Source of the DNA: an uncultured Bacilli bacterium
Lineage (GTDB): Bacteria > Bacillota_I > Bacilli_A > RFN20 > CAG-288
Length of the DNA stretch: 64,000 bases
Direction: 5' to 3'
NCBI GenBank assembly: GCA_944349335.1
Contig: CALVMW010000001.1
Coordinates: 268,309-332,308, forward strand
In this document: positions 1 to 64,000 of the stretch, one piece after another
Numbering within the stretch: position 1 is the stretch's first letter
Layout of the letters: the number at the start of each line of letters is the position of its first letter
Position numbers and translations under genes: made by a program
Notes under the pieces: model-generated
Told to the model about the DNA's origin: nothing
Databases searched by the model: none
The model's input: only the letters and a program-made list of their open reading frames with translations

Positions 1-1
1 A

Positions 2-2371
2 TATTTAGATGATAATGAATATCATTCTTTAGCTTTCCCCTTAGTAACTTATCTTCATAAGGATGATTATCATGCTTACCAGATCATTAATTATTCAGCG
101 AGAAAAGAGAAGATAAAAGAAACGATTTTAACTGGTCCAGACTTCCTTCTTTCTAAAAAAGTAGTCGGCGATTTATATAGAGAAGCTGATATTGAAAACG
201 AAAACATTTTAGCTGATAAATGTAACTTTACACTTTTAAAACGTAGAGGAAAATTGTTATCTTTTTCTAATGCTGATAGCATACTATCTGACCTAGCCTA
301 TAAAGGCTTAAGTAAAAGAGTTATTAACTTTGATGAAAAATATAGTCAACGCCTTTCTTATGAACTAAATATTATCACTAATATGCAATTTTCTTCTTAT
401 TTCTTGATAGTTGCTGACTATGTAAATTTTGCTAAATCTCAAAATATAAAAGTTGGTCCGGGAAGAGGATCTGCTTGCGGTTCTTTAGTCGCTTATAGTT
501 TATCGATCACTGATATCGATCCTCTTAAATATGACTTATCATTTGAAAGATTTTTAAACCCCAAAAGAGTATCGATGCCTGATATCGACATAGATTTTGA
601 AGATGTGAGAAGAGAAGAAGTAATTAGTTATATTAAAAGAAAATATGGAGAGGAAAATGTAGCAGATATTATTACGTTTTCTTCCCTCAAACCTAAAAGT
701 GCTTTAAATAAGATAGCTGATGCTTTAGATATTCCTTCTAGCAGAATTAAAAAATTGACTGATACTATTCCAGATTCTGCCTCTAATTTTGAAGATTGCA
801 AAAATGATAAATATCGTTCAGAAAGATTTTTATCTCTCTATCAAGATGATTATTATAGAAGTTTAATAGATTTAGCAGAAAAACTGCTTTCAGTTATCGT
901 TAATTCTTCTAAGCATGCTGCTGGTCTTATTATCTCTGATAAGAATATTTATCAATCATGCCCGATGAGTTTAGGTAAAAGAGGAACAGTTCAATTTGAA
1001 TATGCTTATATGGAGAGCATGGGATTTTTAAAAGTTGATATTCTCGGCTTAAAAAATCTCTCATTTTTAAAAGAGATTGAAAAAAATATTCCCCAGAAGA
1101 TTGATATAGAAAAACATTTAGATGATGCACAAGTTTATAAATTAGTAAATAAATTAGACCTAGCCTATATCTTTCAATTAGATAGCTATCTGATGAAAAA
1201 AACAATAGAGATTATAAAACCGACTTCTTTTAAAGATTTAACTGCAATTATCGCAATCAATAGACCTGGTCCAAACAAATATATCCCTCTTTATTCAGAA
1301 AGAAAAAATAAAGAAGTTCAAGTTACTTACTCTCACCCGATCTTAGAAGAAATATTAAAAGACACTTATGGCATAATCATCTACCAAGAGCAAGTTATTA
1401 AAATCGCGCAAACGTTAGGTGGACTAAGTAAAGAAGATGCTGGCTTATTTCAAAGAGCAATATCGAAGAAAAATGAAGATAAAATTCTCTCTTTTTCTAA
1501 AGCATTTATTAATGGCTGCTTAAAAAATGGAATGAGTGAAGAAGAGGCTAATAAATTATTCGAAGATTTAAAGAGATTCGGTTATTTTGGATTCAATAAA
1601 TCTCATGCTTATGCTTACTCCCTTCTAACATTTACTTTTTTATACTATAAAACTTATTATGAAGAAACTTTTTATTTAGCGGCTTTGAAAGAATCTTCTT
1701 TAAATTCTGATGAAACTTATAATGTATTAAAAGAATTATATAATAGAGGATATTCTCTCTCCTCTTGTAATATAAATTATTCTTTAGCTGATGATTTTCT
1801 CTTTAGGGATAAAAAAATATACATCCCATTAAATAGAATAAATCAGCTTGATCATCATCTAGCTGAAATGATTATTCAAGAAAGAAAAAAGGGAAGATAT
1901 ACCTCAATATATAACTTCTTTAAAAGAATAATACCTTTAGTTGATGATAAAGTCTCCTTCATTCCTTTAATCGATAGTGGCGCCTTAGATGATTTATGCG
2001 AGGCAAGAGAATATTTAAGAGAAAACATTAAAGAAATAAAAGACTTTATCAAAATGGGCTTTAAAGAAGAGCAGCTTCCAGATATGAAAGATGAAGAAGA
2101 TGTTGGAAATAGACTCTATTTAGAAAAGAGGGCTTTAGGAGTTATTATTTCTAAAAAGCTTAGTCATATATTCTCTAAAGAGAACTGTAAAACAATGATA
2201 ATTACTGAGATAACAAATAATGGTCTAATTAAGGCGATAGATGGAAGAAAAGAACATGCTATCTATACCAATTATCAAAACCTGCAAAAAAATGATTTTA
2301 TCGCTGTTAGATATAACAATAACCGATATACTATCCTAGCTAGAAAAGAGGTAAAAAATAAATATGAATAA
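2..2371 (+). CDS. dnaE: DNA polymerase III alpha subunit (DnaE type), 5' end outside window
   Basis: Replicative polymerase catalytic subunit. The frame is open from base 2, so the N-terminal PHP domain and the true start lie upstream of the window; about 789 residues are visible. The palm carries GPGRGSACGSL followed by PDIDIDFED (near 575-600), which holds two of the catalytic aspartates, then the finger and helix-hairpin-helix part (INRPGPNKYIPLY, GIIIYQEQ, FGYFGFNKSHAYAYS). The C-terminal end has a short OB-like segment. The stop overlaps polA by 8 bp, so the two are probably co-transcribed and translationally coupled. It is DnaE and not PolC because no inserted proofreading domain is present and the motif order is that of DnaE. 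Confidence 0.96.
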   Translation, partial: YLDDNEYHSLAFPLVTYLHKDDYHAYQIINYSARKEKIKETILTGPDFLLSKKVVGDLYREADIENENILADKCNFTLLKRRGKLLSFSNADSILSDLAYKGLSKRVINFDEKYSQRLSYELNIITNMQFSSYFLIVADYVNFAKSQNIKVGPGRGSACGSLVAYSLSITDIDPLKYDLSFERFLNPKRVSMPDIDIDFEDVRREEVISYIKRKYGEENVADIITFSSLKPKSALNKIADALDIPSSRIKKLTDTIPDSASNFEDCKNDKYRSERFLSLYQDDYYRSLIDLAEKLLSVIVNSSKHAAGLIISDKNIYQSCPMSLGKRGTVQFEYAYMESMGFLKVDILGLKNLSFLKEIEKNIPQKIDIEKHLDDAQVYKLVNKLDLAYIFQLDSYLMKKTIEIIKPTSFKDLTAIIAINRPGPNKYIPLYSERKNKEVQVTYSHPILEEILKDTYGIIIYQEQVIKIAQTLGGLSKEDAGLFQRAISKKNEDKILSFSKAFINGCLKNGMSEEEANKLFEDLKRFGYFGFNKSHAYAYSLLTFTFLYYKTYYEETFYLAALKESSLNSDETYNVLKELYNRGYSLSSCNINYSLADDFLFRDKKIYIPLNRINQLDHHLAEMIIQERKKGRYTSIYNFFKRIIPLVDDKVSFIPLIDSGALDDLCEAREYLRENIKEIKDFIKMGFKEEQLPDMKDEEDVGNRLYLEKRALGVIISKKLSHIFSKENCKTMIITEITNNGLIKAIDGRKEHAIYTNYQNLQKNDFIAVRYNNNRYTILARKEVKNKYE

Positions 2372-4925
2372 AACTTATATTATTGATGGTAATTCTCTAC
2401 TCTTCCGCTCATATTACTCAAATCGCGCTTTAGATGGAACTATCATGAGAAGGAAAGATGGACTACCGACTAATGCTATCTACACTTTCCATAACCTTGT
2501 CGATAAATTAAAAAGTGAATTAGAAGAAGGTGATCATCTTTTCATCGCTTTTGATACTGAAAAAAAGACACATAGAAGAGAAGAATTTGAAGAATATAAA
2601 GCTCAAAGAAAAGCGATAGATGAAGATTTAGCTATCCAGCTTCCTATCGCTCGTGAACTATTAGATAGCATGGATATTTGTTGGGCGGAAAAAGAAGGAT
2701 TTGAAGCTGATGACCTCTGCGGTTCTTTAGCTAATTATGCCTGCAATTTTTCCGATGTTTACCTTTTTACCTCTGATAAAGATTTTTTACAACTAGCAAG
2801 CATAAAAGAAAATATCTACGTATGCTTACTTAAAAAAGGCTTAAAAGAAATCATTACTTATGATAAAAATAACATGAAAACTCTTTTTGGCCTTGAAGCT
2901 GACCAAATAACAGATTACAAAGCTTTAGCTGGCGATTCTTCTGATAACTATCCCGGTGTTAAAGGCATCGGAGAAAAAACAGCTATCAAACTTTTAACTG
3001 AGTATTCTCATATTGAAAATATGTATGAGAAAATTAAAAATGAAAAAAGTTCAAAGATGATAGAAAAGCTTTTAAATGGTGAAAAAGAATGTTATTTCTT
3101 TAAATCTTTAGCGACTATCGACACTTCTTTAGATATGAAAGATATCTATGAAAAATCTATTTATACTCCTTATCACAAAGATAAGCTCTTAGCTTTTTAC
3201 CATAAGTATGAGTTTAACCAAATGATTAAAAATATCGATAAAAGAAAAGGGTTGATTACTGAGGAAAAGAAAGAAGAGGATAAGCTAATAGTTGAAAATA
3301 TCACTTCTATAAATAATTTAAAAAATATTCGCGGCATCACTTTTGTCTCTAATAATGATAATGAAAATATCGCTGAACTATTAGGCTTTGCTCTTTTAGC
3401 TGATAAAGTTTATTTTTTACCTTTAAACTATGCTTATGAAGATGAAAAATTTAAAGAGTATCTTAATAGCTCTGAACAAAAAATAACTTATGATTTAAAA
3501 TCTCTTTATGTCTTCTTAGAAAGATATTCTTTCCCTAAAGTTAAAAATGTCTATTTTGATTTACTTTTAGCAACCTATTTACTCAATCCAGATGTAGGAC
3601 AAAGTAGAGATGAAATATTTTCTAATTACAGTATATCTTTAGGTGAAGAAAAATATTGTTCAAGCTTATATTACACTGGCAAACTAGAAGAAGAGACTAT
3701 TAAGAAACTAGAAGACAATGATCAATTATCACTATTAAATAATATTGAGATTCCTCTCTCTGAAATATTAGCTTCTATGGAAATAGAAGGTGTTCCCGTC
3801 GACAAAAAAACTTTAGAAGATATAAATAAAGAATATAGTGATATAATCGAAAAATATAAAGAGTCTATCTATGCTGATGCCGGTTTAGAATTTAATATCA
3901 ATTCTCCTAAAGTATTAGAGGATGTCTTATTTAATAAACTTAATATTTATCGTCGAAAAGGTGAAAAAGGAACTAATATTGAAGTTCTCAATCGTCACAT
4001 TGACGATCATCCGATTATCAACAAGATTATCGCCTATCGAACATATAATAAAATCGTCTCTTCTTATACTTCAAGCCTTCCTAAGCATATCTTTAAAGAC
4101 AATAAAATACATGCAATTTATAACCAAGCTTTAACAGCGACTGGAAGATTATCAATGAGCGAACCTAACTTACAAAATATTTCAATAAAAAACGAATTAG
4201 GTAAAAATATCCGCAAAGCTTTCTTTTATCCAGATGATAATTACTTCCTTTCTTTAGATTATTCACAGATCGAGTTAAGAGTTTTAGCTTCGATTGGAAA
4301 TATACCTCATCTGATCGATTCATTCATCAAAGAAGAAGATATTCATAAAGCGACAGCTAGCAAAGTATTTAATGTTCCTCTCTCTCTAGTTGATGATAAT
4401 ATGCGTCGAAAAGCTAAAGCTGTAAATTTTGGTATTGTCTATGGTATCACTAAATATGGCTTAGCTGAGCAACTTCATATCTCTAGTTTTGAAGCTGAGG
4501 AACTTATCAATGCTTTTAAAGAAAGCTTCCCAGAAATTCAGATTTTTGAAGAGAAAGTTATCGATTACGCTTTAAAAGAAGGCTATGTTAAAACCCTTTA
4601 TAATAGAAGAAGATATTTGCCATTACTTAAAACTGGTAATCATATGCAAAAAGAATTTTCAAAGCGTGCGGCTGTCAATACTGTTATTCAAGGAACAGCT
4701 GCTGATTTAATAAAAGTAGCGATGAAAAAATGTTACGATGTTTTAAGTGATTATAAAACAAAGATAATTTTGCAAATTCATGATGAACTTATCTTTAAAG
4801 TTCCGAAAGATGAATTAGAAATAACTCCTTCTCTTCTTAAAAAAGCGATGGAGAGTGCAGGCAGTTTTAAAGTTCCGTTAAAAGTCGACGGCACATATGC
4901 TAAGACATGGTATGAGGTCCACTGA
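2364..4925 (+). CDS. polA: DNA polymerase I
   Basis: Repair and Okazaki-fragment polymerase of 853 residues. The N-terminal third is a 5'-3' flap exonuclease (IDGNSLLFRSYY at the start, FEADDLCGSLA, AGDSSDNYPGVKGIGEKTA). The middle is a 3'-5' exonuclease-like fold that lacks the expected DxE metal residues, as in the Bacillus enzyme, so proofreading is probably absent (inference). The C-terminal polymerase has motif A (LDYSQIELR near residue 630), motif B (RRKAKAVNFGIVYG near 681) and motif C (QIHDEL near 804). It overlaps dnaE by 8 bp, and its TGA lies one base before the mutM start, giving the Firmicute order polA-mutM-coaE. Confidence 0.97.
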   Translation: MNKTYIIDGNSLLFRSYYSNRALDGTIMRRKDGLPTNAIYTFHNLVDKLKSELEEGDHLFIAFDTEKKTHRREEFEEYKAQRKAIDEDLAIQLPIARELLDSMDICWAEKEGFEADDLCGSLANYACNFSDVYLFTSDKDFLQLASIKENIYVCLLKKGLKEIITYDKNNMKTLFGLEADQITDYKALAGDSSDNYPGVKGIGEKTAIKLLTEYSHIENMYEKIKNEKSSKMIEKLLNGEKECYFFKSLATIDTSLDMKDIYEKSIYTPYHKDKLLAFYHKYEFNQMIKNIDKRKGLITEEKKEEDKLIVENITSINNLKNIRGITFVSNNDNENIAELLGFALLADKVYFLPLNYAYEDEKFKEYLNSSEQKITYDLKSLYVFLERYSFPKVKNVYFDLLLATYLLNPDVGQSRDEIFSNYSISLGEEKYCSSLYYTGKLEEETIKKLEDNDQLSLLNNIEIPLSEILASMEIEGVPVDKKTLEDINKEYSDIIEKYKESIYADAGLEFNINSPKVLEDVLFNKLNIYRRKGEKGTNIEVLNRHIDDHPIINKIIAYRTYNKIVSSYTSSLPKHIFKDNKIHAIYNQALTATGRLSMSEPNLQNISIKNELGKNIRKAFFYPDDNYFLSLDYSQIELRVLASIGNIPHLIDSFIKEEDIHKATASKVFNVPLSLVDDNMRRKAKAVNFGIVYGITKYGLAEQLHISSFEAEELINAFKESFPEIQIFEEKVIDYALKEGYVKTLYNRRRYLPLLKTGNHMQKEFSKRAAVNTVIQGTAADLIKVAMKKCYDVLSDYKTKIILQIHDELIFKVPKDELEITPSLLKKAMESAGSFKVPLKVDGTYAKTWYEVH

Positions 4926-4926
4926 T

Positions 4927-6324
4927 ATGCCTGAACTTCCTGAAGTTGAAACTGTCCGCCGCCAATTAGAAAAAACTGTTATCGGCGAAGAATTCCTTAA
5001 CCCTATAATCAATTATCCGAGGATGATAAAATCTGATATTTCTTCTTTTAGTAAGACTTTGTCTAACAAAAAGATAGAAGCTTTATCAAGAAGAGGAAAA
5101 TTTCTTATTTTAAATCTTTCCGATGATTATAATTTAATCTTTCACTTAAGAATGGAAGGAAAGTTATTTCATCTTAAAAAGATAGTCGATAAAAATCACT
5201 TATCATTATTAATGCCATTAAAAGATGGGACTTATTTAGCTTTTTATGATGTAAGAAAGTTTGGTATTTGCTACTTAGGGAAAAAAGATGATGTAAGTAT
5301 ATTTAACAACTTAGGTCCTGAGCCTTTTGAAATAAATGATTCTTCCTATCTTCTTTCTAAGTATAAGAGTAAGCATAAGTGCATAAAAGAAGTGCTTCTT
5401 GATCAATCAATAATGTCTGGCTTAGGGAATATATATGCAGATGAAGTTTTGTTCTCTTCTAGTATCTCACCATTTAAATTAGCTTCTTCTCTTTCTTTAG
5501 AAGAGTGCCAAAAAATACTTGATAACTCTAAAAAGATATTATCTTTAGCGATTCAAAATAATGGTTCAACTATTAAATCATATCAAGCGAGTGCTTCTTT
5601 ACATGGCAGTTTTCAAGACTTTTTAAAAGTTTATTCAAAAGCTGGGACTCTCTGTCCTAAATGCCATAATTTTAAAATAGAAAAAAGAAAATTAGCTGGA
5701 AGATCAACCTCTTTCTGCCCTAATTGTCAACATGTTGGTATTTCTATCGCTATAACTGGAAAAATAGCCACCGGTAAGTCTCTAGCCTTAAGTTATTTTC
5801 AAAAGCTTGGTTATAAAACTTTCTCTTGTGATGAGGAAGTTAGAAAATTATATTTAGATCAAAGTTTTTTAAGACAAGTTAAAGAAGATTTTCCTTTTCT
5901 TTTTACTCCTGATATCGATAAGCAAATGATCGCTAAACTATTAGTCGAAGATAAAAAATTTAATAAAGCCTATAACTATTTAATTCACAAAATAATTAAA
6001 GAGAGAGTCGACAAATTCCTTAATGAAAATGACTCTTTTGATAAAGCTGTTGAAGTTCCTCTTCTCTTTGATGCCAAGATGGAAAAAATGTTCACTTTTA
6101 TTTTAGGAATGGATAGTTCTAAGCAATTAGATCACCTTTTAGAAAGAGGCGATAAAAATATTGAAAAGAGATTATCTTTTAACAATATCAATAATTTTGA
6201 AAAGAATAAAGATAAGCTAGATTATTTAATTTATAGTGACTTCAGTAAAGAAGAATTATTTAAAAAGATAAAAAAAATAGCTGAGGATATCTCAGCTAAG
6301 AAAACTACACTTCCGAATCTTTAA
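4927..6324 (+). CDS. mutM/coaE: Fused formamidopyrimidine-DNA glycosylase and dephospho-CoA kinase
   Basis: One 465-residue frame encodes two enzymes. Residues 1 to about 270 are MutM/Fpg: it starts MPELPEVETVRR (Pro2 is the catalytic amine, which fixes the start at 4927 and rejects the in-frame ATG at 4897), and ends in a zinc finger with CPKC and CPNC. Directly after the last cysteine pair comes ISIAITGKIATGKS, the P-loop start of CoaE, and residues 272-465 cover the dephospho-CoA kinase domain. MutM removes oxidised purines; CoaE makes the last step of coenzyme A synthesis. There is no stop, ATG, GTG or TTG with a ribosome site at the joint (near 5737). The 3' end overlaps the convergent glycosyltransferase by 20 bp. 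A frameshift artefact is unlikely because both domains are complete. Confidence 0.93.
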   Translation: MPELPEVETVRRQLEKTVIGEEFLNPIINYPRMIKSDISSFSKTLSNKKIEALSRRGKFLILNLSDDYNLIFHLRMEGKLFHLKKIVDKNHLSLLMPLKDGTYLAFYDVRKFGICYLGKKDDVSIFNNLGPEPFEINDSSYLLSKYKSKHKCIKEVLLDQSIMSGLGNIYADEVLFSSSISPFKLASSLSLEECQKILDNSKKILSLAIQNNGSTIKSYQASASLHGSFQDFLKVYSKAGTLCPKCHNFKIEKRKLAGRSTSFCPNCQHVGISIAITGKIATGKSLALSYFQKLGYKTFSCDEEVRKLYLDQSFLRQVKEDFPFLFTPDIDKQMIAKLLVEDKKFNKAYNYLIHKIIKERVDKFLNENDSFDKAVEVPLLFDAKMEKMFTFILGMDSSKQLDHLLERGDKNIEKRLSFNNINNFEKNKDKLDYLIYSDFSKEELFKKIKKIAEDISAKKTTLPNL

Positions 6325-7567
6325 ATATATATCGATAGTCGTAACCTATCTTTTTAGCTACTTTCTTTAAACGTCTTCTTTCAAAATAATCTGTATGATA
6401 TGTTCTGTTCATCTTTAAATCTTCCTGATGATCTTTATAAGCTTGAATAAACATATCCTCCAGTTTTTGCATACAAGTTTCTAAAGCAAAAGTCTTTCCA
6501 TATTCAATATACTTATCAGAAAGTTCAGCTTTAACTTCAGGATGTTCATAAAAATATTCAATCCTTTTCATCAAAGATTTATAATCGCCCTTTTTAAAAA
6601 GACATCTTTGATCTAAAGCAAAATGATTAGTAGCTGAGACCTCTGAATCAGAGATCACTGGAACAAGTCCGCAAGAGAAAGATTCAATACATGAGATAGC
6701 TTCACTTTCAGCATCAGAAGCATGGACATAAAGATCACAATAATTGATTGTTTTTATAAGTTCAGGCTGTTTTTTAAAAGCGAAGATACACGGATTTTTC
6801 AAATATTTATTAGATAACTTTGTATATTCTTTTAACCTTGGTCCTTGTCCTAATAAAATAAGCTGAATTTTATCATTATATTTACTATGACCGATAGCTT
6901 TAATAATTAAATCCTGTCTTTTTTCACCAGAATAGCGACCGACCATCAAAATAAGAAATTTATCTTTTAATTCTTCTGGTTTTTCTATTTTTAAAGGCTT
7001 GAAAGCTGCAGCAACTCCATTAGAAATAGGATGAATAACATTCTTATATTTATGTTTTTTCATCTGATCTTCCATCATTAAAGAAGGAGTATGAACATGC
7101 CTGATATAGCGATACATCGTCCTTCTAAAAAGAGTATAAATAAAGTTATTAACAAATCCTACTTTCTCAAGACGAATATTATAAGAAATATTTTCAGGCT
7201 GCACATGGAAGGCACCAGTGACTGTGATTCCCATCACTTCAGCAATCCTTCTCACTTTTCTTTCTAAACCTAAAGATAAAAGAAGATGAACAACGTCAGA
7301 ATCCTTAATAAAATCAGCTATCTTCTTCTCATCAGCTTTAGCAAAGCACATTCCATTAGAAAGGATAAGATTATCAAAAACTGGTACTTTTATACGTTCA
7401 CAAGAGAAAACTTCATAGTCTGAAAGATCAGCATGATCAGCAGGTATAAAAGCGATAACTTTAATTTTGTGACCTTGTTTTTTAAGAAACTCAGCCGCTC
7501 TCATACAAGTCACAGTTGTTCCGTTATTAGTAGACCCAAATAAGTCGATGACAAAAGTAATTACCAT
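6305..7567 (-). CDS. Glycosyltransferase family 4
   Basis: A 420-residue GT-B glycosyltransferase. The donor-binding C-terminal half has VGRYSGEKRQDLIIKA, LGQGP and the DLYVHASDAESEAISCIESF motif with the typical E-x7-E spacing. Relatives transfer glucose or other sugars to diacylglycerol or to cell-surface carriers; the pattern resembles 1,2-diacylglycerol 3-glucosyltransferases of Firmicutes and Mollicutes, but the substrate is inferred. I prefer ATG at 7567 over GTG at 7576: a TTGTTT-N17-TATAAT promoter puts the expected transcript start inside the GTG, and from the ATG the first strand (MVITFVID) aligns with the usual family start. No Shine-Dalgarno is visible, so the mRNA leader may be about 7 nt. 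Confidence 0.88.
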   Translation of the reverse strand: MVITFVIDLFGSTNNGTTVTCMRAAEFLKKQGHKIKVIAFIPADHADLSDYEVFSCERIKVPVFDNLILSNGMCFAKADEKKIADFIKDSDVVHLLLSLGLERKVRRIAEVMGITVTGAFHVQPENISYNIRLEKVGFVNNFIYTLFRRTMYRYIRHVHTPSLMMEDQMKKHKYKNVIHPISNGVAAAFKPLKIEKPEELKDKFLILMVGRYSGEKRQDLIIKAIGHSKYNDKIQLILLGQGPRLKEYTKLSNKYLKNPCIFAFKKQPELIKTINYCDLYVHASDAESEAISCIESFSCGLVPVISDSEVSATNHFALDQRCLFKKGDYKSLMKRIEYFYEHPEVKAELSDKYIEYGKTFALETCMQKLEDMFIQAYKDHQEDLKMNRTYHTDYFERRRLKKVAKKIGYDYRYIFKDSEV

Positions 7568-7580
7568 AATTTTCACAATG

Positions 7581-7609
7581 ATTATAAATTATCAAAAAGA
7601 TTAAAACAA
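7581..7609 (-). promoter_or_regulatory. Promoter of the glycosyltransferase gene
   Basis: On the minus strand TTGTTT (7604-7609), a 17-base spacer, then TATAAT (7581-7586). The expected transcript start is about 7574, only 7 bases before the ATG at 7567, with no Shine-Dalgarno between. Confidence 0.6.
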
Positions 7610-7627
7610 TAAAAAGGAAAAGAAACT

Positions 7628-7656
7628 TTTATTTTTAGGGTCTATATGTGTAAAAT
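7628..7656 (+). promoter_or_regulatory. Promoter of upp
   Basis: TTTATT (7628-7633), 17 bases, TAAAAT (7651-7656) preceded by a TG-rich extended -10. It is divergent from the glycosyltransferase promoter. Just before upp, CTCCT (7672-7676) could pair with the ribosome site AGGAG (7682-7686). Confidence 0.45.
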
Positions 7657-7692
7657 AAATAAGGGTATAACCTCCTAATAAAGGAGATAACA

Positions 7693-8337
7693 ATGGATTT
7701 TAAAGAGAATGTCATCCTTCTTAATCACCCTCTTTTACAGCACAAAATTACTATTCTTCGCGACAAGAGTACTGGAACAAACGATTTTCGAAGAATTGTT
7801 AAAGAGATCGCTGTTTTAGAAGGCTATGAAGCATTAAGACATCTAAAGACAGAATTAGTAGAAGTAAATACGCCTATTGAAAAAACTATGCAACCTACAA
7901 TCTCTGGTAAAAAACTTTGCTTTGTTCCTATCTTAAGGGCAGGTTTAGGTATGGTAGAAGGTCTACTTGAATTAGTTCCCTCAGCGAAAGTTGGCCATAT
8001 CGGATTATATCGTGATGAAGTGACTCACATCCCTCATGAATATTATTGCAAATTACCTGATAATTTAGATCAGCGCGAAGTCTATGTCCTTGATCCGATG
8101 TTAGCTACAGGTGGCTCTGCTGTTGACGCTGTCGCCTTATTAAAAAAGAAAGGTGCAAAAACTATCCGCTTTATTTGTATTATTGCTGCACCTGAAGGCA
8201 TTAAACGTTTCATTGATGAATATCCTGATATTCCTCTCTACGTCGGTGCTTTAGATAGATGTTTAAACGAAAATGCCTATATATGTCCTGGTTTAGGAGA
8301 TGCTGGCGATCGTATCTTTGGCACTGTCAAAAATTAA
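7693..8337 (+). CDS. upp: Uracil phosphoribosyltransferase
   Basis: Salvages uracil with PRPP to give UMP. At 214 residues it has full family length. The PRPP loop is [14 protein letters not shown] (about residues 130-143), and the C-terminal [16 protein letters not shown] is the uracil-binding signature. Ribosome site AAAGGAG lies 7 bases before the ATG. It is transcribed alone or reads into the infC leader; no terminator is visible before the infC promoter. Confidence 0.97.
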
Positions 8338-8338
8338 C

Positions 8339-8367
8339 TTGACAATATTATTTAAACTTATTATATT
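8339..8367 (+). promoter_or_regulatory. Promoter of the infC-rpmI-rplT operon
   Basis: Near-consensus TTGACA (8339-8344), 17 bases, TATATT (8362-8367), starting immediately after the upp stop. It is the best -35/-10 match I found in the window. Confidence 0.85.
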
Positions 8368-8374
8368 ATTCGTT

Positions 8375-8514
8375 GCAAAAGTGTGAAAAGAAAGAGAATC
8401 ACCTTCTCACCTGATCGAATTTCGTTTCGGTAGGTCAAATGCTTTCCCTGAGTTTTTTACTCAACTAGTAAAGTATTTTTAAGGGTGGATTCTCTATGTC
8501 CACCCTTTTGTAAT
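8375..8514 (+). ncRNA. L20 leader (ribosomal protein autoregulatory leader)
   Basis: Between the promoter and infC lies a structured leader. GAGAATCACC (about 8395) and GGTGGATTCTC (about 8484) can pair over a long distance, and AAGGGTGGA (8480-8488) with TCCACCCTTTT (8499-8509) forms an intrinsic terminator. This mutually exclusive arrangement, in front of infC-rpmI-rplT, matches the Firmicute L20 leader, in which free L20 favours premature termination. The family assignment is from context and partial recall of the motif; a covariance-model search would decide. Confidence 0.8.
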
Positions 8515-8532
8515 TTACGGAGGTAATTTCTT

Positions 8533-9114
8533 ATATATAACTCAAATCAGCCAGGGTATCAAGCTAAAAAAAATAACGATCATGACCTAGTGAATGACCG
8601 CATCCATTTTAAAGAGGTTCTTCTCATAGGTCCTGAAGGAGAAAGTTTAGGTATCGTACCCTTAAAAGTAGCTTTACAAAAATCGATGGAACTTCAGCTC
8701 GATCTCTTATGTGTTTCTCCTCACTCTAAGCCACCTGTGTGCAAAATTATCAATTATGGCAAGTACAAATTCGATAAGAGTAAGAAAGAAAGAGAAGCTA
8801 AAAAGAACCAGAAGAAGACTGTAGTAAAAGAGATTCGTTTTACGGCTACTACCGATACTCACGACCTTATGACCAAAGCCAAAGCGGCCATTAAGTTCTT
8901 AGAAGAAGGCATGAAAGTTAAAGTTTCAGTCTTTATAAAAGGACGTATGATGCAAAGGATGGATATCGTTAAAGAAACACTCGATTCATTCCTTAATATG
9001 GTCAAAGACTACGCTAGTTTAGATAAGCAACCTGAGCTTGTAGGTAAGGATTACTCTGTTATGTTGAGCGCAAAGAAAACAGGAGGAAAAGAACATGCCC
9101 AAAATGAAAAGTAA
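8533..9114 (+). CDS. infC: Translation initiation factor IF-3 with ATA start
   Basis: IF-3 blocks subunit joining and checks the start codon in the 30S complex. The conserved body VNDRIHFKEVLLIGPEGESLG to SVMLSAKKTGG is clear. GTG at 8590 would give 174 residues but has no ribosome site. The frame stays open to 8527, and GGAGGT (8519-8524) sits 8 bases before an in-frame ATA at 8533, giving 193 residues with an Asn/Gln-rich lead. A rare AUU/AUA-type start is typical of infC, which uses it to repress itself. The end overlaps rpmI by 20 bp. Confidence 0.9.
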   Translation: MYNSNQPGYQAKKNNDHDLVNDRIHFKEVLLIGPEGESLGIVPLKVALQKSMELQLDLLCVSPHSKPPVCKIINYGKYKFDKSKKEREAKKNQKKTVVKEIRFTATTDTHDLMTKAKAAIKFLEEGMKVKVSVFIKGRMMQRMDIVKETLDSFLNMVKDYASLDKQPELVGKDYSVMLSAKKTGGKEHAQNEK

Positions 9115-9289
9115 ACGCGGTGCTGTCAAAAGATTTAGATTCACTGCTAATGGTGAGATTAAAAAATGGAACCAGAACACTTCTCACCTTTCTCATAATA
9201 AAACTCACAAACTTATCAGACACAATCGTAAAGCTAGATATCTTAAGCCTACTCAAACAAGAGCTATGGCTAAACTTATCAGCCGCTAA
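9095..9289 (+). CDS. rpmI: 50S ribosomal protein L35
   Basis: A 64-residue basic protein beginning MPKMKSKRGAVKRFRFTANG, the L35 signature. The ribosome site AGGAGG lies inside the end of infC, so the two are coupled. Second gene of the infC-rpmI-rplT operon under L20 leader control. Confidence 0.97.
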   Translation: MPKMKSKRGAVKRFRFTANGEIKKWNQNTSHLSHNKTHKLIRHNRKARYLKPTQTRAMAKLISR

Positions 9290-9304
9290 TAGGAGGAATG
9301 GACA

Positions 9305-9670
9305 ATGAGAGTCAAAGGTGGAACAGTTAGACACGCTAATAGAAAGCGCATCTTAAAGAGAGCTGAAGGTTATTTCGGTTCCCGCCACAAGTTATATAAA
9401 ACCGCTAAAGAAGCGGTCATGAAAGCTGATGCTAACGCTTTTAAGGGACGTAAGGAAAGAAAGCAAGATTTCCGCAAGTTATGGATCAGAAGAATTTCTG
9501 CTGCTTGCAAGGAAGAAGGCATCTCTTATTCTCGTTTCATGTATGGTCTTAAACTCGCTAATATCGCTCTCAACAGAAAGATGTTATCCGAGATTGCTGG
9601 AACTTCTAAAGAATCCTTCCACAATCTTGTCGTCACTGCTAACGAAGCTATCGCTAGCGCTAGTAAGTAA
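9305..9670 (+). CDS. rplT: 50S ribosomal protein L20
   Basis: A 121-residue L20: MRVKGGTVRHANRKRILK, FGSRHKLYKTAKEAVMKA, RKLWIRRISAA and SYSRFMYGL are family signatures. It binds 23S rRNA early in assembly and, by family knowledge, is the regulator of its own operon through the leader at 8375. Ribosome site AGGAGG lies 7 bases before ATG. A strong terminator follows. Confidence 0.97.
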   Translation: MRVKGGTVRHANRKRILKRAEGYFGSRHKLYKTAKEAVMKADANAFKGRKERKQDFRKLWIRRISAACKEEGISYSRFMYGLKLANIALNRKMLSEIAGTSKESFHNLVVTANEAIASASK

Positions 9671-9676
9671 AAATTA

Positions 9677-9708
9677 AGAGCTATCAATCTAATTGATAGC
9701 TTTTTTTG
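9677..9708 (+). terminator. Intrinsic terminator after rplT
   Basis: Stem AGCTATCAA / TTGATAGCT with a short loop, followed by seven T. It closes the infC operon. Confidence 0.9.
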
Positions 9709-9717
9709 AGCATATAC

Positions 9718-9746
9718 TTAAGAATAAATATTTTATTTGCTATAAT
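9718..9746 (+). promoter_or_regulatory. Promoter of rubrerythrin
   Basis: TTAAGA (9718-9723), 17 bases, TATAAT (9741-9746) with an extended TGC just before it. It lies 20 bases before the ATG at 9766. Confidence 0.75.
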
Positions 9747-9765
9747 AATTTATGGAGGAAAATAT

Positions 9766-10320
9766 ATGAAAGATTTAAAAGGTACACAGACTGAGAAGAA
9801 TTTAGCGGCTGCTTTTGCTGGTGAAAGCCAAGCTCACACTAAATATCGTTACTATGCTTCTATGGCTAAAAAGGAAGGTCACCAAGCTTTTGCTGATCTC
9901 TTTTTAGAAACTGCTTTAAATGAAAGTGAACATGCTGAACTTTGGTTTAAGTATCTTCACGATGGTGGAATTCCGACCACTGAACTTAATCTCATCGATG
10001 CTGCTGAAGGCGAACATTATGAACATACTGAAATGTATCCCGAATTTGCTAGAGTCGCTAGAGAGGAAGGATTTGAAGAGATCGCTCTTAAGTTTGAAAT
10101 GGTTGCTAAAATTGAAGCTAGACATGAAGCTAGATATCGCGCTTTATTAGAGGCTTTAAAAACCGATCACTTCGTTATTAAAGAAGATGCTTTAGTAGTA
10201 TTTAAGTGCCAAGTCTGCGGTCATATTCATGTTGGAAAAGAAGCTTTAAAGGTCTGCCCTGTCTGCGGTCACAAGAATTCTTTCTTACCGGAGACTCTCT
10301 ACTACGATTTTAAGGCTTAA
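9766..10320 (+). CDS. rbr: Rubrerythrin
   Basis: A 184-residue non-heme di-iron peroxidase that reduces hydrogen peroxide in anaerobes. The N-terminal four-helix bundle has the iron ligands in FAGESQAHTKY, NESEHAELW, and KIEARHEARY; the C-terminal rubredoxin-like domain has CQVCG and CPVCGHKNSF, each a Cys-x2-Cys knuckle for one iron. The upstream ATTG-like start at 9706 is rejected because GGAGG lies 6 bases before ATG 9766 and the family starts MKDLKGTQTEKN. Single gene with its own promoter and terminator. Its presence supports an anaerobic lifestyle. Confidence 0.96.
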   Translation: MKDLKGTQTEKNLAAAFAGESQAHTKYRYYASMAKKEGHQAFADLFLETALNESEHAELWFKYLHDGGIPTTELNLIDAAEGEHYEHTEMYPEFARVAREEGFEEIALKFEMVAKIEARHEARYRALLEALKTDHFVIKEDALVVFKCQVCGHIHVGKEALKVCPVCGHKNSFLPETLYYDFKA

Positions 10321-10342
10321 TAAACTTTCTTATCGATAAATT

Positions 10343-10367
10343 AGGGTCGCTATTGCGGCCCTTTTTT
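10343..10367 (+). terminator. Intrinsic terminator after rubrerythrin
   Basis: Stem AGGGTCGC / GCGGCCCT with loop TATT (one G-T pair) followed by six T. Confidence 0.85.
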
Positions 10368-10428
10368 ACTATTTAGCGCTAGTTATAAATCGAAGAAAAA
10401 GAAAACGATTAATAGCAATAATTTATCT

Positions 10429-10480
10429 ATGAAAATATTTTCATAATCTTTTGGTAAATATATATTATTTATAATATAAT
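10429..10480 (+). promoter_or_regulatory. Perfect palindrome and promoter before the LacI-type regulator
   Basis: ATGAAAATATTTTCAT (10429-10444) is a perfect 16-bp palindrome. Six bases later comes TTGGTA (10451-10456), 18 bases, TATAAT (10475-10480). The palindrome has the half-site layout of a CcpA/LacI operator (TGAAAA/TTTTCA) but with TA in place of the central CG. Autoregulation is an inference. Confidence 0.5.
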
Positions 10481-10513
10481 TATAAGCGTAGTTTAGTTGC
10501 ATAGGAGGCAAAT

Positions 10514-11524
10514 ATGGAAAACAAGAAAATGTTTAAAGATCGCGTAACTATTTATGAAGTTGCGAAAGTTGCTGGTTTTTCTTTAGCTACTGTCTCCCGT
10601 GTTATCAATAATCATCCAAACGTCACGGAAAAGACGCGTCAAGCCGTCAATGATGCTATCAAAAGATTAGGTTACAAGCCGTCTGCTCTCGCTCAAGGTT
10701 TAGCTAATTCCCGCTCCACTAATATCGGTATCATGATTCCTTCCACGGGTTATTCTTATGTTTCTAATATGCTTGATGGTATGATCGATATTGCTAAAAT
10801 TTATGGCTACATCACCTCTATATTCATCACTAAAAGAACAAAAGAAGACGCAGCTCAAGTTATTGAATCACTTATTAAAAGTCACGTTGATGGCGCTGTT
10901 ATTTATGATGACGAATTAGGCACTGATGAGATTAGAAGCATTCAAAATTATCACGTTCCTTTGATCGTTATCGGTCACGATATGAGCGGAGACTCATTAG
11001 GTTCGATCATCATCGAATATAAAGACCCTGTTATGGATGTAGTCAAAGAATATCTCCGCCATGGAAAAAACGATTGCTACATTTTAGATATCGTAAACCA
11101 AGGCAAGATGGTCGAAGAAATTCGCGACGGTCTTTTAGACTATGCTGAAGCTAATAACAATAAGATCACTCTTCTTCGCTACAATGATTCTTATGGTATT
11201 GTTTATGCTGGCATGAAAGAATTCTTTAAAGAACATAGAGGCGGCTATTTTGTTACACCTCGCGACTCTTTAGCTGCCGCTGTCGTCAATGCGGCTAAAG
11301 AATCCGGTTTAAGAGTTCCTGAGGATGTTCAAGTACTCGCCGAAATCGGTTCTAAATATTCTTACATTATGCGCCCTCAGATATCATCATTCTCTATCGA
11401 TATGTTTAAAGTCGGTTCGATTGCTGTCCGTATTTTAACAAAACTTTTAAACGACTCTTCTTCTATCAAAGATAAAACATTTAAGATTCGTGCAAAATAT
11501 AACAAGAGAGAAACAACTATATAA
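10514..11524 (+). CDS. LacI/GalR-family transcriptional regulator, CcpA-like
   Basis: A 336-residue DNA-binding regulator. The N-terminal helix-turn-helix VTIYEVAKVAGFSLATVSRV and hinge KPSALAQGLANSRS closely follow CcpA, whose recognition helix reads a cre palindrome. The rest is a periplasmic-binding-like effector core (GIMIPSTG, HVDGAVIYDD, VLAEIG). The effector is not known from sequence; CcpA members bind HPr-Ser-P, and I cannot confirm that interface. Ribosome site AGGAGG. It stands 14 bp before ezrA and may be co-transcribed. Cre-like motifs upstream of the three lipoprotein genes in this window are possible targets (inference). Confidence 0.85.
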   Translation: MENKKMFKDRVTIYEVAKVAGFSLATVSRVINNHPNVTEKTRQAVNDAIKRLGYKPSALAQGLANSRSTNIGIMIPSTGYSYVSNMLDGMIDIAKIYGYITSIFITKRTKEDAAQVIESLIKSHVDGAVIYDDELGTDEIRSIQNYHVPLIVIGHDMSGDSLGSIIIEYKDPVMDVVKEYLRHGKNDCYILDIVNQGKMVEEIRDGLLDYAEANNNKITLLRYNDSYGIVYAGMKEFFKEHRGGYFVTPRDSLAAAVVNAAKESGLRVPEDVQVLAEIGSKYSYIMRPQISSFSIDMFKVGSIAVRILTKLLNDSSSIKDKTFKIRAKYNKRETTI

Positions 11525-11538
11525 TTTAGGAGGCTTCT

Positions 11539-13275
11539 ATGTTCAGTTTATTAAATCTTCTTGCATTAGATACGACTTCGATTATTTTAATCTCCGTCTT
11601 AGTACCTGTCGCCCTTATTGGAATAGGCATCTTCCTTTTCTTCTTTTTACGTTCTCGCTCTTCCAAATCTGTCAGTGAACTTAAAAAGAAATATGATGAA
11701 AGCCATTCAACTTTGACCTCTTCCTGCTTATCGATGGTTAATCGTATGGGGTCTTTAGGTAAATATTCTGAATTTTTCCGTGAACTATACGATGATAGAA
11801 AAAAACAGTATGATGAGATTTTAGAAAAACAAGATCAAGATGTAGAAAATAAGCTTAAATCTTTAGATAAGCTCGTCGAAGCTAAAAATCATAAAGAGAT
11901 TAAGCTCGCTCTTCCTAAAGTCACAGCTGCTGTTGATGAATATCGTAAAATCGTCTCTGATTTTAATGATGAGCTCACTAACCTTTTACGCGATGATACT
12001 GATACAAGAGAAGCTTCTCTTTCTATCAAAGAAAAATTTAGAAGAATCCGCGATTTTTATAATTCTCATGATGAGGAATTACAAACTCTCTCTAACAGTT
12101 TTAATATCATTTTCTCTAACTCAGAAAAGACATTCAGCGAATTTGAAGAATATGTTAATCAAGCAAAATTTAAAGATGCTAAAGCCCTCCTCCCGCAATT
12201 AGATCAAATCCTTTCAGCGGTCTTAGATGTTTTAGATGATCTTCCCGCTTTAGTCACTCGCATTCAATCTGTTATCCCTAATAGATTAGATGACCTTGAA
12301 AGAAAATATAATGAGATGATTAAAGAGAACTATGTTCTTGATTATCTTAATGTTCCTGAGGAACTTAAGTCTATGCGTGAGAAAAATGCTGAACTAGCTG
12401 ATAGATTACAGCTTTTAGATACAACTGGTATCAAGCAGATCCTCGATAAGATGCAGAGTAAGATAACTGACATCCTCACTAAATTTGATGAGGAAAAAGA
12501 AGCTAAAAAGACATTCAGTGAAATTAGAGGTTCTCTTACTACTTCGACTTTCGAGCTCGAAAAACTTTATTCTCGCTATGTCAACTCGATGAATGATTAT
12601 CAAAGGACTTATGTTTTAGATCGTAAATATATCGATGATATGGTCGCTTTAAAAGCCTCTATTGAAAAGATTGGTTTCTTAAAGCGCGATGTTGAATCTT
12701 ATGTCGACACTTCAGCTAAACAGCCTTATACTATCATCACTAAAAAAGTTAGTGAAATGCAAAAAGAGATGAAACATGTTGAAGAGACCGTCAATGACTA
12801 TGCAAACTATCTTGAAACCTTAAAAGCTGATAGCCAGATGATGTACTCTGGCATTCGCTCTTACCTTGTCAAATTAAAGAAAGCCGAAATCACTTTAAAA
12901 GAGATCGGAGTTGATACCTATAAAGAAGCTGTTACACCGACTTTAGATAAGCTTTATAAAGAGATTCTCTCTTTAGATGAAATCTTGATGAATGAGCCTG
13001 TCAATGTCAGCAAGGCAAAATTATCTTACGAACCTTTTGCTAAACAAGCTGATGAACTTATTTCTGCTATTGAAAATAAATATAAAGAATGCTTAAGCGC
13101 CCAGCAATCTATCGTCTATGCTAACTCTTATCGCTTAGATTATGTTGATTCACGTCCTCTTTTAGATAGTGCTGAACAATATTTTAATGAAGGTGACTTT
13201 GTTAAATCACAAGATAGTGCCCTTAAAGTTATTAAGATGTTCAATCCCTCTAATTTGAACGAAACTCATGCATAA
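11539..13275 (+). CDS. ezrA: Septation ring formation regulator EzrA-like protein
   Basis: A 578-residue protein with one N-terminal membrane segment (about residues 13-35, IILISVLVPVALIGIGIFLF) and a long, highly charged alpha-helical, coiled-coil cytoplasmic part, the topology and length of EzrA. EzrA modulates FtsZ ring formation at the division site. Sequence identity to EzrA is weak to the eye; the call leans on topology and on the downstream cysteine desulfurase and thiI, an order also found around ezrA in Bacillus. Good ribosome site AGGAGG. Its 3' end overlaps the desulfurase gene by 8 bp. Confidence 0.78.
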   Translation: MFSLLNLLALDTTSIILISVLVPVALIGIGIFLFFFLRSRSSKSVSELKKKYDESHSTLTSSCLSMVNRMGSLGKYSEFFRELYDDRKKQYDEILEKQDQDVENKLKSLDKLVEAKNHKEIKLALPKVTAAVDEYRKIVSDFNDELTNLLRDDTDTREASLSIKEKFRRIRDFYNSHDEELQTLSNSFNIIFSNSEKTFSEFEEYVNQAKFKDAKALLPQLDQILSAVLDVLDDLPALVTRIQSVIPNRLDDLERKYNEMIKENYVLDYLNVPEELKSMREKNAELADRLQLLDTTGIKQILDKMQSKITDILTKFDEEKEAKKTFSEIRGSLTTSTFELEKLYSRYVNSMNDYQRTYVLDRKYIDDMVALKASIEKIGFLKRDVESYVDTSAKQPYTIITKKVSEMQKEMKHVEETVNDYANYLETLKADSQMMYSGIRSYLVKLKKAEITLKEIGVDTYKEAVTPTLDKLYKEILSLDEILMNEPVNVSKAKLSYEPFAKQADELISAIENKYKECLSAQQSIVYANSYRLDYVDSRPLLDSAEQYFNEGDFVKSQDSALKVIKMFNPSNLNETHA

Positions 13276-14401
13276 TATATATTTAGATAATGCATCAACT
13301 ACCAAAACTTATACTGAAGTTTTAGAGTCTTTTACTAAGGCTTCTATAGATTACTTTGCTAATCCTGCTTCTACTCATAAATTAGGTCTTTTAAGTGATG
13401 AATTATTAACAAAAGCCCGCAAACAGATTGCTAAATACTTCCAAGTCAAAGATAACGAAGTGATTTTTACTTCCGGTGCAACTGAAGGAAATAACTTAGC
13501 TATTAAGGGCGTTATGTATCAAAATAGCTCATGGGGTAAAAAAGCGATTACGACTAAAGGAGAACACCCTTCTGTTTTAAAAGTCTTTGAAGAACTTGAA
13601 CAAGAAGGATTTAGTGTCACTTATCTAGATTATGATAAAGAGGGCAAGCTCGATTTAGAACAACTAAAAAATTCTTTAGATGATAAAACTTCTCTAGTTT
13701 CAATCATGGCTATAAATAATGAAACTGGTTATATTTTCCCTATCGAAGAATGCTATAAAATCACAAAGAGATACTCAAAAGCTATCTTCCATACTGATGC
13801 GACACAAGCTGTTGGTAAAGAACCTATTTTCTTCCCTTATGATCTTCTTTCTTTTTCAGGACATAAAATCGGTGGAATCAAAGGTTCTGGCGCTCTAATA
13901 AAAAAGAGTGGGGTCACCTTAAAATCCCAAATTTTAGGCGGTGGGCAAGAATTTAATCTCCGCTCTGGCACTTCTTCTCTCCCTTTAGATGTTTCTTTAG
14001 CCACTGCTATAAGACTATCTTTTAACTCTTTAGAAAGTAGAAGAAGTAATGTATTGAAAATAAGAGATTATCTTTATTCTACTTTGAGTGAAATTGAAGA
14101 AGTAGAAATTATCTCTCCAAAAAATTCTTCACCTTTCATCTTCTCTTTTGCTCTAAAAGAACATAAAGGTTCTGTAGTCATGGAAGCTTTATCTAATAGG
14201 GGAATTTATGTTTCAACTAGAAGCGCTTGTTCCTCTAGAGAAAAAGGATATTCTTATGTAATTAAAAATGCTGGATACGATGATATAGTAGCTTCTAATG
14301 CTATCCGCCTTTCCTTTACTGGAAATGAAGATTTAGAAGATATAAAAATATTCGTTAACGAACTAAAAGACTGCTTACAAATATTAAAAAAGGAGAGATG
14401 A
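13268..14401 (+). CDS. iscS: Cysteine desulfurase (NifS/IscS family), thiI-linked
   Basis: A 377-residue PLP enzyme that moves sulfur from cysteine to a carrier. Seen: YLDNASTT start, TSGATEGNNLAIKG, HTDATQAVGK, the PLP lysine in SFSGHKIGGIKGSGAL and the active cysteine in STRSACSSREKG near residue 320. The short active-site loop and the direct link to thiI suggest it feeds sulfur to ThiI for 4-thiouridine in tRNA, as the thiI-linked desulfurase does in Bacillus (established). There is no scaffold IscU nearby. It overlaps ezrA by 8 bp and has no clear own ribosome site, so it is probably coupled. Confidence 0.93.
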   Translation: MHNIYLDNASTTKTYTEVLESFTKASIDYFANPASTHKLGLLSDELLTKARKQIAKYFQVKDNEVIFTSGATEGNNLAIKGVMYQNSSWGKKAITTKGEHPSVLKVFEELEQEGFSVTYLDYDKEGKLDLEQLKNSLDDKTSLVSIMAINNETGYIFPIEECYKITKRYSKAIFHTDATQAVGKEPIFFPYDLLSFSGHKIGGIKGSGALIKKSGVTLKSQILGGGQEFNLRSGTSSLPLDVSLATAIRLSFNSLESRRSNVLKIRDYLYSTLSEIEEVEIISPKNSSPFIFSFALKEHKGSVVMEALSNRGIYVSTRSACSSREKGYSYVIKNAGYDDIVASNAIRLSFTGNEDLEDIKIFVNELKDCLQILKKER

Positions 14402-14402
14402 T

Positions 14403-15578
14403 ATGGATGATATGATTATCGTTTTCTTTGGCGAATTATCAACCAAAGGTAAAAACATCATGGATTTTATTCGACTATTAGGCAAGAATATTAAAATTTC
14501 TCTCCATGAATTTACAGCTTTAACATACGAGATAAAAAAAGATCATATTTATATTCATCTCAATGGTGTTGATTATCGTCTTATTTATCCTTATTTAAGT
14601 AAAATACCTGGTCTTATCTCCTACTCTTTAGCAAGGATGGTAAAGAATGATATCGAAGAGATCAAAAAACTTGGAAAAGAAGCCTATTTAGAGAGTGAAA
14701 AGACTACTTTTAAGGTGGTGACTAAGAGAATTGAAAAAGATTTCCCTATTCATTCAGATGATGTTAATCGCGCTGTCGCTTCGAAAATTTTAAAAGAAGT
14801 CAGTACAGCGAAAGTCGATGTCCATAATCCTGATTGTCTTATTAATATTATGATCAGAAAAGATGGAACTTACATTTACTGTAAAAAAGAAAAAGGTATG
14901 GGTGGTTATCCCTTAGGTATCGCTGGTAAAAGTTTGATGCTTTTATCCGGTGGTATCGATTCTCCCGTCGCTAGTTATCTTATGATGAAAAGAGGAGTCA
15001 AGCTTGAAATGATCCACTTTGAAGCTCCTCCCTATACTTCGGCTAAAGTTATTGAAAAAATCAGTGATCTCATAAGGGTTTTAAATTCCTATCAAAGTGA
15101 AATTAAACTCTATACTGTTCCTTTTACTGATTTAGAAAAAAAGATCTATGAAGTCTGTGGACCTAGTTACTTAGTTACAATCATGAGAAGAATGATGCTA
15201 AGAATCGCTGAAAGAGTCGCTTATAAACATAACTGTTTAGCTATCGCAACTGGAGAATCTATCGGACAAGTCGCTAGCCAGACACTTTATTCGATGAAGT
15301 GCATCGAAAAAGTTTCTTCTTTACCAGTATTCAGGCCTTTATGTACTTATGATAAAACTGATATTATTTCTCTTGCTAAGCAAATAGGTACTTATGATAT
15401 CTCAATTAGACCTTATGAAGACTGCTGTACTATTTTTGATATCAAAGATCCTGTGACACATCCCCATGATGATATAGTCGAAGAATTAGAAAAGAGCTTC
15501 GATTATGAATCTATGATTAAAGATTGTCTCTCTAATATTAAAACGACTAAATTTAGTCTCATTGAAGAGGAATTATGA
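14403..15578 (+). CDS. thiI: tRNA 4-thiouridine synthase ThiI
   Basis: A 391-residue protein that adenylates and thiolates U8 of tRNA. It has an N-terminal ferredoxin-like and THUMP region (about 1-165) and a PP-loop ATPase domain with LMLLSGGIDSPVASY near residue 180. It ends shortly after the PP-loop domain and lacks the rhodanese domain of the E. coli form, as in Bacillus, which fits sulfur delivery by the adjacent desulfurase. GGAGAG ribosome site. Stop overlaps the next start by 4 bp (ATGA). Confidence 0.95.
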   Translation: MDDMIIVFFGELSTKGKNIMDFIRLLGKNIKISLHEFTALTYEIKKDHIYIHLNGVDYRLIYPYLSKIPGLISYSLARMVKNDIEEIKKLGKEAYLESEKTTFKVVTKRIEKDFPIHSDDVNRAVASKILKEVSTAKVDVHNPDCLINIMIRKDGTYIYCKKEKGMGGYPLGIAGKSLMLLSGGIDSPVASYLMMKRGVKLEMIHFEAPPYTSAKVIEKISDLIRVLNSYQSEIKLYTVPFTDLEKKIYEVCGPSYLVTIMRRMMLRIAERVAYKHNCLAIATGESIGQVASQTLYSMKCIEKVSSLPVFRPLCTYDKTDIISLAKQIGTYDISIRPYEDCCTIFDIKDPVTHPHDDIVEELEKSFDYESMIKDCLSNIKTTKFSLIEEEL

Positions 15579-16402
15579 TTTCAACATTTATTGGTGATAT
15601 TTATGGTAATATGCTTGGTTTTAATCGAAACACAAGCTTAACTAACTTATCAAAGAGTAACATGTATTCTTTTTATTCCGATGATTCTATTTTGACGATG
15701 GCTACTTATAAAGCTTTAACTGAAGCCCATTTAGAAGACGATGAAGATGTGAAAAATCATTTTATAGATGAATATAAAAACTTTTACTTTGCTGATAGCT
15801 TAAGAGCATATGGCGGTTCGTTTGTTAAATGGTGCAAAAGCGATTCACGTGAGCCTTATAATTCTTATGCTAATGGAAGTGCTATGCGCGTATCTCCTGT
15901 CGTCTTTTTTTCCTCCTCTTTAGTTCAATGTCAAAGATTAGCTAAACTTTCTTCAATAGTTACTCATAATCATCCTGAAGGATTAAAAGGTGCTTTAGCT
16001 ATTTCTAGCTGTATCTATCTAGCTAAAGAAAATAAAAGTAAAGAAGAAATTTATTCATATATTACCGATAAATATTATCCTGAATTATTAGATAGAGAAT
16101 TTTTAAAAGAGAATATTCTCAAGTTTACCTCAGCTGCTAAAATTACTGTTCCTCTAGCTATAGCAATATTTTTAAATAGTAAATCTTATAAAGATATTTT
16201 CCACTATATAAAATATGTCTATGATAAAGATACGATCTTAGCGATGAGTTTAGATATCGGCGAAGTTTATTATAAAGATGAAGTTCTTCCTTTCATCTCT
16301 CAGTTTATCCCTTATATACCTGATAAGTATATAGACATTTTAAAAAAGATGTATGAAAACCAAGATCGAATTAAAAACTTACTCGAAAAGAAATCAATAT
16401 AA
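15575..16402 (+). CDS. ADP-ribosylglycohydrolase (DraG/ARH family)
   Basis: A 275-residue family member that would remove ADP-ribose from proteins or small molecules. Metal-binding motifs are visible: FIGDIYG at the start, YSDDSILTMAT, NGSAMRVSP, THNHPEGLKGA, and a C-terminal DKDT that stands where DxDT normally ligates the second metal. It is therefore probably active, although the usual Gly-rich context of that last motif is altered. It overlaps thiI by 4 bp and the next gene by 50 bp, so it belongs to the ezrA-thiI transcription unit. The substrate is not known; the tight link to an acetyltransferase-like gene is unusual. Confidence 0.85.
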   Translation: MISTFIGDIYGNMLGFNRNTSLTNLSKSNMYSFYSDDSILTMATYKALTEAHLEDDEDVKNHFIDEYKNFYFADSLRAYGGSFVKWCKSDSREPYNSYANGSAMRVSPVVFFSSSLVQCQRLAKLSSIVTHNHPEGLKGALAISSCIYLAKENKSKEEIYSYITDKYYPELLDREFLKENILKFTSAAKITVPLAIAIFLNSKSYKDIFHYIKYVYDKDTILAMSLDIGEVYYKDEVLPFISQFIPYIPDKYIDILKKMYENQDRIKNLLEKKSI

Positions 16403-17012
16403 TTACTTTCATACCTTCCCCGATCCTACTTATTCTTTTAATGTCAATATCGATGTAAGCGAAATAGTCAAAGTCTCTAAAGAAAGAAAAGAATCATTCT
16501 TTCCTCTCTTTTTCTATTGTGTTATGCTAGGTGTTAACGATATAAAAGAAATGCGTTTAAGAGAAGAGAACAACGAAGTCTTTTTATATGATGTTATCCA
16601 CCCTACTTTTACAGTTATGAATAACGAAGGTATCTATATCAATACAGGTTGTGAAATGTCATTTGACTATAAGGAATTTTACTCAAGAGTTCGCTCAATT
16701 CTCGATATAACTAAGAAGACGAAAGCTGAAGACAACTTAGATACAAATCCTTACTGTAAAAAACCAAATGTTGTTTTTGCAACTTGTATTCCGCTTATCT
16801 CTATAACTTCTGTCAAGCACCCAACTCCTGCATATAATTACGATTCATTATCTATCCCTCGAATCTTATGGGATAAATATCAAAAGGTTAATGATAAATA
16901 TTTTACTATGCTCAATATTACAGTCTCTCATACACTTGTTGATGGCTATCCTCTAGCTGAATGTTTTAAAAAGATTCAAAATTACGCTTTTGAAATAAAA
17001 GATATGATATAA
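16353..17012 (+). CDS. Chloramphenicol acetyltransferase-like protein
   Basis: A 219-residue protein with the trimeric CAT fold pattern: N-terminal YSKRNQYNYFHTFPDPTYSF, then ESFFPLFFYCVM, and the catalytic motif SHTLVDGYP (H-x3-D-G, His near residue 192). Classical CAT moves acetyl from acetyl-CoA to chloramphenicol; many chromosomal CAT-like proteins have other or unknown substrates, so resistance is not claimed. The start at 16353 lies 50 bp inside the preceding gene; it is needed to keep the usual CAT N-terminus, and no later start gives one. No strong ribosome site is visible, implying coupling. Confidence 0.85.
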   Translation: MKTKIELKTYSKRNQYNYFHTFPDPTYSFNVNIDVSEIVKVSKERKESFFPLFFYCVMLGVNDIKEMRLREENNEVFLYDVIHPTFTVMNNEGIYINTGCEMSFDYKEFYSRVRSILDITKKTKAEDNLDTNPYCKKPNVVFATCIPLISITSVKHPTPAYNYDSLSIPRILWDKYQKVNDKYFTMLNITVSHTLVDGYPLAECFKKIQNYAFEIKDMI

Positions 17013-17036
17013 TTCATAAAAATGAGGTTTTTATTT

Positions 17037-18716
17037 ATGTTAGATAATGAAGAAAATAATGAGGTAGAAAATCAATTATCTGAAGAACAAGAAGACTCAT
17101 CTGTAGCTTCTATTGACTCAGAAAAAGATGAAGATGTTATCGATGAAGATGAAACTCAAAATGATGAATTAGAAGATGAAGAAGAAGAAAAAGATAACAA
17201 AATCGATGAAGATGATGAAGTTGAACAAATAGATAAATCAGTTTATAGTCTTGCTATCAATCTAAAAAGAGCTGATATTTCAAGAATTATATATTCAGTT
17301 TTAGTTTGGTCTCTTTATCTTACTATCATGATCGGAAGTATTGTTACAATCGCTTCAGAAGGTTCAAAAAATATATTTGAGTATGTAATTAATAATATTC
17401 CTATATCTGAAATACAAGATACTCTCATCAATATCGGACTATGGATCAATATCATCATCTTTGCTATCATCTTTTTCTGGACAATCATTCCGTTTATTAA
17501 ATCTTTATTACATCCATTATCCAATTTCACGATAACTTCAAAGAAAACTAAACTTAATATTTTTAATAATAGAAAGAAAGTTGTCAGTTCATTATCAACT
17601 TTATGTATCTTTTCACTCATCTCTTTATTCTTATTCTATATAATTTTAGCTATCGCTGGTTGCGGATATTTAGATTTAGAACATATTTTCAACTTTAAGG
17701 AAGTGCTAACCTATTATAATTTTGATCCTACTTTTTACCTTTTTGCCATGCTCGCTTTCTTATTCTTATTTATCTATGGTCTTTTTATTAAGTCGCGTGC
17801 TAAAACAATCTATAGTGAACTTAAAACAAATCAAGATGATAAAAAAGGCGTGAAACAAAACATAATTGAATTAAATGAACACTTTGAAGCTTTAAGAAAA
17901 TTTAGTTTAAAAGATGAAAGATATAAATATGCTCATATTTACTATTATGTCACAGGTGTTTTAGGTTATTTAGGCATAATCGCCGCTATTATTATTTCAC
18001 TAGTTTTACCTTTTACTTACATCGGTTCTACTGATTCAACAAATAACAATTCTAACAATAGTTCAATTCATAATTCATCAACTGTTACACCTATCAATGA
18101 TGATTATCGATTACTTTCTATTGATAGTACAGACTCTGATATTCACTCCATTATGGGAGAACCTTCTGTTATTGAGTATCAAGAAAATTTAGTATTTTAT
18201 ATTTACTATGATTATAGTAAAGATCAAGCGCTTTTTGATAGATATTTATATGATAGTAGTTTATTAAGTCAATCCGAATTAGAATATATTGAAAATGTCG
18301 GCGGTGAACAAACATTAATCTATGTTCAAAATGGTTATCTTGCTGCATTATTCCATTTAGATAATCAACCTCTTTCAATGTCTTCATTCAACTATGGTTC
18401 ATTTAAAAATATCAGTTTAGTTGATCCTTTAAATCAATTAGGGTCGCTTAATTATATAATCGACCTAGCATTTAGAATGTATCCTGAGTTTGACTCCTAT
18501 TCAAATCAAGAAAAAGAATTAGCTTTAACCGAAATCTTTAAATCATACATCGAACAATATGATGACAAGATAGGTATAGCTGTTGAATATACTGAAGGTT
18601 ATTTTTTAAGTAATTTAGTTCTTTCTAATGACTATGAAGTTTATACGACCTTTGAATCTATAAATAATTTTTCTTTCACATTAGATTTTGGTGTATATCA
18701 ATTAGTTATTAGCTGA
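17037..18716 (+). CDS. Acidic multi-pass membrane protein of unknown function
   Basis: Not recognised. The 559-residue protein begins with about 75 very acidic, low-complexity residues (runs of Glu/Asp), then five hydrophobic segments: about residues 95-117, 133-155, 185-207, 227-246 and 306-330, and finally a soluble 220-residue C-terminal part rich in Asp, Ser, Tyr and Asn after a Ser/Asn linker. The start at 17037 is preferred over 17022 because GAGG (17024-17027) is well spaced for it. The acidic head would face the cytoplasm if the C-terminal domain is outside (inference). It stands between the CAT-like gene and the ABC exporter and has no evident terminator after it. Confidence 0.7.
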   Translation: MLDNEENNEVENQLSEEQEDSSVASIDSEKDEDVIDEDETQNDELEDEEEEKDNKIDEDDEVEQIDKSVYSLAINLKRADISRIIYSVLVWSLYLTIMIGSIVTIASEGSKNIFEYVINNIPISEIQDTLINIGLWINIIIFAIIFFWTIIPFIKSLLHPLSNFTITSKKTKLNIFNNRKKVVSSLSTLCIFSLISLFLFYIILAIAGCGYLDLEHIFNFKEVLTYYNFDPTFYLFAMLAFLFLFIYGLFIKSRAKTIYSELKTNQDDKKGVKQNIIELNEHFEALRKFSLKDERYKYAHIYYYVTGVLGYLGIIAAIIISLVLPFTYIGSTDSTNNNSNNSSIHNSSTVTPINDDYRLLSIDSTDSDIHSIMGEPSVIEYQENLVFYIYYDYSKDQALFDRYLYDSSLLSQSELEYIENVGGEQTLIYVQNGYLAALFHLDNQPLSMSSFNYGSFKNISLVDPLNQLGSLNYIIDLAFRMYPEFDSYSNQEKELALTEIFKSYIEQYDDKIGIAVEYTEGYFLSNLVLSNDYEVYTTFESINNFSFTLDFGVYQLVIS

Positions 18717-18751
18717 TTTATTTTAGGATTTTCGAAAACTAAATTTAGTTA

Positions 18752-18757
18752 TATAAT
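18752..18757 (+). promoter_or_regulatory. -10 box of the ABC exporter operon
   Basis: TATAAT at 18752-18757 is only 12 bases before ATG 18770. No Shine-Dalgarno fits in the expected 6-nt leader. The -35 region is weak (TTTTCG at 18729-18734). Confidence 0.5.
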
Positions 18758-18769
18758 TTATATATAACT

Positions 18770-20539
18770 ATGAAGAAGTTTTCCTTGCTCAGCTTTCTAA
18801 AGCTTCATCTTAAAGATACCTTGCTTGCAATGATTTCGATTATGCTCGAGTCGGCGCTAGAAATATCGATACCTTTTTTGATGAACTTACTTTTAAAAAA
18901 TGGTTTAAATGAGACAGTAATAAATAATGTTTATACCTATTCTTTAAATTTAGATTATCTGTTCTTAATCGGCGGAATAATGATATTATTCGCTCTTTTA
19001 GCTTTATTACTTGGTTTATCGACAGCTTATTTTACTGCTAATGCTGGACGTTATTTAGGTGAAGAATTAAGAAAAGCAGAATATCAAAAAATACTTTCTT
19101 ATTCCTTTGCTAATCTGGATTCTTTTAGAATAAATTCACTCATAACAAGAATTACTGGGGATATTCAAATTATTTCTGATGCCTTCTGTCAATCATTAAG
19201 GCCTCTTCTTCGTTCACCTGTTCAACTAGTCTTTGCTCTTTCCTTTGCTATTATAATGTCAAAAGATCTTTCTATTGTCTTTGCTATCATTCTACCCTTA
19301 ATGACAATCCTTCTCTTCTTTATGGCTATTAGAGCAAAGCCACGTTTTATCAAAGTGCAAAGAGCTTTAGATAAAATTAATTTGACAACTGAAGAGAGCT
19401 TAGTAGCTATCCGTTTTATCCGTGCTAATGCTAAAGAAGATTATGAAAATGAAAAATTCGAATCAGTCAATAGTGAGAATAAGAAAATTGCAACTAAAGC
19501 TACTTCTTTTATCGCCTTTAACTCTGCGATTATGCAAGGAATGACTTACACTTGCATTTTAGGTATTTTAATTGTCGGTACAAATATTTCTTTAACTAAC
19601 CATGATGCCAATATGATTATAAATATGGGTTCTTTTTTATCTTATGTCTCCCAGCTTCTCGCTTCTTTAAATATGATATCTAATGTCTTTATGACTTTTT
19701 CAAGAAGTGAAGCTTCAAAAGAAAGAATCAAAGAAGTATTTGAACAAACTAGTGAAATTGAAGATAGAGGAAAAGAAGAACTAAGTGACTCTTCTATCGT
19801 CTTTAAGAATGTTTCATTTATTTATCCTAATCATAGCGAAAAAGTTTTAGATGATATTTCCTTTATAATATCGAGTGGAAGTTTTATTGGAATTATCGGT
19901 GAAACTGGTAGCGGAAAAACAAGTTTAGTAAATCTTATTTCGCGTTATTATGAAAAAACAGAAGGTGATATCTTTATCGGAAATAAAAAAATAGAAGAAT
20001 ATAGTCTAAATTCCCTTCATAGTAATATCGCTACTGCTTTTCAAATCCCTCAACTTTTTAAAGGAACTATCTTAGATAATCTAAAATATGGTAACGAAAA
20101 TATTGATGAAAAAGATGTTATTTTAGCTAGTAAAATCGCTGAATGCTATCCTTTTATAATGGATATGAAAGATAATTTTAATTCGCTAGTGAGTTCGCGT
20201 GGTACTTCTCTTTCTGGTGGTCAAAAACAGAGAGTCGCTTTAGCTAGGGCACTACTTAAAAAGCCTAAAATCCTCATCCTAGATGACTCTTTTTCCGCTT
20301 TAGATAGGATTACTGAACGCAAAATAAAAGATAACCTAAAGAAATATTTATCAGATACAACTATCATCGTTATCTCCCAAAAGATTTCAACTATTGAAGA
20401 TGCCGATATGATCATCGTTTTAGACAAAGGAAAAGTATCTTCGATCGGAACTTCAAAAGAATTATTAGAACAAGATGGGATTTATAAATCCATCTACACT
20501 TTACAAAGGAAAGAAGATTATGGCAGTATCACTAAATAG
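18770..20539 (+). CDS. ABC exporter half-transporter with degenerate catalytic site
   Basis: A 589-residue protein: six membrane segments (about 15-310) then an ATPase domain with Walker A GETGSGKT near 378, signature LSGGQKQR near 480 and Walker B ILILDDS near 503. The second residue after the Walker B aspartate is Asp instead of the catalytic Glu, and the H-loop histidine is Gln (VISQKIS). This is the pattern of the non-catalytic subunit of heterodimeric exporters such as LmrCD, BmrCD and TM287/288. The next gene overlaps by 20 bp and supplies the intact partner. Substrate unknown (drug, lipid or peptide). Confidence 0.92.
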   Translation: MKKFSLLSFLKLHLKDTLLAMISIMLESALEISIPFLMNLLLKNGLNETVINNVYTYSLNLDYLFLIGGIMILFALLALLLGLSTAYFTANAGRYLGEELRKAEYQKILSYSFANLDSFRINSLITRITGDIQIISDAFCQSLRPLLRSPVQLVFALSFAIIMSKDLSIVFAIILPLMTILLFFMAIRAKPRFIKVQRALDKINLTTEESLVAIRFIRANAKEDYENEKFESVNSENKKIATKATSFIAFNSAIMQGMTYTCILGILIVGTNISLTNHDANMIINMGSFLSYVSQLLASLNMISNVFMTFSRSEASKERIKEVFEQTSEIEDRGKEELSDSSIVFKNVSFIYPNHSEKVLDDISFIISSGSFIGIIGETGSGKTSLVNLISRYYEKTEGDIFIGNKKIEEYSLNSLHSNIATAFQIPQLFKGTILDNLKYGNENIDEKDVILASKIAECYPFIMDMKDNFNSLVSSRGTSLSGGQKQRVALARALLKKPKILILDDSFSALDRITERKIKDNLKKYLSDTTIIVISQKISTIEDADMIIVLDKGKVSSIGTSKELLEQDGIYKSIYTLQRKEDYGSITK

Positions 20540-22373
20540 AGCTCATCCTCAAGATTTAAAAAAGACAATATTCCGCCTATTTTCTTATTTAAAATGTTAT
20601 TTACCTATCTTGATAATTGTCTTCTTTTTAGTAATCTACTCTTCTTTAGCTAATATAGTCGGCACTTATATTTCAGGAACTGTCATAATAAATCAATTAA
20701 GTGATTCTTTAGCGAATAATTTACCTTTTGATGTAGCGATAAAAGAGATTGCTACTTCCTGTCTAGTTTTATTAGTTATTTATATTCTCGGTGTCGCTTC
20801 AAATATTTTATATACCCAGATTATGGTAAGGATCTGCCAAGATGTACTTTATAGGCTTAGAAAAGATCTACTTTTAAGGATGCATAAATTAAAAATAAGT
20901 TATTTTGATAAGCATACTAATGGTGAAATAATGTCCTATTATACAAATGATGTTGATTCAATAATGACTATGATCAACGATTCTCTTGGTAATATTATCC
21001 TCTCTCTTTGTAATATCATAGGAACTATAACCTGCTTATTTTTAATAAATGTCTACCTATCGTTAATTGTCATCTTCTTTATTGCTCTGATGTTTTTATG
21101 TATGTATTTTAGTTCAAAAAGAGCTCATAAATATTTTAAAAAACAACAGGATACACTTGCAAAAATCAATTCGGCTGCTGAAGAAGATTTAGTAGGTATG
21201 AAAACTATAAAAGCTTATCAACATGAAAAAATAAGCTTTACTAATTTTCAAAATCTTAATGATAACTGGAGAAAAGATGCTGCTAAAGCCTTCTTTTTCA
21301 CACAGATTAATACTCCGTTTTTTGTCTCGTTAAGTTATCTTAATTTCTCTATTAGTGCGATAGTCGGGTGTGTATTTTTATCTTTAAATATGATAGCTTC
21401 GGGAATCGGAGGCCTAACTTCCTACCTCGTTTTTGTGAGAACTGCTGCTCAACCATTTAATCTCTTTACTCAACACATCAATAATATTTTATCGGCGAGC
21501 GCTGGTGCCGAAAGAATCTTTAACTTTTTAGATGAAGAAATAGAAGAAGATAATGGAAAATATTCCTTGATTAAAATATCTGATGATAAAAACTCAGAGA
21601 GTAGATACGCCTTTACTGACGGAGAAAAGATAATTCCTCTTAGAGGGAAGATCGCATTTGAACATGTTTATTTTTCCTATGTGCCTAATAAACCTATTTT
21701 AAAAGATATCAGTTTCATTGCTCCTGAGCATACAAAAGTCGCTTTTGTCGGTTCGACTGGAGCTGGTAAAACTACTATCATCTCTTTACTGGCCCGCTTT
21801 TATAAAGTAGATCAAGGAAGAATCACCTATGATGGCATCGATATTCAAGATATTAAACTTAATTCACTTAGGCGCTCATTATCTTTAGTCACACAAGATA
21901 CGCACCTTTTTACAGCCTCTATTAAAGATAATATTTCGTATGTTAGAAGACATTCAAGTGAAGAAGAGATAATTGAAGCGAGCAAAAAAGCAAGAGCTGA
22001 TTATTTTATAAGAAGAATGACAGATAAATATGAAACAATAATTTATGATGATGGCAACAACCTTTCACAAGGTGAAAGACAATTATTAGGTTTAGCGAGA
22101 GCTACTCTTTTAAAAACTCCTCTCATCATCTTAGATGAAGCTACTTCTAATATCGATACCCTCAGTGAAAAATTGATTCATAATGCCCTAAAAGATTTAC
22201 TTAGCGAGCGCACTTCGATAGTTATCGCTCATAGGCTTTCGACCATAAAAGATGCAGATATGATCTATGTTCTTTCAGATGGTAAAATCATTGAAAGCGG
22301 AAATGAAAAAATGCTCCTTGAAAAGAAAGGAGCATATTATGATCTTTATACAGGAAATAAAGAACTAGCTTAA
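20520..22373 (+). CDS. ABC exporter half-transporter, catalytic partner
   Basis: A 617-residue half-transporter. Six membrane segments, then Walker A GSTGAGKT near 412, signature LSQGERQ near 515 and Walker B IILDEATS with an intact Glu, plus H-loop AHRLSTI. The signature has Gln for the second Gly, so one composite site is impaired while the other is canonical, as expected for an asymmetric heterodimer with the preceding protein. Start at 20520, not 20475: AAAGGA lies 9 bases upstream and relatives start near here. The 3' end overlaps convergent glyA by 4 bp. Confidence 0.93.
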   Translation: MAVSLNRAHPQDLKKTIFRLFSYLKCYLPILIIVFFLVIYSSLANIVGTYISGTVIINQLSDSLANNLPFDVAIKEIATSCLVLLVIYILGVASNILYTQIMVRICQDVLYRLRKDLLLRMHKLKISYFDKHTNGEIMSYYTNDVDSIMTMINDSLGNIILSLCNIIGTITCLFLINVYLSLIVIFFIALMFLCMYFSSKRAHKYFKKQQDTLAKINSAAEEDLVGMKTIKAYQHEKISFTNFQNLNDNWRKDAAKAFFFTQINTPFFVSLSYLNFSISAIVGCVFLSLNMIASGIGGLTSYLVFVRTAAQPFNLFTQHINNILSASAGAERIFNFLDEEIEEDNGKYSLIKISDDKNSESRYAFTDGEKIIPLRGKIAFEHVYFSYVPNKPILKDISFIAPEHTKVAFVGSTGAGKTTIISLLARFYKVDQGRITYDGIDIQDIKLNSLRRSLSLVTQDTHLFTASIKDNISYVRRHSSEEEIIEASKKARADYFIRRMTDKYETIIYDDGNNLSQGERQLLGLARATLLKTPLIILDEATSNIDTLSEKLIHNALKDLLSERTSIVIAHRLSTIKDADMIYVLSDGKIIESGNEKMLLEKKGAYYDLYTGNKELA

Positions 22374-23596
22374 TTAGGAAGAGGATAATTTTTATTTAAC
22401 TCACTAACTTTTTCTTTAATTGCATCGAGATATTTTCTATCATCTTTATGCGTGATAATCTCATCAATATAATTAGCTATTTCAATGAATTGTTCTTCTT
22501 TATAACCTCTTGTTGTCATAGCTGGAGTACCGATTCTAATACCCGAAGCATAAAAAGGCTTTTCATCATCAAAGGGGATAGAATTCTTATTGACAGTGAT
22601 ATTACAAGATTCTAATAGTTTTTGACACTCAAGCCCTGTCATATTTCTACTCTTTTTGATATCGATCATAAAGAGGTGATTATCAGTTCCTCCTGTTAAA
22701 ATAGAATAACCTTTATCTATAAAGAACTTAGCCATCGCTTGAGCATTTAAAATAACTTGATGAATATAATCTTTATAAGAATCTTGTAAATCTTCATAAA
22801 ATGCGACTGCTTTTGCCGCAATAACATGTTCTAAAGGTCCACCTTGAATACCTGGGAAAATATTCTTATCAACTTTTTTAGCTATCTCAGGATTATTTGT
22901 CATGATTATACCACCTCTAGGACCTCTTAAAGTTTTATGGGTAGTGGAGGTGACAATATCACAATAAGGAAGTGGAGAGGGGTGATAGCCAGTTGCTACT
23001 AGACCAGCAATATGAGCAATATCAGCCATAAGGTAAGCCGAGACACTATCAGCTATCTTCCTAAAGCGGGCAAAATCTAATGGACGAGAATAGGCTGAAT
23101 AACCACAAATAATCAACTTAGGTTTGATTTTAAGTGCTAACTCTTCAACTTCATCATAGTTTAAAAGATAGGTCTCTTTTTCAACATTATAACTATAAGA
23201 ATTATAATCGCGTCCAGAAAATGAAAGCTTATATCCATGAGTTAAATGTCCACCCGCATCAACTCCCATTCCAAGAATAGTATCACCGTGTTCAATTAAA
23301 GAACGGATAGCAGCCATATTAGCGGTTGAACCAGAATAAGGTTGAACATTACAATATTCACAATTAAATAATTTTTTTAGTCTTTCTCTTGCTAAATCTT
23401 CAGCTTCATCGACAAATTCACAGCCACCATAATACCTTTTTTTAGGATAACCTTCCGCATATTTATTAGTTAAAATCGATCCTTGAGCTCTTAAAACTTC
23501 TTGGGAGACGAAATTTTCACTAGCTATTAGTTCAGCATTCTCTTCTTGTCTCTTTCTTTCCTCGTCTATAATGCTAAATATTTTTTGATCTATCAT
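22370..23596 (-). CDS. glyA: Serine hydroxymethyltransferase
   Basis: A 408-residue PLP enzyme converting serine and tetrahydrofolate to glycine and methylene-THF, the main one-carbon source. Seen: IASENFVSQEVLRAQGS, GGHLTHGY, and the PLP lysine in TSTTHKTLRGPRGG near residue 223. GGAGGT ribosome site 6 bases before ATG. Single gene, convergent with the ABC operon (4-bp overlap of stops). It fits with the 5-formyl-THF cyclo-ligase at 31578. Confidence 0.97.
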   Translation of the reverse strand: MIDQKIFSIIDEERKRQEENAELIASENFVSQEVLRAQGSILTNKYAEGYPKKRYYGGCEFVDEAEDLARERLKKLFNCEYCNVQPYSGSTANMAAIRSLIEHGDTILGMGVDAGGHLTHGYKLSFSGRDYNSYSYNVEKETYLLNYDEVEELALKIKPKLIICGYSAYSRPLDFARFRKIADSVSAYLMADIAHIAGLVATGYHPSPLPYCDIVTSTTHKTLRGPRGGIIMTNNPEIAKKVDKNIFPGIQGGPLEHVIAAKAVAFYEDLQDSYKDYIHQVILNAQAMAKFFIDKGYSILTGGTDNHLFMIDIKKSRNMTGLECQKLLESCNITVNKNSIPFDDEKPFYASGIRIGTPAMTTRGYKEEQFIEIANYIDEIITHKDDRKYLDAIKEKVSELNKNYPLPN

Positions 23597-23682
23597 AGAT
23601 AACCTCCAATCAAACTATAATTATTATAAAGATTTATTAAAGGATTGCACCTTTACACTTATTTTTTGGTAAAATTTTAGTG

Positions 23683-23919
23683 ATGAAAAAACAAGTATTA
23701 TTTTATAGTTTACATAACTTTCTAGCGGATATTGATTCTTTGATAGCTAAAAAGGCAAAATTTGTAGCTATTCACTTGTTTTTTGATATTTATAAAAATA
23801 AATTTTTACTTTCTCTACATGGATATAACCTGTGTAAGCTTATCGATAAAGGAAAAATATTTTTAATTTTAAGAAGTCAGAAATTGCTTTATCAATCTAC
23901 TTTAAATAACTTAGCATAA
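23683..23919 (+). CDS. Small hypothetical protein upstream of mgtE
   Basis: Not recognised; may not be real. A 78-residue basic, hydrophobic frame (MKKQVLFYSLHNFL start). A promoter-like TTGCAC (23645-23650) and extended -10 TGGTAAAAT (to 23675) end 7 bases before ATG 23683, so a leaderless message is possible. No Shine-Dalgarno. It lies 100 bp before mgtE in a 424-bp gap that otherwise holds no gene. It might be a leader peptide or chance frame. Confidence 0.3.
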   Translation: MKKQVLFYSLHNFLADIDSLIAKKAKFVAIHLFFDIYKNKFLLSLHGYNLCKLIDKGKIFLILRSQKLLYQSTLNNLA

Positions 23920-23963
23920 TTTTCTTGCAGATCTTAATAATTATCAATATTTGTTTTTGTTAA

Positions 23964-24013
23964 AACTATTCAGGATTTATCTAAGTATTCTCTATATCAA
24001 TCCTGAGAAGGAG
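23964..24013 (+). promoter_or_regulatory. Hairpin next to the mgtE ribosome site
   Basis: CAGGATT and AATCCTG form an inverted repeat of 7 bp with a loop of about 23 bases, ending directly before the ribosome site AAGGAGGTG of mgtE. I see no M-box signature. A regulatory role is a guess. Confidence 0.35.
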
Positions 24014-24020
24014 GTGTATC

Positions 24021-25523
24021 ATGAGAGAAGATGATCTCTTAATTGAAAGCCGACAAAAAGAAGAGCTATTTGAAGAAAATACTCATTCTCTTCATATCGC
24101 TTTAATCACAGCTGACATTCCTACATTAAAGACTATTATTCAAGGTACTGATCCTGTCACTCTTTCTGAAGAATTAAATAATCTTAGCGACAATGAATGC
24201 TCCTTCTTTTTCTCGTCGATGACTGACTATCAAATCTTAGGTGCTATTTTCTCATATCTTAATATAGAAAAAAGGCAATTCCTTTGTGAAAATTTAAACA
24301 GAAAAACTATCTTAAATGTTTTAGCTAAAGTAGAAAATGATGATTTAGCTGACTTTTTAGAGGACTTAACTAAAGACACAAGAAATCAAATACTCGCTTT
24401 ACTTCCAGCCAAAAGAAGGAATATTATCTCATCTTTAGCACGTTTTAGTGATGACTGTGTCGGTTCGATTATGACTACAGAATATCTCTCTATTCCTAAA
24501 GAAGCAAAAGTCAGTGATGCTTTTAAAAAGATTAAGGAAGTAGGTAAAAGTTTAGGAATTATCCGCACTATCTTTATTACTGATAACAACAATATACTTT
24601 TAGGAATAATGGGAATTGAAGATTTAATGTTCGAGGATGAAAATACTCCGATAGTGGATTGCATGCAAAAGGACTTTGCCTATATTTCACCGATTTCTGA
24701 TAAAGAAGAAGCTATTCCTATCTGTCAAAAGTATGATTTAGCTGTTTTACCTGTAGTTTCTGAAAAAGGCTATCTATTAGGAATTATCACTTTTGATGAT
24801 GTTTTAGATGTTATTGAAGAAGAAAATACTGAGGATATTTATAAACAAGCTGGTGTCACTTATAATAACGACGCTCCATACTTAGAAACAAAAGCTTTTA
24901 AACTAGCTAGATCATATGTTATCTGGCTAATTATTCTTTTAATAATCAATACCTTTACCGGAATGATTATTTCAAACTTTGAAACTGCTCTGCTTACTTT
25001 CCCTATCTTACTCTCCTTTATCCCAGCATTAGGTGACTCCTGCGGTGACGCTGGAGATCAGACAGCTAGTATCATCACTCGTTCACTCGCTACTAATGAG
25101 ATTTCAACTAAAGATTTCTTTAAAGTTTCAGGAAAAGAATTCCTAGCTGGCATCTTAACTGCTTTGATGGTATCTTCTTTTTCTTTCCTTTGGGTCCTGT
25201 TAGAATTAAATACACCAATTTTAAATGTTACTGAAGAAATGGAACAAACATTTATTTCTGCTTTCGGTAGTGTTTTAAACGGTCAATTAGTTATAGCTGG
25301 TATAGTTGCTATGGCATTTTTTGTCGGAATTTCTTTAGCTAAACTCTTCGCAGCTATGCTACCGATGCTAGCTAAGATTATTCATCTTGATCCAGCTTTG
25401 ATGAGCGGCCCTTTAATCGCATCAATTATGGATATAATCACCCTCTTAGTTTACTTTTCAATTTCGATGGCTGTCATTGATGCAATCGATCCAGGAGCGA
25501 TAGTTTTAGGAGGTATGTTATGA
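24021..25523 (+). CDS. mgtE: Magnesium transporter MgtE, first of a tandem pair
   Basis: A 500-residue MgtE: N-terminal superhelical domain (to about 145), CBS pair (about 150-280, with IMTTEYLSIP and ITFDDVLDV), and five membrane helices. The pore helix has IHLDPALMSGPLIASIMDI near 455, which keeps the aspartates of the Mg2+ path. The usual GGNAGxQ signature is altered to GDAGDQ. Very strong ribosome site AAGGAGGTG. Stop overlaps the second mgtE by 4 bp. Confidence 0.94.
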   Translation: MREDDLLIESRQKEELFEENTHSLHIALITADIPTLKTIIQGTDPVTLSEELNNLSDNECSFFFSSMTDYQILGAIFSYLNIEKRQFLCENLNRKTILNVLAKVENDDLADFLEDLTKDTRNQILALLPAKRRNIISSLARFSDDCVGSIMTTEYLSIPKEAKVSDAFKKIKEVGKSLGIIRTIFITDNNNILLGIMGIEDLMFEDENTPIVDCMQKDFAYISPISDKEEAIPICQKYDLAVLPVVSEKGYLLGIITFDDVLDVIEEENTEDIYKQAGVTYNNDAPYLETKAFKLARSYVIWLIILLIINTFTGMIISNFETALLTFPILLSFIPALGDSCGDAGDQTASIITRSLATNEISTKDFFKVSGKEFLAGILTALMVSSFSFLWVLLELNTPILNVTEEMEQTFISAFGSVLNGQLVIAGIVAMAFFVGISLAKLFAAMLPMLAKIIHLDPALMSGPLIASIMDIITLLVYFSISMAVIDAIDPGAIVLGGML

Positions 25524-27004
25524 ACGAAATCGAAAATCTTGAAATCATACCTGATCATTCTTTAGAAGCGCAAGTTAATAATCCTTTAACAAGCGATGAT
25601 TTAAAGATGATTATCGAAAGCAAAGATCCTGAAAGATTAAGAACTAGTGTCGATGAATATGATCCGCACACTATCGCTATCGCCTTATCTAGCCTTTCTC
25701 CAAGTGAGATGGTCTACTTTTTCCGTTGTTTAAAAGCTGATTCTTCCGCTCCTATCTTCACTTTATTAAATAGTGACGATAAAGAGAGATTGATTCAAGC
25801 TTTTACAACTGATGAAATTCAAAAGATTGTCGATGAGATGTCAACTGATAACGTTATTTCTTTTTTAGATGATCTACCTGCTAACTTAGTCAATAAAGTT
25901 TTAGCGAGCGCTAAAAAAGAAGATAAAGAAAGAATTAATACTTATCTTAAATTTAAAGAAGATTCAGCCGGTTCAATTATGACCCCTGAATATCTTTCTT
26001 TTAAAGACACAGTTTTAGTGAAAGAAGCCATCAAAAAAATAAAAGAAGTCGGAAAAGATATGGAGACTATCTTCATGCTCTTTATCACTGATGATACGCG
26101 AAGATTAATTGGTACTTTAAGACTAGATCAACTTTTAGAAGCTGATGAAAATGATGTTTTAAAATCAATTATGAATAAAGCGATCGTCTCTTTAAACTAC
26201 AAAGAAGATGTCCAAGAAGTTGTCCATACTTTTAGAAAATATGATATTTCAGTTTTACCGGTCACAAATGACTCAAAAAGGATGCTAGGTATCATCACTT
26301 ATGATGATGTTATCGATGTTGCTAATGCTGAGAATACGGAAGATATTGAAATACAAGCGGCTGTCACTCCTAGTGAAAAACCTTATATGAAGCGCTCTGT
26401 CTTCCAATTAGTTAAAGGTTATGCTTTTTGGATTATCATCCTTCTTATTCTCAATACTTTTACTTCTTCAACTATCTCTTATTTACAAAATACTTTAGCG
26501 ACAATTCCTGTTTTGACTGCTTTTGTTCCGACGATTATGGGAACTAATGGCAATGCTTCTGATCAAACTTGTACTGTTATAACTAGAGAATTAGCTTTAG
26601 GAAATATTACAACGAAAAAATACTTTAAAGCAGTTTTTAAAGAATTTAAAGCTTCAGTGATAACTTCCTTTATTATGGCTATCTTCTCTTTTGCATGGAT
26701 TTTAGTTGAACTATATTCAGGCATAATCAATATGACTGAAGCTGATAGTAATATCCTTCTAAATTTCTATAATGGAAATACTAATCTCTTTTATATCTCT
26801 CTTGCTAGCCTTATCTCCTTAACTTTCTTCTTTGTTATCATCATCGCTAAATTCTTAGGCGTCTCCTTACCCGTGATCGCTAAACTTGTACATATTGATC
26901 CCGCATTGATGAGTCAACCTCTCATTTCAAACATCTTAGATATCATTTCAGTCTGTGTCTATGTACTTTTAGCAAATCTCTTAATGCAAGGGCTAGGATT
27001 TTAG
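25520..27004 (+). CDS. mgtE: Magnesium transporter MgtE, second of a tandem pair
   Basis: A 494-residue paralog of the preceding gene with the same layout: N domain, CBS pair (IMTPEYLSF, ITYDDVIDV) and membrane domain with VHIDPALMSQPLISNILDI. The signature reads GNASDQT, also off consensus. MgtE works as a homodimer in studied species; an overlapping divergent pair suggests a heterodimer here (inference). Start at the ATGA overlap, with GGAGG inside the first gene. Its end overlaps the convergent methyltransferase gene by 12 bp. Confidence 0.93.
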   Translation: MNEIENLEIIPDHSLEAQVNNPLTSDDLKMIIESKDPERLRTSVDEYDPHTIAIALSSLSPSEMVYFFRCLKADSSAPIFTLLNSDDKERLIQAFTTDEIQKIVDEMSTDNVISFLDDLPANLVNKVLASAKKEDKERINTYLKFKEDSAGSIMTPEYLSFKDTVLVKEAIKKIKEVGKDMETIFMLFITDDTRRLIGTLRLDQLLEADENDVLKSIMNKAIVSLNYKEDVQEVVHTFRKYDISVLPVTNDSKRMLGIITYDDVIDVANAENTEDIEIQAAVTPSEKPYMKRSVFQLVKGYAFWIIILLILNTFTSSTISYLQNTLATIPVLTAFVPTIMGTNGNASDQTCTVITRELALGNITTKKYFKAVFKEFKASVITSFIMAIFSFAWILVELYSGIINMTEADSNILLNFYNGNTNLFYISLASLISLTFFFVIIIAKFLGVSLPVIAKLVHIDPALMSQPLISNILDIISVCVYVLLANLLMQGLGF

Positions 27005-27700
27005 AGTAAATTTCTTATATAAAGCGATTGCGATAGAAGTAGTAAGATTTAAAGAATCAACATCTTTGCTTTGTTCAATAAATACTGCATTATCAGAAAA
27101 GAAAGAAGGATCTAAACCGGTCGCTTCATTACCAAAAACTAATGAACATGGAGATTTAAAAACTATATCTTTTAATCTTTTTGCTTTCTCATTTAACATA
27201 AATGGATAATAAGTTCGAGGGTACTTAGCAATATATTCTTCAAAAGTCTTAAATCTTTTTACACGCAAATGAAAAAAAGCGCCCATAGATGCTCTTATAG
27301 CTTTAGGAGAGAAAATATCTGCACCTTGACCAATAACAGCGATATCATGAGTTTGAAAAGCTAAGGCGGTTCTATAACTATTACCTAAATTACCTAAATC
27401 GCTAGGGTTGACTAAAACTAAATGATCTTCATCCTTTTTTAATTCGCTCTCTTCCTTTTTAAAAAGAGCTAAAACATGTGCGTTATCTTTAACTTTTGCC
27501 TTTAAAAAAGCTTTATCAGATATGATAATATCTTTAGGAGAAATTAATGATAGTATTTTTTTATAACCATCAGTATCAAGAGAGGAAGATTGCACATAAA
27601 GAGAGTGAAAAAGATCTCTTCTTAATTCTAAAAGCTGTATAACTGAGAAAAAACCGATAGCATATGAGTATTGATTATCTTTTGAATATTCTTTTATCAT
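26993..27700 (-). CDS. TrmH/SpoU-family RNA 2'-O-methyltransferase
   Basis: A 235-residue SPOUT methyltransferase. Motif 1 is NPSDLGNLGNSYRTALAF (a variant of N-x-G-N-x-G-x-x-R/A), motif 2 SLVFGNEATGLDPSFF and motif 3 VDSLNLTTSIAIALYK, which form the knotted SAM site. The target could be rRNA or tRNA; sequence does not say. Start at ATG 27700, not TTG 27718: there is no ribosome site for either, but TGTTATTAT (an extended -10) ends 6 bases before ATG 27700, pointing to a leaderless mRNA. Confidence 0.87.
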   Translation of the reverse strand: MIKEYSKDNQYSYAIGFFSVIQLLELRRDLFHSLYVQSSSLDTDGYKKILSLISPKDIIISDKAFLKAKVKDNAHVLALFKKEESELKKDEDHLVLVNPSDLGNLGNSYRTALAFQTHDIAVIGQGADIFSPKAIRASMGAFFHLRVKRFKTFEEYIAKYPRTYYPFMLNEKAKRLKDIVFKSPCSLVFGNEATGLDPSFFSDNAVFIEQSKDVDSLNLTTSIAIALYKKFTLKS

Positions 27701-27803
27701 AGCTAAATAATAACACAAAAATAATTATAAATAAATTACAAAAAACTTAACAATGAGTAAATTTTTTCCTAGTAATTTTAATATTATAAAAATAAGTTTT
27801 TGA

Positions 27804-27809
27804 TATAAT
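27804..27809 (+). promoter_or_regulatory. -10 box before the membrane protein-LemA pair
   Basis: Extended -10 TGATATAAT with the hexamer at 27804-27809, followed by GAGGT and ATG 27833. No clear -35. Confidence 0.5.
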
Positions 27810-27832
27810 CTTTTTGAAAAGAGGTCATAACT

Positions 27833-29689
27833 ATGATTGATACAGCCGAATGCTTCGATCCAGTAGATTATTATGATAAACATCTCCTTCAATCAATTAA
27901 AGAAAATGCCAGCAGTTATTTTGATGATTTAGTTAAAAAAAGCAAAATAGATACGGCTAAAAATGAAGAGACAGTAAGAAAAATCAATAAAAAAATTGCC
28001 GAAAAAAACAAAGGCGAAAGCGAAAAGAAAAAGTATCATAACATTAAAATCGCTCTTATTGTTATTTCAGTTATCGGCTTTATTACTGCTCTAGGTTCTT
28101 TTATTTTCCTTTTTTCAAATGCTAGCCTTTCTATAACACTCACTATTTTCATCCTCTCACTAGTCATCGCTATAGGCTGTTTAATTTTATACTTTGTAAA
28201 AATAAAAAAGAAATTAGCAAAAGCTACTTCCGATTACAATAAGATAGAAAAAGAATTAAATGAGCTTATAAAATCTGCTCAAGATGAACTATTCCCTTTA
28301 AATGTATTATTTTCATACAATGATGATAATAATATCATTAGAAAAACGACAGATATATTCAGTATCGATGACGTTTTATCTTGGGATAATCTCTATGCCT
28401 TAAGAACAAAATATGGCATGGCTTTAGATATCAATAATAATACTTCAGTCTCTGTCTATAACATGAAATCAGGATCCATAAAAAAGAATCCTTTTATTAA
28501 ATTCCGTTTCTTTAGAGAACAGATGATCAACCACACTTATACAGGTTCTATCGTCGTTCCTGTCACTTATACGACAACTGACTCTAAAGGAAGAACACAA
28601 GTAAGAACAAGGATGGAAACTGTTTACGGCTACTATACAGCACCGATGCCTAATTATTTTGAATCGACACTTCTTGTCTATGGAAATATGGCAGCTCCTG
28701 ATCTTAAATTTTCAAGGCAACCAAATCCAAATAGTTCATTAAGAGGAAAACAACTAGATAATTATATAAAAGATCGCTCCAAAGACTTTGAAAAGAAAGC
28801 AGAAGACGCTGTTAAAGTAGGCGAATCATTCCAACCTCTTGCTAACATGGAATTTGAATGTCTCTTTAATGCGATGGATCGTAATAATGAAGTAGAATAC
28901 CGTCTTCTCTTTACTCCTTTAGCTCAACAAAATATGTTAGAAATCCTACATAATAAGTACGATATTGGTTATGGTGACGACTTTTCATTTACTAAATTAG
29001 GTAAGATAAACGTTTTACAATCACAGCATGGAGAAAATATCACTGACTATAATCCTTATGCTTTACTAAACGAATACTCCTACAAAACAATGAAAGAAAA
29101 ATTTGTTCAAAACATCACTGATATCTTCCACTCACTTTATTTTGATTTAGCTCCATTACTATCTATTCCTCTCTATCAATTAAATGAAGCTGATACTCTC
29201 TATGAAAAACAAGCTTTCTCTAATATCACCGACTATGAAGCTGAAAGTTTCACTAATCATATTGATCAAGAAATATTTAGGCCTTTAAACACTGTGACTG
29301 GCATTATCAATAAAGTCTTACTAAACAAGTCCGTTGGTCAAACTGATATTTATGATGTAACTAGCTTCTCTTTCGGTTATAATGAAAAAGTAGCCCATGT
29401 TACAGCTACAGCATCAGATGGCAGTGTCCACTCTATTCCTGTCATTTATCGTGAATACTTCCCTAATACTAAAACGACAACTATCTGCATTCAAAAGTGC
29501 CCTCTTAATAATCTGCAATTCAGTGCTTTAAATCTCGATGATGACTATAAAAAATTAGTATCTGACAATCAAGTCTTTACCTTCACTCCTCAACGTCACA
29601 AATGCTTTATTGGTTATGTAGTTAACTCGCCTGATGATATAAATCTTTCAGATAAGATCTCAAAAATGATTCTCAAATTCATGAAATAA
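27833..29689 (+). CDS. Two-helix membrane protein of unknown function, paired with LemA
   Basis: Not recognised. The 618-residue protein has a charged helical head (1-70), two adjacent membrane helices (about 79-100 and 104-123), a short coiled coil, and a large soluble C-terminal domain with no motif I know (GYYTAPMPNYFESTLLVYGNM, FECLFNAMDRNNEVEYRLLF are notable). A short loop between the helices places both ends on the same side, probably the cytoplasm (inference). The next gene, a LemA-like protein, follows by 14 bp with its own GGAGG, so the two proteins probably work together at the membrane. Confidence 0.75.
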   Translation: MIDTAECFDPVDYYDKHLLQSIKENASSYFDDLVKKSKIDTAKNEETVRKINKKIAEKNKGESEKKKYHNIKIALIVISVIGFITALGSFIFLFSNASLSITLTIFILSLVIAIGCLILYFVKIKKKLAKATSDYNKIEKELNELIKSAQDELFPLNVLFSYNDDNNIIRKTTDIFSIDDVLSWDNLYALRTKYGMALDINNNTSVSVYNMKSGSIKKNPFIKFRFFREQMINHTYTGSIVVPVTYTTTDSKGRTQVRTRMETVYGYYTAPMPNYFESTLLVYGNMAAPDLKFSRQPNPNSSLRGKQLDNYIKDRSKDFEKKAEDAVKVGESFQPLANMEFECLFNAMDRNNEVEYRLLFTPLAQQNMLEILHNKYDIGYGDDFSFTKLGKINVLQSQHGENITDYNPYALLNEYSYKTMKEKFVQNITDIFHSLYFDLAPLLSIPLYQLNEADTLYEKQAFSNITDYEAESFTNHIDQEIFRPLNTVTGIINKVLLNKSVGQTDIYDVTSFSFGYNEKVAHVTATASDGSVHSIPVIYREYFPNTKTTTICIQKCPLNNLQFSALNLDDDYKKLVSDNQVFTFTPQRHKCFIGYVVNSPDDINLSDKISKMILKFMK

Positions 29690-29703
29690 AAGGAGGAATG
29701 AAT

Positions 29704-30378
29704 ATGGCAAATGAATTAGATGAGATGACTGGACCAGTCAATCAACAAGGAAGAGATGTCAACGTTATTGAAAAGCAGATACCAGTAAAAACTGGAGTCG
29801 GCTCTATTATCTTCGAGGTTATCTTATGGGTTTTAGGTATCATCCCTGGAATTATCTTTACTATCATGAAGATTAATGCCCGTACCTATTTAAGACAACT
29901 TCAACAGAAGATTCAACATGATGCATCTCAGATTGATAACTATCTTGAACAGAGAGTTATGATTTTACAAAATGCAGCTAAATTACTAGATAAAGCTATC
30001 GACTTAGATAAGGATACTATGACAAAAGTCGCCGCTTATCGTGCAGGCACTTCTCCTTCTGCTTTAGAAGATGCTAGTCGTAATCAAACTCAAGCTGATA
30101 TTGATAAACTCTTTGCTCAAGTAAATGTGGCCTTTGAACAATATCCTGAATTAAAAGCTCACAATGAGATTGAACAATGCTTAAATCAAAATGCTTATCT
30201 CCAAAAAGAGATCACTGCTGCTAGAGAACTATATAACGATACTGTTTACACTTGGAACTCTGCTATTCAAGCTTGGCCGACTAAGATGATTGTCGCTTCT
30301 AAATTAGGCTATACAACTAGAATTCCTTTCTCTACTTCTGCTGAAATCAAACAGCAAGCTCGTTCTGTTTTCTTCTAA
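29704..30378 (+). CDS. lemA: LemA family protein
   Basis: A 224-residue protein with a membrane segment near residues 32-56 (IIFEVILWVLGIIPGIIFTI) and the LemA three-helix bundle: VNVAFEQYPELKAHNEIEQC and AARELYNDTVYTWNSAIQAWP, followed by TTRIPF. LemA function is not known; members are membrane-bound with the helical domain on one face. Start at 29704 because GGAGG (29692-29696) is too close to the ATG at 29698. It ends in a shared bidirectional terminator facing rpsR. Confidence 0.88.
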   Translation: MANELDEMTGPVNQQGRDVNVIEKQIPVKTGVGSIIFEVILWVLGIIPGIIFTIMKINARTYLRQLQQKIQHDASQIDNYLEQRVMILQNAAKLLDKAIDLDKDTMTKVAAYRAGTSPSALEDASRNQTQADIDKLFAQVNVAFEQYPELKAHNEIEQCLNQNAYLQKEITAARELYNDTVYTWNSAIQAWPTKMIVASKLGYTTRIPFSTSAEIKQQARSVFF

Positions 30379-30407
30379 AATTATTGACTGATTAAAATTT
30401 AAAACTC

Positions 30408-30438
30408 AAAAAAAGAGGCTGATAATCAGCCTCTTTTA
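30408..30438. terminator. Bidirectional terminator between lemA and rpsR
   Basis: Perfect stem AAGAGGCTGA / TCAGCCTCTT with loop TAA, A-rich on the left and T-rich on the right, so it serves both convergent units. Confidence 0.9.
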
Positions 30439-30447
30439 CTTTGCAAC

Positions 30448-30672
30448 TTAATCAGCGATATAAGGAAGAAGAGCCATATAACGGGCACGTTTAATAGCAG
30501 TAGCTAACATTCTTTGATGCTTAGCACAAGTGCCTGTGATACGACTAGAAGTGATCTTTCCACTAGGAGAGATATACTTCTTTAAAGTCTCAACATCTTT
30601 ATAATCGATGTGATCGATATGGTTTTTAGTAAAATAACAGATCTTCTTACGGGGTTTAACTCTACGAAACAT
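30448..30672 (-). CDS. rpsR: 30S ribosomal protein S18
   Basis: A 74-residue S18 with [19 protein letters not shown] and [14 protein letters not shown], which are family signatures. Last gene of rpsF-ssb-rpsR. S18 binds S6 on the 30S platform. Confidence 0.97.
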
Positions 30673-30691
30673 TTTCTTTATCCTTTCCTAC

Positions 30692-31099
30692 CTAGAATGG
30701 TAAATCGTCGTCTGAAGAATCAATTCCTTCATGGACGGCGTTTGATTTTAAGTCGTCGTTTACTTGATCTGTAGAACCTTTCTTCTCAAGGAATTGAACT
30801 GTCTCACAGACTACTTCAACAACTGACCTTTTTTGACCGCTCTTATCTTCATAACTTCTCTGGACAATTCTTCCATCAACACCGACTAAAGAACCTTTGA
30901 AGCAATATTTAGCAACATTTTCGGCGGTCTTATTCCAGCAAGTACAAGGTATAAAACTTGTACTCTTTTCATTTCCAGATTTTACAACGTTGTCAACAGC
31001 TATCGTGAATGAAGTAACTGAAGCTCCAGAATTTGTTTTCTTTAGCTCAGGATCACGAACAATCCTACCTACTAAGACGACGCGATTTAATCCAGCCAT
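30692..31099 (-). CDS. ssb: Single-stranded DNA-binding protein
   Basis: A 135-residue SSB: OB fold with VVLVGRIVRDPELKKTNSG and IPCTCWNKTAENVAKYCFKG, then a short acidic linker ending in DDDLPF, the tip that recruits repair and replication proteins. Ribosome site AAGGAG. It is in the usual place between rpsF and rpsR. Confidence 0.97.
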   Translation of the reverse strand: MAGLNRVVLVGRIVRDPELKKTNSGASVTSFTIAVDNVVKSGNEKSTSFIPCTCWNKTAENVAKYCFKGSLVGVDGRIVQRSYEDKSGQKRSVVEVVCETVQFLEKKGSTDQVNDDLKSNAVHEGIDSSDDDLPF

Positions 31100-31115
31100 G
31101 TTACTCTCCTTTATT

Positions 31116-31403
31116 TTAATTCTCGGAGACTGTGATAAGGAATCTTAAAACGTTCTGATTAAGCCTGACGATACGATCAAATTCTTTAAGAGCGATAGGT
31201 TCACCAGTAAAATTAGTGATGATGTAAGTGCCCTTAGTTTGTTTTTTGATCGGATAAGCAAGATCTCTAAGACCCCAATCTTTGACACCGGTGATTTTGG
31301 CACCATTGTCTGTGAGAATCTTATGCAAGCTTTCAATCAAGTTGCTCTTCTCTTCACCTTCTAAAGTAGGTTGAAGAATGTACATGAGCTCGTAATTTCT
31401 CAT
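31116..31403 (-). CDS. rpsF: 30S ribosomal protein S6
   Basis: A 95-residue S6: MRNYELMYILQPTLEGEEK, and the KDWGLRDLAYPIKKQTKGTY signature. Partner of S18. Ribosome site AAGGAGG. First gene of the rpsF operon, with promoter and hairpin upstream. Confidence 0.97.
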   Translation of the reverse strand: MRNYELMYILQPTLEGEEKSNLIESLHKILTDNGAKITGVKDWGLRDLAYPIKKQTKGTYIITNFTGEPIALKEFDRIVRLNQNVLRFLITVSEN

Positions 31404-31428
31404 CTTTATACCTCCTTATGGACTTCAG

Positions 31429-31452
31429 GTTGACACTATATTAGGTGTCAAC
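31429..31452 (-). promoter_or_regulatory. Hairpin in the rpsF leader, candidate S6:S18 regulatory element
   Basis: Perfect 8-bp inverted repeat GTTGACAC / GTGTCAAC around an 8-base loop, 11 bases before the rpsF ribosome site. rpsF operons are known to be regulated by S6:S18 binding to a leader hairpin; whether this one matches that motif was not tested. Confidence 0.5.
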
Positions 31453-31481
31453 AAGAAAGTATGGCTAATAAGCCGAATGAC

Positions 31482-31510
31482 ATTTTACAATAATTCGAGC
31501 TAGTAGTAAA
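31482..31510 (-). promoter_or_regulatory. Promoter of rpsF-ssb-rpsR
   Basis: On the minus strand TTTACT (31505-31510), 17 bases, TAAAAT (31482-31487) with a TG just before it. The leader to rpsF is about 70 nt. Confidence 0.65.
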
Positions 31511-31539
31511 GAAAAACCTTATCTTTCTCCATAATTTAT

Positions 31540-31568
31540 TTGATTTTTGCAGAAGATTTTTGTATTTT
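31540..31568 (+). promoter_or_regulatory. Promoter of 5-formyl-THF cyclo-ligase, near-leaderless
   Basis: TTGATT (31540-31545), 17 bases, TATTTT (31563-31568). ATG 31578 follows after 9 bases, so the expected leader is about 3 nt and carries no Shine-Dalgarno. Confidence 0.55.
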
Positions 31569-31577
31569 TTCTCTTAT

Positions 31578-32108
31578 ATGGATAATCTAAGTTATTTAAG
31601 AAAGAAGATGCTGAGAATTAGAGATGATACTAACTCTCAACTTCAAGAGAAAGCGAGCCTAGAGTTAATATCTTCTATTACCTCAAAAGAAATATATAAG
31701 GATTCAAAAATTATCTATTTATATTATCCATTTAAAAATGAATTATCGCCTCTACCTCTATTTAAACAAGCTTGCTTAGATCAAAAAATAGTCGCTTTTC
31801 CAAAAGTTATCAAGAAGGGAGAGATGATTTTTCTACAAGCTGACTTAAATACACAATTTGAAGAAGGAATATACAAAATAAAAGAGCCCATAAGTAAGAA
31901 AGTAATCTCTTCTGATGGACTCATGATAGTTCCTCTATTAGGTTTTAAAGGTAGTTATCGCCTTGGCTACGGAGGTAACTTTTATAATAATTACTTAAAA
32001 AAGCATCGAGAACTTTATACGATCGGTATCGGATATAAATGCCAAGTTTTAACTGAAGATTTTCGAAACGAAAATGATATACCTCTAAACGAGATCATCT
32101 CTTTCTAA
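31578..32108 (+). CDS. 5-formyltetrahydrofolate cyclo-ligase
   Basis: A 176-residue enzyme that turns 5-formyl-THF into methenyl-THF with ATP. Seen: early basic helix LRKKMLRIR, FPKVIKKGEMIF, and the C-terminal signature LLGFKGSYRLGYGGNFYNNYL, which holds the nucleotide-binding glycines. Start at ATG 31578 instead of TTG 31560, from family length and promoter position. The stop lies inside the convergent guanylate-kinase-like gene (24-bp overlap). Confidence 0.9.
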   Translation: MDNLSYLRKKMLRIRDDTNSQLQEKASLELISSITSKEIYKDSKIIYLYYPFKNELSPLPLFKQACLDQKIVAFPKVIKKGEMIFLQADLNTQFEEGIYKIKEPISKKVISSDGLMIVPLLGFKGSYRLGYGGNFYNNYLKKHRELYTIGIGYKCQVLTEDFRNENDIPLNEIISF

Positions 32109-32669
32109 ATCAGTCGTATCTACTCCGCGCTCTTTCAATATTGAAATGTAATGGAGATAAATATATTTAGCGACACCAGCGATATTTAAACATTCAGTAT
32201 CAACAGTATCATCAATCAATCCATTCATCTCTTCATCGACTAAAAAAGCTTGTCTATCATTATCGATACGAGAGACAATTTTTACTTCTTCATCGCCTCT
32301 TTTCTCCATTCTTTCTTTGCGAGTTTCTTCTTTCGCTTTCATATAAAATAAAACAATATGTGGATCATTTAAAGAGCGATAAGTTTTAGCTCCATTTAAT
32401 TCAACAGCCAAGCATTTATCAAGTTTTACTTCATCTTTAGAAGTTCCGTAATAGTTACCGTTATAATAAACACTTTCGATGAAAGCACCCTCTTCTTTTA
32501 ATTTTAAAAATTCTTCAACTGAAACAAAATGATAATCAACATCATCAACTTCACCTACACGCTTCATACGAGTCGTATGAGTGATAACTTTTTTTATTCC
32601 ATAATGTTCTTGTAGGTATAGACAAGTAGCTGTCTTTCCTGATGCTGACGGACCAGTTAGAACAATCAT
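32085..32669 (-). CDS. Guanylate kinase-like protein
   Basis: A 194-residue kinase of the guanylate kinase fold: P-loop TGPSASGKT at the start, THTTRMKRVGEVDDVDYHFV (the GMP-binding region) and YYNGNYYGTS. This order matches Gmk, which makes GDP from GMP. It is a little divergent (the TTR-xx-R-GE core is kept but the lid is short), so it could be a second, nonessential paralog; whether another gmk exists lies outside the window. Ribosome site AGGAG. The 3' end overlaps the convergent cyclo-ligase. Confidence 0.75.
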   Translation of the reverse strand: MIVLTGPSASGKTATCLYLQEHYGIKKVITHTTRMKRVGEVDDVDYHFVSVEEFLKLKEEGAFIESVYYNGNYYGTSKDEVKLDKCLAVELNGAKTYRSLNDPHIVLFYMKAKEETRKERMEKRGDEEVKIVSRIDNDRQAFLVDEEMNGLIDDTVDTECLNIAGVAKYIYLHYISILKERGVDTTDLERDDLV

Positions 32670-32733
32670 ATTTATCTCCTAAATTGCTATAAAATAGCTT
32701 ATATAATATCAAATATAAATATAGATATCAATA

Positions 32734-33390
32734 TTAATCTAAGATAATGTCCTTTATCATAAAAGGATCTGTTAATAACATTGTATATTTATTTTTTTTC
32801 GTAATAAGTTGTTCAATAGTATTATAACCCCAAGCGACAGGATAAATAGAATGAACGTGAAGATTTATAGCTGTCTCAATATCGACTAAACTATCACCAA
32901 AATACGCAAATTTAGAAAGATCTAAATCATACTTTTTAGTTTTATTTAAAAAAGCTTCGGAATTAGGTTTTACTTTATCTCCTTTATCTATTCCTATAAC
33001 TTCATTAAAAAGATTATTCCCAAAACAATGAGAAATAACATCGCTAGCGATAGCTTGGGGTTTATTTGTATATACAAATAGATATAAACCAGCTTCTTTT
33101 AAAGCATTTAAGCTTTCAATAATTCCATCATAAGGTTTTGTTTTAACACAGTAATGAGATAAATAATACTCATAATAATCATTAAATATATCTTCATAAT
33201 CTTCTTGATTATCTTTTAATGCACGTTCTATGAGCTTGCGTGAACCATTTCCTAAAAAAGCCGGAAATTCTTCATACGCTATCTTTTTTCTACCGTGTAA
33301 ACACAAAGAATAATTGACTGCATCTGCTATATCAAAAACTGTATTTAAAATAGTCCCATCGAGGTCAAAGATGCATCCTTGATATCTCAT
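32734..33390 (-). CDS. HAD-superfamily phosphatase, phosphoglycolate phosphatase-like
   Basis: A 218-residue haloacid dehalogenase hydrolase. Motif I FDLDGTILNT gives the Asp nucleophile, motif II is YTNKPQA, motif III the Lys of KGDKVKPNSE and motif IV YFGDSLVDIETA. The cap is a small alpha-helical one, as in Gph/PGP phosphatases. Substrate is not decided by sequence. Ribosome site AAGGAG. No gene overlaps it. Confidence 0.88.
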   Translation of the reverse strand: MRYQGCIFDLDGTILNTVFDIADAVNYSLCLHGRKKIAYEEFPAFLGNGSRKLIERALKDNQEDYEDIFNDYYEYYLSHYCVKTKPYDGIIESLNALKEAGLYLFVYTNKPQAIASDVISHCFGNNLFNEVIGIDKGDKVKPNSEAFLNKTKKYDLDLSKFAYFGDSLVDIETAINLHVHSIYPVAWGYNTIEQLITKKNKYTMLLTDPFMIKDIILD

Positions 33391-33647
33391 AATTTTCTCC
33401 TTATTTTTCTTTTTAAATTTTGTGAAGCAATTTTCTCAGATAATATTTTACAATTTTTATAGAAAAAAACTCAACTTTTTCAGTAGAAAAATAAACATAC
33501 AACTTTTATATATTAAATAGAAACGCTACACACTATAAATGTCATATATATTCAAAATATGGATGGGGGATTTAATTTCAGAAATAAAAATATAATTTTT
33601 GAAAAAAAGATTAAAAAATCGAGCAAAAAAATTTTTAAAAAAAATTA
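33391..33647. other. AT-rich intergenic region before potA
   Basis: This 257-base stretch holds no gene I can support. It is extremely AT-rich, with A-tracts near 33590-33640 that may bend DNA upstream of the pot promoter. Confidence 0.6.
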
Positions 33648-33676
33648 TTGTATTTTCGGAAAAAATACTCTATATT
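33648..33676 (+). promoter_or_regulatory. Promoter of potABCD
   Basis: TTGTAT (33648-33653), 17 bases, TATATT (33671-33676). The leader is about 26 nt with AAGGAGG before ATG 33709. Confidence 0.7.
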
Positions 33677-33708
33677 TTTCGTGCTAAAAAAAGAAAAGGA
33701 GGCTAAAA

Positions 33709-35385
33709 ATGTGCGCTGAAAAAATAGGCGAAAATTACATCATCGAAATGAACAATGTCACAAAGATTTTTGATGGTGTAACAGTTATCGACAAAATGAA
33801 CCTAAAAATAAAAAAGGGTGAGTTTGTCACAATCTTAGGTCCATCTGGTTGTGGAAAATCGACAACTTTAAGGATGATCGCTGGTTTTGAAACACCTGAT
33901 TCAGGTGATATCTTGCTTAATGGGTCGAATATTACGGCTATTCCACCTTATAGAAGACCTATCAACACAGTTTTCCAACACTATGCCTTATTCCCTAATC
34001 TTGACGTCTATGACAACGTCGCTTTCGGCCTTCGTAATAAGAAGATTGCCGTACCTTTAAAAAACAAAGATGGATCTCCGATGCTGAAGATCGATAAAGG
34101 TTTAGCTAAAGATCTTAAAAATCAAATAAAAAGATTAAAGAAAGATAAGATTATCTCTAGTGAAGAGAAAGAAAATCGTCTTAATTATCTGTATCAGAAA
34201 TTAGATGAATGTCTCTCAACTCCTAGACAAGCTTATAAGTATAAGCATTTAAGTGAAGAAGAGATCGATGAAAAAGTTGTCAAGGCTCTTTCAATAGTCG
34301 ATTTAGATGAATTAGAAGACCGTGATATCTCCACTCTTTCTGGTGGTCAACAACAGAGAGTTGCTATCGCTAGAGCTATCATCTGTGAACCTTTAATTCT
34401 TCTTTTGGATGAACCTTTAGGTGCTTTAGATTTAAAGATGAGAAAAGATATGCAGATCGAATTAAAAGAAATGCATAAAAAGATCGGTATCACTTTTATC
34501 TATGTTACTCATGATCAAGAAGAAGCTTTAACCATGTCTGATACTATCATCGTTATGAACGATGGTGTTATTCAGCAGATCGGTTCTCCTGAAAATATCT
34601 ATAATGAACCTCAAAATGCCTTCGTTGCTGACTTTATCGGTTCTTCTAACATCTATAACGCTACTGTTATAGGTGATAAGAAAGTTAGATTCTTAAATCA
34701 CGTTTTTAATTGTGTTGACTTTTTCCCTATCAATGAAAGAGTTGATGTTATTGTCCGTCCAGAAGATGTTCATCTTTCTGATGTACCGAAAGAAAATTAT
34801 CTTGAAGGTAAGATTGCTTCTAAAGTTTTCAAAGGTATCCATTATCAATATTCCATCATGATTGGTCATGATGAAGTCTTAGCTCAATCGATCAAAGACT
34901 TTGATCAAAATAAACCTCTCTATATTGAAATCAGACCCGATGGTATTCATCTTATGAAAAAGGAAAACATTTCTAATGTTTACACTGATTCTTACATCGG
35001 TAAAGATCACAAAGTATATATCGATGAATGTCCAATCGACTGCGACTTATCAAAGATGATAAATAACTCCACTGTCGATGAAGATGGAATCGTCACCTAT
35101 GATAATAAAAAGTATGATTTTGCTAACGCAGATTGTGTCGCAACTATCTCTCCTAAAGATATTCAAGTTTCTGATGATACTTCTGATGCACCTATCAAGG
35201 GAAGAGTCATTAACTCTGTCTATAAAGGTGACCACTATTTAATCTTAGTTAGAACTGAAAATGATGAAGATTTCTTCGTCATGACTCCTTATACCTTCAA
35301 TGCTGATGATATCGTCGGTCTCAACTTTGATAAGAGCAAGATTGAGCTCAAGTTGAAGGGAGATTTAAACGACTATGAAATATAA
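33709..35385 (+). CDS. potA: Spermidine/putrescine ABC transporter ATPase PotA, long-insert form
   Basis: A 558-residue importer ATPase. Walker A GPSGCGKST near 44, Q-loop in NTVFQHYALFPN, signature LSGGQQQR near 210 and Walker B ILLLDEPLGALD. Between the Q-loop and the signature is an insert of about 65 Lys/Glu-rich residues (about 108-190); the C-terminal TOBE region is also long. Mycoplasma PotA has a similar length and insert, so this is a lineage trait. First gene of potABCD, overlapping potB by 11 bp. Confidence 0.94.
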   Translation: MCAEKIGENYIIEMNNVTKIFDGVTVIDKMNLKIKKGEFVTILGPSGCGKSTTLRMIAGFETPDSGDILLNGSNITAIPPYRRPINTVFQHYALFPNLDVYDNVAFGLRNKKIAVPLKNKDGSPMLKIDKGLAKDLKNQIKRLKKDKIISSEEKENRLNYLYQKLDECLSTPRQAYKYKHLSEEEIDEKVVKALSIVDLDELEDRDISTLSGGQQQRVAIARAIICEPLILLLDEPLGALDLKMRKDMQIELKEMHKKIGITFIYVTHDQEEALTMSDTIIVMNDGVIQQIGSPENIYNEPQNAFVADFIGSSNIYNATVIGDKKVRFLNHVFNCVDFFPINERVDVIVRPEDVHLSDVPKENYLEGKIASKVFKGIHYQYSIMIGHDEVLAQSIKDFDQNKPLYIEIRPDGIHLMKKENISNVYTDSYIGKDHKVYIDECPIDCDLSKMINNSTVDEDGIVTYDNKKYDFANADCVATISPKDIQVSDDTSDAPIKGRVINSVYKGDHYLILVRTENDEDFFVMTPYTFNADDIVGLNFDKSKIELKLKGDLNDYEI

Positions 35386-36184
35386 ATATTTTCGTAAAGG
35401 TTTAGCTCTTCCTTTTGCTCTTTTTCTCATTCTCTTCGTAATCATCCCTATTCTTTTTATCATCTTCTATGCTTTTACAGATAATCAAGGTTTCTTCTCT
35501 TTTGATGCTGTTGTTTCTTTCTTTACTTCTACAACTAAATTAAACGTCTTATTAGTTTCAATCCTCGTCGGCTTATTTAATACTGTTTTATGTTTACTTA
35601 TCGGTTTCCCTTTAGCTTATCTTCTCGCCAATCCAAAGTTTAATAAAAATTATGTTCTCGTCATGCTCTTTGTCATGCCTATGTGGATAAACTTCGTTTT
35701 AAGAACCGGTGCCTTAAGAGACCTCCTTTCGATTGTTCTAGGATGGTTTAATACTACAAATGGTGAGCATCCTCTATTCTGTACAATGGTCGGTATGGTT
35801 ACTAATTATCTTCCTTTTACAATATTACCACTTTATTCAACAATGCTTAAATTGGATAAAAGCCAGATAGAAGCTGCTCAAGATTTAGGTTGCAATCCTT
35901 TCAAAACTTTTACTCGCAATATTATCCCTCAAACTCTCCCTGGTTTAGTTTCCGCATCGATGATGGTCTTTATGCCTACTATCTCTTCATACGTCATCTC
36001 AGATACTCTTTCTGAAGGAAAAATAATGCTCTTTGGTAACTCTATTTATCTTTCTTTCTCTAACTCTGATTGGAACGGTGGTTCTTTCATGTCATTAATC
36101 ATGCTTATCATCATCTTTATCGTCATGTTTGCCACTAAGAAATTCCAAGGCAATGGTTCTGAAAGGAGACTCTCAGCATGGTAA
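35375..36184 (+). CDS. potB: Spermidine/putrescine permease PotB
   Basis: A 269-residue membrane permease with six hydrophobic segments and the EAA loop EAAQDLGCNPFKTFTRNIIPQTLPG, split here only by the family motif. It forms the channel with PotC. It overlaps both neighbours by a few bases, as is usual for the operon. Confidence 0.93.
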   Translation: MKYKYFRKGLALPFALFLILFVIIPILFIIFYAFTDNQGFFSFDAVVSFFTSTTKLNVLLVSILVGLFNTVLCLLIGFPLAYLLANPKFNKNYVLVMLFVMPMWINFVLRTGALRDLLSIVLGWFNTTNGEHPLFCTMVGMVTNYLPFTILPLYSTMLKLDKSQIEAAQDLGCNPFKTFTRNIIPQTLPGLVSASMMVFMPTISSYVISDTLSEGKIMLFGNSIYLSFSNSDWNGGSFMSLIMLIIIFIVMFATKKFQGNGSERRLSAW

Positions 36185-37032
36185 AAAAGATTTTTGCATA
36201 TTCTTATATCTATATCATCCTTTTAATCTTATATCTTCCTATCCTTTACCTGATTGTTTTCTCATTCACTGAAGCTACTACTTTAGGAAGTTGGTCTGGT
36301 TTTTCCTTACAACTCTATTCTGATCTTTTTAAGAATGAAGATGTAATGATCGCTTTAGGAAATACTCTTATATTAGCTTGTCTTTCAGCATTAGTTTCCA
36401 CTGTGATTGGCTCTTTAGGTGCAATCGGTGTTTATTATTGTAAAAGAGGTTTCCGTACAGTCATTGAAAACATTAATCAAGTTCCGGTTGTTAATGCTGA
36501 AATAGTTATCGCCATGTCCTTAACTGTTATGTTTGTCTTCATGGGTCAAAATTTCTTCGGTGGTGAATCTATCTTCTCTTTCTGGACTCTTTTAGCAGGT
36601 CATTGTGTTTTAGCTATTCCTTTTGTCTATCTCAATGTTAAACCAAAATTATTACAGATGGACCCGGCTTTATATGAAGCTGCGATGGATTTAGGTTCAA
36701 GTCCAACAAAAGCTATCCATAAAGTAATTATTCCTCAGATTTTACCTGGCATTTTCTCTGGTTTATTATTATCTTTTACACTTTCTTTAGATGATTTTAT
36801 AGTCACTGCCTTTACAAGAGGACCAGGTTTATTATCAGGTGCTGCCCAGATTGAAACTCTTTCAACTTTAGTTCAATCTGTCATTAAAAAAGGTGCTGTT
36901 CCCCCTGAACTTCGTGCCTTAACCACCATCATCTTCTTAGTTGTCCTTGTGATTGTCCTCTCTTACTCTATCTACATCAATGTTAAACGTAAAAGGATAG
37001 CTAAACATCATAGGAGGAGTTTAAATGCGTAA
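36178..37032 (+). CDS. potC: Spermidine/putrescine permease PotC
   Basis: A 284-residue permease with six hydrophobic segments and the EAA loop around EAAMDLGSSPTKAIHKVIIP. Ends with the typical basic tail. It overlaps potB by 7 bp and potD by 8 bp. Confidence 0.93.
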   Translation: MVKKIFAYSYIYIILLILYLPILYLIVFSFTEATTLGSWSGFSLQLYSDLFKNEDVMIALGNTLILACLSALVSTVIGSLGAIGVYYCKRGFRTVIENINQVPVVNAEIVIAMSLTVMFVFMGQNFFGGESIFSFWTLLAGHCVLAIPFVYLNVKPKLLQMDPALYEAAMDLGSSPTKAIHKVIIPQILPGIFSGLLLSFTLSLDDFIVTAFTRGPGLLSGAAQIETLSTLVQSVIKKGAVPPELRALTTIIFLVVLVIVLSYSIYINVKRKRIAKHHRRSLNA

Positions 37033-38746
37033 TAAAAATCGTATATTACCTTGTCTTTTCTCTTTATTTATCTTAGGAGTAAATCTCTCTCCAACATATG
37101 AATTAAGTAATCAAGTTATCACTAAATATGCTGATGATGAAGTAGAAGTTCTTAACGTTTATAACTGGGAAGACTATATCGATGAAGGTGATGAGGAAGA
37201 AGGGATTCCTTCTTTGATTGAAGAGTTTGAAAATAAAATGTTAGAAGAAGAAGGAAGAAGAGTAAGCGTTGTTTACTCTACCTTTGATACTAATGAAACT
37301 ATGCTTTCTGAACTTCAAACCGGTAAATCTTCTTATGACCTTATCTGCCCTTCAGATTATGTCATTCAAAAGATGATCGCTGAAGATCTTATTCAGCCAT
37401 ATGATGATGGTTCAACACCTAACTATGATAAATATGTATCTCCCTTTGTCGCTGATAAGATCGATAATATTGAAGTTAATGGTGAAAAAGGCATTGTCAG
37501 CCGCTATGCTAGAGGATATATGTGGGGAACTTTAGGTTTACTTTATAATCCTACTTTCTCCGGTTTAGAGGCTAAAGGCATCACTGAAGATGAGATGCAA
37601 GAAGATATGAAAGATTGGCTCTCTTTATGGGATGACAAATATTCTAATCTTTTAGCTATTAAAGACTCGATGAGAGATACCTATGCTGTCGGCATCATGA
37701 AAACTTATAATGATGATTTTGAACTCGATGGTCAAAATTATGAAGGTTTTAAAACTATCAAAGAAAAATATCTTCAAGGCATCTATGATGAAGATACTTA
37801 TAATGAGAAAGTTTCTGAGATATTTAATCTAAATGATAGTACAACTATCACAAGAGTCGGCAATGATCTCCAAGATCTTAAAAATAATGCCTATGGTTTT
37901 GAAGTTGACTCTGGCAAAACAGATATGGCTAGAGGTATGTATTTTGCTATCAATGTCGCTTGGAGTGGTGATGCTGCTTGGGCTATGGATATGGCTGATG
38001 AAAATAACGAGAATAGCACTGATCCTAATTACCATGAAACCATCTTAAAATATGCTATTCCTGAGACTGGAGCAAACATTTGGTTTGATGGATGGGTTAT
38101 CCCTAAAAATTCTCAACATAAAGATTTAGCTCAAAAGTTTGTTGACTTCTTATCTACCCCTCAATATGCCGCCAGAAATATGAATTATATCGGCTATACT
38201 CCTGTTATTGCTGGTGATGAAATTTTAGATTTAGTCCAATCTTGGTATGACCTCCGCTACGATGAGGATTCACTTTCACTTGATTCTTCCTATCTTGATG
38301 GACTCACTTTAGTAACAAAAGACGAAATTGATTCTCTCCCAGAAGAAGAAAAAGAAGATAAGTACTATATGAAAGATATCTCTTACTTCTTTGAAGGAAC
38401 TTTAGAAAATAAAGATATATCTGATTCGATCTTCGCGATTGGTGCTAGTGAAAAAGATAGGCAATTTGATACTCAATATCCTGATTCTTCTCTTCTTCCT
38501 GGTCTAGCTGTTATGGCTGACTTTGGTTCTCAAAACGCTGACTTATTATTGATGTGGGAGAATGTTAAAAATACTTCTCTTCCTTTATATGCCTATATTC
38601 TTGTTTTAGTCGCTGTCGTCGCTATTATCATCTTCTACATCGTCTACAAAATTAGTAAACATAATGTCAAAGAAAGAAGAAAAGCTCGTAAAGAGATGAG
38701 AAAAGATAGCTCTAATGCTAAAAAACTACTTACGGAAAAGCTTTAA
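37025..38746 (+). CDS. potD: Spermidine/putrescine-binding protein PotD with C-terminal membrane anchor
   Basis: A 573-residue solute-binding protein. After an N-terminal signal-like segment comes the PotD start VEVLNVYNWEDYIDEG and PSDYVIQKM, with the rest of the two-lobed fold to about residue 500. It has no lipobox cysteine. Instead, residues about 520-543 form a membrane helix (YILVLVAVVAIIIFYIVYKI) and a Lys/Arg-rich tail, so it is anchored at the C-terminus. An insert near 420-480 is unusual. The end overlaps the convergent ATP-grasp gene by 21 bp. Confidence 0.92.
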   Translation: MRNKNRILPCLFSLFILGVNLSPTYELSNQVITKYADDEVEVLNVYNWEDYIDEGDEEEGIPSLIEEFENKMLEEEGRRVSVVYSTFDTNETMLSELQTGKSSYDLICPSDYVIQKMIAEDLIQPYDDGSTPNYDKYVSPFVADKIDNIEVNGEKGIVSRYARGYMWGTLGLLYNPTFSGLEAKGITEDEMQEDMKDWLSLWDDKYSNLLAIKDSMRDTYAVGIMKTYNDDFELDGQNYEGFKTIKEKYLQGIYDEDTYNEKVSEIFNLNDSTTITRVGNDLQDLKNNAYGFEVDSGKTDMARGMYFAINVAWSGDAAWAMDMADENNENSTDPNYHETILKYAIPETGANIWFDGWVIPKNSQHKDLAQKFVDFLSTPQYAARNMNYIGYTPVIAGDEILDLVQSWYDLRYDEDSLSLDSSYLDGLTLVTKDEIDSLPEEEKEDKYYMKDISYFFEGTLENKDISDSIFAIGASEKDRQFDTQYPDSSLLPGLAVMADFGSQNADLLLMWENVKNTSLPLYAYILVLVAVVAIIIFYIVYKISKHNVKERRKARKEMRKDSSNAKKLLTEKL

Positions 38747-39601
38747 AGCATAAGTTACTATCTCTTTAGCAACATTGATATCACAAACCTTTTCAACTTC
38801 ATCAAAGAAAGCATTGGAGTTAACTTCTAAAAATAACGGAGAACCATCTTCATCTTCTTTAATATCGATTCCTGCATAATAAAGATTAAAAGCTTTCATA
38901 ACTTTTCTACCAACATCGATAAAAGAAGAGGGGACAGTAGCTATATATCCTTTGCCTCCTAAAGCGATATTAGAGCGAAAATCATGTTCATTCTTTCTCT
39001 TTATCGCAGCTAATAACTTATCTCCGACAAAAAACAAACGATAATCCTCACCTTTATTAAAAGAGATATACTCTTCATAAAGGTGAGGTATTTTTTTATA
39101 TTTTTGATAATAATCTTCTAATTCTTTTCTATCTTTAATTAAAGCTACCTGCTTTCCTAATGAGCCGTGGCACTCTTTAAAAACTAAGGGATAATGTAAT
39201 TTTTTCTCAACAAAATTTAAAAATTTCTCTCTTACATCAGCATTTTCATTATCAATATAACAAAGTGGAGAAGGAATAGTTAATGGAACCTTAATACCTA
39301 ATTTATCCAATTCTAATATTGATAACATTTTATCATCAGAAAGAACTAAACTATGATAGGAATTTACTAAAAAAGTCTTTTTATCTAGTGCCTTAGCTAA
39401 ATAATTATCTTTATCTAAATAAAAACAAATATCACCAGCATCTTCTACATTAATATTACCTGAGCTTGATAAATAAAAATCACTTGCTAATAAAATATCA
39501 GCCTCTAAACCTAATTTGATGCACTCTTCCTTTATTCGTGAAGCTTTATGAAGAAGACTTTTATTTTGAGAATAAGAATTGATGACTATCGATATTTTCA
39601 C
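38726..39601 (-). CDS. ATP-grasp ligase of the RimK family
   Basis: A 291-residue ATP-grasp protein. ATP and Mg2+ sites: YPLVFKECHGSLGKQVALI, YEEYISFNKGEDYRLFFVG and GIDIKEDEDGSPLFLEVNSNA. RimK relatives add glutamate to proteins or peptides; others make gamma-linked peptides such as F420 or ovothiol-like products, so the substrate is open. It starts at GTG 39601 with no ribosome site; TAAAAT ends 7 bases before the GTG, which suggests a leaderless mRNA. Confidence 0.85.
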   Translation of the reverse strand: MKISIVINSYSQNKSLLHKASRIKEECIKLGLEADILLASDFYLSSSGNINVEDAGDICFYLDKDNYLAKALDKKTFLVNSYHSLVLSDDKMLSILELDKLGIKVPLTIPSPLCYIDNENADVREKFLNFVEKKLHYPLVFKECHGSLGKQVALIKDRKELEDYYQKYKKIPHLYEEYISFNKGEDYRLFFVGDKLLAAIKRKNEHDFRSNIALGGKGYIATVPSSFIDVGRKVMKAFNLYYAGIDIKEDEDGSPLFLEVNSNAFFDEVEKVCDINVAKEIVTYALKLFRK

Positions 39602-39645
39602 ATGAGATATTTTACTTATTATCTTAATAAATAAAAAGAAAAAAC

Positions 39646-39674
39646 TTGAAAAAATATATATTCAGAGTTATTAT
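39646..39674 (+). promoter_or_regulatory. Promoter of tRNA-fMet
   Basis: TTGAAA (39646-39651), 17 bases, TATTAT (39669-39674), 13 bases before the tRNA. Confidence 0.7.
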
Positions 39675-39687
39675 ATTTATTGTACAT

Positions 39688-39762
39688 CGCGGGGTGGAGC
39701 AGTGGTAGCTCATCAGGCTCATAACCTGAAGGTCGTAAGTTCAAATCTTGCCCCCGCTACCA
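39688..39762 (+). tRNA. Initiator tRNA-fMet (CAT) with variant signatures
   Basis: A 75-base tRNA with encoded CCA folds cleanly: acceptor CGCGGGG / CCCCGCT, D stem GAGC/GCTC, anticodon stem TCAGG / CCTGA with loop CTCATAA, T arm GTAAG-TTCAAAT-CTTGC. The unpaired position 1-72 and A11-U24 mark it as the initiator. Two features are odd: the 1-72 mismatch is C-U where most bacteria have C-A, and the anticodon stem has A-U in place of the first of the three conserved G-C pairs. Confidence 0.95.
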
Positions 39763-39809
39763 ATGATAACAATATTTTGATGCTAAATAGTATCAAAAAT
39801 GGAATATTT

Positions 39810-39833
39810 GTCCGAAATATCGGACTTTTTTTG
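39810..39833 (+). terminator. Terminator after tRNA-fMet
   Basis: Stem GTCCGA / TCGGAC with loop AATA and seven T. A weaker TGAT-TATCA hairpin lies before it. Confidence 0.85.
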
Positions 39834-39842
39834 TTTCATAAT

Positions 39843-39872
39843 AAAAAAGCTAGGCGATTAACCTAGCTTTTT
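39843..39872 (-). terminator. Terminator of the 844-residue lipoprotein gene
   Basis: Stem AAAGCTAGG / CCTAGCTTT with flanking A and T tracts, so it can work in both directions; on the minus strand it follows the lipoprotein stop. Confidence 0.8.
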
Positions 39873-39886
39873 AAAGGAAATTAACA

Positions 39887-42421
39887 TCAGCCTAGGAGGG
39901 CATCAAAATCAATACTAGTTGTACCGATATTATTAATAGTTAAGGTTGCGAGACATTGCTGATAACCGATAGTAGTTTGTGTCTCATCAAGATAGACATA
40001 ATTAAGATAGAGATCATAGGTAATAACTAAAGTGTTAGTCTCTGTATCAAGTTCAAATAATGCGCTTATAGGAGTATAGGTTTGAGAAACAACTATACCA
40101 CCGATAGAAACTATAGTGTCTAAAAGGTCATAATCATCTGAGACATAAGCTTCCTGTTCATCATCATAAATGAATTGATTGGCTGTTGATATATCGTACA
40201 TCGAATAAAGAAGATCAGTCCAATTTGCATCATTGCTTTCTGAAAAGATTAGGGCATCGCCGCTCTCTTCAGCACCATATATATCAGTTGTTCCGCTGAC
40301 GCGATTATCATATAGGTCTACTCCTAAACTACCGACGTTATAATAGCCTTGAGAAGTAACATACATAGTACTAGTTGCCATAACAGTTTCATCAATAGGA
40401 AGAGTAGAAGTGATCTGTGGTTCACCATCAATTATCTCGGCTGGGAAAATTGTCGAATCAACACTTAGATTAGCGGTGTAATTGATTGTAGAAGGATCAG
40501 AGAAATTATCATTTAACCAATTAGATAATTCAGTATCTTCATAAGCTACTTCAGGAGTATAAACCCAAACTTGTATTGAAGAAGATAAAACAGCTATACC
40601 GATGTTATAAATAACTGCACCAACTTCATATAGATATTCATCTTCACCATAATCATTTAAGCCATTAGCTTTCCATCCAGCATCTACTAAGATTTCACCA
40701 TAATCGATAGCAGCTTGTTCAGGATCATATCCAGAAGGAAGAGCTAAAGATAAGAAACTAGAAGACGCTGACCATTCTCCACCTTCAGGAAGCCAGAAAG
40801 GAAGAAGTTCTTGAGGAAGTTCCTCAAAGAAGCTATCAGTTCCATCAACATCATCCCAACTTGCTTGAGGAATAGGAGCAACATAATCAGAAGCTTCATA
40901 ACCAGTATCAGTTGTTCCGATATTAGAAATAGTTATCTCATAGGAGTCAGTCCATACCATTCCGAAGAAACTTGTTGTAGTTGAATAACTGAGAGTCCAT
41001 GTTCCATCACCATTATCCACAAATTGTAAAGTTCCATCGTCAGCTGTGGCATAGAACATGGTATCGTTATTAGGAAGAGGAATGTATTCATCCGCATAGT
41101 TTTCAAGTCCTAAACCTGTAGCTAAACTATAAGTATCACCATCAACATCAAACATCGAAGCTAAAGCTGTATAAGAAGGGAAGATATCATCTAAAGACTC
41201 AGCGACAGTTGCTGAAGATTGTCCGACTAAAGAGCCGCCTTCTAAAACAAAGTCATAAACGCCAGAGCCAGTATCTACATAGCCTGCAGTATCATCAATA
41301 ATGTATAAATCACCATCGACTAAATAAGTAGATTCCGTGATAGTTCCATCATAATCGTTATAAATATCTAAAGTATAATTTCTATCTTGTAAGCTTGTAA
41401 ATAAATCAGCTAGAGCATCTGTAGCACTACTTTCTATACGAGGTTCAACTTCAGTAATACCGGCACTCTCTTTACTAACAACTTCAAAATCACCAGATAC
41501 TGTAACATTAGCGACGTCACCATAACTATCGACCATTCCTTCTTCTTCACCGTAAACAGTAATACCGGTAACTTCATAATAATCATCTACTTGAATATAA
41601 ATATCTTGGAAAAGATAGTTATACATCGTTAAATAAGTACCAAGAATTGTCGAAGTATCATCATCGACATCAACTAAAATACCATCTTCTGTTTCACGTA
41701 AATCAGTGACATCTAAATCGACAAAAGGATTGGCATAATTATCATCAAAGGAAACTAATTCATCGTAACTATTGTAAAGATAATTAGTTGTAACAGTATT
41801 GGTTAAGGGATCTAATGATCTAGAACCAACATAACCATCGTCAGTCCTATAATAGTCACTAGCATAAAGTAAAGTTCCCTCAGCATCATATTCATAATTG
41901 TAGTAACGGTCGCTTCTAAAATAATCAACCATCGTAGAATCTTGAGTCAATACTTCACCAGTATCAACATACTCCATCTCGATATGGAATGTTCCATTTA
42001 AAGCTATATCATCAATTTGTGCTAAAACATCATCGATAGTATAACTTCTTCTCACTACTGTTATTGAAATCGAATCAGAAACATCACCAACACTAGCAGT
42101 AACTGTGCATTCACCAACAGCATTAGCAGTAACTAAACCTGTATCTGAGACTGTAATCACATTAGTCATATCAGCAAACCAAGTAACTGCTTCATCAGTT
42201 CCTGTAACTGTTGCCTCAAGCTGTAAAGTATCACCGACAAATAGACTTGCACTATCGCCATTAGTAATAGTAACACTGACTTCTTCTGGTTCTGGCTCAG
42301 TTGTAGAAATAGAAGAAGGTAATGAAGAGGAGGGTAAAGTAGAACTTTCATCTTGACAAGAAGTCGCTGTTAAGACTAATGCACTGACGGCTAATAGACT
42401 TAATAAACGAATTTTTTTCAT
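39887..42421 (-). CDS. Large surface lipoprotein with Big2 Ig-like domain
   Basis: An 844-residue protein. Signal peptide with lipobox LTATSC (Cys22), a Ser/Thr/Pro/Glu linker, then a bacterial Ig-like Big2 domain at about 47-125 (TWFADMTNVITVSDTGLVTA). The rest is Asp/Tyr/Thr-rich with no catalytic motif I know. Around residues 560-640 (AAIDYGEILVDAGWK and following strands) it shares a pattern with the lipoprotein at 48936. It probably sits on the outer face of the membrane. Promoter TTAACA-N18-TATAAT and two cre-like motifs lie upstream; strong ribosome site AAAGGAGAG. Confidence 0.88.
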   Translation of the reverse strand: MKKIRLLSLLAVSALVLTATSCQDESSTLPSSSLPSSISTTEPEPEEVSVTITNGDSASLFVGDTLQLEATVTGTDEAVTWFADMTNVITVSDTGLVTANAVGECTVTASVGDVSDSISITVVRRSYTIDDVLAQIDDIALNGTFHIEMEYVDTGEVLTQDSTMVDYFRSDRYYNYEYDAEGTLLYASDYYRTDDGYVGSRSLDPLTNTVTTNYLYNSYDELVSFDDNYANPFVDLDVTDLRETEDGILVDVDDDTSTILGTYLTMYNYLFQDIYIQVDDYYEVTGITVYGEEEGMVDSYGDVANVTVSGDFEVVSKESAGITEVEPRIESSATDALADLFTSLQDRNYTLDIYNDYDGTITESTYLVDGDLYIIDDTAGYVDTGSGVYDFVLEGGSLVGQSSATVAESLDDIFPSYTALASMFDVDGDTYSLATGLGLENYADEYIPLPNNDTMFYATADDGTLQFVDNGDGTWTLSYSTTTSFFGMVWTDSYEITISNIGTTDTGYEASDYVAPIPQASWDDVDGTDSFFEELPQELLPFWLPEGGEWSASSSFLSLALPSGYDPEQAAIDYGEILVDAGWKANGLNDYGEDEYLYEVGAVIYNIGIAVLSSSIQVWVYTPEVAYEDTELSNWLNDNFSDPSTINYTANLSVDSTIFPAEIIDGEPQITSTLPIDETVMATSTMYVTSQGYYNVGSLGVDLYDNRVSGTTDIYGAEESGDALIFSESNDANWTDLLYSMYDISTANQFIYDDEQEAYVSDDYDLLDTIVSIGGIVVSQTYTPISALFELDTETNTLVITYDLYLNYVYLDETQTTIGYQQCLATLTINNIGTTSIDFDALLG

Positions 42422-42448
42422 AACGTGTTCTCTCCTTTTATGTGAAAC

Positions 42449-42478
42449 ATTATAAAAAAGAACTTTTTTTACTGTTAA
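42449..42478 (-). promoter_or_regulatory. Promoter of the 844-residue lipoprotein gene
   Basis: On the minus strand TTAACA (42473-42478), 18 bases, TATAAT (42449-42454). Confidence 0.65.
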
Positions 42479-42490
42479 TAAATAATTTTA

Positions 42491-42504
42491 AGTAATCGCT
42501 TACA
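42491..42504. promoter_or_regulatory. Cre-like operator A
   Basis: agtaatCGcttaca, 13 out of 14 positions compatible with the TGNNANCGNWWWCA-type cre palindrome except the first base. It lies 12 bp upstream of the -35 box of the lipoprotein promoter. Confidence 0.55.
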
Positions 42505-42539
42505 AACTATGGATAAAAATACTAAAAATAGCGCGAAAA

Positions 42540-42571
42540 AAGGCATATATTTACGAAAATATGCCATTTTT
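42540..42571. terminator. Hairpin between the lipoprotein and aldo-keto reductase promoters
   Basis: GGCATATATTT / AAAATATGCC hairpin flanked by A-tract and T-tract. It may be a stray terminator or part of the operator region. Confidence 0.4.
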
Positions 42572-42585
42572 AGAAACCGCTTACA
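42572..42585. promoter_or_regulatory. Cre-like operator B
   Basis: agaaacCGcttaca, centre 81 bp from operator A and on the same side. Two sites about eight helical turns apart would allow a looping repressor (inference). Confidence 0.55.
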
Positions 42586-42675
42586 TAATATAAAATAATA
42601 AAGGATTTTTAATACACTTTATACATGAAAGAGACTAGAAAAATAATAGAAGTGTCTAAAAGAAGAGAATGAGTT

Positions 42676-43662
42676 TTATAAAGAAATATCGTCGATTTCT
42701 TTTAATTCATCAGCAGTAAATGAGAGGGAATCTAAAACTTTTAAATCATCTAAAATCTGCTCTTTTGAGCTTGCTCCCACAATACAGGAAGTGATATTTT
42801 CATCTTTTAAGACCCAAGCTAAAGCCATGTCAGCTAGCGATTGTTTTCTTCTTTCAGCGATCTTAGCAAGTTTAGTAATTTGATCATACTTAGAAATAAG
42901 CATATCTTCTTTTAAAAATCGACCATCTTTTTTTATACGAGAATCATTAGGTATCCCTTTAAGATAACGATTTGTTAAAAGCCCTTGAGCTAATGGTGAA
43001 AAAGCTACAATACCTTTACCTAACTTTATACTCTCTTCTAATAATCCATTATTTTCGATTGTTCTATCGAAAATATTATAACAATTTTGATTAATAATAA
43101 ACGGGACATGAAGTTCTGTTAATATTTCTGTCGCTCTTTTTAAGTGTTCTCCATCATAATTTGATAAACCGACATAGAGAGCTTTACCTTGTAAAACAAT
43201 ATCTCTTAAAGCTAACATCGTCTCTTCTAAAGGAGTATTTAAATCCATTCTATGATGGTAAAAAATATCGACATAGTCTAACTGTAATCTTTCTAAGGAT
43301 TGATTTAGTGAAGAAAAGAGATATTTACGACTTCCCCAGTTGCCATATGGGCCTTCATACATATCAAAACCAGCTTTTGTAGAAACAATAATCTGTTCAC
43401 GATATGGTTTTAAATAAAGAGAATATATTTTTCCAAAATTCCTTTCAGCTGAACCATAAGCTGGACCATAATTATTAGCTAAATCAAAATATGTTATACC
43501 ATTATCAAAAGCAGTGAGGATAATAGAGACCATGTTTTCAAATTTTGAATCATCTCCAAAGTTATGCCAAAGACCTAAAGAGATAACTGGCAAGAGTAAA
43601 CCTGATTTACCAACTCGACGATACTTCATTTTCTCATAACGATCTTTAGCAGCAATGTACAT
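42676..43662 (-). CDS. Aldo-keto reductase, YghZ/GpmA-like
   Basis: A 328-residue NADPH-dependent reductase closely like E. coli YghZ (L-glyceraldehyde 3-phosphate reductase): YRRVGKSGLLLPVISLGLWH, catalytic Asp and Tyr in FDLANNYGPAYGSAE, Lys in STKAGFDM, and His in DIFYHHRMD. It may detoxify aldehydes such as methylglyoxal. Ribosome site AAGGAG. Divergent from cysK. Confidence 0.93.
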   Translation of the reverse strand: MYIAAKDRYEKMKYRRVGKSGLLLPVISLGLWHNFGDDSKFENMVSIILTAFDNGITYFDLANNYGPAYGSAERNFGKIYSLYLKPYREQIIVSTKAGFDMYEGPYGNWGSRKYLFSSLNQSLERLQLDYVDIFYHHRMDLNTPLEETMLALRDIVLQGKALYVGLSNYDGEHLKRATEILTELHVPFIINQNCYNIFDRTIENNGLLEESIKLGKGIVAFSPLAQGLLTNRYLKGIPNDSRIKKDGRFLKEDMLISKYDQITKLAKIAERRKQSLADMALAWVLKDENITSCIVGASSKEQILDDLKVLDSLSFTADELKEIDDISL

Positions 43663-43742
43663 ATAATTCTCCTTTTTTATGCATTATTTACTAAAACTAA
43701 TTCAGTTTATTATAAAATAAAGAGAAGGAAATTTATATAAAT

Positions 43743-44666
43743 ATGAATTATTTTACTGATGTAGTTTCCGCTATAGGAAACACTCCACTTATCCGCTTAG
43801 ACAGATTAAAAGAGAAATTCTCTTTAAAATCTAATATCTTTGTTAAATTAGAAAGGTGTAACCCTTCTGGTTCCATCAAAGATAGAGCAGCTAGGAAAAT
43901 TATTTTAAATGCACTATTAAATAAACAGATTGATGAAAATACTGAATTAGTTGAAGAAACTTCTGGTAATATGGGTATCTCTTTAGCGATGATAGCTGCT
44001 GTTTATAAAATACCTCTCCGTATCTACATGCCCGAAAACTGTTCGATTGAAAGAGTGAAGATGATGAGGGCTTATGGAGCTAATGTTATTTTGACTAAGG
44101 CGAGCTTAGGTATGAATGGGGCTAAAGAAGAAGCGATTAAATATTGTAAGGAACATAAAAACACCTACATGCCTTCTCAATTTGAAAATGAAAATAACCC
44201 GCTAGCTCATTATTTAGAGACAGCAGATGAAATATATAAAGCTTTAGATAGCAAAGTTGATATCTTCGTAGCAGGTTTTGGAACAGGAGGAACCTTATCA
44301 GGAATTTCTAAATATCTAAAAGAGAAGAATAAATCTATCAAAACTATCGGTGTTGAGCCCGCTTCTTCTCCTTTAATAAGTGAAAAACAATCTGGACCCC
44401 ATAAAATACAAGGGATTGGAGCGAACTTTAAACCTGATACTCTTCACCTTGAGTTTGTCGATGAAATTAAAACTTGCAGTAATGAAGAAGCTTATGAATT
44501 TACTAGGATATTAGCTAAAGAAGAAGGTATTTTATCAGGTATATCATCTGGATGTAATATCGCTGTTAGTATCAAGATAGCAAAAATAGAAGAAAATAAA
44601 AATATCGTCACTGTTTTACCTGATAATGGTGAAAGATATTTATCAACTGAGGGATTATATGAATAA
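43743..44666 (+). CDS. cysK: Cysteine synthase (O-acetylserine sulfhydrylase)
   Basis: A 307-residue PLP enzyme: AIGNTPLIRLDRL, PLP lysine in NPSGSIKDRAA (near 44), ETSGNMGISLAM, phosphate loop GFGTGGTLSG, and ISSGCNIAVS. It makes cysteine from O-acetylserine and sulfide. GAGAAGGA lies rather far (about 14 bases) from the ATG. It overlaps cysE by 8 bp; together they form the two-step cysteine pathway. Confidence 0.95.
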   Translation: MNYFTDVVSAIGNTPLIRLDRLKEKFSLKSNIFVKLERCNPSGSIKDRAARKIILNALLNKQIDENTELVEETSGNMGISLAMIAAVYKIPLRIYMPENCSIERVKMMRAYGANVILTKASLGMNGAKEEAIKYCKEHKNTYMPSQFENENNPLAHYLETADEIYKALDSKVDIFVAGFGTGGTLSGISKYLKEKNKSIKTIGVEPASSPLISEKQSGPHKIQGIGANFKPDTLHLEFVDEIKTCSNEEAYEFTRILAKEEGILSGISSGCNIAVSIKIAKIEENKNIVTVLPDNGERYLSTEGLYE

Positions 44667-45477
44667 AAAAACGATTGATAAAGACATGATTAATCTCTAC
44701 AAAGAGAGAAAGGATGAAAAGAGAATCTCTTTTGATCAAGAATATTTTTTCTCATTTTTAGAAGACGTACATGAATTAGTTTTACTCGATTATCTTAGAA
44801 GTGCCTTTACTGAAGACGATGTTTTTATCCTTTCTAAAAAAGTTCAATATAAATTGAATCTTATCTTAAAAGAGAACAAGACTGAAAATATCGAAGAGAA
44901 AGTTTCTTTCTTTATGAATAGTATACCTGAATTAAGAATATCAGTCTTAGAATCAGCTGATACTATCTTTAACGATGATCCAGCCTCAGATACAGTCCAA
45001 GAAGTTATTTCATGCTATCCTGGTTTCTTAGCTATTTTTAATTACCGCGTCGCTCATCTTTTCTATCAAATGGGTTTGAAATTTATGGCGAGACTTATCT
45101 CGGAAGATGCTCATTCAAAAACTGGTATCGATATTAATCCAGGGGCGACAATCGGTCGAAATTTCTTCATCGACCATGGTACTGGTATCGTTATCGGTGA
45201 AACTTGTGTCATCGGTGACAATGTTAAAGTCTATCAAGGTGTAACTCTCGGTGCTCTATCTTTAAAGGATGGTAATAGCTTAAGAGGTAAAAAAAGACAC
45301 CCTACTATTGAAAATAATGTCACTATCTATTCTAATGCTGCTATCTTCGGTGGAGAAACTGTCATCGGCGAAAATTCGACTATCGGTGCTGTCACCTACA
45401 TCACTTCATCTGTTCCTAAAAATTCAGTAGTATACGCAATAAATGGGCAAACAACAATTGCTAGTAAAAAACATTAA
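44659..45477 (+). CDS. cysE: Serine O-acetyltransferase
   Basis: A 272-residue enzyme that makes O-acetylserine for CysK. The N-terminal half is helical; the C-terminal half is a left-handed beta-helix with hexapeptide repeats: catalytic DHGTGIVIGETCVIGDN, GVTLGALS and RHPTIENNVTIYSNA. It starts at 44659, 11 codons into the longer frame, because GAGGGA precedes it and the family begins near here. No terminator is clear before the next gene. Confidence 0.95.
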   Translation: MNKKTIDKDMINLYKERKDEKRISFDQEYFFSFLEDVHELVLLDYLRSAFTEDDVFILSKKVQYKLNLILKENKTENIEEKVSFFMNSIPELRISVLESADTIFNDDPASDTVQEVISCYPGFLAIFNYRVAHLFYQMGLKFMARLISEDAHSKTGIDINPGATIGRNFFIDHGTGIVIGETCVIGDNVKVYQGVTLGALSLKDGNSLRGKKRHPTIENNVTIYSNAAIFGGETVIGENSTIGAVTYITSSVPKNSVVYAINGQTTIASKKH

Positions 45478-45624
45478 TATTGTATATTAACTTTATAAAA
45501 CAACTAAATGATATTTATAAAAATTGTAAAGAACAAAATCTATAATTGATTTTGTTTTATAATTTTGATATATTACTTTACACACATAATTATTTTATTT
45601 TTTCTTAACAGATAGGAGGAAAAA

Positions 45625-48132
45625 ATGGCTTTATCGATTTTTTTTAATTACACTCTCAATAATAAAAAATTCGATAACGATATCTTTTATAGCGAAGAAT
45701 TTGTCGATTTCTTAGTCACAAACTATCTTATGACTAAAAAAGACTACACAGCTAACATTTCAGAGATAAAAGACCATTTACTTAATTTCTATAAAATAGA
45801 TAAAATTAATATTAATTCATATTCATTTACTCCTTGTGAAAATATTTTTAAAAAGAAATCTTATACCCTGAAAAAAAGATATATTAATCTCTATAAAGTT
45901 GTAAAAAATAATATTCAAAAGATTAGTGAATTTAATAACGATAACGTCTATCAATATATTTTCGAAGAAGGTTCTCGTTATAATTTTAATATTCAATATC
46001 TTTTAACACTTGTTTTGTCTTTGTTTTACAATCAAAACAACGAACCATTTATTGAATTTATTCTTTTTAAAACATATCTTCATCTTCATCAATATCTTAT
46101 CTCTATTGATTATCACCTATCCTCTCTTTCAAAAGAATATAGTGGAATCTTAGTTGACAAAATGACTGATAATCAGATCATTAAAAAACTTCTTTCTGCT
46201 TTTGAAATCAAACAGCTAGGTGAATTAAGGAAATATTCACCCTTACTTATCTTATCTATCTTTTCTTATGAACTTGATGACTTTATCGATAAATTGTCTC
46301 ACATGATTCCTTTAGATTTAGAAAGTTTTACTAAGAAAATTGATGAAGCTTATTCAGTCTTAAAACCAAATGAAGAAGTGATGATTTTAGAAAAATATAC
46401 TTTGAAAGAACCGAAGAAAAAAACATTAGATGAAATAGGTAAAAGTTATGGTATCACAAGAGAAAGAGTACGGCAGATTATCAAAAATGGCATAAACAAG
46501 CTCAAAAAGCAATTTGCTAAAAATATCTACATTTATGAAGCTTGTTATCAATTAATTAAAAAGGATAAAGCTTATTTTTTAGTAGATGAACTAAGAGAAT
46601 ATTTCATCGATGAAAGTTATTTAAAAAAATACCTGATTCTTATTCTTTCTTCTGAAAGTAACCTTGTCTTTGATATCAATTACCTTATCCTCTACGATAA
46701 AAATGAAATAAATATCAATGCGATTATAAAAGAAATTGAAAAGAAGATAGGATTTACTATCCCTGAAGAGGATACTATCAATTTAAACTTATCTTATAAA
46801 GCGATTATTAAACATCATTATAGGCTCAATAATAATATTTATATAGTTGAAAACTGTTTAACTTCAAGCCTCTATAAGTTTATTTTGGACACCTACTTTA
46901 AAGAGGGCTACCTTGTCTCTTCTGAGAAAGATTTTACTTTCTTTAAAGAAAAATTAGAAAATGATTTTCATTTTAATACTTCAAAATTAAATATGCATAG
47001 TGTCCAAGCTTCTATTGAAAGATTTCCTGACTATGTACAAATAAATAGAGGAAAGTATCGCAATATTAAATATGGTCCTTCTTTAGATGACAATTTAAAA
47101 GAAGATATTTTCACATATATTAACTCTAATCCACCCATTGTCTTCTACCATACGATTTATCAAAATTTTGAAACTAAATTAAAAGCTCTCGGAATCAATA
47201 ATTCCTTTTATTTAAAAGGTCTAATCGATAGAGAACTACCCGATAATCTTCATAGTAAAAGAGATTATATTCAAATTGATGGAAAGGAAACTAGCTACAA
47301 TTATCTTATAAACTTCCTTCATTCATTCCCATATATAATTCATTATCAAGATCTTGTCGATAAGTTCCCTGGTGTCAAACTTTATACTTTTAATAACATA
47401 ATCTATAAAGAGATGAATAATGGTTTGATTTGGTTAAAAAATAAAGATCTCATATATCTAAAAAATACTTCCTTAGATGAAGAAGATAAAAAAAGATTAT
47501 TTAATATCATCACACTTTTGATGGATGAATTAGATGGAATAACAGTAAATTCTAAATCGATCTATAATGAGTTATTAAATACAGCAGATCCTATCTTAAA
47601 AAAACTTCCATTTATCACTTCTAGTTTCGATCTTTTTTCATTAATTGTCGCTCTTTTTTCTGACACTTTCTTTTTCCGTCGACCTTTTATCTATAAAAAT
47701 AAAATTGAATCATCATTTCAAGGAATAAATAATCTATACCGCTATCTAAAAACCCTTGATTCCTTTAATATAAATACAGTCATGGACTATATGCAAAAAT
47801 TGAATATCAAAAATTTAAATAGTTATTTAGCCTTAATGGATTCATTTGCTACTAATTTTGTCCAAATAGATAGTGACACAATGGTAAAAAAAGAAAAATT
47901 TAAAGCAGAAGATATTAATAAATTCTCGCAAATTTTGGAAAACTATTTTAAAACACACGACAGGATCAATACTGTGAATTTTAAAGATTTTGCAGAATTT
48001 GAAATTTTAAAGTTCAATTGGAATAAATATCTTTTAGTTGGTCTCATCCGTACATTTTATAGCGATGAATATTCGATAATCGAAACTAATAAAAAATATA
48101 ATCTAACTGATTTTATTATAAAAAAGAAATGA
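45625..48132 (+). CDS. Large protein with a central sigma-70 region-4-like helix-turn-helix
   Basis: Not recognised as a whole. The 835-residue, Lys/Asn/Ile/Phe-rich protein has one clear motif: KTLDEIGKSYGITRERVRQI at about 270-289, the DNA-binding turn of sigma-70 region 4. Before it, residues 185-240 (FEIKQLGELRKYSPLLIL) resemble the helix-hairpin-helix of the RNA polymerase alpha C-terminal domain. After it come several 60-90 residue blocks (for example about 485-560 and 560-625) that look like repeated winged helices. It has no sigma region 2, so it cannot melt a promoter. Good ribosome site TAGGAGG. It may be a regulator or a nucleic-acid-binding scaffold. Confidence 0.7.
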   Translation: MALSIFFNYTLNNKKFDNDIFYSEEFVDFLVTNYLMTKKDYTANISEIKDHLLNFYKIDKININSYSFTPCENIFKKKSYTLKKRYINLYKVVKNNIQKISEFNNDNVYQYIFEEGSRYNFNIQYLLTLVLSLFYNQNNEPFIEFILFKTYLHLHQYLISIDYHLSSLSKEYSGILVDKMTDNQIIKKLLSAFEIKQLGELRKYSPLLILSIFSYELDDFIDKLSHMIPLDLESFTKKIDEAYSVLKPNEEVMILEKYTLKEPKKKTLDEIGKSYGITRERVRQIIKNGINKLKKQFAKNIYIYEACYQLIKKDKAYFLVDELREYFIDESYLKKYLILILSSESNLVFDINYLILYDKNEININAIIKEIEKKIGFTIPEEDTINLNLSYKAIIKHHYRLNNNIYIVENCLTSSLYKFILDTYFKEGYLVSSEKDFTFFKEKLENDFHFNTSKLNMHSVQASIERFPDYVQINRGKYRNIKYGPSLDDNLKEDIFTYINSNPPIVFYHTIYQNFETKLKALGINNSFYLKGLIDRELPDNLHSKRDYIQIDGKETSYNYLINFLHSFPYIIHYQDLVDKFPGVKLYTFNNIIYKEMNNGLIWLKNKDLIYLKNTSLDEEDKKRLFNIITLLMDELDGITVNSKSIYNELLNTADPILKKLPFITSSFDLFSLIVALFSDTFFFRRPFIYKNKIESSFQGINNLYRYLKTLDSFNINTVMDYMQKLNIKNLNSYLALMDSFATNFVQIDSDTMVKKEKFKAEDINKFSQILENYFKTHDRINTVNFKDFAEFEILKFNWNKYLLVGLIRTFYSDEYSIIETNKKYNLTDFIIKKK

Positions 48133-48172
48133 GAAACTTTATCTTTTTTATAAATAGTTTTAACATATAAAT

Positions 48173-48805
48173 ATGATTTATATTGTAACTAATGAAGAAG
48201 CAAAACAAGCAGATATAGATACGATAAAAAGAGGAACGCCTTCTCTAGAATTGATGGAAAGAGCAGGAAGAGGTATTTTTGAGATTCTTCAAAAAAGAAT
48301 AGAGAAAAATAAAAAAATACTTATCATCGCTGGATTAGGTGGAAACGGAGGAGATGGTTTTGTTTTAGGTCGCTATCTTTTTGAAGATAATTATGATGTT
48401 TCAATTTATCCTTTAGATGGAAAAGAAAATGAAGAAAGAAAAATAAATAGAGAACTATATAAAGGAAAAATAACAGACAAGATCGATAATTATGATTATT
48501 ATATCGATGCTATCTTTGGTATTGGACTACAAAGAAAAATAAGTGAACCTATTTACTCTCTTATATCAAAAATAAATAATTATCCAGGCTATAAAGTAGC
48601 AATTGACATTCCTTCAGGTATAAATGGAACAACTGGAGAAATAATGACAATAGCTTTTAAAGCAGATTTAGTAATCACAATTCAAAATGTCAAAATTGGC
48701 ATGTTACAAGAAGAAGCTAAAAAATATTATAAAGAATTAGAAGTTCTTGATGTTGCTATTCATGCTGATGACGAAAGTAATTTTAAGATATATAATAAAA
48801 ATTGA
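48173..48805 (+). CDS. nnrE: NAD(P)H-hydrate epimerase
   Basis: A 210-residue YjeF N-terminal domain protein that interconverts R and S forms of hydrated NAD(P)H for repair. Seen: TPSLELMERAGRGIFEIL, GLGGNGGDGFVLGRYL, DAIFGIGL and the VAIDIPSGINGTTGE loop. The dehydratase domain fused to it in many bacteria is absent. No ribosome site; TAACAT ends 6 bases before the ATG, possibly a -10 box of a leaderless mRNA. Confidence 0.9.
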   Translation: MIYIVTNEEAKQADIDTIKRGTPSLELMERAGRGIFEILQKRIEKNKKILIIAGLGGNGGDGFVLGRYLFEDNYDVSIYPLDGKENEERKINRELYKGKITDKIDNYDYYIDAIFGIGLQRKISEPIYSLISKINNYPGYKVAIDIPSGINGTTGEIMTIAFKADLVITIQNVKIGMLQEEAKKYYKELEVLDVAIHADDESNFKIYNKN

Positions 48806-48833
48806 TAGCGCTTTCAAATGAACTGCTATCAAT
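48801..48833 (+). promoter_or_regulatory. Cre-like operator C within a hairpin
   Basis: TGATAGCGCTTTCA (48803-48816) fits the cre consensus at every fixed position. It also forms the left arm of a perfect 9-bp hairpin ATTGATAGC / GCTATCAAT (48801-48833) that has no T-tract after it. Confidence 0.6.
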
Positions 48834-48883
48834 AAATATTGCTTATTATTTCGATATTTTTTAAATTCCTTTAGACAGCTTTA

Positions 48884-48912
48884 TTTACACCGTTTTCAAT
48901 AAGTGCTATCAT
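48884..48912 (+). promoter_or_regulatory. Promoter of the 389-residue lipoprotein gene with cre-like operator D
   Basis: TTTACA (48884-48889), 17 bases, TATCAT (48907-48912) with extended TGC. The cre-like motif ttacacCGttttca (48885-48898) covers the -35 and spacer, a position where bound repressor would block RNA polymerase. Confidence 0.6.
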
Positions 48913-48935
48913 CTACCAAAATTAAGGAGAAAAAT

Positions 48936-50105
48936 ATGAAAACGAAAATGTTAAAAAAGTTAAGCATACTCTCTCTATCTCTCTTATTGACAAGTTGTAG
49001 TGATACAAGTTCCCTTTCTTCTATCTCATCTTCTAATTCTTCTGCTTCAAATTCAACCTCTTCTGTAGAAGTAGTCGACACAACTGCACCAGTGATAACA
49101 AGTGTCGAAACTGAAAAAACTACTTATTACACAAATGAACCTTTTTCTATCTCGGTAGTAGCAAGCGATGATCAAAGTGACAATCTAACTATCACCTACA
49201 CTTTAACTGATCCTGATGGTGAAGAAGTGCAAGCTTCTGAAGGAGAAGTTACTTTAACAAAAGATGGTCAGTATCAGATCGTTGTTACTGTTAGCGATGA
49301 ATCTGGTAATGAAACAGATAGTGATCCTTTAATCATTGAAGCTTTTGATCCTTATTCTCATTGGACAGAGGAAGAAGAAAGCTTGATGTTAGAGAGCCCT
49401 GGTTACATTATCCCAAAAGGAATCGATTTTAAAGAGACAACAACTGTCACTCAATCTGTCAACCTCAACGATACTGTTTTAGGTGTAATTATCGATAACA
49501 CCGGCATGACACAAGATCAGATTGCTGATTATAATGAGATGCTTGTAAGAGAAGGTTACGCTCAAAATATCTATGAGACTTCTTACTTCGCTTCAACTAT
49601 CCTTAACTCCACTGATATCAGCGTCTATGATAAAAATATTGAAAATGATGATTATGCCTTATTACAATCCTACTATTATAATGACGATTATAAAATTGAA
49701 GCGAGAAAAGTAACTTATGTTATGTCACATGAGTGGGATGAAGAGTTTGTCAATGCTACATTGACGGAGGATTATTCTGCTTTAGTTCCTGCCTTCTCTT
49801 TTGCTGAAGATAATGAAGAAGGCGTCATCTATTTAACTGACTATAATTATATTATGGAGAGTATGGGAACAATAGGTGCTATTCAAGGAAAACTCTTCAA
49901 TGTTACTATTGATGAGATATCTTCCTACCTTGATACTCTCACTGAATTTGGCTATACCGATGCTAGCCTAGATGATCTAATCAATAATGAGACAACTATG
50001 CCAATGTATATGGACATGGAAACATATGCGATGGTAATGATTCAAATTTCCTCTTATCTTGAAGCAGATATTCCATTCTATACTATCGATATTATGTGTA
50101 TGTAA
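48936..50105 (+). CDS. Surface lipoprotein with Ig-like domain and repeated module
   Basis: A 389-residue protein. Signal peptide with lipobox LLTSC (Cys21), a Ser-rich linker (about 22-45), an Ig-like domain (about 48-130, TDPDGEEVQASEGEVTL) and then two related modules: about 165-265 (YNEMLVREGYAQ) and about 290-389 (YLDTLTEFGYTD). The first module resembles a stretch of the 844-residue lipoprotein. Start at 48936, not TTG 48903, because AAGGAG precedes it and the signal peptide begins there. A clear terminator follows. Function unknown; probably envelope-exposed. Confidence 0.85.
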   Translation: MKTKMLKKLSILSLSLLLTSCSDTSSLSSISSSNSSASNSTSSVEVVDTTAPVITSVETEKTTYYTNEPFSISVVASDDQSDNLTITYTLTDPDGEEVQASEGEVTLTKDGQYQIVVTVSDESGNETDSDPLIIEAFDPYSHWTEEEESLMLESPGYIIPKGIDFKETTTVTQSVNLNDTVLGVIIDNTGMTQDQIADYNEMLVREGYAQNIYETSYFASTILNSTDISVYDKNIENDDYALLQSYYYNDDYKIEARKVTYVMSHEWDEEFVNATLTEDYSALVPAFSFAEDNEEGVIYLTDYNYIMESMGTIGAIQGKLFNVTIDEISSYLDTLTEFGYTDASLDDLINNETTMPMYMDMETYAMVMIQISSYLEADIPFYTIDIMCM

Positions 50106-50108
50106 ATA

Positions 50109-50136
50109 AATAGTGCAGGAAACTGCACTATTTTTA
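50109..50136 (+). terminator. Terminator after the 389-residue lipoprotein gene
   Basis: Perfect 10-bp stem AATAGTGCAG / CTGCACTATT with loop GAAA and a T-tract. Confidence 0.9.
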
Positions 50137-50273
50137 TTTACTAAAATAACTAAGCAATCTTTTATAAATAAACAAAAACGAAAAATATTTGTACTCATTT
50201 AACTTTGCTTTAAATAGTGTTTTAAGTAAAAAAATAATTACTTCCTTCTTATAAATATAAGATATTTTACATT

Positions 50274-50310
50274 TGTATCCGCTTTCGAGGCTTCTTGCAT
50301 TGAAAAGCCT
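50274..50310 (+). promoter_or_regulatory. Cre-like operator E and hairpin before the 359-residue lipoprotein gene
   Basis: tgtatcCGctttcg (50274-50287) resembles the other cre-like sites with two mismatches. It is followed by the hairpin GAGGCTT / AAGCCTC (50287-50310), which could be an attenuator. Confidence 0.45.
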
Positions 50311-50346
50311 CATTTTATAAGCAATAATATTAGCGGTGAAGGAATT

Positions 50347-51426
50347 ATGAAAAAACAGTTTATTTTATTTTTATCAGCACTTATATTATCTTCATGTTCA
50401 AGTAACATATCTTCTAGTGAGTCTTCTATCTCTTCAACTGATAATACACTTGATAGTTCGACTTCTTTTTCTGATGAAGAAAATGAACTACTAGAGACAG
50501 ATAAAGAAAAGAGAAGAATTGAACTCTCTTTAAAAGAAGGTACGATCGAAGAAGATTTTGCTGGAAAAGAAGCATATAGAGTTGTTATCCACTCTTTATT
50601 AAAACAAGATACTAGCCTTTATAATCTTGCAGTCTCAACAAGTGAGTTTGGAGCTTCATTTTTAGGTATACCATATACAATAAATATGAAGATGGCTACT
50701 TATGTTACTCCGAGTCAAAGTTTTACAGAAGGTTTAGTCGATGGCGGTATAGTTATTAAAAAAGCACTTCGTAATTATGATAATTATACTAGTACTAATA
50801 TTGTTTACACTGGCAGTACACCTGAAGAATATAGTGAAGATAGTAAAGAAAGTTATGATTATGATGCTTTCTTAGAAAAGTTTGGAAAGTTGTTCCATGG
50901 AACTTATTATGTCGTTGAAGAAGGAGAAAAAGAAACTTTTTTAACTGATAATAAATCTGTCTTTTTAGAATCAGATAATCCATATAAAAAAGAAAAAACA
51001 AGTTCTACACTTTTTGATATAGATGATAATACTATCACTTCTGGTTCTATTATAGAAAATGAAGATAAAACTTTCGAAGTAACTTTATCCTTAGATAATG
51101 ATAAAGGTAACCGCTACTATAAAAAACTCTTTACAAAAGTCGCTGGTTTATATGATGAATTATATACCCATGGTTGCGACTTAACCTTTAAACTTGATAA
51201 AGATTTAAATCTTATCTCATCAAGTTATTCAACTATTTTAGATGTTCCAGTCTTAATCTTTGACGAAGTTCAATATTTTAATGATGTTGAACAGACTATG
51301 GATACTTATTATTATCGTTCTAGTAGTTCTACTTTTACTGTAGGAGATAATTCTTACGATGTGATGATTCCTAGTGTCAGTGAAAGTGAATTTACTGGAT
51401 ACAAATTATTACCACCTAAAAAATAA
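50347..51426 (+). CDS. Surface lipoprotein of unknown function
   Basis: A 359-residue protein with signal peptide and lipobox LILSSC (Cys17), a Ser-rich and then Asp/Glu/Lys-rich linker, and a folded part of about 280 residues rich in Tyr, Ser and Thr, possibly LolA- or DUF-like beta barrel-type strands. No catalytic motif is visible. Ribosome site AAGGA. It is the third lipoprotein in the region and ends in a bidirectional terminator. Confidence 0.8.
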   Translation: MKKQFILFLSALILSSCSSNISSSESSISSTDNTLDSSTSFSDEENELLETDKEKRRIELSLKEGTIEEDFAGKEAYRVVIHSLLKQDTSLYNLAVSTSEFGASFLGIPYTINMKMATYVTPSQSFTEGLVDGGIVIKKALRNYDNYTSTNIVYTGSTPEEYSEDSKESYDYDAFLEKFGKLFHGTYYVVEEGEKETFLTDNKSVFLESDNPYKKEKTSSTLFDIDDNTITSGSIIENEDKTFEVTLSLDNDKGNRYYKKLFTKVAGLYDELYTHGCDLTFKLDKDLNLISSSYSTILDVPVLIFDEVQYFNDVEQTMDTYYYRSSSSTFTVGDNSYDVMIPSVSESEFTGYKLLPPKK

Positions 51427-51459
51427 TTTCTTAAATAGATAACCCCTTCAATGTTATTG

Positions 51460-51488
51460 AAAAAGAGCTCGCAATTGAGCTCTTTTTC
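51460..51488. terminator. Bidirectional terminator between lipoprotein and Vat-like genes
   Basis: Stem AAAAGAGCTC / GAGCTCTTTT with loop GCAATT. Serves both convergent genes. Confidence 0.88.
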
Positions 51489-51492
51489 TTAT

Positions 51493-52119
51493 TCACTTTA
51501 AATTGTCTATATTACCTTTTACTAGTGCTTCAAGATTGTTAAATATCTTCTCTTCATCAAAATCCCACCACTTTAAATTAAGTAATGTTTGAATTTTCTC
51601 TTCTGTAAATCTTTTCTTAACAACGTGACATGGATTACCGACAGCTACCGCATATGGTTCAATATCCTTAGCAACTACTGAATTAGCACCTATAATAGCT
51701 CCATCACCTATATGAACACCAGGAAGAATAGTAACATTTTCTCCTATCCACACATCATTACCGATAATTGTATCACCTTTAAGTGGCAGATCTTCAATTC
51801 TTGGGGTGACTTTTTCCCAGCCATTACCCATGATGTTAAACGGATAAGTAGTAAGTCCATCTAAGCGATGGTTAGCACCGTTCATAATAAATCTTATTCC
51901 TTTAGCGAGAGAACAAAATTTACCGATAATCAATTTATCGCCGATAAATGGATAAAAGTGGGTGACATGCTTTTCAAAATCTTCACCATTAGTTTCGTAA
52001 TCGTCATAATAAGTATAATCACCTACTATAATATTGGGATTTTTAATGATATTTTTGATAAAACACACGCTGGGGACATTAGGATTAGGATGTATTTTAT
52101 TTTTATCCGGTCCAATCAT
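51493..52119 (-). CDS. Vat/CatB-type xenobiotic O-acetyltransferase
   Basis: A 208-residue left-handed beta-helix acetyltransferase. It tracks streptogramin A acetyltransferases (VatA/VatD) closely from memory: VGDYTYYDD, LIIGKFCSL, the catalytic histidine in MNGANHRLDG (His84), TYPFNIMGNGWEK, KGDTIIGNDVWIGENVTILPGV and LLNLKWWDF. Vat proteins inactivate virginiamycin M-type drugs; chromosomal homologs may not. Activity must be shown. Ribosome site AAGGAA. It begins the accessory cluster that ends at tRNA-Glu. Confidence 0.88.
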   Translation of the reverse strand: MIGPDKNKIHPNPNVPSVCFIKNIIKNPNIIVGDYTYYDDYETNGEDFEKHVTHFYPFIGDKLIIGKFCSLAKGIRFIMNGANHRLDGLTTYPFNIMGNGWEKVTPRIEDLPLKGDTIIGNDVWIGENVTILPGVHIGDGAIIGANSVVAKDIEPYAVAVGNPCHVVKKRFTEEKIQTLLNLKWWDFDEEKIFNNLEALVKGNIDNLK

Positions 52120-52180
52120 TTTTTGTATTCCTTCTTAAATTGCCTTTATGTAAAATGGATTTTATATATTTAAAATATAA

Positions 52181-52627
52181 TTATAACTCTTTAGAAAACA
52201 TTACATTATTTTCAGACTCAACAAACCCTTGTTTCTTATAGAATTTATAAGCAGGATAAGTTCTATCAGTACAAAGAATCAAATATTTAATATTGTCTTT
52301 TCGGCATTCTTTTGCAATCGCCTCCATAAAAAATGAACCTAATCCTTTTCCTTGTAAAGAAGTCAAAATACAAAATTCATCTATTCGAAATTGTATTCCT
52401 TCATAAAAATGCATTTTTCTTCCTAAAGCGATACCTAGCAGTTTTTCATCATCATATAAACCATAGGATAAAGAATTAAAAGCTATAGTTAACTCTTTTA
52501 TATACATATCTAACTGATTTAAATCATCCCACTTATCATTCCATGGTTCTTTACTAAAAACAGATAAAAACAAACTTTTAACTTTATCAAAATCTGTTGA
52601 AAAAGGAATCTTTTTGACTACTAACAT
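52181..52627 (-). CDS. GNAT family N-acetyltransferase
   Basis: A 148-residue GNAT protein. The acetyl-CoA loop is EFCILTSLQGKGLGSFFM (Q/R-x-x-G-x-G/A form) and the C-terminal KFYKKQGF strand is typical. Substrate unknown. Ribosome site AAGGAG. Confidence 0.85.
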   Translation of the reverse strand: MLVVKKIPFSTDFDKVKSLFLSVFSKEPWNDKWDDLNQLDMYIKELTIAFNSLSYGLYDDEKLLGIALGRKMHFYEGIQFRIDEFCILTSLQGKGLGSFFMEAIAKECRKDNIKYLILCTDRTYPAYKFYKKQGFVESENNVMFSKEL

Positions 52628-52745
52628 CTCTATCTCCTTTATATTTTGCTATGAAACTATATAATTATAACGTATAACATTTAACCAACAAATTTAACTA
52701 TTATCATCCTTTAAATTCGAAATAAATAAATAATGAAAATTTATT

Positions 52746-53756
52746 TTATTTATTTAATGATTTATAGAAACTGATCAGATTTCGATATGATTTATGATAA
52801 TAATCGATAAGTTGATTCTTTAATTTTCTTGGTTTTAAAACATAGCACTCGGAGCCAAAACGACTAAAATACTGAAATAATTGATCAGAAGAACAATTAA
52901 AGAAATAATGGTCCTCCTCTATCTTATCTGGAATAGGTCTATAAACATATAAGGAGTTAAAAAGTTTTTGTCCTTTTTTAGTTAAAATAATCTCAGCTTC
53001 AGTATCAGATGAATGATAAAAATATTGTGGACCATATTTAATCATCTTCTCAAACTGATTTTTATCTTCTTTAGTAAAACTAACTGGTAAATCTGCAATC
53101 TGACAATCTTGTATTTTAGAAAGTCTAAAAGCCCGACAATAACTACCATCTTTGCAAAGCAGATAATTATATGTTTCTTCTTTAACTGCCGCAATAGCAA
53201 AGGGAGACATAAGAGTTCTATTACCTAAATTATTTTTAGTAGAGACATAAACTTGTTTATTATTTTTTATTGCCTCGAGAGCTTTTTCATATTGTTCTTT
53301 AAAAAGAATTTTTTCTCTTTGATATTGAGGTAAAGCACTATAACTATAAAAAAGTCTTCTAAAATAGTCTGATAAAGTGGATTCTAAAAGAAGATTGTTT
53401 TCTATATAATCAATCACATATGAACTCTTCTTTGTTGGTCTAAAAGATATGTAGAAAGAATATTGATCTTTTTTCTTGTAATCTCTAGAAGAACGTTTAA
53501 CTATTTTATTAATAAAGGAATCGATTTGTTTTATATCTAAACCACTATTGCTTGCTTCTTTTAAAAGACTCTCTTTTTCTTCTTTTTCTCTTTTTGAAAA
53601 AGTTTCAAAATAATTCAAAATTAGCGTATTAATAAATAAATTTTTATTAAGAGAATTATCCTTTTTTCTAAAATCAAAAGACTCTGCATCTCTATTAATA
53701 ATTTTTATTATGCTTTCTGGAACAGCTATTTTTATTTTTTCTAATAAATCAGTCAT
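52746..53756 (-). CDS. WYL-domain transcriptional regulator with ribbon-helix-helix-like N-terminus
   Basis: A 336-residue regulator. The N-terminus (IAVPESIIKIINRDAESF) resembles a ribbon-helix-helix DNA-binding segment; the middle, about 185-225 (SPFAIAAVKEETYNYLLCKD), is a WYL-type fold, which senses ligands or nucleic acids in other systems. WYL proteins often control phage-defence or DNA-damage genes; none is next to it here. Start at 53756 because AGAGGGG precedes that ATG and the upstream 53789 start has none. Function inferred. Confidence 0.65.
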   Translation of the reverse strand: MTDLLEKIKIAVPESIIKIINRDAESFDFRKKDNSLNKNLFINTLILNYFETFSKREKEEKESLLKEASNSGLDIKQIDSFINKIVKRSSRDYKKKDQYSFYISFRPTKKSSYVIDYIENNLLLESTLSDYFRRLFYSYSALPQYQREKILFKEQYEKALEAIKNNKQVYVSTKNNLGNRTLMSPFAIAAVKEETYNYLLCKDGSYCRAFRLSKIQDCQIADLPVSFTKEDKNQFEKMIKYGPQYFYHSSDTEAEIILTKKGQKLFNSLYVYRPIPDKIEEDHYFFNCSSDQLFQYFSRFGSECYVLKPRKLKNQLIDYYHKSYRNLISFYKSLNK

Positions 53757-53810
53757 AATCCCCTCTTTCTTCTTTCTTTTGATAATCACATAGTCTCATC
53801 CTTTCTGGGC

Positions 53811-53837
53811 AAAAAAAGGACTCGATTAGGAGTCCTT
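53811..53837 (-). terminator. Terminator of the DUF4258 pair
   Basis: On the minus strand GGACTC / GAGTCC with loop CTAATC, followed by seven T. Confidence 0.85.
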
Positions 53838-53851
53838 AAAGACAATATAAG

Positions 53852-54118
53852 TTATTTTTTTAGACGTTCTTCTAGGTCTTTCAAATCGATGTTCTTTTCT
53901 CTCAATTCGTCCCCAACCCTAGTAGCGTCGTCTAGAAGTTGTTGGTCTATTGTCTTACCATTTTCTTGTTTATTTACCAAGGCGTATTCATACCTATGAG
54001 CTATATCGTCTTCCAAGTCATAGAGCGAATCCTCAGTAAACGGGAGATATTTGATCAGTTTCTTTCCTGAATAATGTTTTCTGATGAAATCGACCAAGAA
54101 ATCACTTGCCTTTTCCAT
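53852..54118 (-). CDS. Small charged protein paired with the DUF4258-like gene
   Basis: Not recognised. An 88-residue, acidic and helical protein (DSLYDLEDDIAHRYEYALV in the middle, ending ERLKK). The ribosome site AAGGAG lies in the end of the preceding gene, which it overlaps by 17 bp, and a terminator follows, so it is translated. Position and size resemble an antitoxin or partner of the DUF4258 protein (inference). Confidence 0.6.
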   Translation of the reverse strand: MEKASDFLVDFIRKHYSGKKLIKYLPFTEDSLYDLEDDIAHRYEYALVNKQENGKTIDQQLLDDATRVGDELREKNIDLKDLEERLKK

Positions 54119-54419
54119 TTCTTCTTTTCTCCTTTCTCTGAGCCTTCTTCAGAGTTTTTTCACCATATGGATATACGGTTATTACCCTTTTTCGAAAAGG
54201 ATTTATTGCGGCAAATATCCTATTCCAACAGAACCTGCCATAAGATGGCTCATTTCCATAGTCATTTGTAACAGAAGTCTTGAACCTTGGCTTATTTCGC
54301 AAGTTATAGCCAAGTTCTCCCTTTGAAACCTGTCTCTCATTCATTCTTTTTACGGCATGATTCGTTACATAGTAGCCACTTGTATTATATGCCTTCTTCG
54401 GGATAATTTTTCTTTTCAT
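54102..54419 (-). CDS. Small basic DUF4258-like protein
   Basis: A 105-residue Lys/Arg-rich protein. The segment VTNHAVKRMNERQVSKGEL, a later Asn/Pro stretch and VITVYP have the pattern of DUF4258, a fold in mobile-element proteins and in toxin modules. The strongly basic C-terminus suggests nucleic-acid binding. Ribosome site AAGGAG. It is the first gene of a two-gene unit, and the three-arm inverted repeat lies 62-136 bases upstream. Confidence 0.6.
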   Translation of the reverse strand: MKRKIIPKKAYNTSGYYVTNHAVKRMNERQVSKGELGYNLRNKPRFKTSVTNDYGNEPSYGRFCWNRIFAAINPFRKRVITVYPYGEKTLKKAQRKEKRRNGKGK

Positions 54420-54480
54420 CTTGTGCTCCTTTCCGTTTTTTTCGATTGCCTATAACTAATATAACCCCTATTTCTTCCAC

Positions 54481-54555
54481 TGCTTTATAGGTGTGTACAT
54501 AGTACACATCCTATAAAAGCATGTGGGAAACTACGTGCAGCACATGCTTTTATAG
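54481..54555. repeat. Three-arm inverted repeat upstream of the DUF4258 pair
   Basis: Arms: TGCTTTATAGG (54481-54491), CCTATAAAAGCATGTG (54510-54525) and CACATGCTTTTATAG (54541-54555). The middle arm pairs perfectly over 15 bp with the third, and nearly with the first (one extra A). A further hairpin GTGTAC-ATA-GTACAC sits between arms one and two. As RNA, arms one and three would compete for arm two. Confidence 0.8.
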
Positions 54556-54604
54556 AAAAACTAGAAAAAACTCTTGACAAGTTTTAAGCAGGATTGTTTT
54601 TTCG

Positions 54605-54957
54605 CTATTTTGTCATACTTTCATAATCCAACTTATACCTAGTAAATGTTGCATAAGCGATAATTGTAGCTACTGTTCCATCTATTCTTTTCAGTCTGCT
54701 ATTTAGTTTTGATGGTTAGATATTTCCATTAACTTCAACCTTAGCCTTAGTATTAGCAAGATACCACTTGATAATTAAATTGTTGTTATAGTTTTAAGCG
54801 TGGTTTCTTAAATCGACTTCCAGTTTTTTATAGGCTCACTAAATGTATAAAAATCTTGTCTATTTTCTCCATCTCAAAGCACATATCTTCAATTTTCTTA
54901 ATCCAATATTGTGAGTTCAAAGGATTATAAACAACATTTTTCTTGAGATAAATCTTC
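54605..54957 (-). pseudogene. Decayed phage terminase large subunit, C-terminal part
   Basis: Minus-strand frames give YNPLNSQYWIKKIEDMCF, then after a frameshift FYTFSEPIKNW, then LEVDLRNHA, then WYLANTKAKVEVNGNI, a stop, and SRLKRIDGTVATIIAYA. This order matches the nuclease-domain end of terminase large subunits (WxLxNxxxxxDxxGNI, then RIDGxxAxIxA). At least two frameshifts and two stops break it, so it is a dead prophage relic. It explains the DUF4258-like neighbour as a mobile element. Confidence 0.75.
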
Positions 54958-54987
54958 TATCTAATCATTCCAATCAAAAAAACGTGA

Positions 54988-55233
54988 TTAGGATTTCATA
55001 GATTCATTTGCCTCCTTAGTTTCTTCAATAGTGACGCTTTTAACTAAATCTCTAGGAACAATCATTGTTACTTTGTTTGATTCACCTATTAAGTCTTTAA
55101 CCTTTACTTCAGGTGATACCTTCTTATAAGTAACGACATTGCTCTTTGGAGAATTCTTAGAAACGCCGATTTTAAGTTTGTGTTTCTTAAAATTTCTCCT
55201 TTCTAAGAAGAGCACATATCTTCTTCTCACCAT
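54988..55233 (-). CDS. Doubtful small open reading frame
   Basis: A 81-residue frame from ATG 55233 (MVRRRYVLFLERRNFKKHKL), with a TTG at 55275 as an alternative. Basic N-terminal half, acidic tail. No clear ribosome site and no known motif. It may be a phage remnant like the terminase next to it. Confidence 0.25.
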   Translation of the reverse strand: MVRRRYVLFLERRNFKKHKLKIGVSKNSPKSNVVTYKKVSPEVKVKDLIGESNKVTMIVPRDLVKSVTIEETKEANESMKS

Positions 55234-55374
55234 AATAGAGAAAACTAGGGTATTTTGATGAGGTTGAAATTTCAAAAAAATAAAAAAATTTTATCAACAA
55301 AAAAAACATCCCTATCGAAGAACTTAATCTCCAACAAGAATGGGCTCAAAATATGATAAGTTTATGTTAATTTT

Positions 55375-55548
55375 CTAGGGTGTGCAAAGGACTTATTCAA
55401 AAGCTTTACTACATGTAAAAATCCTTGCTCCGTGTAAACTTACTCTAAAAATGATAAATTTTCTTCTCTTATTTATAAGTTGCTACACGGCGTAATTTAA
55501 AAAGTGCGTATTTATCGGATAAAATAAAAAAAGTCTGCACACCCTTAG
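55375..55548. repeat. Fold-back, MITE-like sequence
   Basis: The ends form an inverted repeat: CTAGGGTGTGCA (55375-55386) and TGCACACCCTTAG (55536-55548). Inner arms CCGTGTA (55430-55436) and TACACGG (55484-55490) sit at matching distance from each end. The 174 bp would fold into one imperfect hairpin. No target-site duplication is clear. The right end overlaps the tRNA terminator. Confidence 0.5.
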
Positions 55549-55570
55549 AAGTTCTAAGTTTGTATCAGAC
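55525..55570 (-). terminator. Terminator of tRNA-Glu
   Basis: On the minus strand GTCTG ... CAGAC encloses an inner hairpin CTTAGAA / TTCTAAG, followed by seven T. Confidence 0.7.
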
Positions 55571-55586
55571 ATATTTTTAGTGATTT

Positions 55587-55663
55587 TGGTGACCCTAATG
55601 GGATTCGAACCCATGAATGCAGCCTTGAGAGGGCTGAGACTTAAGCCACTTGTCGATAGGGCC
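55587..55663 (-). tRNA. tRNA-Glu (CTC)
   Basis: A 77-base tRNA with encoded CCA. Acceptor GGCCCTA / TAGGGTC, D arm GAC-GTC around AAGTGGCTTAA, anticodon stem CAGCC / GGCTG with loop CTCTCAA so the anticodon is CTC (reads GAG), T arm ATGGG-TTCGAAT-CCCAT. The body matches bacterial tRNA-Glu. Confidence 0.9.
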
Positions 55664-55674
55664 ATGGCCTAAAC

Positions 55675-55703
55675 AATATAACTTAACGATGTAAAAAAAT
55701 CAA
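55675..55703 (-). promoter_or_regulatory. Promoter of tRNA-Glu
   Basis: Minus-strand TTGATT (55698-55703), 17 bases, TATATT (55675-55680). Confidence 0.65.
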
Positions 55704-55733
55704 GTTTTTATTTTATTTATATAATTAATATGA

Positions 55734-55739
55734 TATATT
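55734..55739 (+). promoter_or_regulatory. -10 box of rpsB-tsf
   Basis: Extended -10 TGATATATT with the hexamer at 55734-55739. The -35 is weak. It lies about 30 bases before the first helix of the leader. Confidence 0.5.
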
Positions 55740-55766
55740 ATTTTTTGCGCTTTGCGTATTTAGACA

Positions 55767-55866
55767 TAGCTGCGGATCTTGCTGACTAGTCCTTTAGATT
55801 CTTACTTGAATAACTTTAGATATGATGCTTTACGTAATCTATTGGGTCAGCATCTAGAAACAGCTA
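55767..55866 (+). ncRNA. Structured rpsB leader RNA
   Basis: Three nested helices: P1 TAGCTG / CAGCTA (55767-55772, 55861-55866), P2 TGCTGAC / GTCAGCA (55780-55786, 55846-55852) and P3 TAGATT / AATCTA (55795-55800, 55836-55841). It ends about 15 bases before the rpsB ribosome site. An S2-binding leader is the obvious candidate; no search was run. Confidence 0.65.
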
Positions 55867-55894
55867 GAAGTACAACAAAAAGGAGGCTCATTAA

Positions 55895-56974
55895 ATGAGT
55901 GAAGAAGAAAAGAAAGTCGAAGAAGTAAAAGAAGAGACAGCACCTGCTCAAGAAACAGCTGATGTCATGGCTAGCGTTATGCATAGTCCTGATGAACCTG
56001 TCGTCTCTGCTAAAACCCTTTTAGATGCTGGTTGCCATTTTGGTCATCGCGTCTCTAGATGGAATCCTAAGATGAGACCTTACATCTACGGTAAGAGAAA
56101 CAATCTCCACATCATCGATCTCAACAAGTCTGCTCAAATGATGCAAACATCTTATCTAGCTTTAAAGGATATCGTCTCTAAAGGTGGTAAAGTTCTCTTT
56201 GTTGGAACTAAAAAATTAGCTTCCAAAGTTATCCAAGAAGAAGCTGTCCGTTCTGGTTCATTCTATGTTTCTCATCGTTGGTTAGGCGGTACATTAACTA
56301 ACTTTAGAACAATCTGCAAGAGAATCGCTCTCTTAAAGGAAATTGAACAAAAAGAATCATTAGGTGAATTAGATAAATTAACTAAGAAAGAAATTTCTGA
56401 ACAATTAAAGTTAAAGGAAAAATTATCTAGCAACCTTGAAGGTATCAAAGAGATTAGATATCTCCCTAACGCTTTAGTAGTTGTCGATCCGAAAGCTGAA
56501 CACAATGCTATCGCTGAAGCTAAGATTTTAAATATCCCTATCTTTGCTTTAGGTGATACAAATACTGATCCCGATGAAATCGATTATTTAATCCCTGCTA
56601 ATGATGATAGTGAATCTTCAATCCGCATTATCATCGGTTTATTAGCTGATGCTGTTGTTGAAGGTAAGGGCGGTGATCCTATCTATGCTTATAAAGGTAA
56701 TACTGAAGTCACTGGTTCCATGGGTGAAATCATGAAGACCTTAGATAGCTCTGAACAATTCAAGCTCATCCGCGCTAAGTTACGTAACGATTCTATCGCT
56801 ATGAGAAAACCTGGTTCTAAATCTAGAAGAAAGGCTCCTAAGAAAGAATTCCACCATTTCAACAAAAAAGATAATAGTGCAGCTAAAGAAGGTGAAAAGA
56901 GTGAAGCTAGCGCTGCTACACCTGCTACTACTGCCGAAACTATTGAAGCTAAAACTGCGGAGGAAACTAAGTAA
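55895..56974 (+). CDS. rpsB: 30S ribosomal protein S2 with long ends
   Basis: A 359-residue S2, about 100 longer than usual. Core: AGCHFGHRVSRWNPKMRPYI, NLHIIDLNKS, HRWLGGTLTNFRTI, ALVVVDPKAEHNAIAEA and IFALGDTNTDPDEID. The extra parts are an acidic 36-residue N-terminus and a Lys/Ala/Glu-rich C-terminal tail (about 300-359). Both are low complexity. First gene of rpsB-tsf; strong AAGGAGG. Confidence 0.97.
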   Translation: MSEEEKKVEEVKEETAPAQETADVMASVMHSPDEPVVSAKTLLDAGCHFGHRVSRWNPKMRPYIYGKRNNLHIIDLNKSAQMMQTSYLALKDIVSKGGKVLFVGTKKLASKVIQEEAVRSGSFYVSHRWLGGTLTNFRTICKRIALLKEIEQKESLGELDKLTKKEISEQLKLKEKLSSNLEGIKEIRYLPNALVVVDPKAEHNAIAEAKILNIPIFALGDTNTDPDEIDYLIPANDDSESSIRIIIGLLADAVVEGKGGDPIYAYKGNTEVTGSMGEIMKTLDSSEQFKLIRAKLRNDSIAMRKPGSKSRRKAPKKEFHHFNKKDNSAAKEGEKSEASAATPATTAETIEAKTAEETK

Positions 56975-57870
56975 TGGCTGATTTAATCAATCTTATTAAA
57001 CAGCTCCGTGAAAGAACCGGTGCTGGTATCATGGACTGCAAAAAAGCTTTATTAGCTAATGATCAGGACCTTGAAAAATCAGTAGTTTGGTTAAGAGAAA
57101 AAGGTATTGCTAAGCAGGAAAAGAAAGCTTCTCGTACTGCTGCTGAAGGTATCGCTTGGACAAAAGTCTCTGGAAATAAAGGTGTTATCATCGAAATTAA
57201 CTGCGAAACTGATTTCGTCGCTAACTCTGATCCTTTCCGCGCTTTAGTTACTGAAACAATCGATGCTATTTTAGCTAGTGAGACTGAACCTGCCGATAAA
57301 GAAGCTTGCATGGCTCTTCCTAGCAAAGATGGTCGCACTTTAAAAGATGTTTATCTTGACGCTTCTATTAAATTAGGTGAAAAATTAGATTTTAGAAGAT
57401 TTGCTATCGTCTATAAAAACGATGATGAATTCTTTGCTCCTTATATCCATATGAAGGGCAAAATTGCTACTTTAGTTATTACTAAAGGTGGTGATCAAGA
57501 GATTGCTAACGGCTTAGCATTAAATATCACCTCTGATAATCCTGCTTATATCAGTGAAGCTGATATTCCTAGTGAAATTATCGCAAAAGAGACTGAGATT
57601 GAAACTGAAGCCAGCAAAAATGATCCTTCCTTTGCTAAGAAGCCTGAAGCTATTCAAGCTAAGATTATCGAGGGTCGTGTTAAAAAGAATTTAGGTTCTG
57701 CTGTCTTAACTAATCAGCAGTATATCTTAGATGAAACAAAGACTGTCGGTGAAATTTTAAAACAACATAGTGCTTCTATCGTCTCCTTCATCCGTTACGC
57801 GGTCGGTGAAGGCATCGAGAAGAAAGTTAATGATTTCGCTAGCGAAGTCGAAGCTCAGATGAAAAAGTAA
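56974..57870 (+). CDS. tsf: Elongation factor Ts
   Basis: A 298-residue EF-Ts that recycles EF-Tu by releasing GDP. Signatures: LRERTGAGIMDCKKAL in the N-terminal UBA part and INCETDFVANSDPFRAL. Starts with a TAATG overlap (1 bp) to rpsB. Followed by a terminator, so the next genes need their own promoter or read-through. Confidence 0.97.
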   Translation: MADLINLIKQLRERTGAGIMDCKKALLANDQDLEKSVVWLREKGIAKQEKKASRTAAEGIAWTKVSGNKGVIIEINCETDFVANSDPFRALVTETIDAILASETEPADKEACMALPSKDGRTLKDVYLDASIKLGEKLDFRRFAIVYKNDDEFFAPYIHMKGKIATLVITKGGDQEIANGLALNITSDNPAYISEADIPSEIIAKETEIETEASKNDPSFAKKPEAIQAKIIEGRVKKNLGSAVLTNQQYILDETKTVGEILKQHSASIVSFIRYAVGEGIEKKVNDFASEVEAQMKK

Positions 57871-57874
57871 AAAC

Positions 57875-57901
57875 AAGCACCCGTTTGGGTGCTTTTATTT
57901 T
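57875..57901 (+). terminator. Terminator after tsf
   Basis: Stem AAGCACCC / GGGTGCTT with loop GTTT and T-rich tail. Confidence 0.88.
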
Positions 57902-57918
57902 AATTAAGAGGTGTTCTT

Positions 57919-58632
57919 ATGTATAAAAGAATATTGATAAAAATATCTGGTGAAGCTTTAGAGGATAAAGACACTCATCTTCCTTATAATCCTCAAACTA
58001 TCGATAATATTTATCATATGGTCGATGAAGTTTTAAAAAGAGATATTGAGGTTATGCTCGTAGTTGGTGGAGGCAATATCTTTAGAGGAAGAATATCATC
58101 ATCAATCGGTGTTGATCCAGCAACTGGAGACTATATGGGCATGCTTGCTACGATCATGAATGCTATGGCTTTACAATCTTATTTTGAAAAAAAAGGAATA
58201 GTAACAAGGGTTATGTCTGCTCTTCCTATCGATGCATGCTGTGAACCATATTTAAGAAGAAAAGCTATTCGTCATCTTGAAAGAAAGAGAGTCGTTATCT
58301 TTGCTGCTGGTATTGGTTCCCCATTCTTTACAACAGATACTTCAGCTGCTTTAAGAGCTAAAGAGATGAGCGCTGATTGTATTTTCATGGGAAAAAATGG
58401 TGTTGAGGGCGTCTATTCCGCTGATCCTAAAGAAGATAAAAATGCAATATTATATAAGAAGATCACCTATGAAGATATTATCAATAAAAATTTAAAAGTT
58501 ATGGATCAAACAGCTATTAGCTTGCTTAGAGAAAGCGATATTGATGTTCGCGTCTTTAATATGAATGATACAAATAACCTTGTCCGTATCTTAGATAATG
58601 AAGATATCGGAACTTTGATAACTAAAGAATAA
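57919..58632 (+). CDS. pyrH: UMP kinase
   Basis: A 237-residue amino-acid-kinase-fold enzyme that phosphorylates UMP. Seen: LIKISGEALED, VVGGGNIFRG, FAAGIGSPFFTTDTSAALRA and the DPK motif in YSADPKEDKNA. Ribosome site GAGGTG. It links with upp, which makes UMP by salvage. Confidence 0.96.
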   Translation: MYKRILIKISGEALEDKDTHLPYNPQTIDNIYHMVDEVLKRDIEVMLVVGGGNIFRGRISSSIGVDPATGDYMGMLATIMNAMALQSYFEKKGIVTRVMSALPIDACCEPYLRRKAIRHLERKRVVIFAAGIGSPFFTTDTSAALRAKEMSADCIFMGKNGVEGVYSADPKEDKNAILYKKITYEDIINKNLKVMDQTAISLLRESDIDVRVFNMNDTNNLVRILDNEDIGTLITKE

Positions 58633-58661
58633 TTGTTTTATAAGCTAATTTCGTATAAAAT
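58633..58661 (+). promoter_or_regulatory. Promoter of frr
   Basis: TTGTTT (58633-58638), 17 bases, TAAAAT (58656-58661), directly after the pyrH stop. Confidence 0.6.
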
Positions 58662-58692
58662 AATTTAACCCTATATCAAGGAGGATTTAAAA

Positions 58693-59235
58693 ATGGATTA
58701 TAAAAAAGAATGTCAGGATAGGATGGCTAAAACTCTTTCTTCGCTTAAAGATTCTTTCGGTACTCTCCGTGCTGGAAGAGTTTCACCTTCCTTATTAGAT
58801 AAAGTAACCTGTACTTGTTATGGTGAGCAGATGCCCTTAAAGCACGTTGCGACTATCTCTGTCACTTCACCTACCGACCTCACTATTAAACCTTTTGATC
58901 CTTCAACTATAAAAGATATCGTTTCTGGTATTAATAAAGCTGACTTAGGCTGCAATCCGACTATTAACTCTGGTGCTGTTATTTTAAAATTCCCTGCTCC
59001 TAGTGAAGATAGACGTCAAGAGCTTATTAAACAAGCTAAACGTTACGCTGAAGATGGTAAAGTAGCTTTAAGAAATATCCGTAAAGAGTTCAACAATAAA
59101 ATTAAAAAAGATGAAGAGCTCTCTGAAGATATGCAGCACGACATCTTAGACGATATTCAAAAAGAGACTGATAATAATACTAAACAGATAGATAATATGC
59201 TCGCTGTCAAAATTAAAGATATCGAAACTATCTGA
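58693..59235 (+). CDS. frr: Ribosome recycling factor
   Basis: A 180-residue protein with LRAGRVSPSLLDKV near the start and RRQELIKQAKRYAEDGKVA and IRKEFNNKIKK near the end, the RRF signatures. With EF-G it splits post-termination ribosomes. Ribosome site AAGGAGG. One-base TGATG overlap with uppS. Confidence 0.97.
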   Translation: MDYKKECQDRMAKTLSSLKDSFGTLRAGRVSPSLLDKVTCTCYGEQMPLKHVATISVTSPTDLTIKPFDPSTIKDIVSGINKADLGCNPTINSGAVILKFPAPSEDRRQELIKQAKRYAEDGKVALRNIRKEFNNKIKKDEELSEDMQHDILDDIQKETDNNTKQIDNMLAVKIKDIETI

Positions 59236-59951
59236 TGAATATTAAACATATCGCCTTCATCATGGATGGCAATGGCCGCTATGCTAAAAAAAGAAATCTT
59301 CCTCGTACTTTTGGCCATAAAAAAGGTATTGAAAGAATAAAAGAAATAGTTTTAGAATGCTTTGAAACATACGATATTAAAACTGTTACTCTTTATGCTT
59401 TTTCTACGGAAAATTGGAATCGGCCTCCTAGTGAAATCAAATTTCTTTTTCTCTATTTAAAAGCTTTCTTTCTAAAGGAAATAAACACTTTCATCGAAAA
59501 AGGAATCAAGATAAATATCCTTGGTTTTTTAGATGATGAAAGAATACCAAAAGATGTAAAAGAAGTTATCGATGAAGCGACATATAAAACTAAAGATAAT
59601 GATAAATATACATTCAATATCCTCTTTAACTATGGTGGAAGGCAAGATATTATTCAAGCTAGTTTAAAACTTTTTGAATTATTAAGCTCTGGAACAATTA
59701 AAAAAGAGGAAGTAGATGATAATCTTTTTAAAACCTTACTTTTAACTTCTAAAACGAGCGATGTCGATCTCTTAATAAGAACAAGCGGAGAAGAAAGATT
59801 ATCTAATTGTCTTCTTTATCAATGTGCTTATAGTGAGTTTATCTTTACTCCTACTTACTGGCCCGATTTTGATAAAGAAGAATTAAAACGCTGTTTAGAT
59901 ATATATAATAAACGCGATCGGAGGTTTGGAGCTATCAAAAATGATCAATAA
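59235..59951 (+). CDS. uppS: Undecaprenyl diphosphate synthase
   Basis: A 238-residue cis-prenyltransferase: HIAFIMDGNGRYAKKRNLPR with the catalytic Asp, GHKKGIERIKEIV, YAFSTENWNRP, and DLLIRTSGEERLSNCLLYQ. It builds the carrier lipid for cell-wall and glycan synthesis. It uses isoprenoids from the MEP pathway, of which dxr is downstream. Confidence 0.96.
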   Translation: MNIKHIAFIMDGNGRYAKKRNLPRTFGHKKGIERIKEIVLECFETYDIKTVTLYAFSTENWNRPPSEIKFLFLYLKAFFLKEINTFIEKGIKINILGFLDDERIPKDVKEVIDEATYKTKDNDKYTFNILFNYGGRQDIIQASLKLFELLSSGTIKKEEVDDNLFKTLLLTSKTSDVDLLIRTSGEERLSNCLLYQCAYSEFIFTPTYWPDFDKEELKRCLDIYNKRDRRFGAIKNDQ

Positions 59952-61026
59952 ATTATCTTCCTCTTCTAAGTCGACGATGTTTAAACGCATCATGACTGCT
60001 ATCATCTTATTAGCCATCTTAATTCCCTGTTTAGTTTTTGGTGATTTCTTTTTCTTTGCCCTTATTTTTATCTTTGCTTGCATAGGAATACACGAAGCGA
60101 TAAAGGCTCCTGGACCACATAAATACCCGCTCTATATTGAAATAATAGTCTATCTATTTGTTCTCTCTTTTATCTTTTGGCCCTTTATCAGAAATCTAAT
60201 AAATCAAGGATCTTTAACTTCTGAAATATTAAATTTAAATGGCCTCTTCATCTCCTTAGCTGCTATTTTCTTTTATATCTTAGTTCTGTTTTTAATAGCT
60301 ATCTATTCAAAAAAGTTCCAACTTTCAGACGCTACTTATCTCCTAACAGTTTCTATTGTATTAGCATTAGGTTTTCAATCATTATTATATTGTAGATATC
60401 TTCCTGCTTCTAGTGGTGTAAAAACTTTTAACAATTCTATAATTACATTAGGAGATGGTAATTATACTTCAGTTCATAATTTCTTTAGTGATGCCTATGC
60501 TTCAGCAAATTTAAACCAAAAATATTCATCATCACTTTTTGTTGTCTACCTTATATTAGGTACTTGGGGCGCTGATGTTGGTGCTTATTTCTTTGGAGTC
60601 TTTTTTGGAAAACATCGCATGAATCCTCGCATCTCTCCTCATAAAACATGGGAAGGATTTATTGGAGGCGCTATTTTTTCTATCTTACTTTCCTTAGGAT
60701 TTGCAGCAATTTTAGAATACTGTTTTAATTGCCCTTTAATCCCTGGACTTATGCAGTTTAGTTATTCACCTTTACTTGAAAAACTTCATATCCTAAATGG
60801 CACAGCCTGGCCTTTTATTACGATCCTTTCTATCTTAATGCCTATAATTGGTAATATCGGCGGTTTTGCATTCTCATTGATTAAGAGACAATTTGGCATC
60901 AAAGATTTTGGCTTTTTATTCCCTGGACACGGCGGAATTATCGATAGATTTGATTCTGTTTTCACTAATGCAACTTTTGCTTCATTCCTCTTAATGTTTA
61001 TGATTAATTCTTTTAACATACTATGA
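59941..61026 (+). CDS. cdsA: Phosphatidate cytidylyltransferase
   Basis: A 361-residue membrane enzyme making CDP-diacylglycerol for phospholipids. About eight hydrophobic segments, with the signature PRISPHKTWEGFIGGA and the C-terminal KDFGFLFPGHGGIIDRFDS. The start is ATG 59941 (GGAG 9 bases upstream), not TTG 59926. It overlaps uppS by 11 bp and dxr by 4 bp. Confidence 0.94.
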   Translation: MINKLSSSSKSTMFKRIMTAIILLAILIPCLVFGDFFFFALIFIFACIGIHEAIKAPGPHKYPLYIEIIVYLFVLSFIFWPFIRNLINQGSLTSEILNLNGLFISLAAIFFYILVLFLIAIYSKKFQLSDATYLLTVSIVLALGFQSLLYCRYLPASSGVKTFNNSIITLGDGNYTSVHNFFSDAYASANLNQKYSSSLFVVYLILGTWGADVGAYFFGVFFGKHRMNPRISPHKTWEGFIGGAIFSILLSLGFAAILEYCFNCPLIPGLMQFSYSPLLEKLHILNGTAWPFITILSILMPIIGNIGGFAFSLIKRQFGIKDFGFLFPGHGGIIDRFDSVFTNATFASFLLMFMINSFNIL

Positions 61027-62201
61027 GAAATATAATTGTTTTAGGAGCGAGCGGTTCAATAGGTACTCAGACGCTTGATCTTTTAAAATATAGCGACAGA
61101 TATAAACTTAAAGCTATTTCGCTTAATTCGCATATTGAGGTCTTAGAAAAATATCTCTTCTATTTTGATGATCTTGAATATGTTGCAATTACTGATAAGA
61201 GAAAAGCTATTGAATTCTCCTCTCTTCATCCTTCTTATAAAGTATTAACTGGTGAAGATGCTACAATTAAATTATTAGACATATTTAAAGATCAAGAAGT
61301 CGATATTTTTAATGCTCTTTCTTCACTTGCTGGCGTCAAACCAACATTAAAGAGTATTAAAGATAATCATGATATCTTTTTAGCTAATAAAGAAAGCTTA
61401 GTTATCGCTTCTACTTTAGTAAAAGAATTACTGATGAATTCTTCATCAACTATTTACCCTGTTGATAGTGAACATGTCGCCTTAAATAAATTACTTAATT
61501 ATCTTTATGCTCATAATATAACTAAAAAGCAAATTAAAAAATTGATTATCACTGCTAGCGGAGGAGCATTAAGAGACTTAAAAAAAGAAGATTTAATAAA
61601 AGTTACTCCTGAACAATGCTTAAGGCATCCCACTTGGAAAATGGGAGAAAAGATTACAATAGATTCAGCGACGATGGTCAATAAAGCTTATGAATGCATC
61701 GAAGCTTCTATTCTCTTTGATTTTCCTTTAGAGATGATCGAACCTCTAATCTGCCGCGATTCTCTTATTCATGCTAAAGTTATCTATGAAGATAATGGCA
61801 AATTAAAAGAAGTACTTGAGTATTCTCCAAACGATATGAAAGTAGCTATTGCTTTTTCTCTCTCTAAAGGAAATTTAACTGTTCATAAACTAAATATAGA
61901 AGAGAAAGAGAAAGTTAAAAACACAATTCTTTATCCACTAGATAAAGATTTCTACAAAGCTTACACTTTCGCTTTAGATGCCTATAAAAATTGTGGTAAC
62001 AGTGCGATGCTTCTCTTTGATATAATCGATAGAAAAGCGATCGATCTCTTTGTAAAGAAAAAGCTCTCTTTTCTTGATATGCTATCTCTTCTTGAGTATA
62101 CTTCTAAAGTTGCTAGAGAAAAATTAACTCTCAATAATTTTGATGATATAGTTAAAGATTCTCTTTCACTAGGTGAAAAGATAATAAGGAGCAAAAAATG
62201 A
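61023..62201 (+). CDS. dxr: 1-deoxy-D-xylulose 5-phosphate reductoisomerase
   Basis: A 392-residue NADPH enzyme, the second step of the MEP isoprenoid pathway. Seen: LGASGSIGTQTLDLL (NADPH loop), LANKESLVIA, SEHVALNKLL, and HPTWKMGEKITIDSATMVNK. The presence of MEP rather than mevalonate isoprenoid synthesis is a useful trait of this genome. It is the target of fosmidomycin in other species. Overlaps both neighbours by 4 bp. Confidence 0.95.
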   Translation: MRNIIVLGASGSIGTQTLDLLKYSDRYKLKAISLNSHIEVLEKYLFYFDDLEYVAITDKRKAIEFSSLHPSYKVLTGEDATIKLLDIFKDQEVDIFNALSSLAGVKPTLKSIKDNHDIFLANKESLVIASTLVKELLMNSSSTIYPVDSEHVALNKLLNYLYAHNITKKQIKKLIITASGGALRDLKKEDLIKVTPEQCLRHPTWKMGEKITIDSATMVNKAYECIEASILFDFPLEMIEPLICRDSLIHAKVIYEDNGKLKEVLEYSPNDMKVAIAFSLSKGNLTVHKLNIEEKEKVKNTILYPLDKDFYKAYTFALDAYKNCGNSAMLLFDIIDRKAIDLFVKKKLSFLDMLSLLEYTSKVAREKLTLNNFDDIVKDSLSLGEKIIRSKK

Positions 62202-63574
62202 TAGTCGTATATTTAATTGTATTGATACTTGGCCTCTCTATACTTGTCTGCCTTCACGAATTTGGTCACTTGGTTGTTGCAAAAATTTGTAAAGTCTATT
62301 GTTATGAATACTCGATCGGTTTTGGACCAGCGATATTCAAACATCGCTTTAGAAAGAGAACAGCAAGAAAAGAGCCATTATATAGAGCCTTAACTAATGG
62401 TTTAAATGAAGATGATTTAAATGAAACTACTTATTCTTTGCGCTGTATTCCTTTAGGTGGCTATGTCTCAATGGCCGGGGAAGATGATGAACCCGATGAG
62501 ATAAATGAGATAAATATCCCCAAAGAGCGCACCTTAGATGGTGTAAATCACTTTAAACAGATTTGCATTATGTTAGCTGGTATTGCAATGAACTTCCTTG
62601 TCGCCTACATCCTTTTTGTTATCGCTTTTGGCTGTTTTACTCTCCAAGCCTATAATTACGCTACAAATGAGATTTCCATAACTGGTACAGATGAACAATT
62701 AAGTGAAAATAAACTTTATCAAGCAGGCGTTAGAAGCGGTGATAAATTCGTTTATCTTTATCAAGAATATGTCGATGTCTATCAAGATGGTGAAAAAAAG
62801 ACGATAACTTACCCTAGTGAATCTAATCGCTACGAATTAACTTCCTATCAAGATGTCGCCCCTAGCTATGAGGATAAAGTAAATAATAATGAAACCATCA
62901 CTTTAGATGATCTTGCTAAAACTTCGATAACTTATGCCGCCCTTAATCTTGCTACCCAGCAAAATATCGAGCTTGTCACTACTGATGAAGAGGGAATAAC
63001 TTATGACTATAGCGATATCACTATAGATGAAAATAGTAAAAGAATTATTTATCTAACCTATTTTTCTAACGAAGAACAGATAGAAAAAGAGACAACTATC
63101 ACCTTAAATGCTACTAAAGAACAAGATGAAGTCACTTTTGAACATTTCTCATTTAATGCTGCTATTGTCTCCTATCACGATACACCTAGTGAAGCTTTCG
63201 TCGATGCAGGAAAACAATTCTCTAGTTACTTTGTTAATATTTATCGAGCATTAGGATCAATCTTCACTAAAGATGGCTGGCAAAATTTAGGCGGCCTTAT
63301 CTCTATCTATCGTGTAAATGAACAAGCTATAACTTCCGGTTCTGGTTTTACATTCATAAATCTCTGGGCTTATATTTCTTTAAACCTCGGTTGCTTCAAC
63401 CTCATCCCTTTACCTCCTTTAGATGGCTGGAATGTTTTATTAGCTTTAGGAGAAACAGTAACCCGTAAAAAATTCTCTAGTAAGTTTAAAGGAATCGCTG
63501 GAACTATCGGTACAATTCTCTTAATTATCCTAGCTGTTCTCTTAATCGTTAAAGATATCATAATGCCAATATAA
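62198..63574 (+). CDS. rseP: RseP/RIP-type site-2 zinc protease
   Basis: A 458-residue intramembrane metalloprotease. The zinc motif HEFGH is at residues 20-24 and the C-terminal third ligand is in NLIPLPPLDGW near 405. A long middle part (about 150-340) contains a PDZ-like region plus acidic inserts. RIP proteases cut membrane-bound anti-sigma factors or signal peptides. Its place after dxr is the standard Firmicute order. A bidirectional terminator follows. Confidence 0.94.
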   Translation: MIVVYLIVLILGLSILVCLHEFGHLVVAKICKVYCYEYSIGFGPAIFKHRFRKRTARKEPLYRALTNGLNEDDLNETTYSLRCIPLGGYVSMAGEDDEPDEINEINIPKERTLDGVNHFKQICIMLAGIAMNFLVAYILFVIAFGCFTLQAYNYATNEISITGTDEQLSENKLYQAGVRSGDKFVYLYQEYVDVYQDGEKKTITYPSESNRYELTSYQDVAPSYEDKVNNNETITLDDLAKTSITYAALNLATQQNIELVTTDEEGITYDYSDITIDENSKRIIYLTYFSNEEQIEKETTITLNATKEQDEVTFEHFSFNAAIVSYHDTPSEAFVDAGKQFSSYFVNIYRALGSIFTKDGWQNLGGLISIYRVNEQAITSGSGFTFINLWAYISLNLGCFNLIPLPPLDGWNVLLALGETVTRKKFSSKFKGIAGTIGTILLIILAVLLIVKDIIMPI

Positions 63575-63575
63575 A

Positions 63576-63609
63576 AAAAGGGGTTCACATAATTGTGAAC
63601 CCTTTTTAT
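63576..63609. terminator. Bidirectional terminator between rseP and the Hsp20 gene
   Basis: Stem GGGGTTCAC / GTGAACCC with loop ATAATT, A-tract before and T-tract after. Confidence 0.88.
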
Positions 63610-63617
63610 TAGAGAGA

Positions 63618-64000
63618 TTATTCAATGTTGATATATTGATCTTCAATAGTCTGCTTACTCTCTTTAGGAAGAGTAATGTAGAGAATTCCATTCTCAGTAC
63701 GAGCTTTAATATCTTCCTTCTTAATGCTCTCTCCAACATAATAAGATCTAGAGAAAGTTCCTCTAAGGCTCTCATAATGAATATAGTTTGACTTTTCTTC
63801 ATCATTTTTAGCAGTGTAGTGAGCTTCAATCATAAGATAACCTTCTTTTAAGGAAAGTTTAATCTGATCTTTATTTAAGCCAGGAATCTCTACTTCGATA
63901 GTATAGCTATCTTCTCTCTCTTTGATATTGGTCCTCATAATATTATTATGAATCAGACCATCATCAAACTCATTGCCAAAGAAGTCAGAAAATAAAGATA
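63618..64000 (-). CDS. Hsp20/alpha-crystallin small heat-shock protein, start outside window
   Basis: A chaperone of the Hsp20 family. The frame stays open to the window edge (upstream codons read LFSDFFGNEFDDGL, then NNIMRTNIKE), so ATG 63938 is only an internal Met and the true start is beyond 64000. The alpha-crystallin domain has RTNIKEREDSYTIEVEIPG, LSLKEGYLMIEAHY and the ARTENGILYITLPK end. It prevents aggregation of unfolded proteins. Confidence 0.9.
   Translation of the reverse strand, partial: SLFSDFFGNEFDDGLIHNNIMRTNIKEREDSYTIEVEIPGLNKDQIKLSLKEGYLMIEAHYTAKNDEEKSNYIHYESLRGTFSRSYYVGESIKKEDIKARTENGILYITLPKESKQTIEDQYINIE

Follow-up and report, generated by a model that had tools for sequence, protein, structure and literature searches.

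A protein with a sigma-70 region 4 and a predicted rod of eight winged helices, some of whose relatives occur in defence operons

The window, that is, the whole stretch of 64,000 nucleotides from an uncultured Bacilli bacterium analysed here, carries a gene for an 835-aa protein in which a sigma-70 region 4 is the single clear sequence motif. The locus raises the question of what a protein of this size may do with one part of a sigma factor. An earlier note, made from the letters of the window, placed the open reading frame exactly where it was found in this work, and took its product for an orphan that might be an unusual regulator or a DNA-bound scaffold. The latter proved to be the best class of explanation, although binding of DNA along the whole length of the protein is not borne out, and the label "orphan" is wrong, as relatives exist.

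Region 4 and the N-terminal third

The reading frame is intact and represents a real gene, with a strong Shine-Dalgarno sequence (AGGAGG) about 6 bases upstream of the ATG. Its GC content of 25.4% is the lowest among the 48 ORFs of at least 150 aa in the window (mean 32.4%, sd 3.2). A promoter-like site further upstream is considered weak, because such sites are no commoner in the region than in shuffled sequences. The features of the locus are as follows.

45546..45574, + strand: promoter-like site TTGATT-17-TATATT with TG upstream of the second hexamer (consensus scan, weak)
45625..48132, + strand: gene for the 835-aa sigma-region-4 / tandem winged-helix protein (open frame, strong RBS, full-length homologues)
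46132..46302, + strand: aa 170-226, five short helices, putatively alpha-CTD / helix-hairpin-helix-like (AlphaFold2 secondary structure, HHalign 25%)
46318..46521, + strand: aa 232-299, sigma-70 region 4 (4.1 and 4.2) with recognition helix TRERVRQI (Pfam, RpoD_Cterm, PDB sigma chains)
46525..46698, + strand: aa 301-358, winged-helix unit 1 (AlphaFold2, H-E-H-H-E-E pattern)
46714..46848, + strand: aa 364-408, winged-helix unit 2 (AlphaFold2)
46861..47064, + strand: aa 413-480, winged-helix unit 3 (AlphaFold2)
47089..47277, + strand: aa 489-551, winged-helix unit 4 (AlphaFold2), the most conserved part of the family
47293..47457, + strand: aa 557-611, winged-helix unit 5 (AlphaFold2)
47479..47694, + strand: aa 619-690, winged-helix unit 6 (AlphaFold2), homologous to unit 4 by HHalign (76%)
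47710..47889, + strand: aa 696-755, winged-helix unit 7 (AlphaFold2)
47905..48126, + strand: aa 761-834, winged-helix unit 8 (AlphaFold2), kept in C-terminal-only relatives

The earlier note had recognised region 4, and the profile searches agree: Pfam Sigma70_r4 matched aa 264-295 above its cut-off (E=1.2e-9), the RpoD C-terminal profile aa 216-297 (E=6e-12), and sigma chains of the PDB aa 216-295 (6e-9). By these matches, which are far beyond chance, region 4 is complete. Its -35 recognition helix (ITRERVRQI) hardly differs from the one in housekeeping sigma factors, with which the protein shares about 35% identity over regions 4.1-4.2, and the pattern [TS]RER[IV]RQ is present in 16 of the 18 family members. 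The protein differs from housekeeping sigma factors in having about 540 extra residues after region 4 and no detectable regions 1-3: none was found at any threshold used in Pfam, NCBIfam and the PDB, and region 2 gave no match at E<=10 in these libraries outside about aa 210-310. Since the core-melting regions are not detected, the protein is not a normal sigma factor, as the earlier note had also concluded.

A highly diverged true sigma factor directing its own promoters might still be considered, given that region 4 is preceded by an all-helical N-terminal third (AlphaFold2) and that Foldseek lists sigmaA chains, with weak E-values. This reading is very improbable, as regions 2 and 3 are unmatched at any threshold, a long extension C-terminal to region 4 is atypical of sigma factors, and conservation within the family is lowest in the N-terminal third, whereas sigma factors conserve region 2 most. 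The genome also has its own, separate RpoD-type gene (C1:34053). Identity as a full sigma factor was rejected, region 4 being present and region 2 not matched.

An alpha-CTD-like helix-hairpin-helix had also been proposed for this protein. The five short helices predicted just before region 4 do lie in collinear register with the start of alpha-CTD, but the HHalign probability is only 25%, the Pfam RNA_pol_A_CTD profile gave no match to the protein at E<=10, and one relative (L198) showed a sub-threshold match (E=0.08), distant from its own region 4. The resemblance thus appears weak.

The predicted winged-helix units

AlphaFold2, run for the whole protein on an alignment of 16 sequences (mean pLDDT 82.8, pTM 0.51), predicted eight tandem winged-helix units in aa 301-834, each repeating the order helix-(strand)-helix-helix-strand-strand; for aa 301-835 alone the mean pLDDT was 87.1. 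Unit 4 has 10 positions at >=90% identity across the family, and unit 8 carries the conserved residues N800, Y802 and G806. Comparison of the units by HHalign was confident only for units 4 and 6 (76% probability), the other pairs, which reached at most 18% (units 6 and 8), being too diverged for sequence methods.

Repeated winged helices had been suspected from the sequence, and structure prediction with a structure-based search, as the earlier note had suggested, gave predicted DNA-binding folds outside region 4. All 12 PDB matches of aa 301-835 at E<=1e-3 (Foldseek) come from UFL1, UFL1-DDRGK1, Dcc1/Ctf18-1-8 and SelB, which we take to be tandem winged-helix proteins; weaker matches include ESCRT-II and RNA polymerase III subunits. 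The low TM-scores (0.12-0.18 by query) indicate that the kinship lies in the repeated fold and not in the overall shape. The best matches, to UFL1-DDRGK1, Dcc1 and the C-terminal domain of SelB, share the fold of tandem winged helices, but these are eukaryotic ligase, clamp-loader and translation factors, and at 9-14% identity the likeness is a fold analogy only. A profile of aa 301-835 gave no match at E<=10 among PDB sequences, and a search for homology to a known enzyme brought nothing that speaks against a regulator or scaffold. In Pfam, NCBIfam, PADLOC and PHROGs only region 4 of the 835-aa protein was matched, the winged helices being invisible to all.

The net charge of the units lies between -4 and +2, as against +6 for region 4, the sole clearly basic part. 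From these charges, region 4 would be the likeliest firm DNA contact, and the nearly neutral rod may serve to scaffold proteins no less than to bind DNA.

Two solo relatives, L154 and L155 (in G156 and G144), have a degraded region-4 helix (KDRVRIIL) and keep the winged-helix part, which suggests that the rod works without region 4. Together with the existence of C-terminal-only forms, they point to region 4 being dispensable.

The family and its distribution

The 835-aa protein can be aligned over its full length, region 4 and then the winged-helix rod, with other members of a family that no library searched (Pfam, NCBIfam, PHROG, PADLOC) covers beyond the short region 4, as judged from profile matches. 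At least 15 full-length members were found besides the window copy: in the same genus (G013, G015 and two in G005), in the same order (G024, G030, G042, G080, G144, G153 and G156) and in the same class (G331, G349, G575 and G582). Other copies are broken (G146, G259) or cut by contig ends (G339, G524), and G089, G113, G247 and G469 have forms of 290-475 aa that consist of the C-terminal part only. The family is present in 11 of 395 sampled genomes of the class, 11 of 392 of the phylum and 4 of 15 of the genus. One profile scan of genome contigs was dominated by the region-4 pattern and captured ordinary sigma factors, and the range given is that within the sampled phylum.

Sequence identity does not track relatedness: it is 71% between G042 and G582, although they belong to different orders, and 68% between G005 and G080, although they belong to different families, while the window protein is 18-26% identical to the two same-genus copies compared. 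This indicates horizontal movement, and by these comparisons the family is patchy, fast-diverging and horizontally moving. Solo and operon-linked members are intermixed on the tree, which has limited support and several long branches. The frameshifted relative L158 (G259:C9, 7779-10495) adjoins a Cas9-like gene and Cas1- and Cas2-looking genes.

Such a mobile-looking distribution, together with weak matches of PHROG sigma profiles over region 4, might suggest a phage- or plasmid-borne protein for the take-over of transcription that was acquired by the chromosome. This explanation is hardly probable and is largely refuted by absence from viral collections: IMG/VR contigs contained no relatives of the C-terminal part, the 50,697 phage records searched gave one match, limited to aa 217-319, and the C-terminal part of an M33-linked relative was absent from 72,556 plasmids.

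In the window, the gene has cysK and cysE upstream and yjeF_N 40 bp downstream, with lipoprotein-like genes also among the flanks (names read by eye from the sequence); a PADLOC scan of the flanking cysE and yjeF_N gave no match, and the genes directly around it showed no sign of defence functions. The yjeF_N frame (48173-48805) encodes only 210 aa, whereas the open frames of its counterparts in the genus span 272-400 aa. Elsewhere in the window, a 347-aa protein (52746-53789, - strand) matches a WYL domain in PADLOC (8.7e-12), and its GC content (25.9%) is the second lowest there. In three genomes of the genus where cysKE lies near yjeF (G014, G016, G017), the interval holds dehydrogenase/aminotransferase-type genes and unrelated frames (by eye), and conserved synteny at the window site was rejected. 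The homologues in G013 and G015 adjoin pepF. The window gene thus stands outside any conserved neighbourhood and is a solo form of a mobile family.

These data bear on whether the protein is simply a solo transcription regulator of host genes, in which region 4 would sit, in the manner of an activator or sigma appropriator, on -35 DNA or the flap of RNA polymerase, and the rod would read the adjoining DNA, the defence links of relatives being incidental or derived. The complete region 4 with its intact recognition helix, the strong RBS and undamaged frame, and the fact that roughly one in two full-length members stands alone, such solo members being scattered over the tree, are consistent with such a role. 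A host regulator, however, would be expected to be retained vertically and in synteny, yet the gene occurs in under a third of the genomes of its genus and its position is not kept, other genes lying by cysKE in three relatives and the G013 and G015 homologues by pepF; the low GC of the window gene also argues against it. We regard this explanation as unlikely, but as deserving some weight.

Defence operons of relatives and possible role

The earlier note saw no partner gene next to this one. That is true of the window copy, flanked by cysK/cysE and yjeF_N, but not of the family: neighbourhood analysis in related genomes, another of its suggestions, revealed a defence context, several relatives lying beside a GHKL ATPase gene, DNA methylases or restriction genes, or heading phosphorothioate systems. 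At eight loci, the gene immediately 3' of a family member encodes the GHKL ATPase of PDC-M33. In seven of them (L144, L151, L152, L195, L196, L198, L277; genomes G005 (second copy), G042, G153, G331, G575, G582 and G524:C49) the spacing is -11 to +9 bp; the eighth, L192 (G071), has only a C-terminal piece, cut by the contig end. The genes that follow are PDC-M33A, M33B and M33C (DUF6339) by PADLOC, often with a D12 adenine methylase next. M33A is a MutL/MORC-like GHKL ATPase by its sequence. PDC-M33 is only a defence candidate in PADLOC, whose definition of it does not include the family protein, and 18 of 27 M33A loci have no family protein upstream, so it is an optional component. On plasmids of Lactococcus, Ligilactobacillus and Priestia, M33ABC adjoins restriction and methylation genes (AlwI REase and AbiG; an N-6 methylase; or MutH/Sau3AI and Dcm). 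In the open-access literature searched, neither PDC-M33 nor DUF6339 was mentioned, and an architecture with region 4 and a winged-helix rod was not described.

Some other genes recur at such loci. A small protein of 70-100 aa (NFKRISENRVSKIL..L..L.NLSN.SFYEYTDEDIEKIF), outside the PADLOC M33A/B/C profiles, is found within or beside PDC-M33 operons (L195 8074-8376, L196 4647-4913, L272 4590-4811 and others). Proteins of 247-250 aa without winged helices lie upstream of M33A at L189 (8170-8913) and L191 (8147-8899) and are similar to the 473-aa C-terminal-only relatives over the N-terminal part of the latter.

Two loci link the family to phosphorothioate systems. A full-length member at L199 (G349:C10, 1-9056) heads a Dnd/Pbe operon, lying 12 bp 5' of PbeA, which is followed by PbeC/DndD, one small unassigned gene, DndB and DndC. 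At the Ssp-type locus L160 (G247:C27, 3-9963), 325 bp separate a 473-aa C-terminal-only form from the BrxP/SspD-like gene on its 3' side, beyond which are SspB, SspC, SspA/DndA and PbeA.

The PDC-M33 operons thus have full-length relatives overlapping M33A or within 9 bp of it. The window copy differs, there being no M33 genes at its locus and none found in its genome: a profile search detected no M33A there, the control genomes of that search being silent as well, and the same profile detected M33A in 14 of the 273 genomes of the order. The gene might consequently be a leftover of a defence operon that has lost its partners, expressed or decaying without a present role. The broken relatives in G146 and G259 and the truncated one in G089 would fit this, as would the absence of a partner in the genome and the prevalence of solo over linked forms. 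The window frame, however, is intact over 2.5 kb at 25% GC, where stops arise quickly, and the protein retains both region 4 and the signature residues of the winged helices; this explanation is rather improbable.

Among known systems, MzaA resembles the 835-aa protein in having a sigma region 4, and it is part of a defence system in which a MutL/GHKL ATPase is its partner. The gene mzaA has been called a sigma factor of the validated anti-phage system MZA (mzaABCDE) (PMC9523054), and a sigma-70 non-essential domain was found in its product (PMC10924106). No such domain was seen in the 835-aa protein, which the MzaA profile matched with 33.7 bits against a cut-off of 800, and PADLOC MzaA with 20.9 bits, in both cases over region 4 only. 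Region 4 of MzaA is at its C-terminus (642-704 of 726), leaving no room for a winged-helix array after it. The genes mzaBCDE (MutL, Z1, DUF, AIPR) are not among the flanking genes, read by eye, and from profiles and neighbours together identity with MzaA was rejected.

Rods of at least two winged helices, to which the scanning of DNA or anchoring on it is ascribed in defence systems, are known in BrxA, DndG, SspB and PglW, of which PglW couples an alpha-CTD-like domain to three wHTHs (PMC10853773, PMC12839542). These proteins have at most about four wHTHs and no sigma region 4 in such an arrangement, as against eight units here, and PADLOC profiles of the BrxA, DndG and SspB type did not match the 835-aa protein, MzaA being the only match at E<=10. 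By the tests made, the protein lies outside both MzaA and the multi-wHTH proteins of BREX, Dnd and Ssp, which come nearest to it in the literature, and the family is a new form of the known multi-winged-helix defence proteins.

The explanation we prefer, at about an even chance, is that the window protein is a stand-alone member of an unnamed mobile, defence-associated family of nucleic-acid-binding proteins built of region 4 and a rod of eight winged helices. It is probably a solo copy of a DNA-recognition and scaffold subunit of mobile defence modules, whose binding of DNA and RNA polymerase, like its role in defence, we infer. Region 4 would give the protein a sequence-specific hold on -35-like promoter DNA, and might also dock on the beta-flap of RNA polymerase, as in sigma factors, while the rod would hold DNA and partner proteins. 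Relatives encoded in operons would have as partners either M33A, the GHKL ATPase, along with M33B and M33C, or proteins of phosphorothioate systems, and the outcome might be either the recognition of invading or actively transcribed DNA or the control of the promoters of the defence operon. The solo copy of the window could act as a promoter-proximal regulator or sensor, or have partners encoded elsewhere. The gene, its region 4, the predicted winged-helix array, the family, the operon linkage of relatives and the patchy, horizontal distribution are results of this analysis; they suggest that the family supplies defence modules with a targeting or regulatory subunit.

A bolder and decidedly doubtful extension is transcription-coupled immunity, in which region 4 would tether the eight-winged-helix scaffold to promoters or RNA polymerase, so that self and non-self DNA are checked where they are transcribed; operon forms would add a GHKL ATPase and methylase or the phosphorothioate machinery, and the solo copy would be a free-standing sensor. 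To our knowledge, a link of the transcription machinery to restriction-type immunity is hinted at by MzaA, and we know of no test of it. Members of this family recur next to defence modules of at least three kinds (M33, Dnd/Pbe and Ssp), and if their region 4 does bind -35 DNA or RNA polymerase, it would provide such a link. On a more modest reading, the finding supplies PDC-M33 operons with a component that had been missing and accounts for a large "hypothetical protein".
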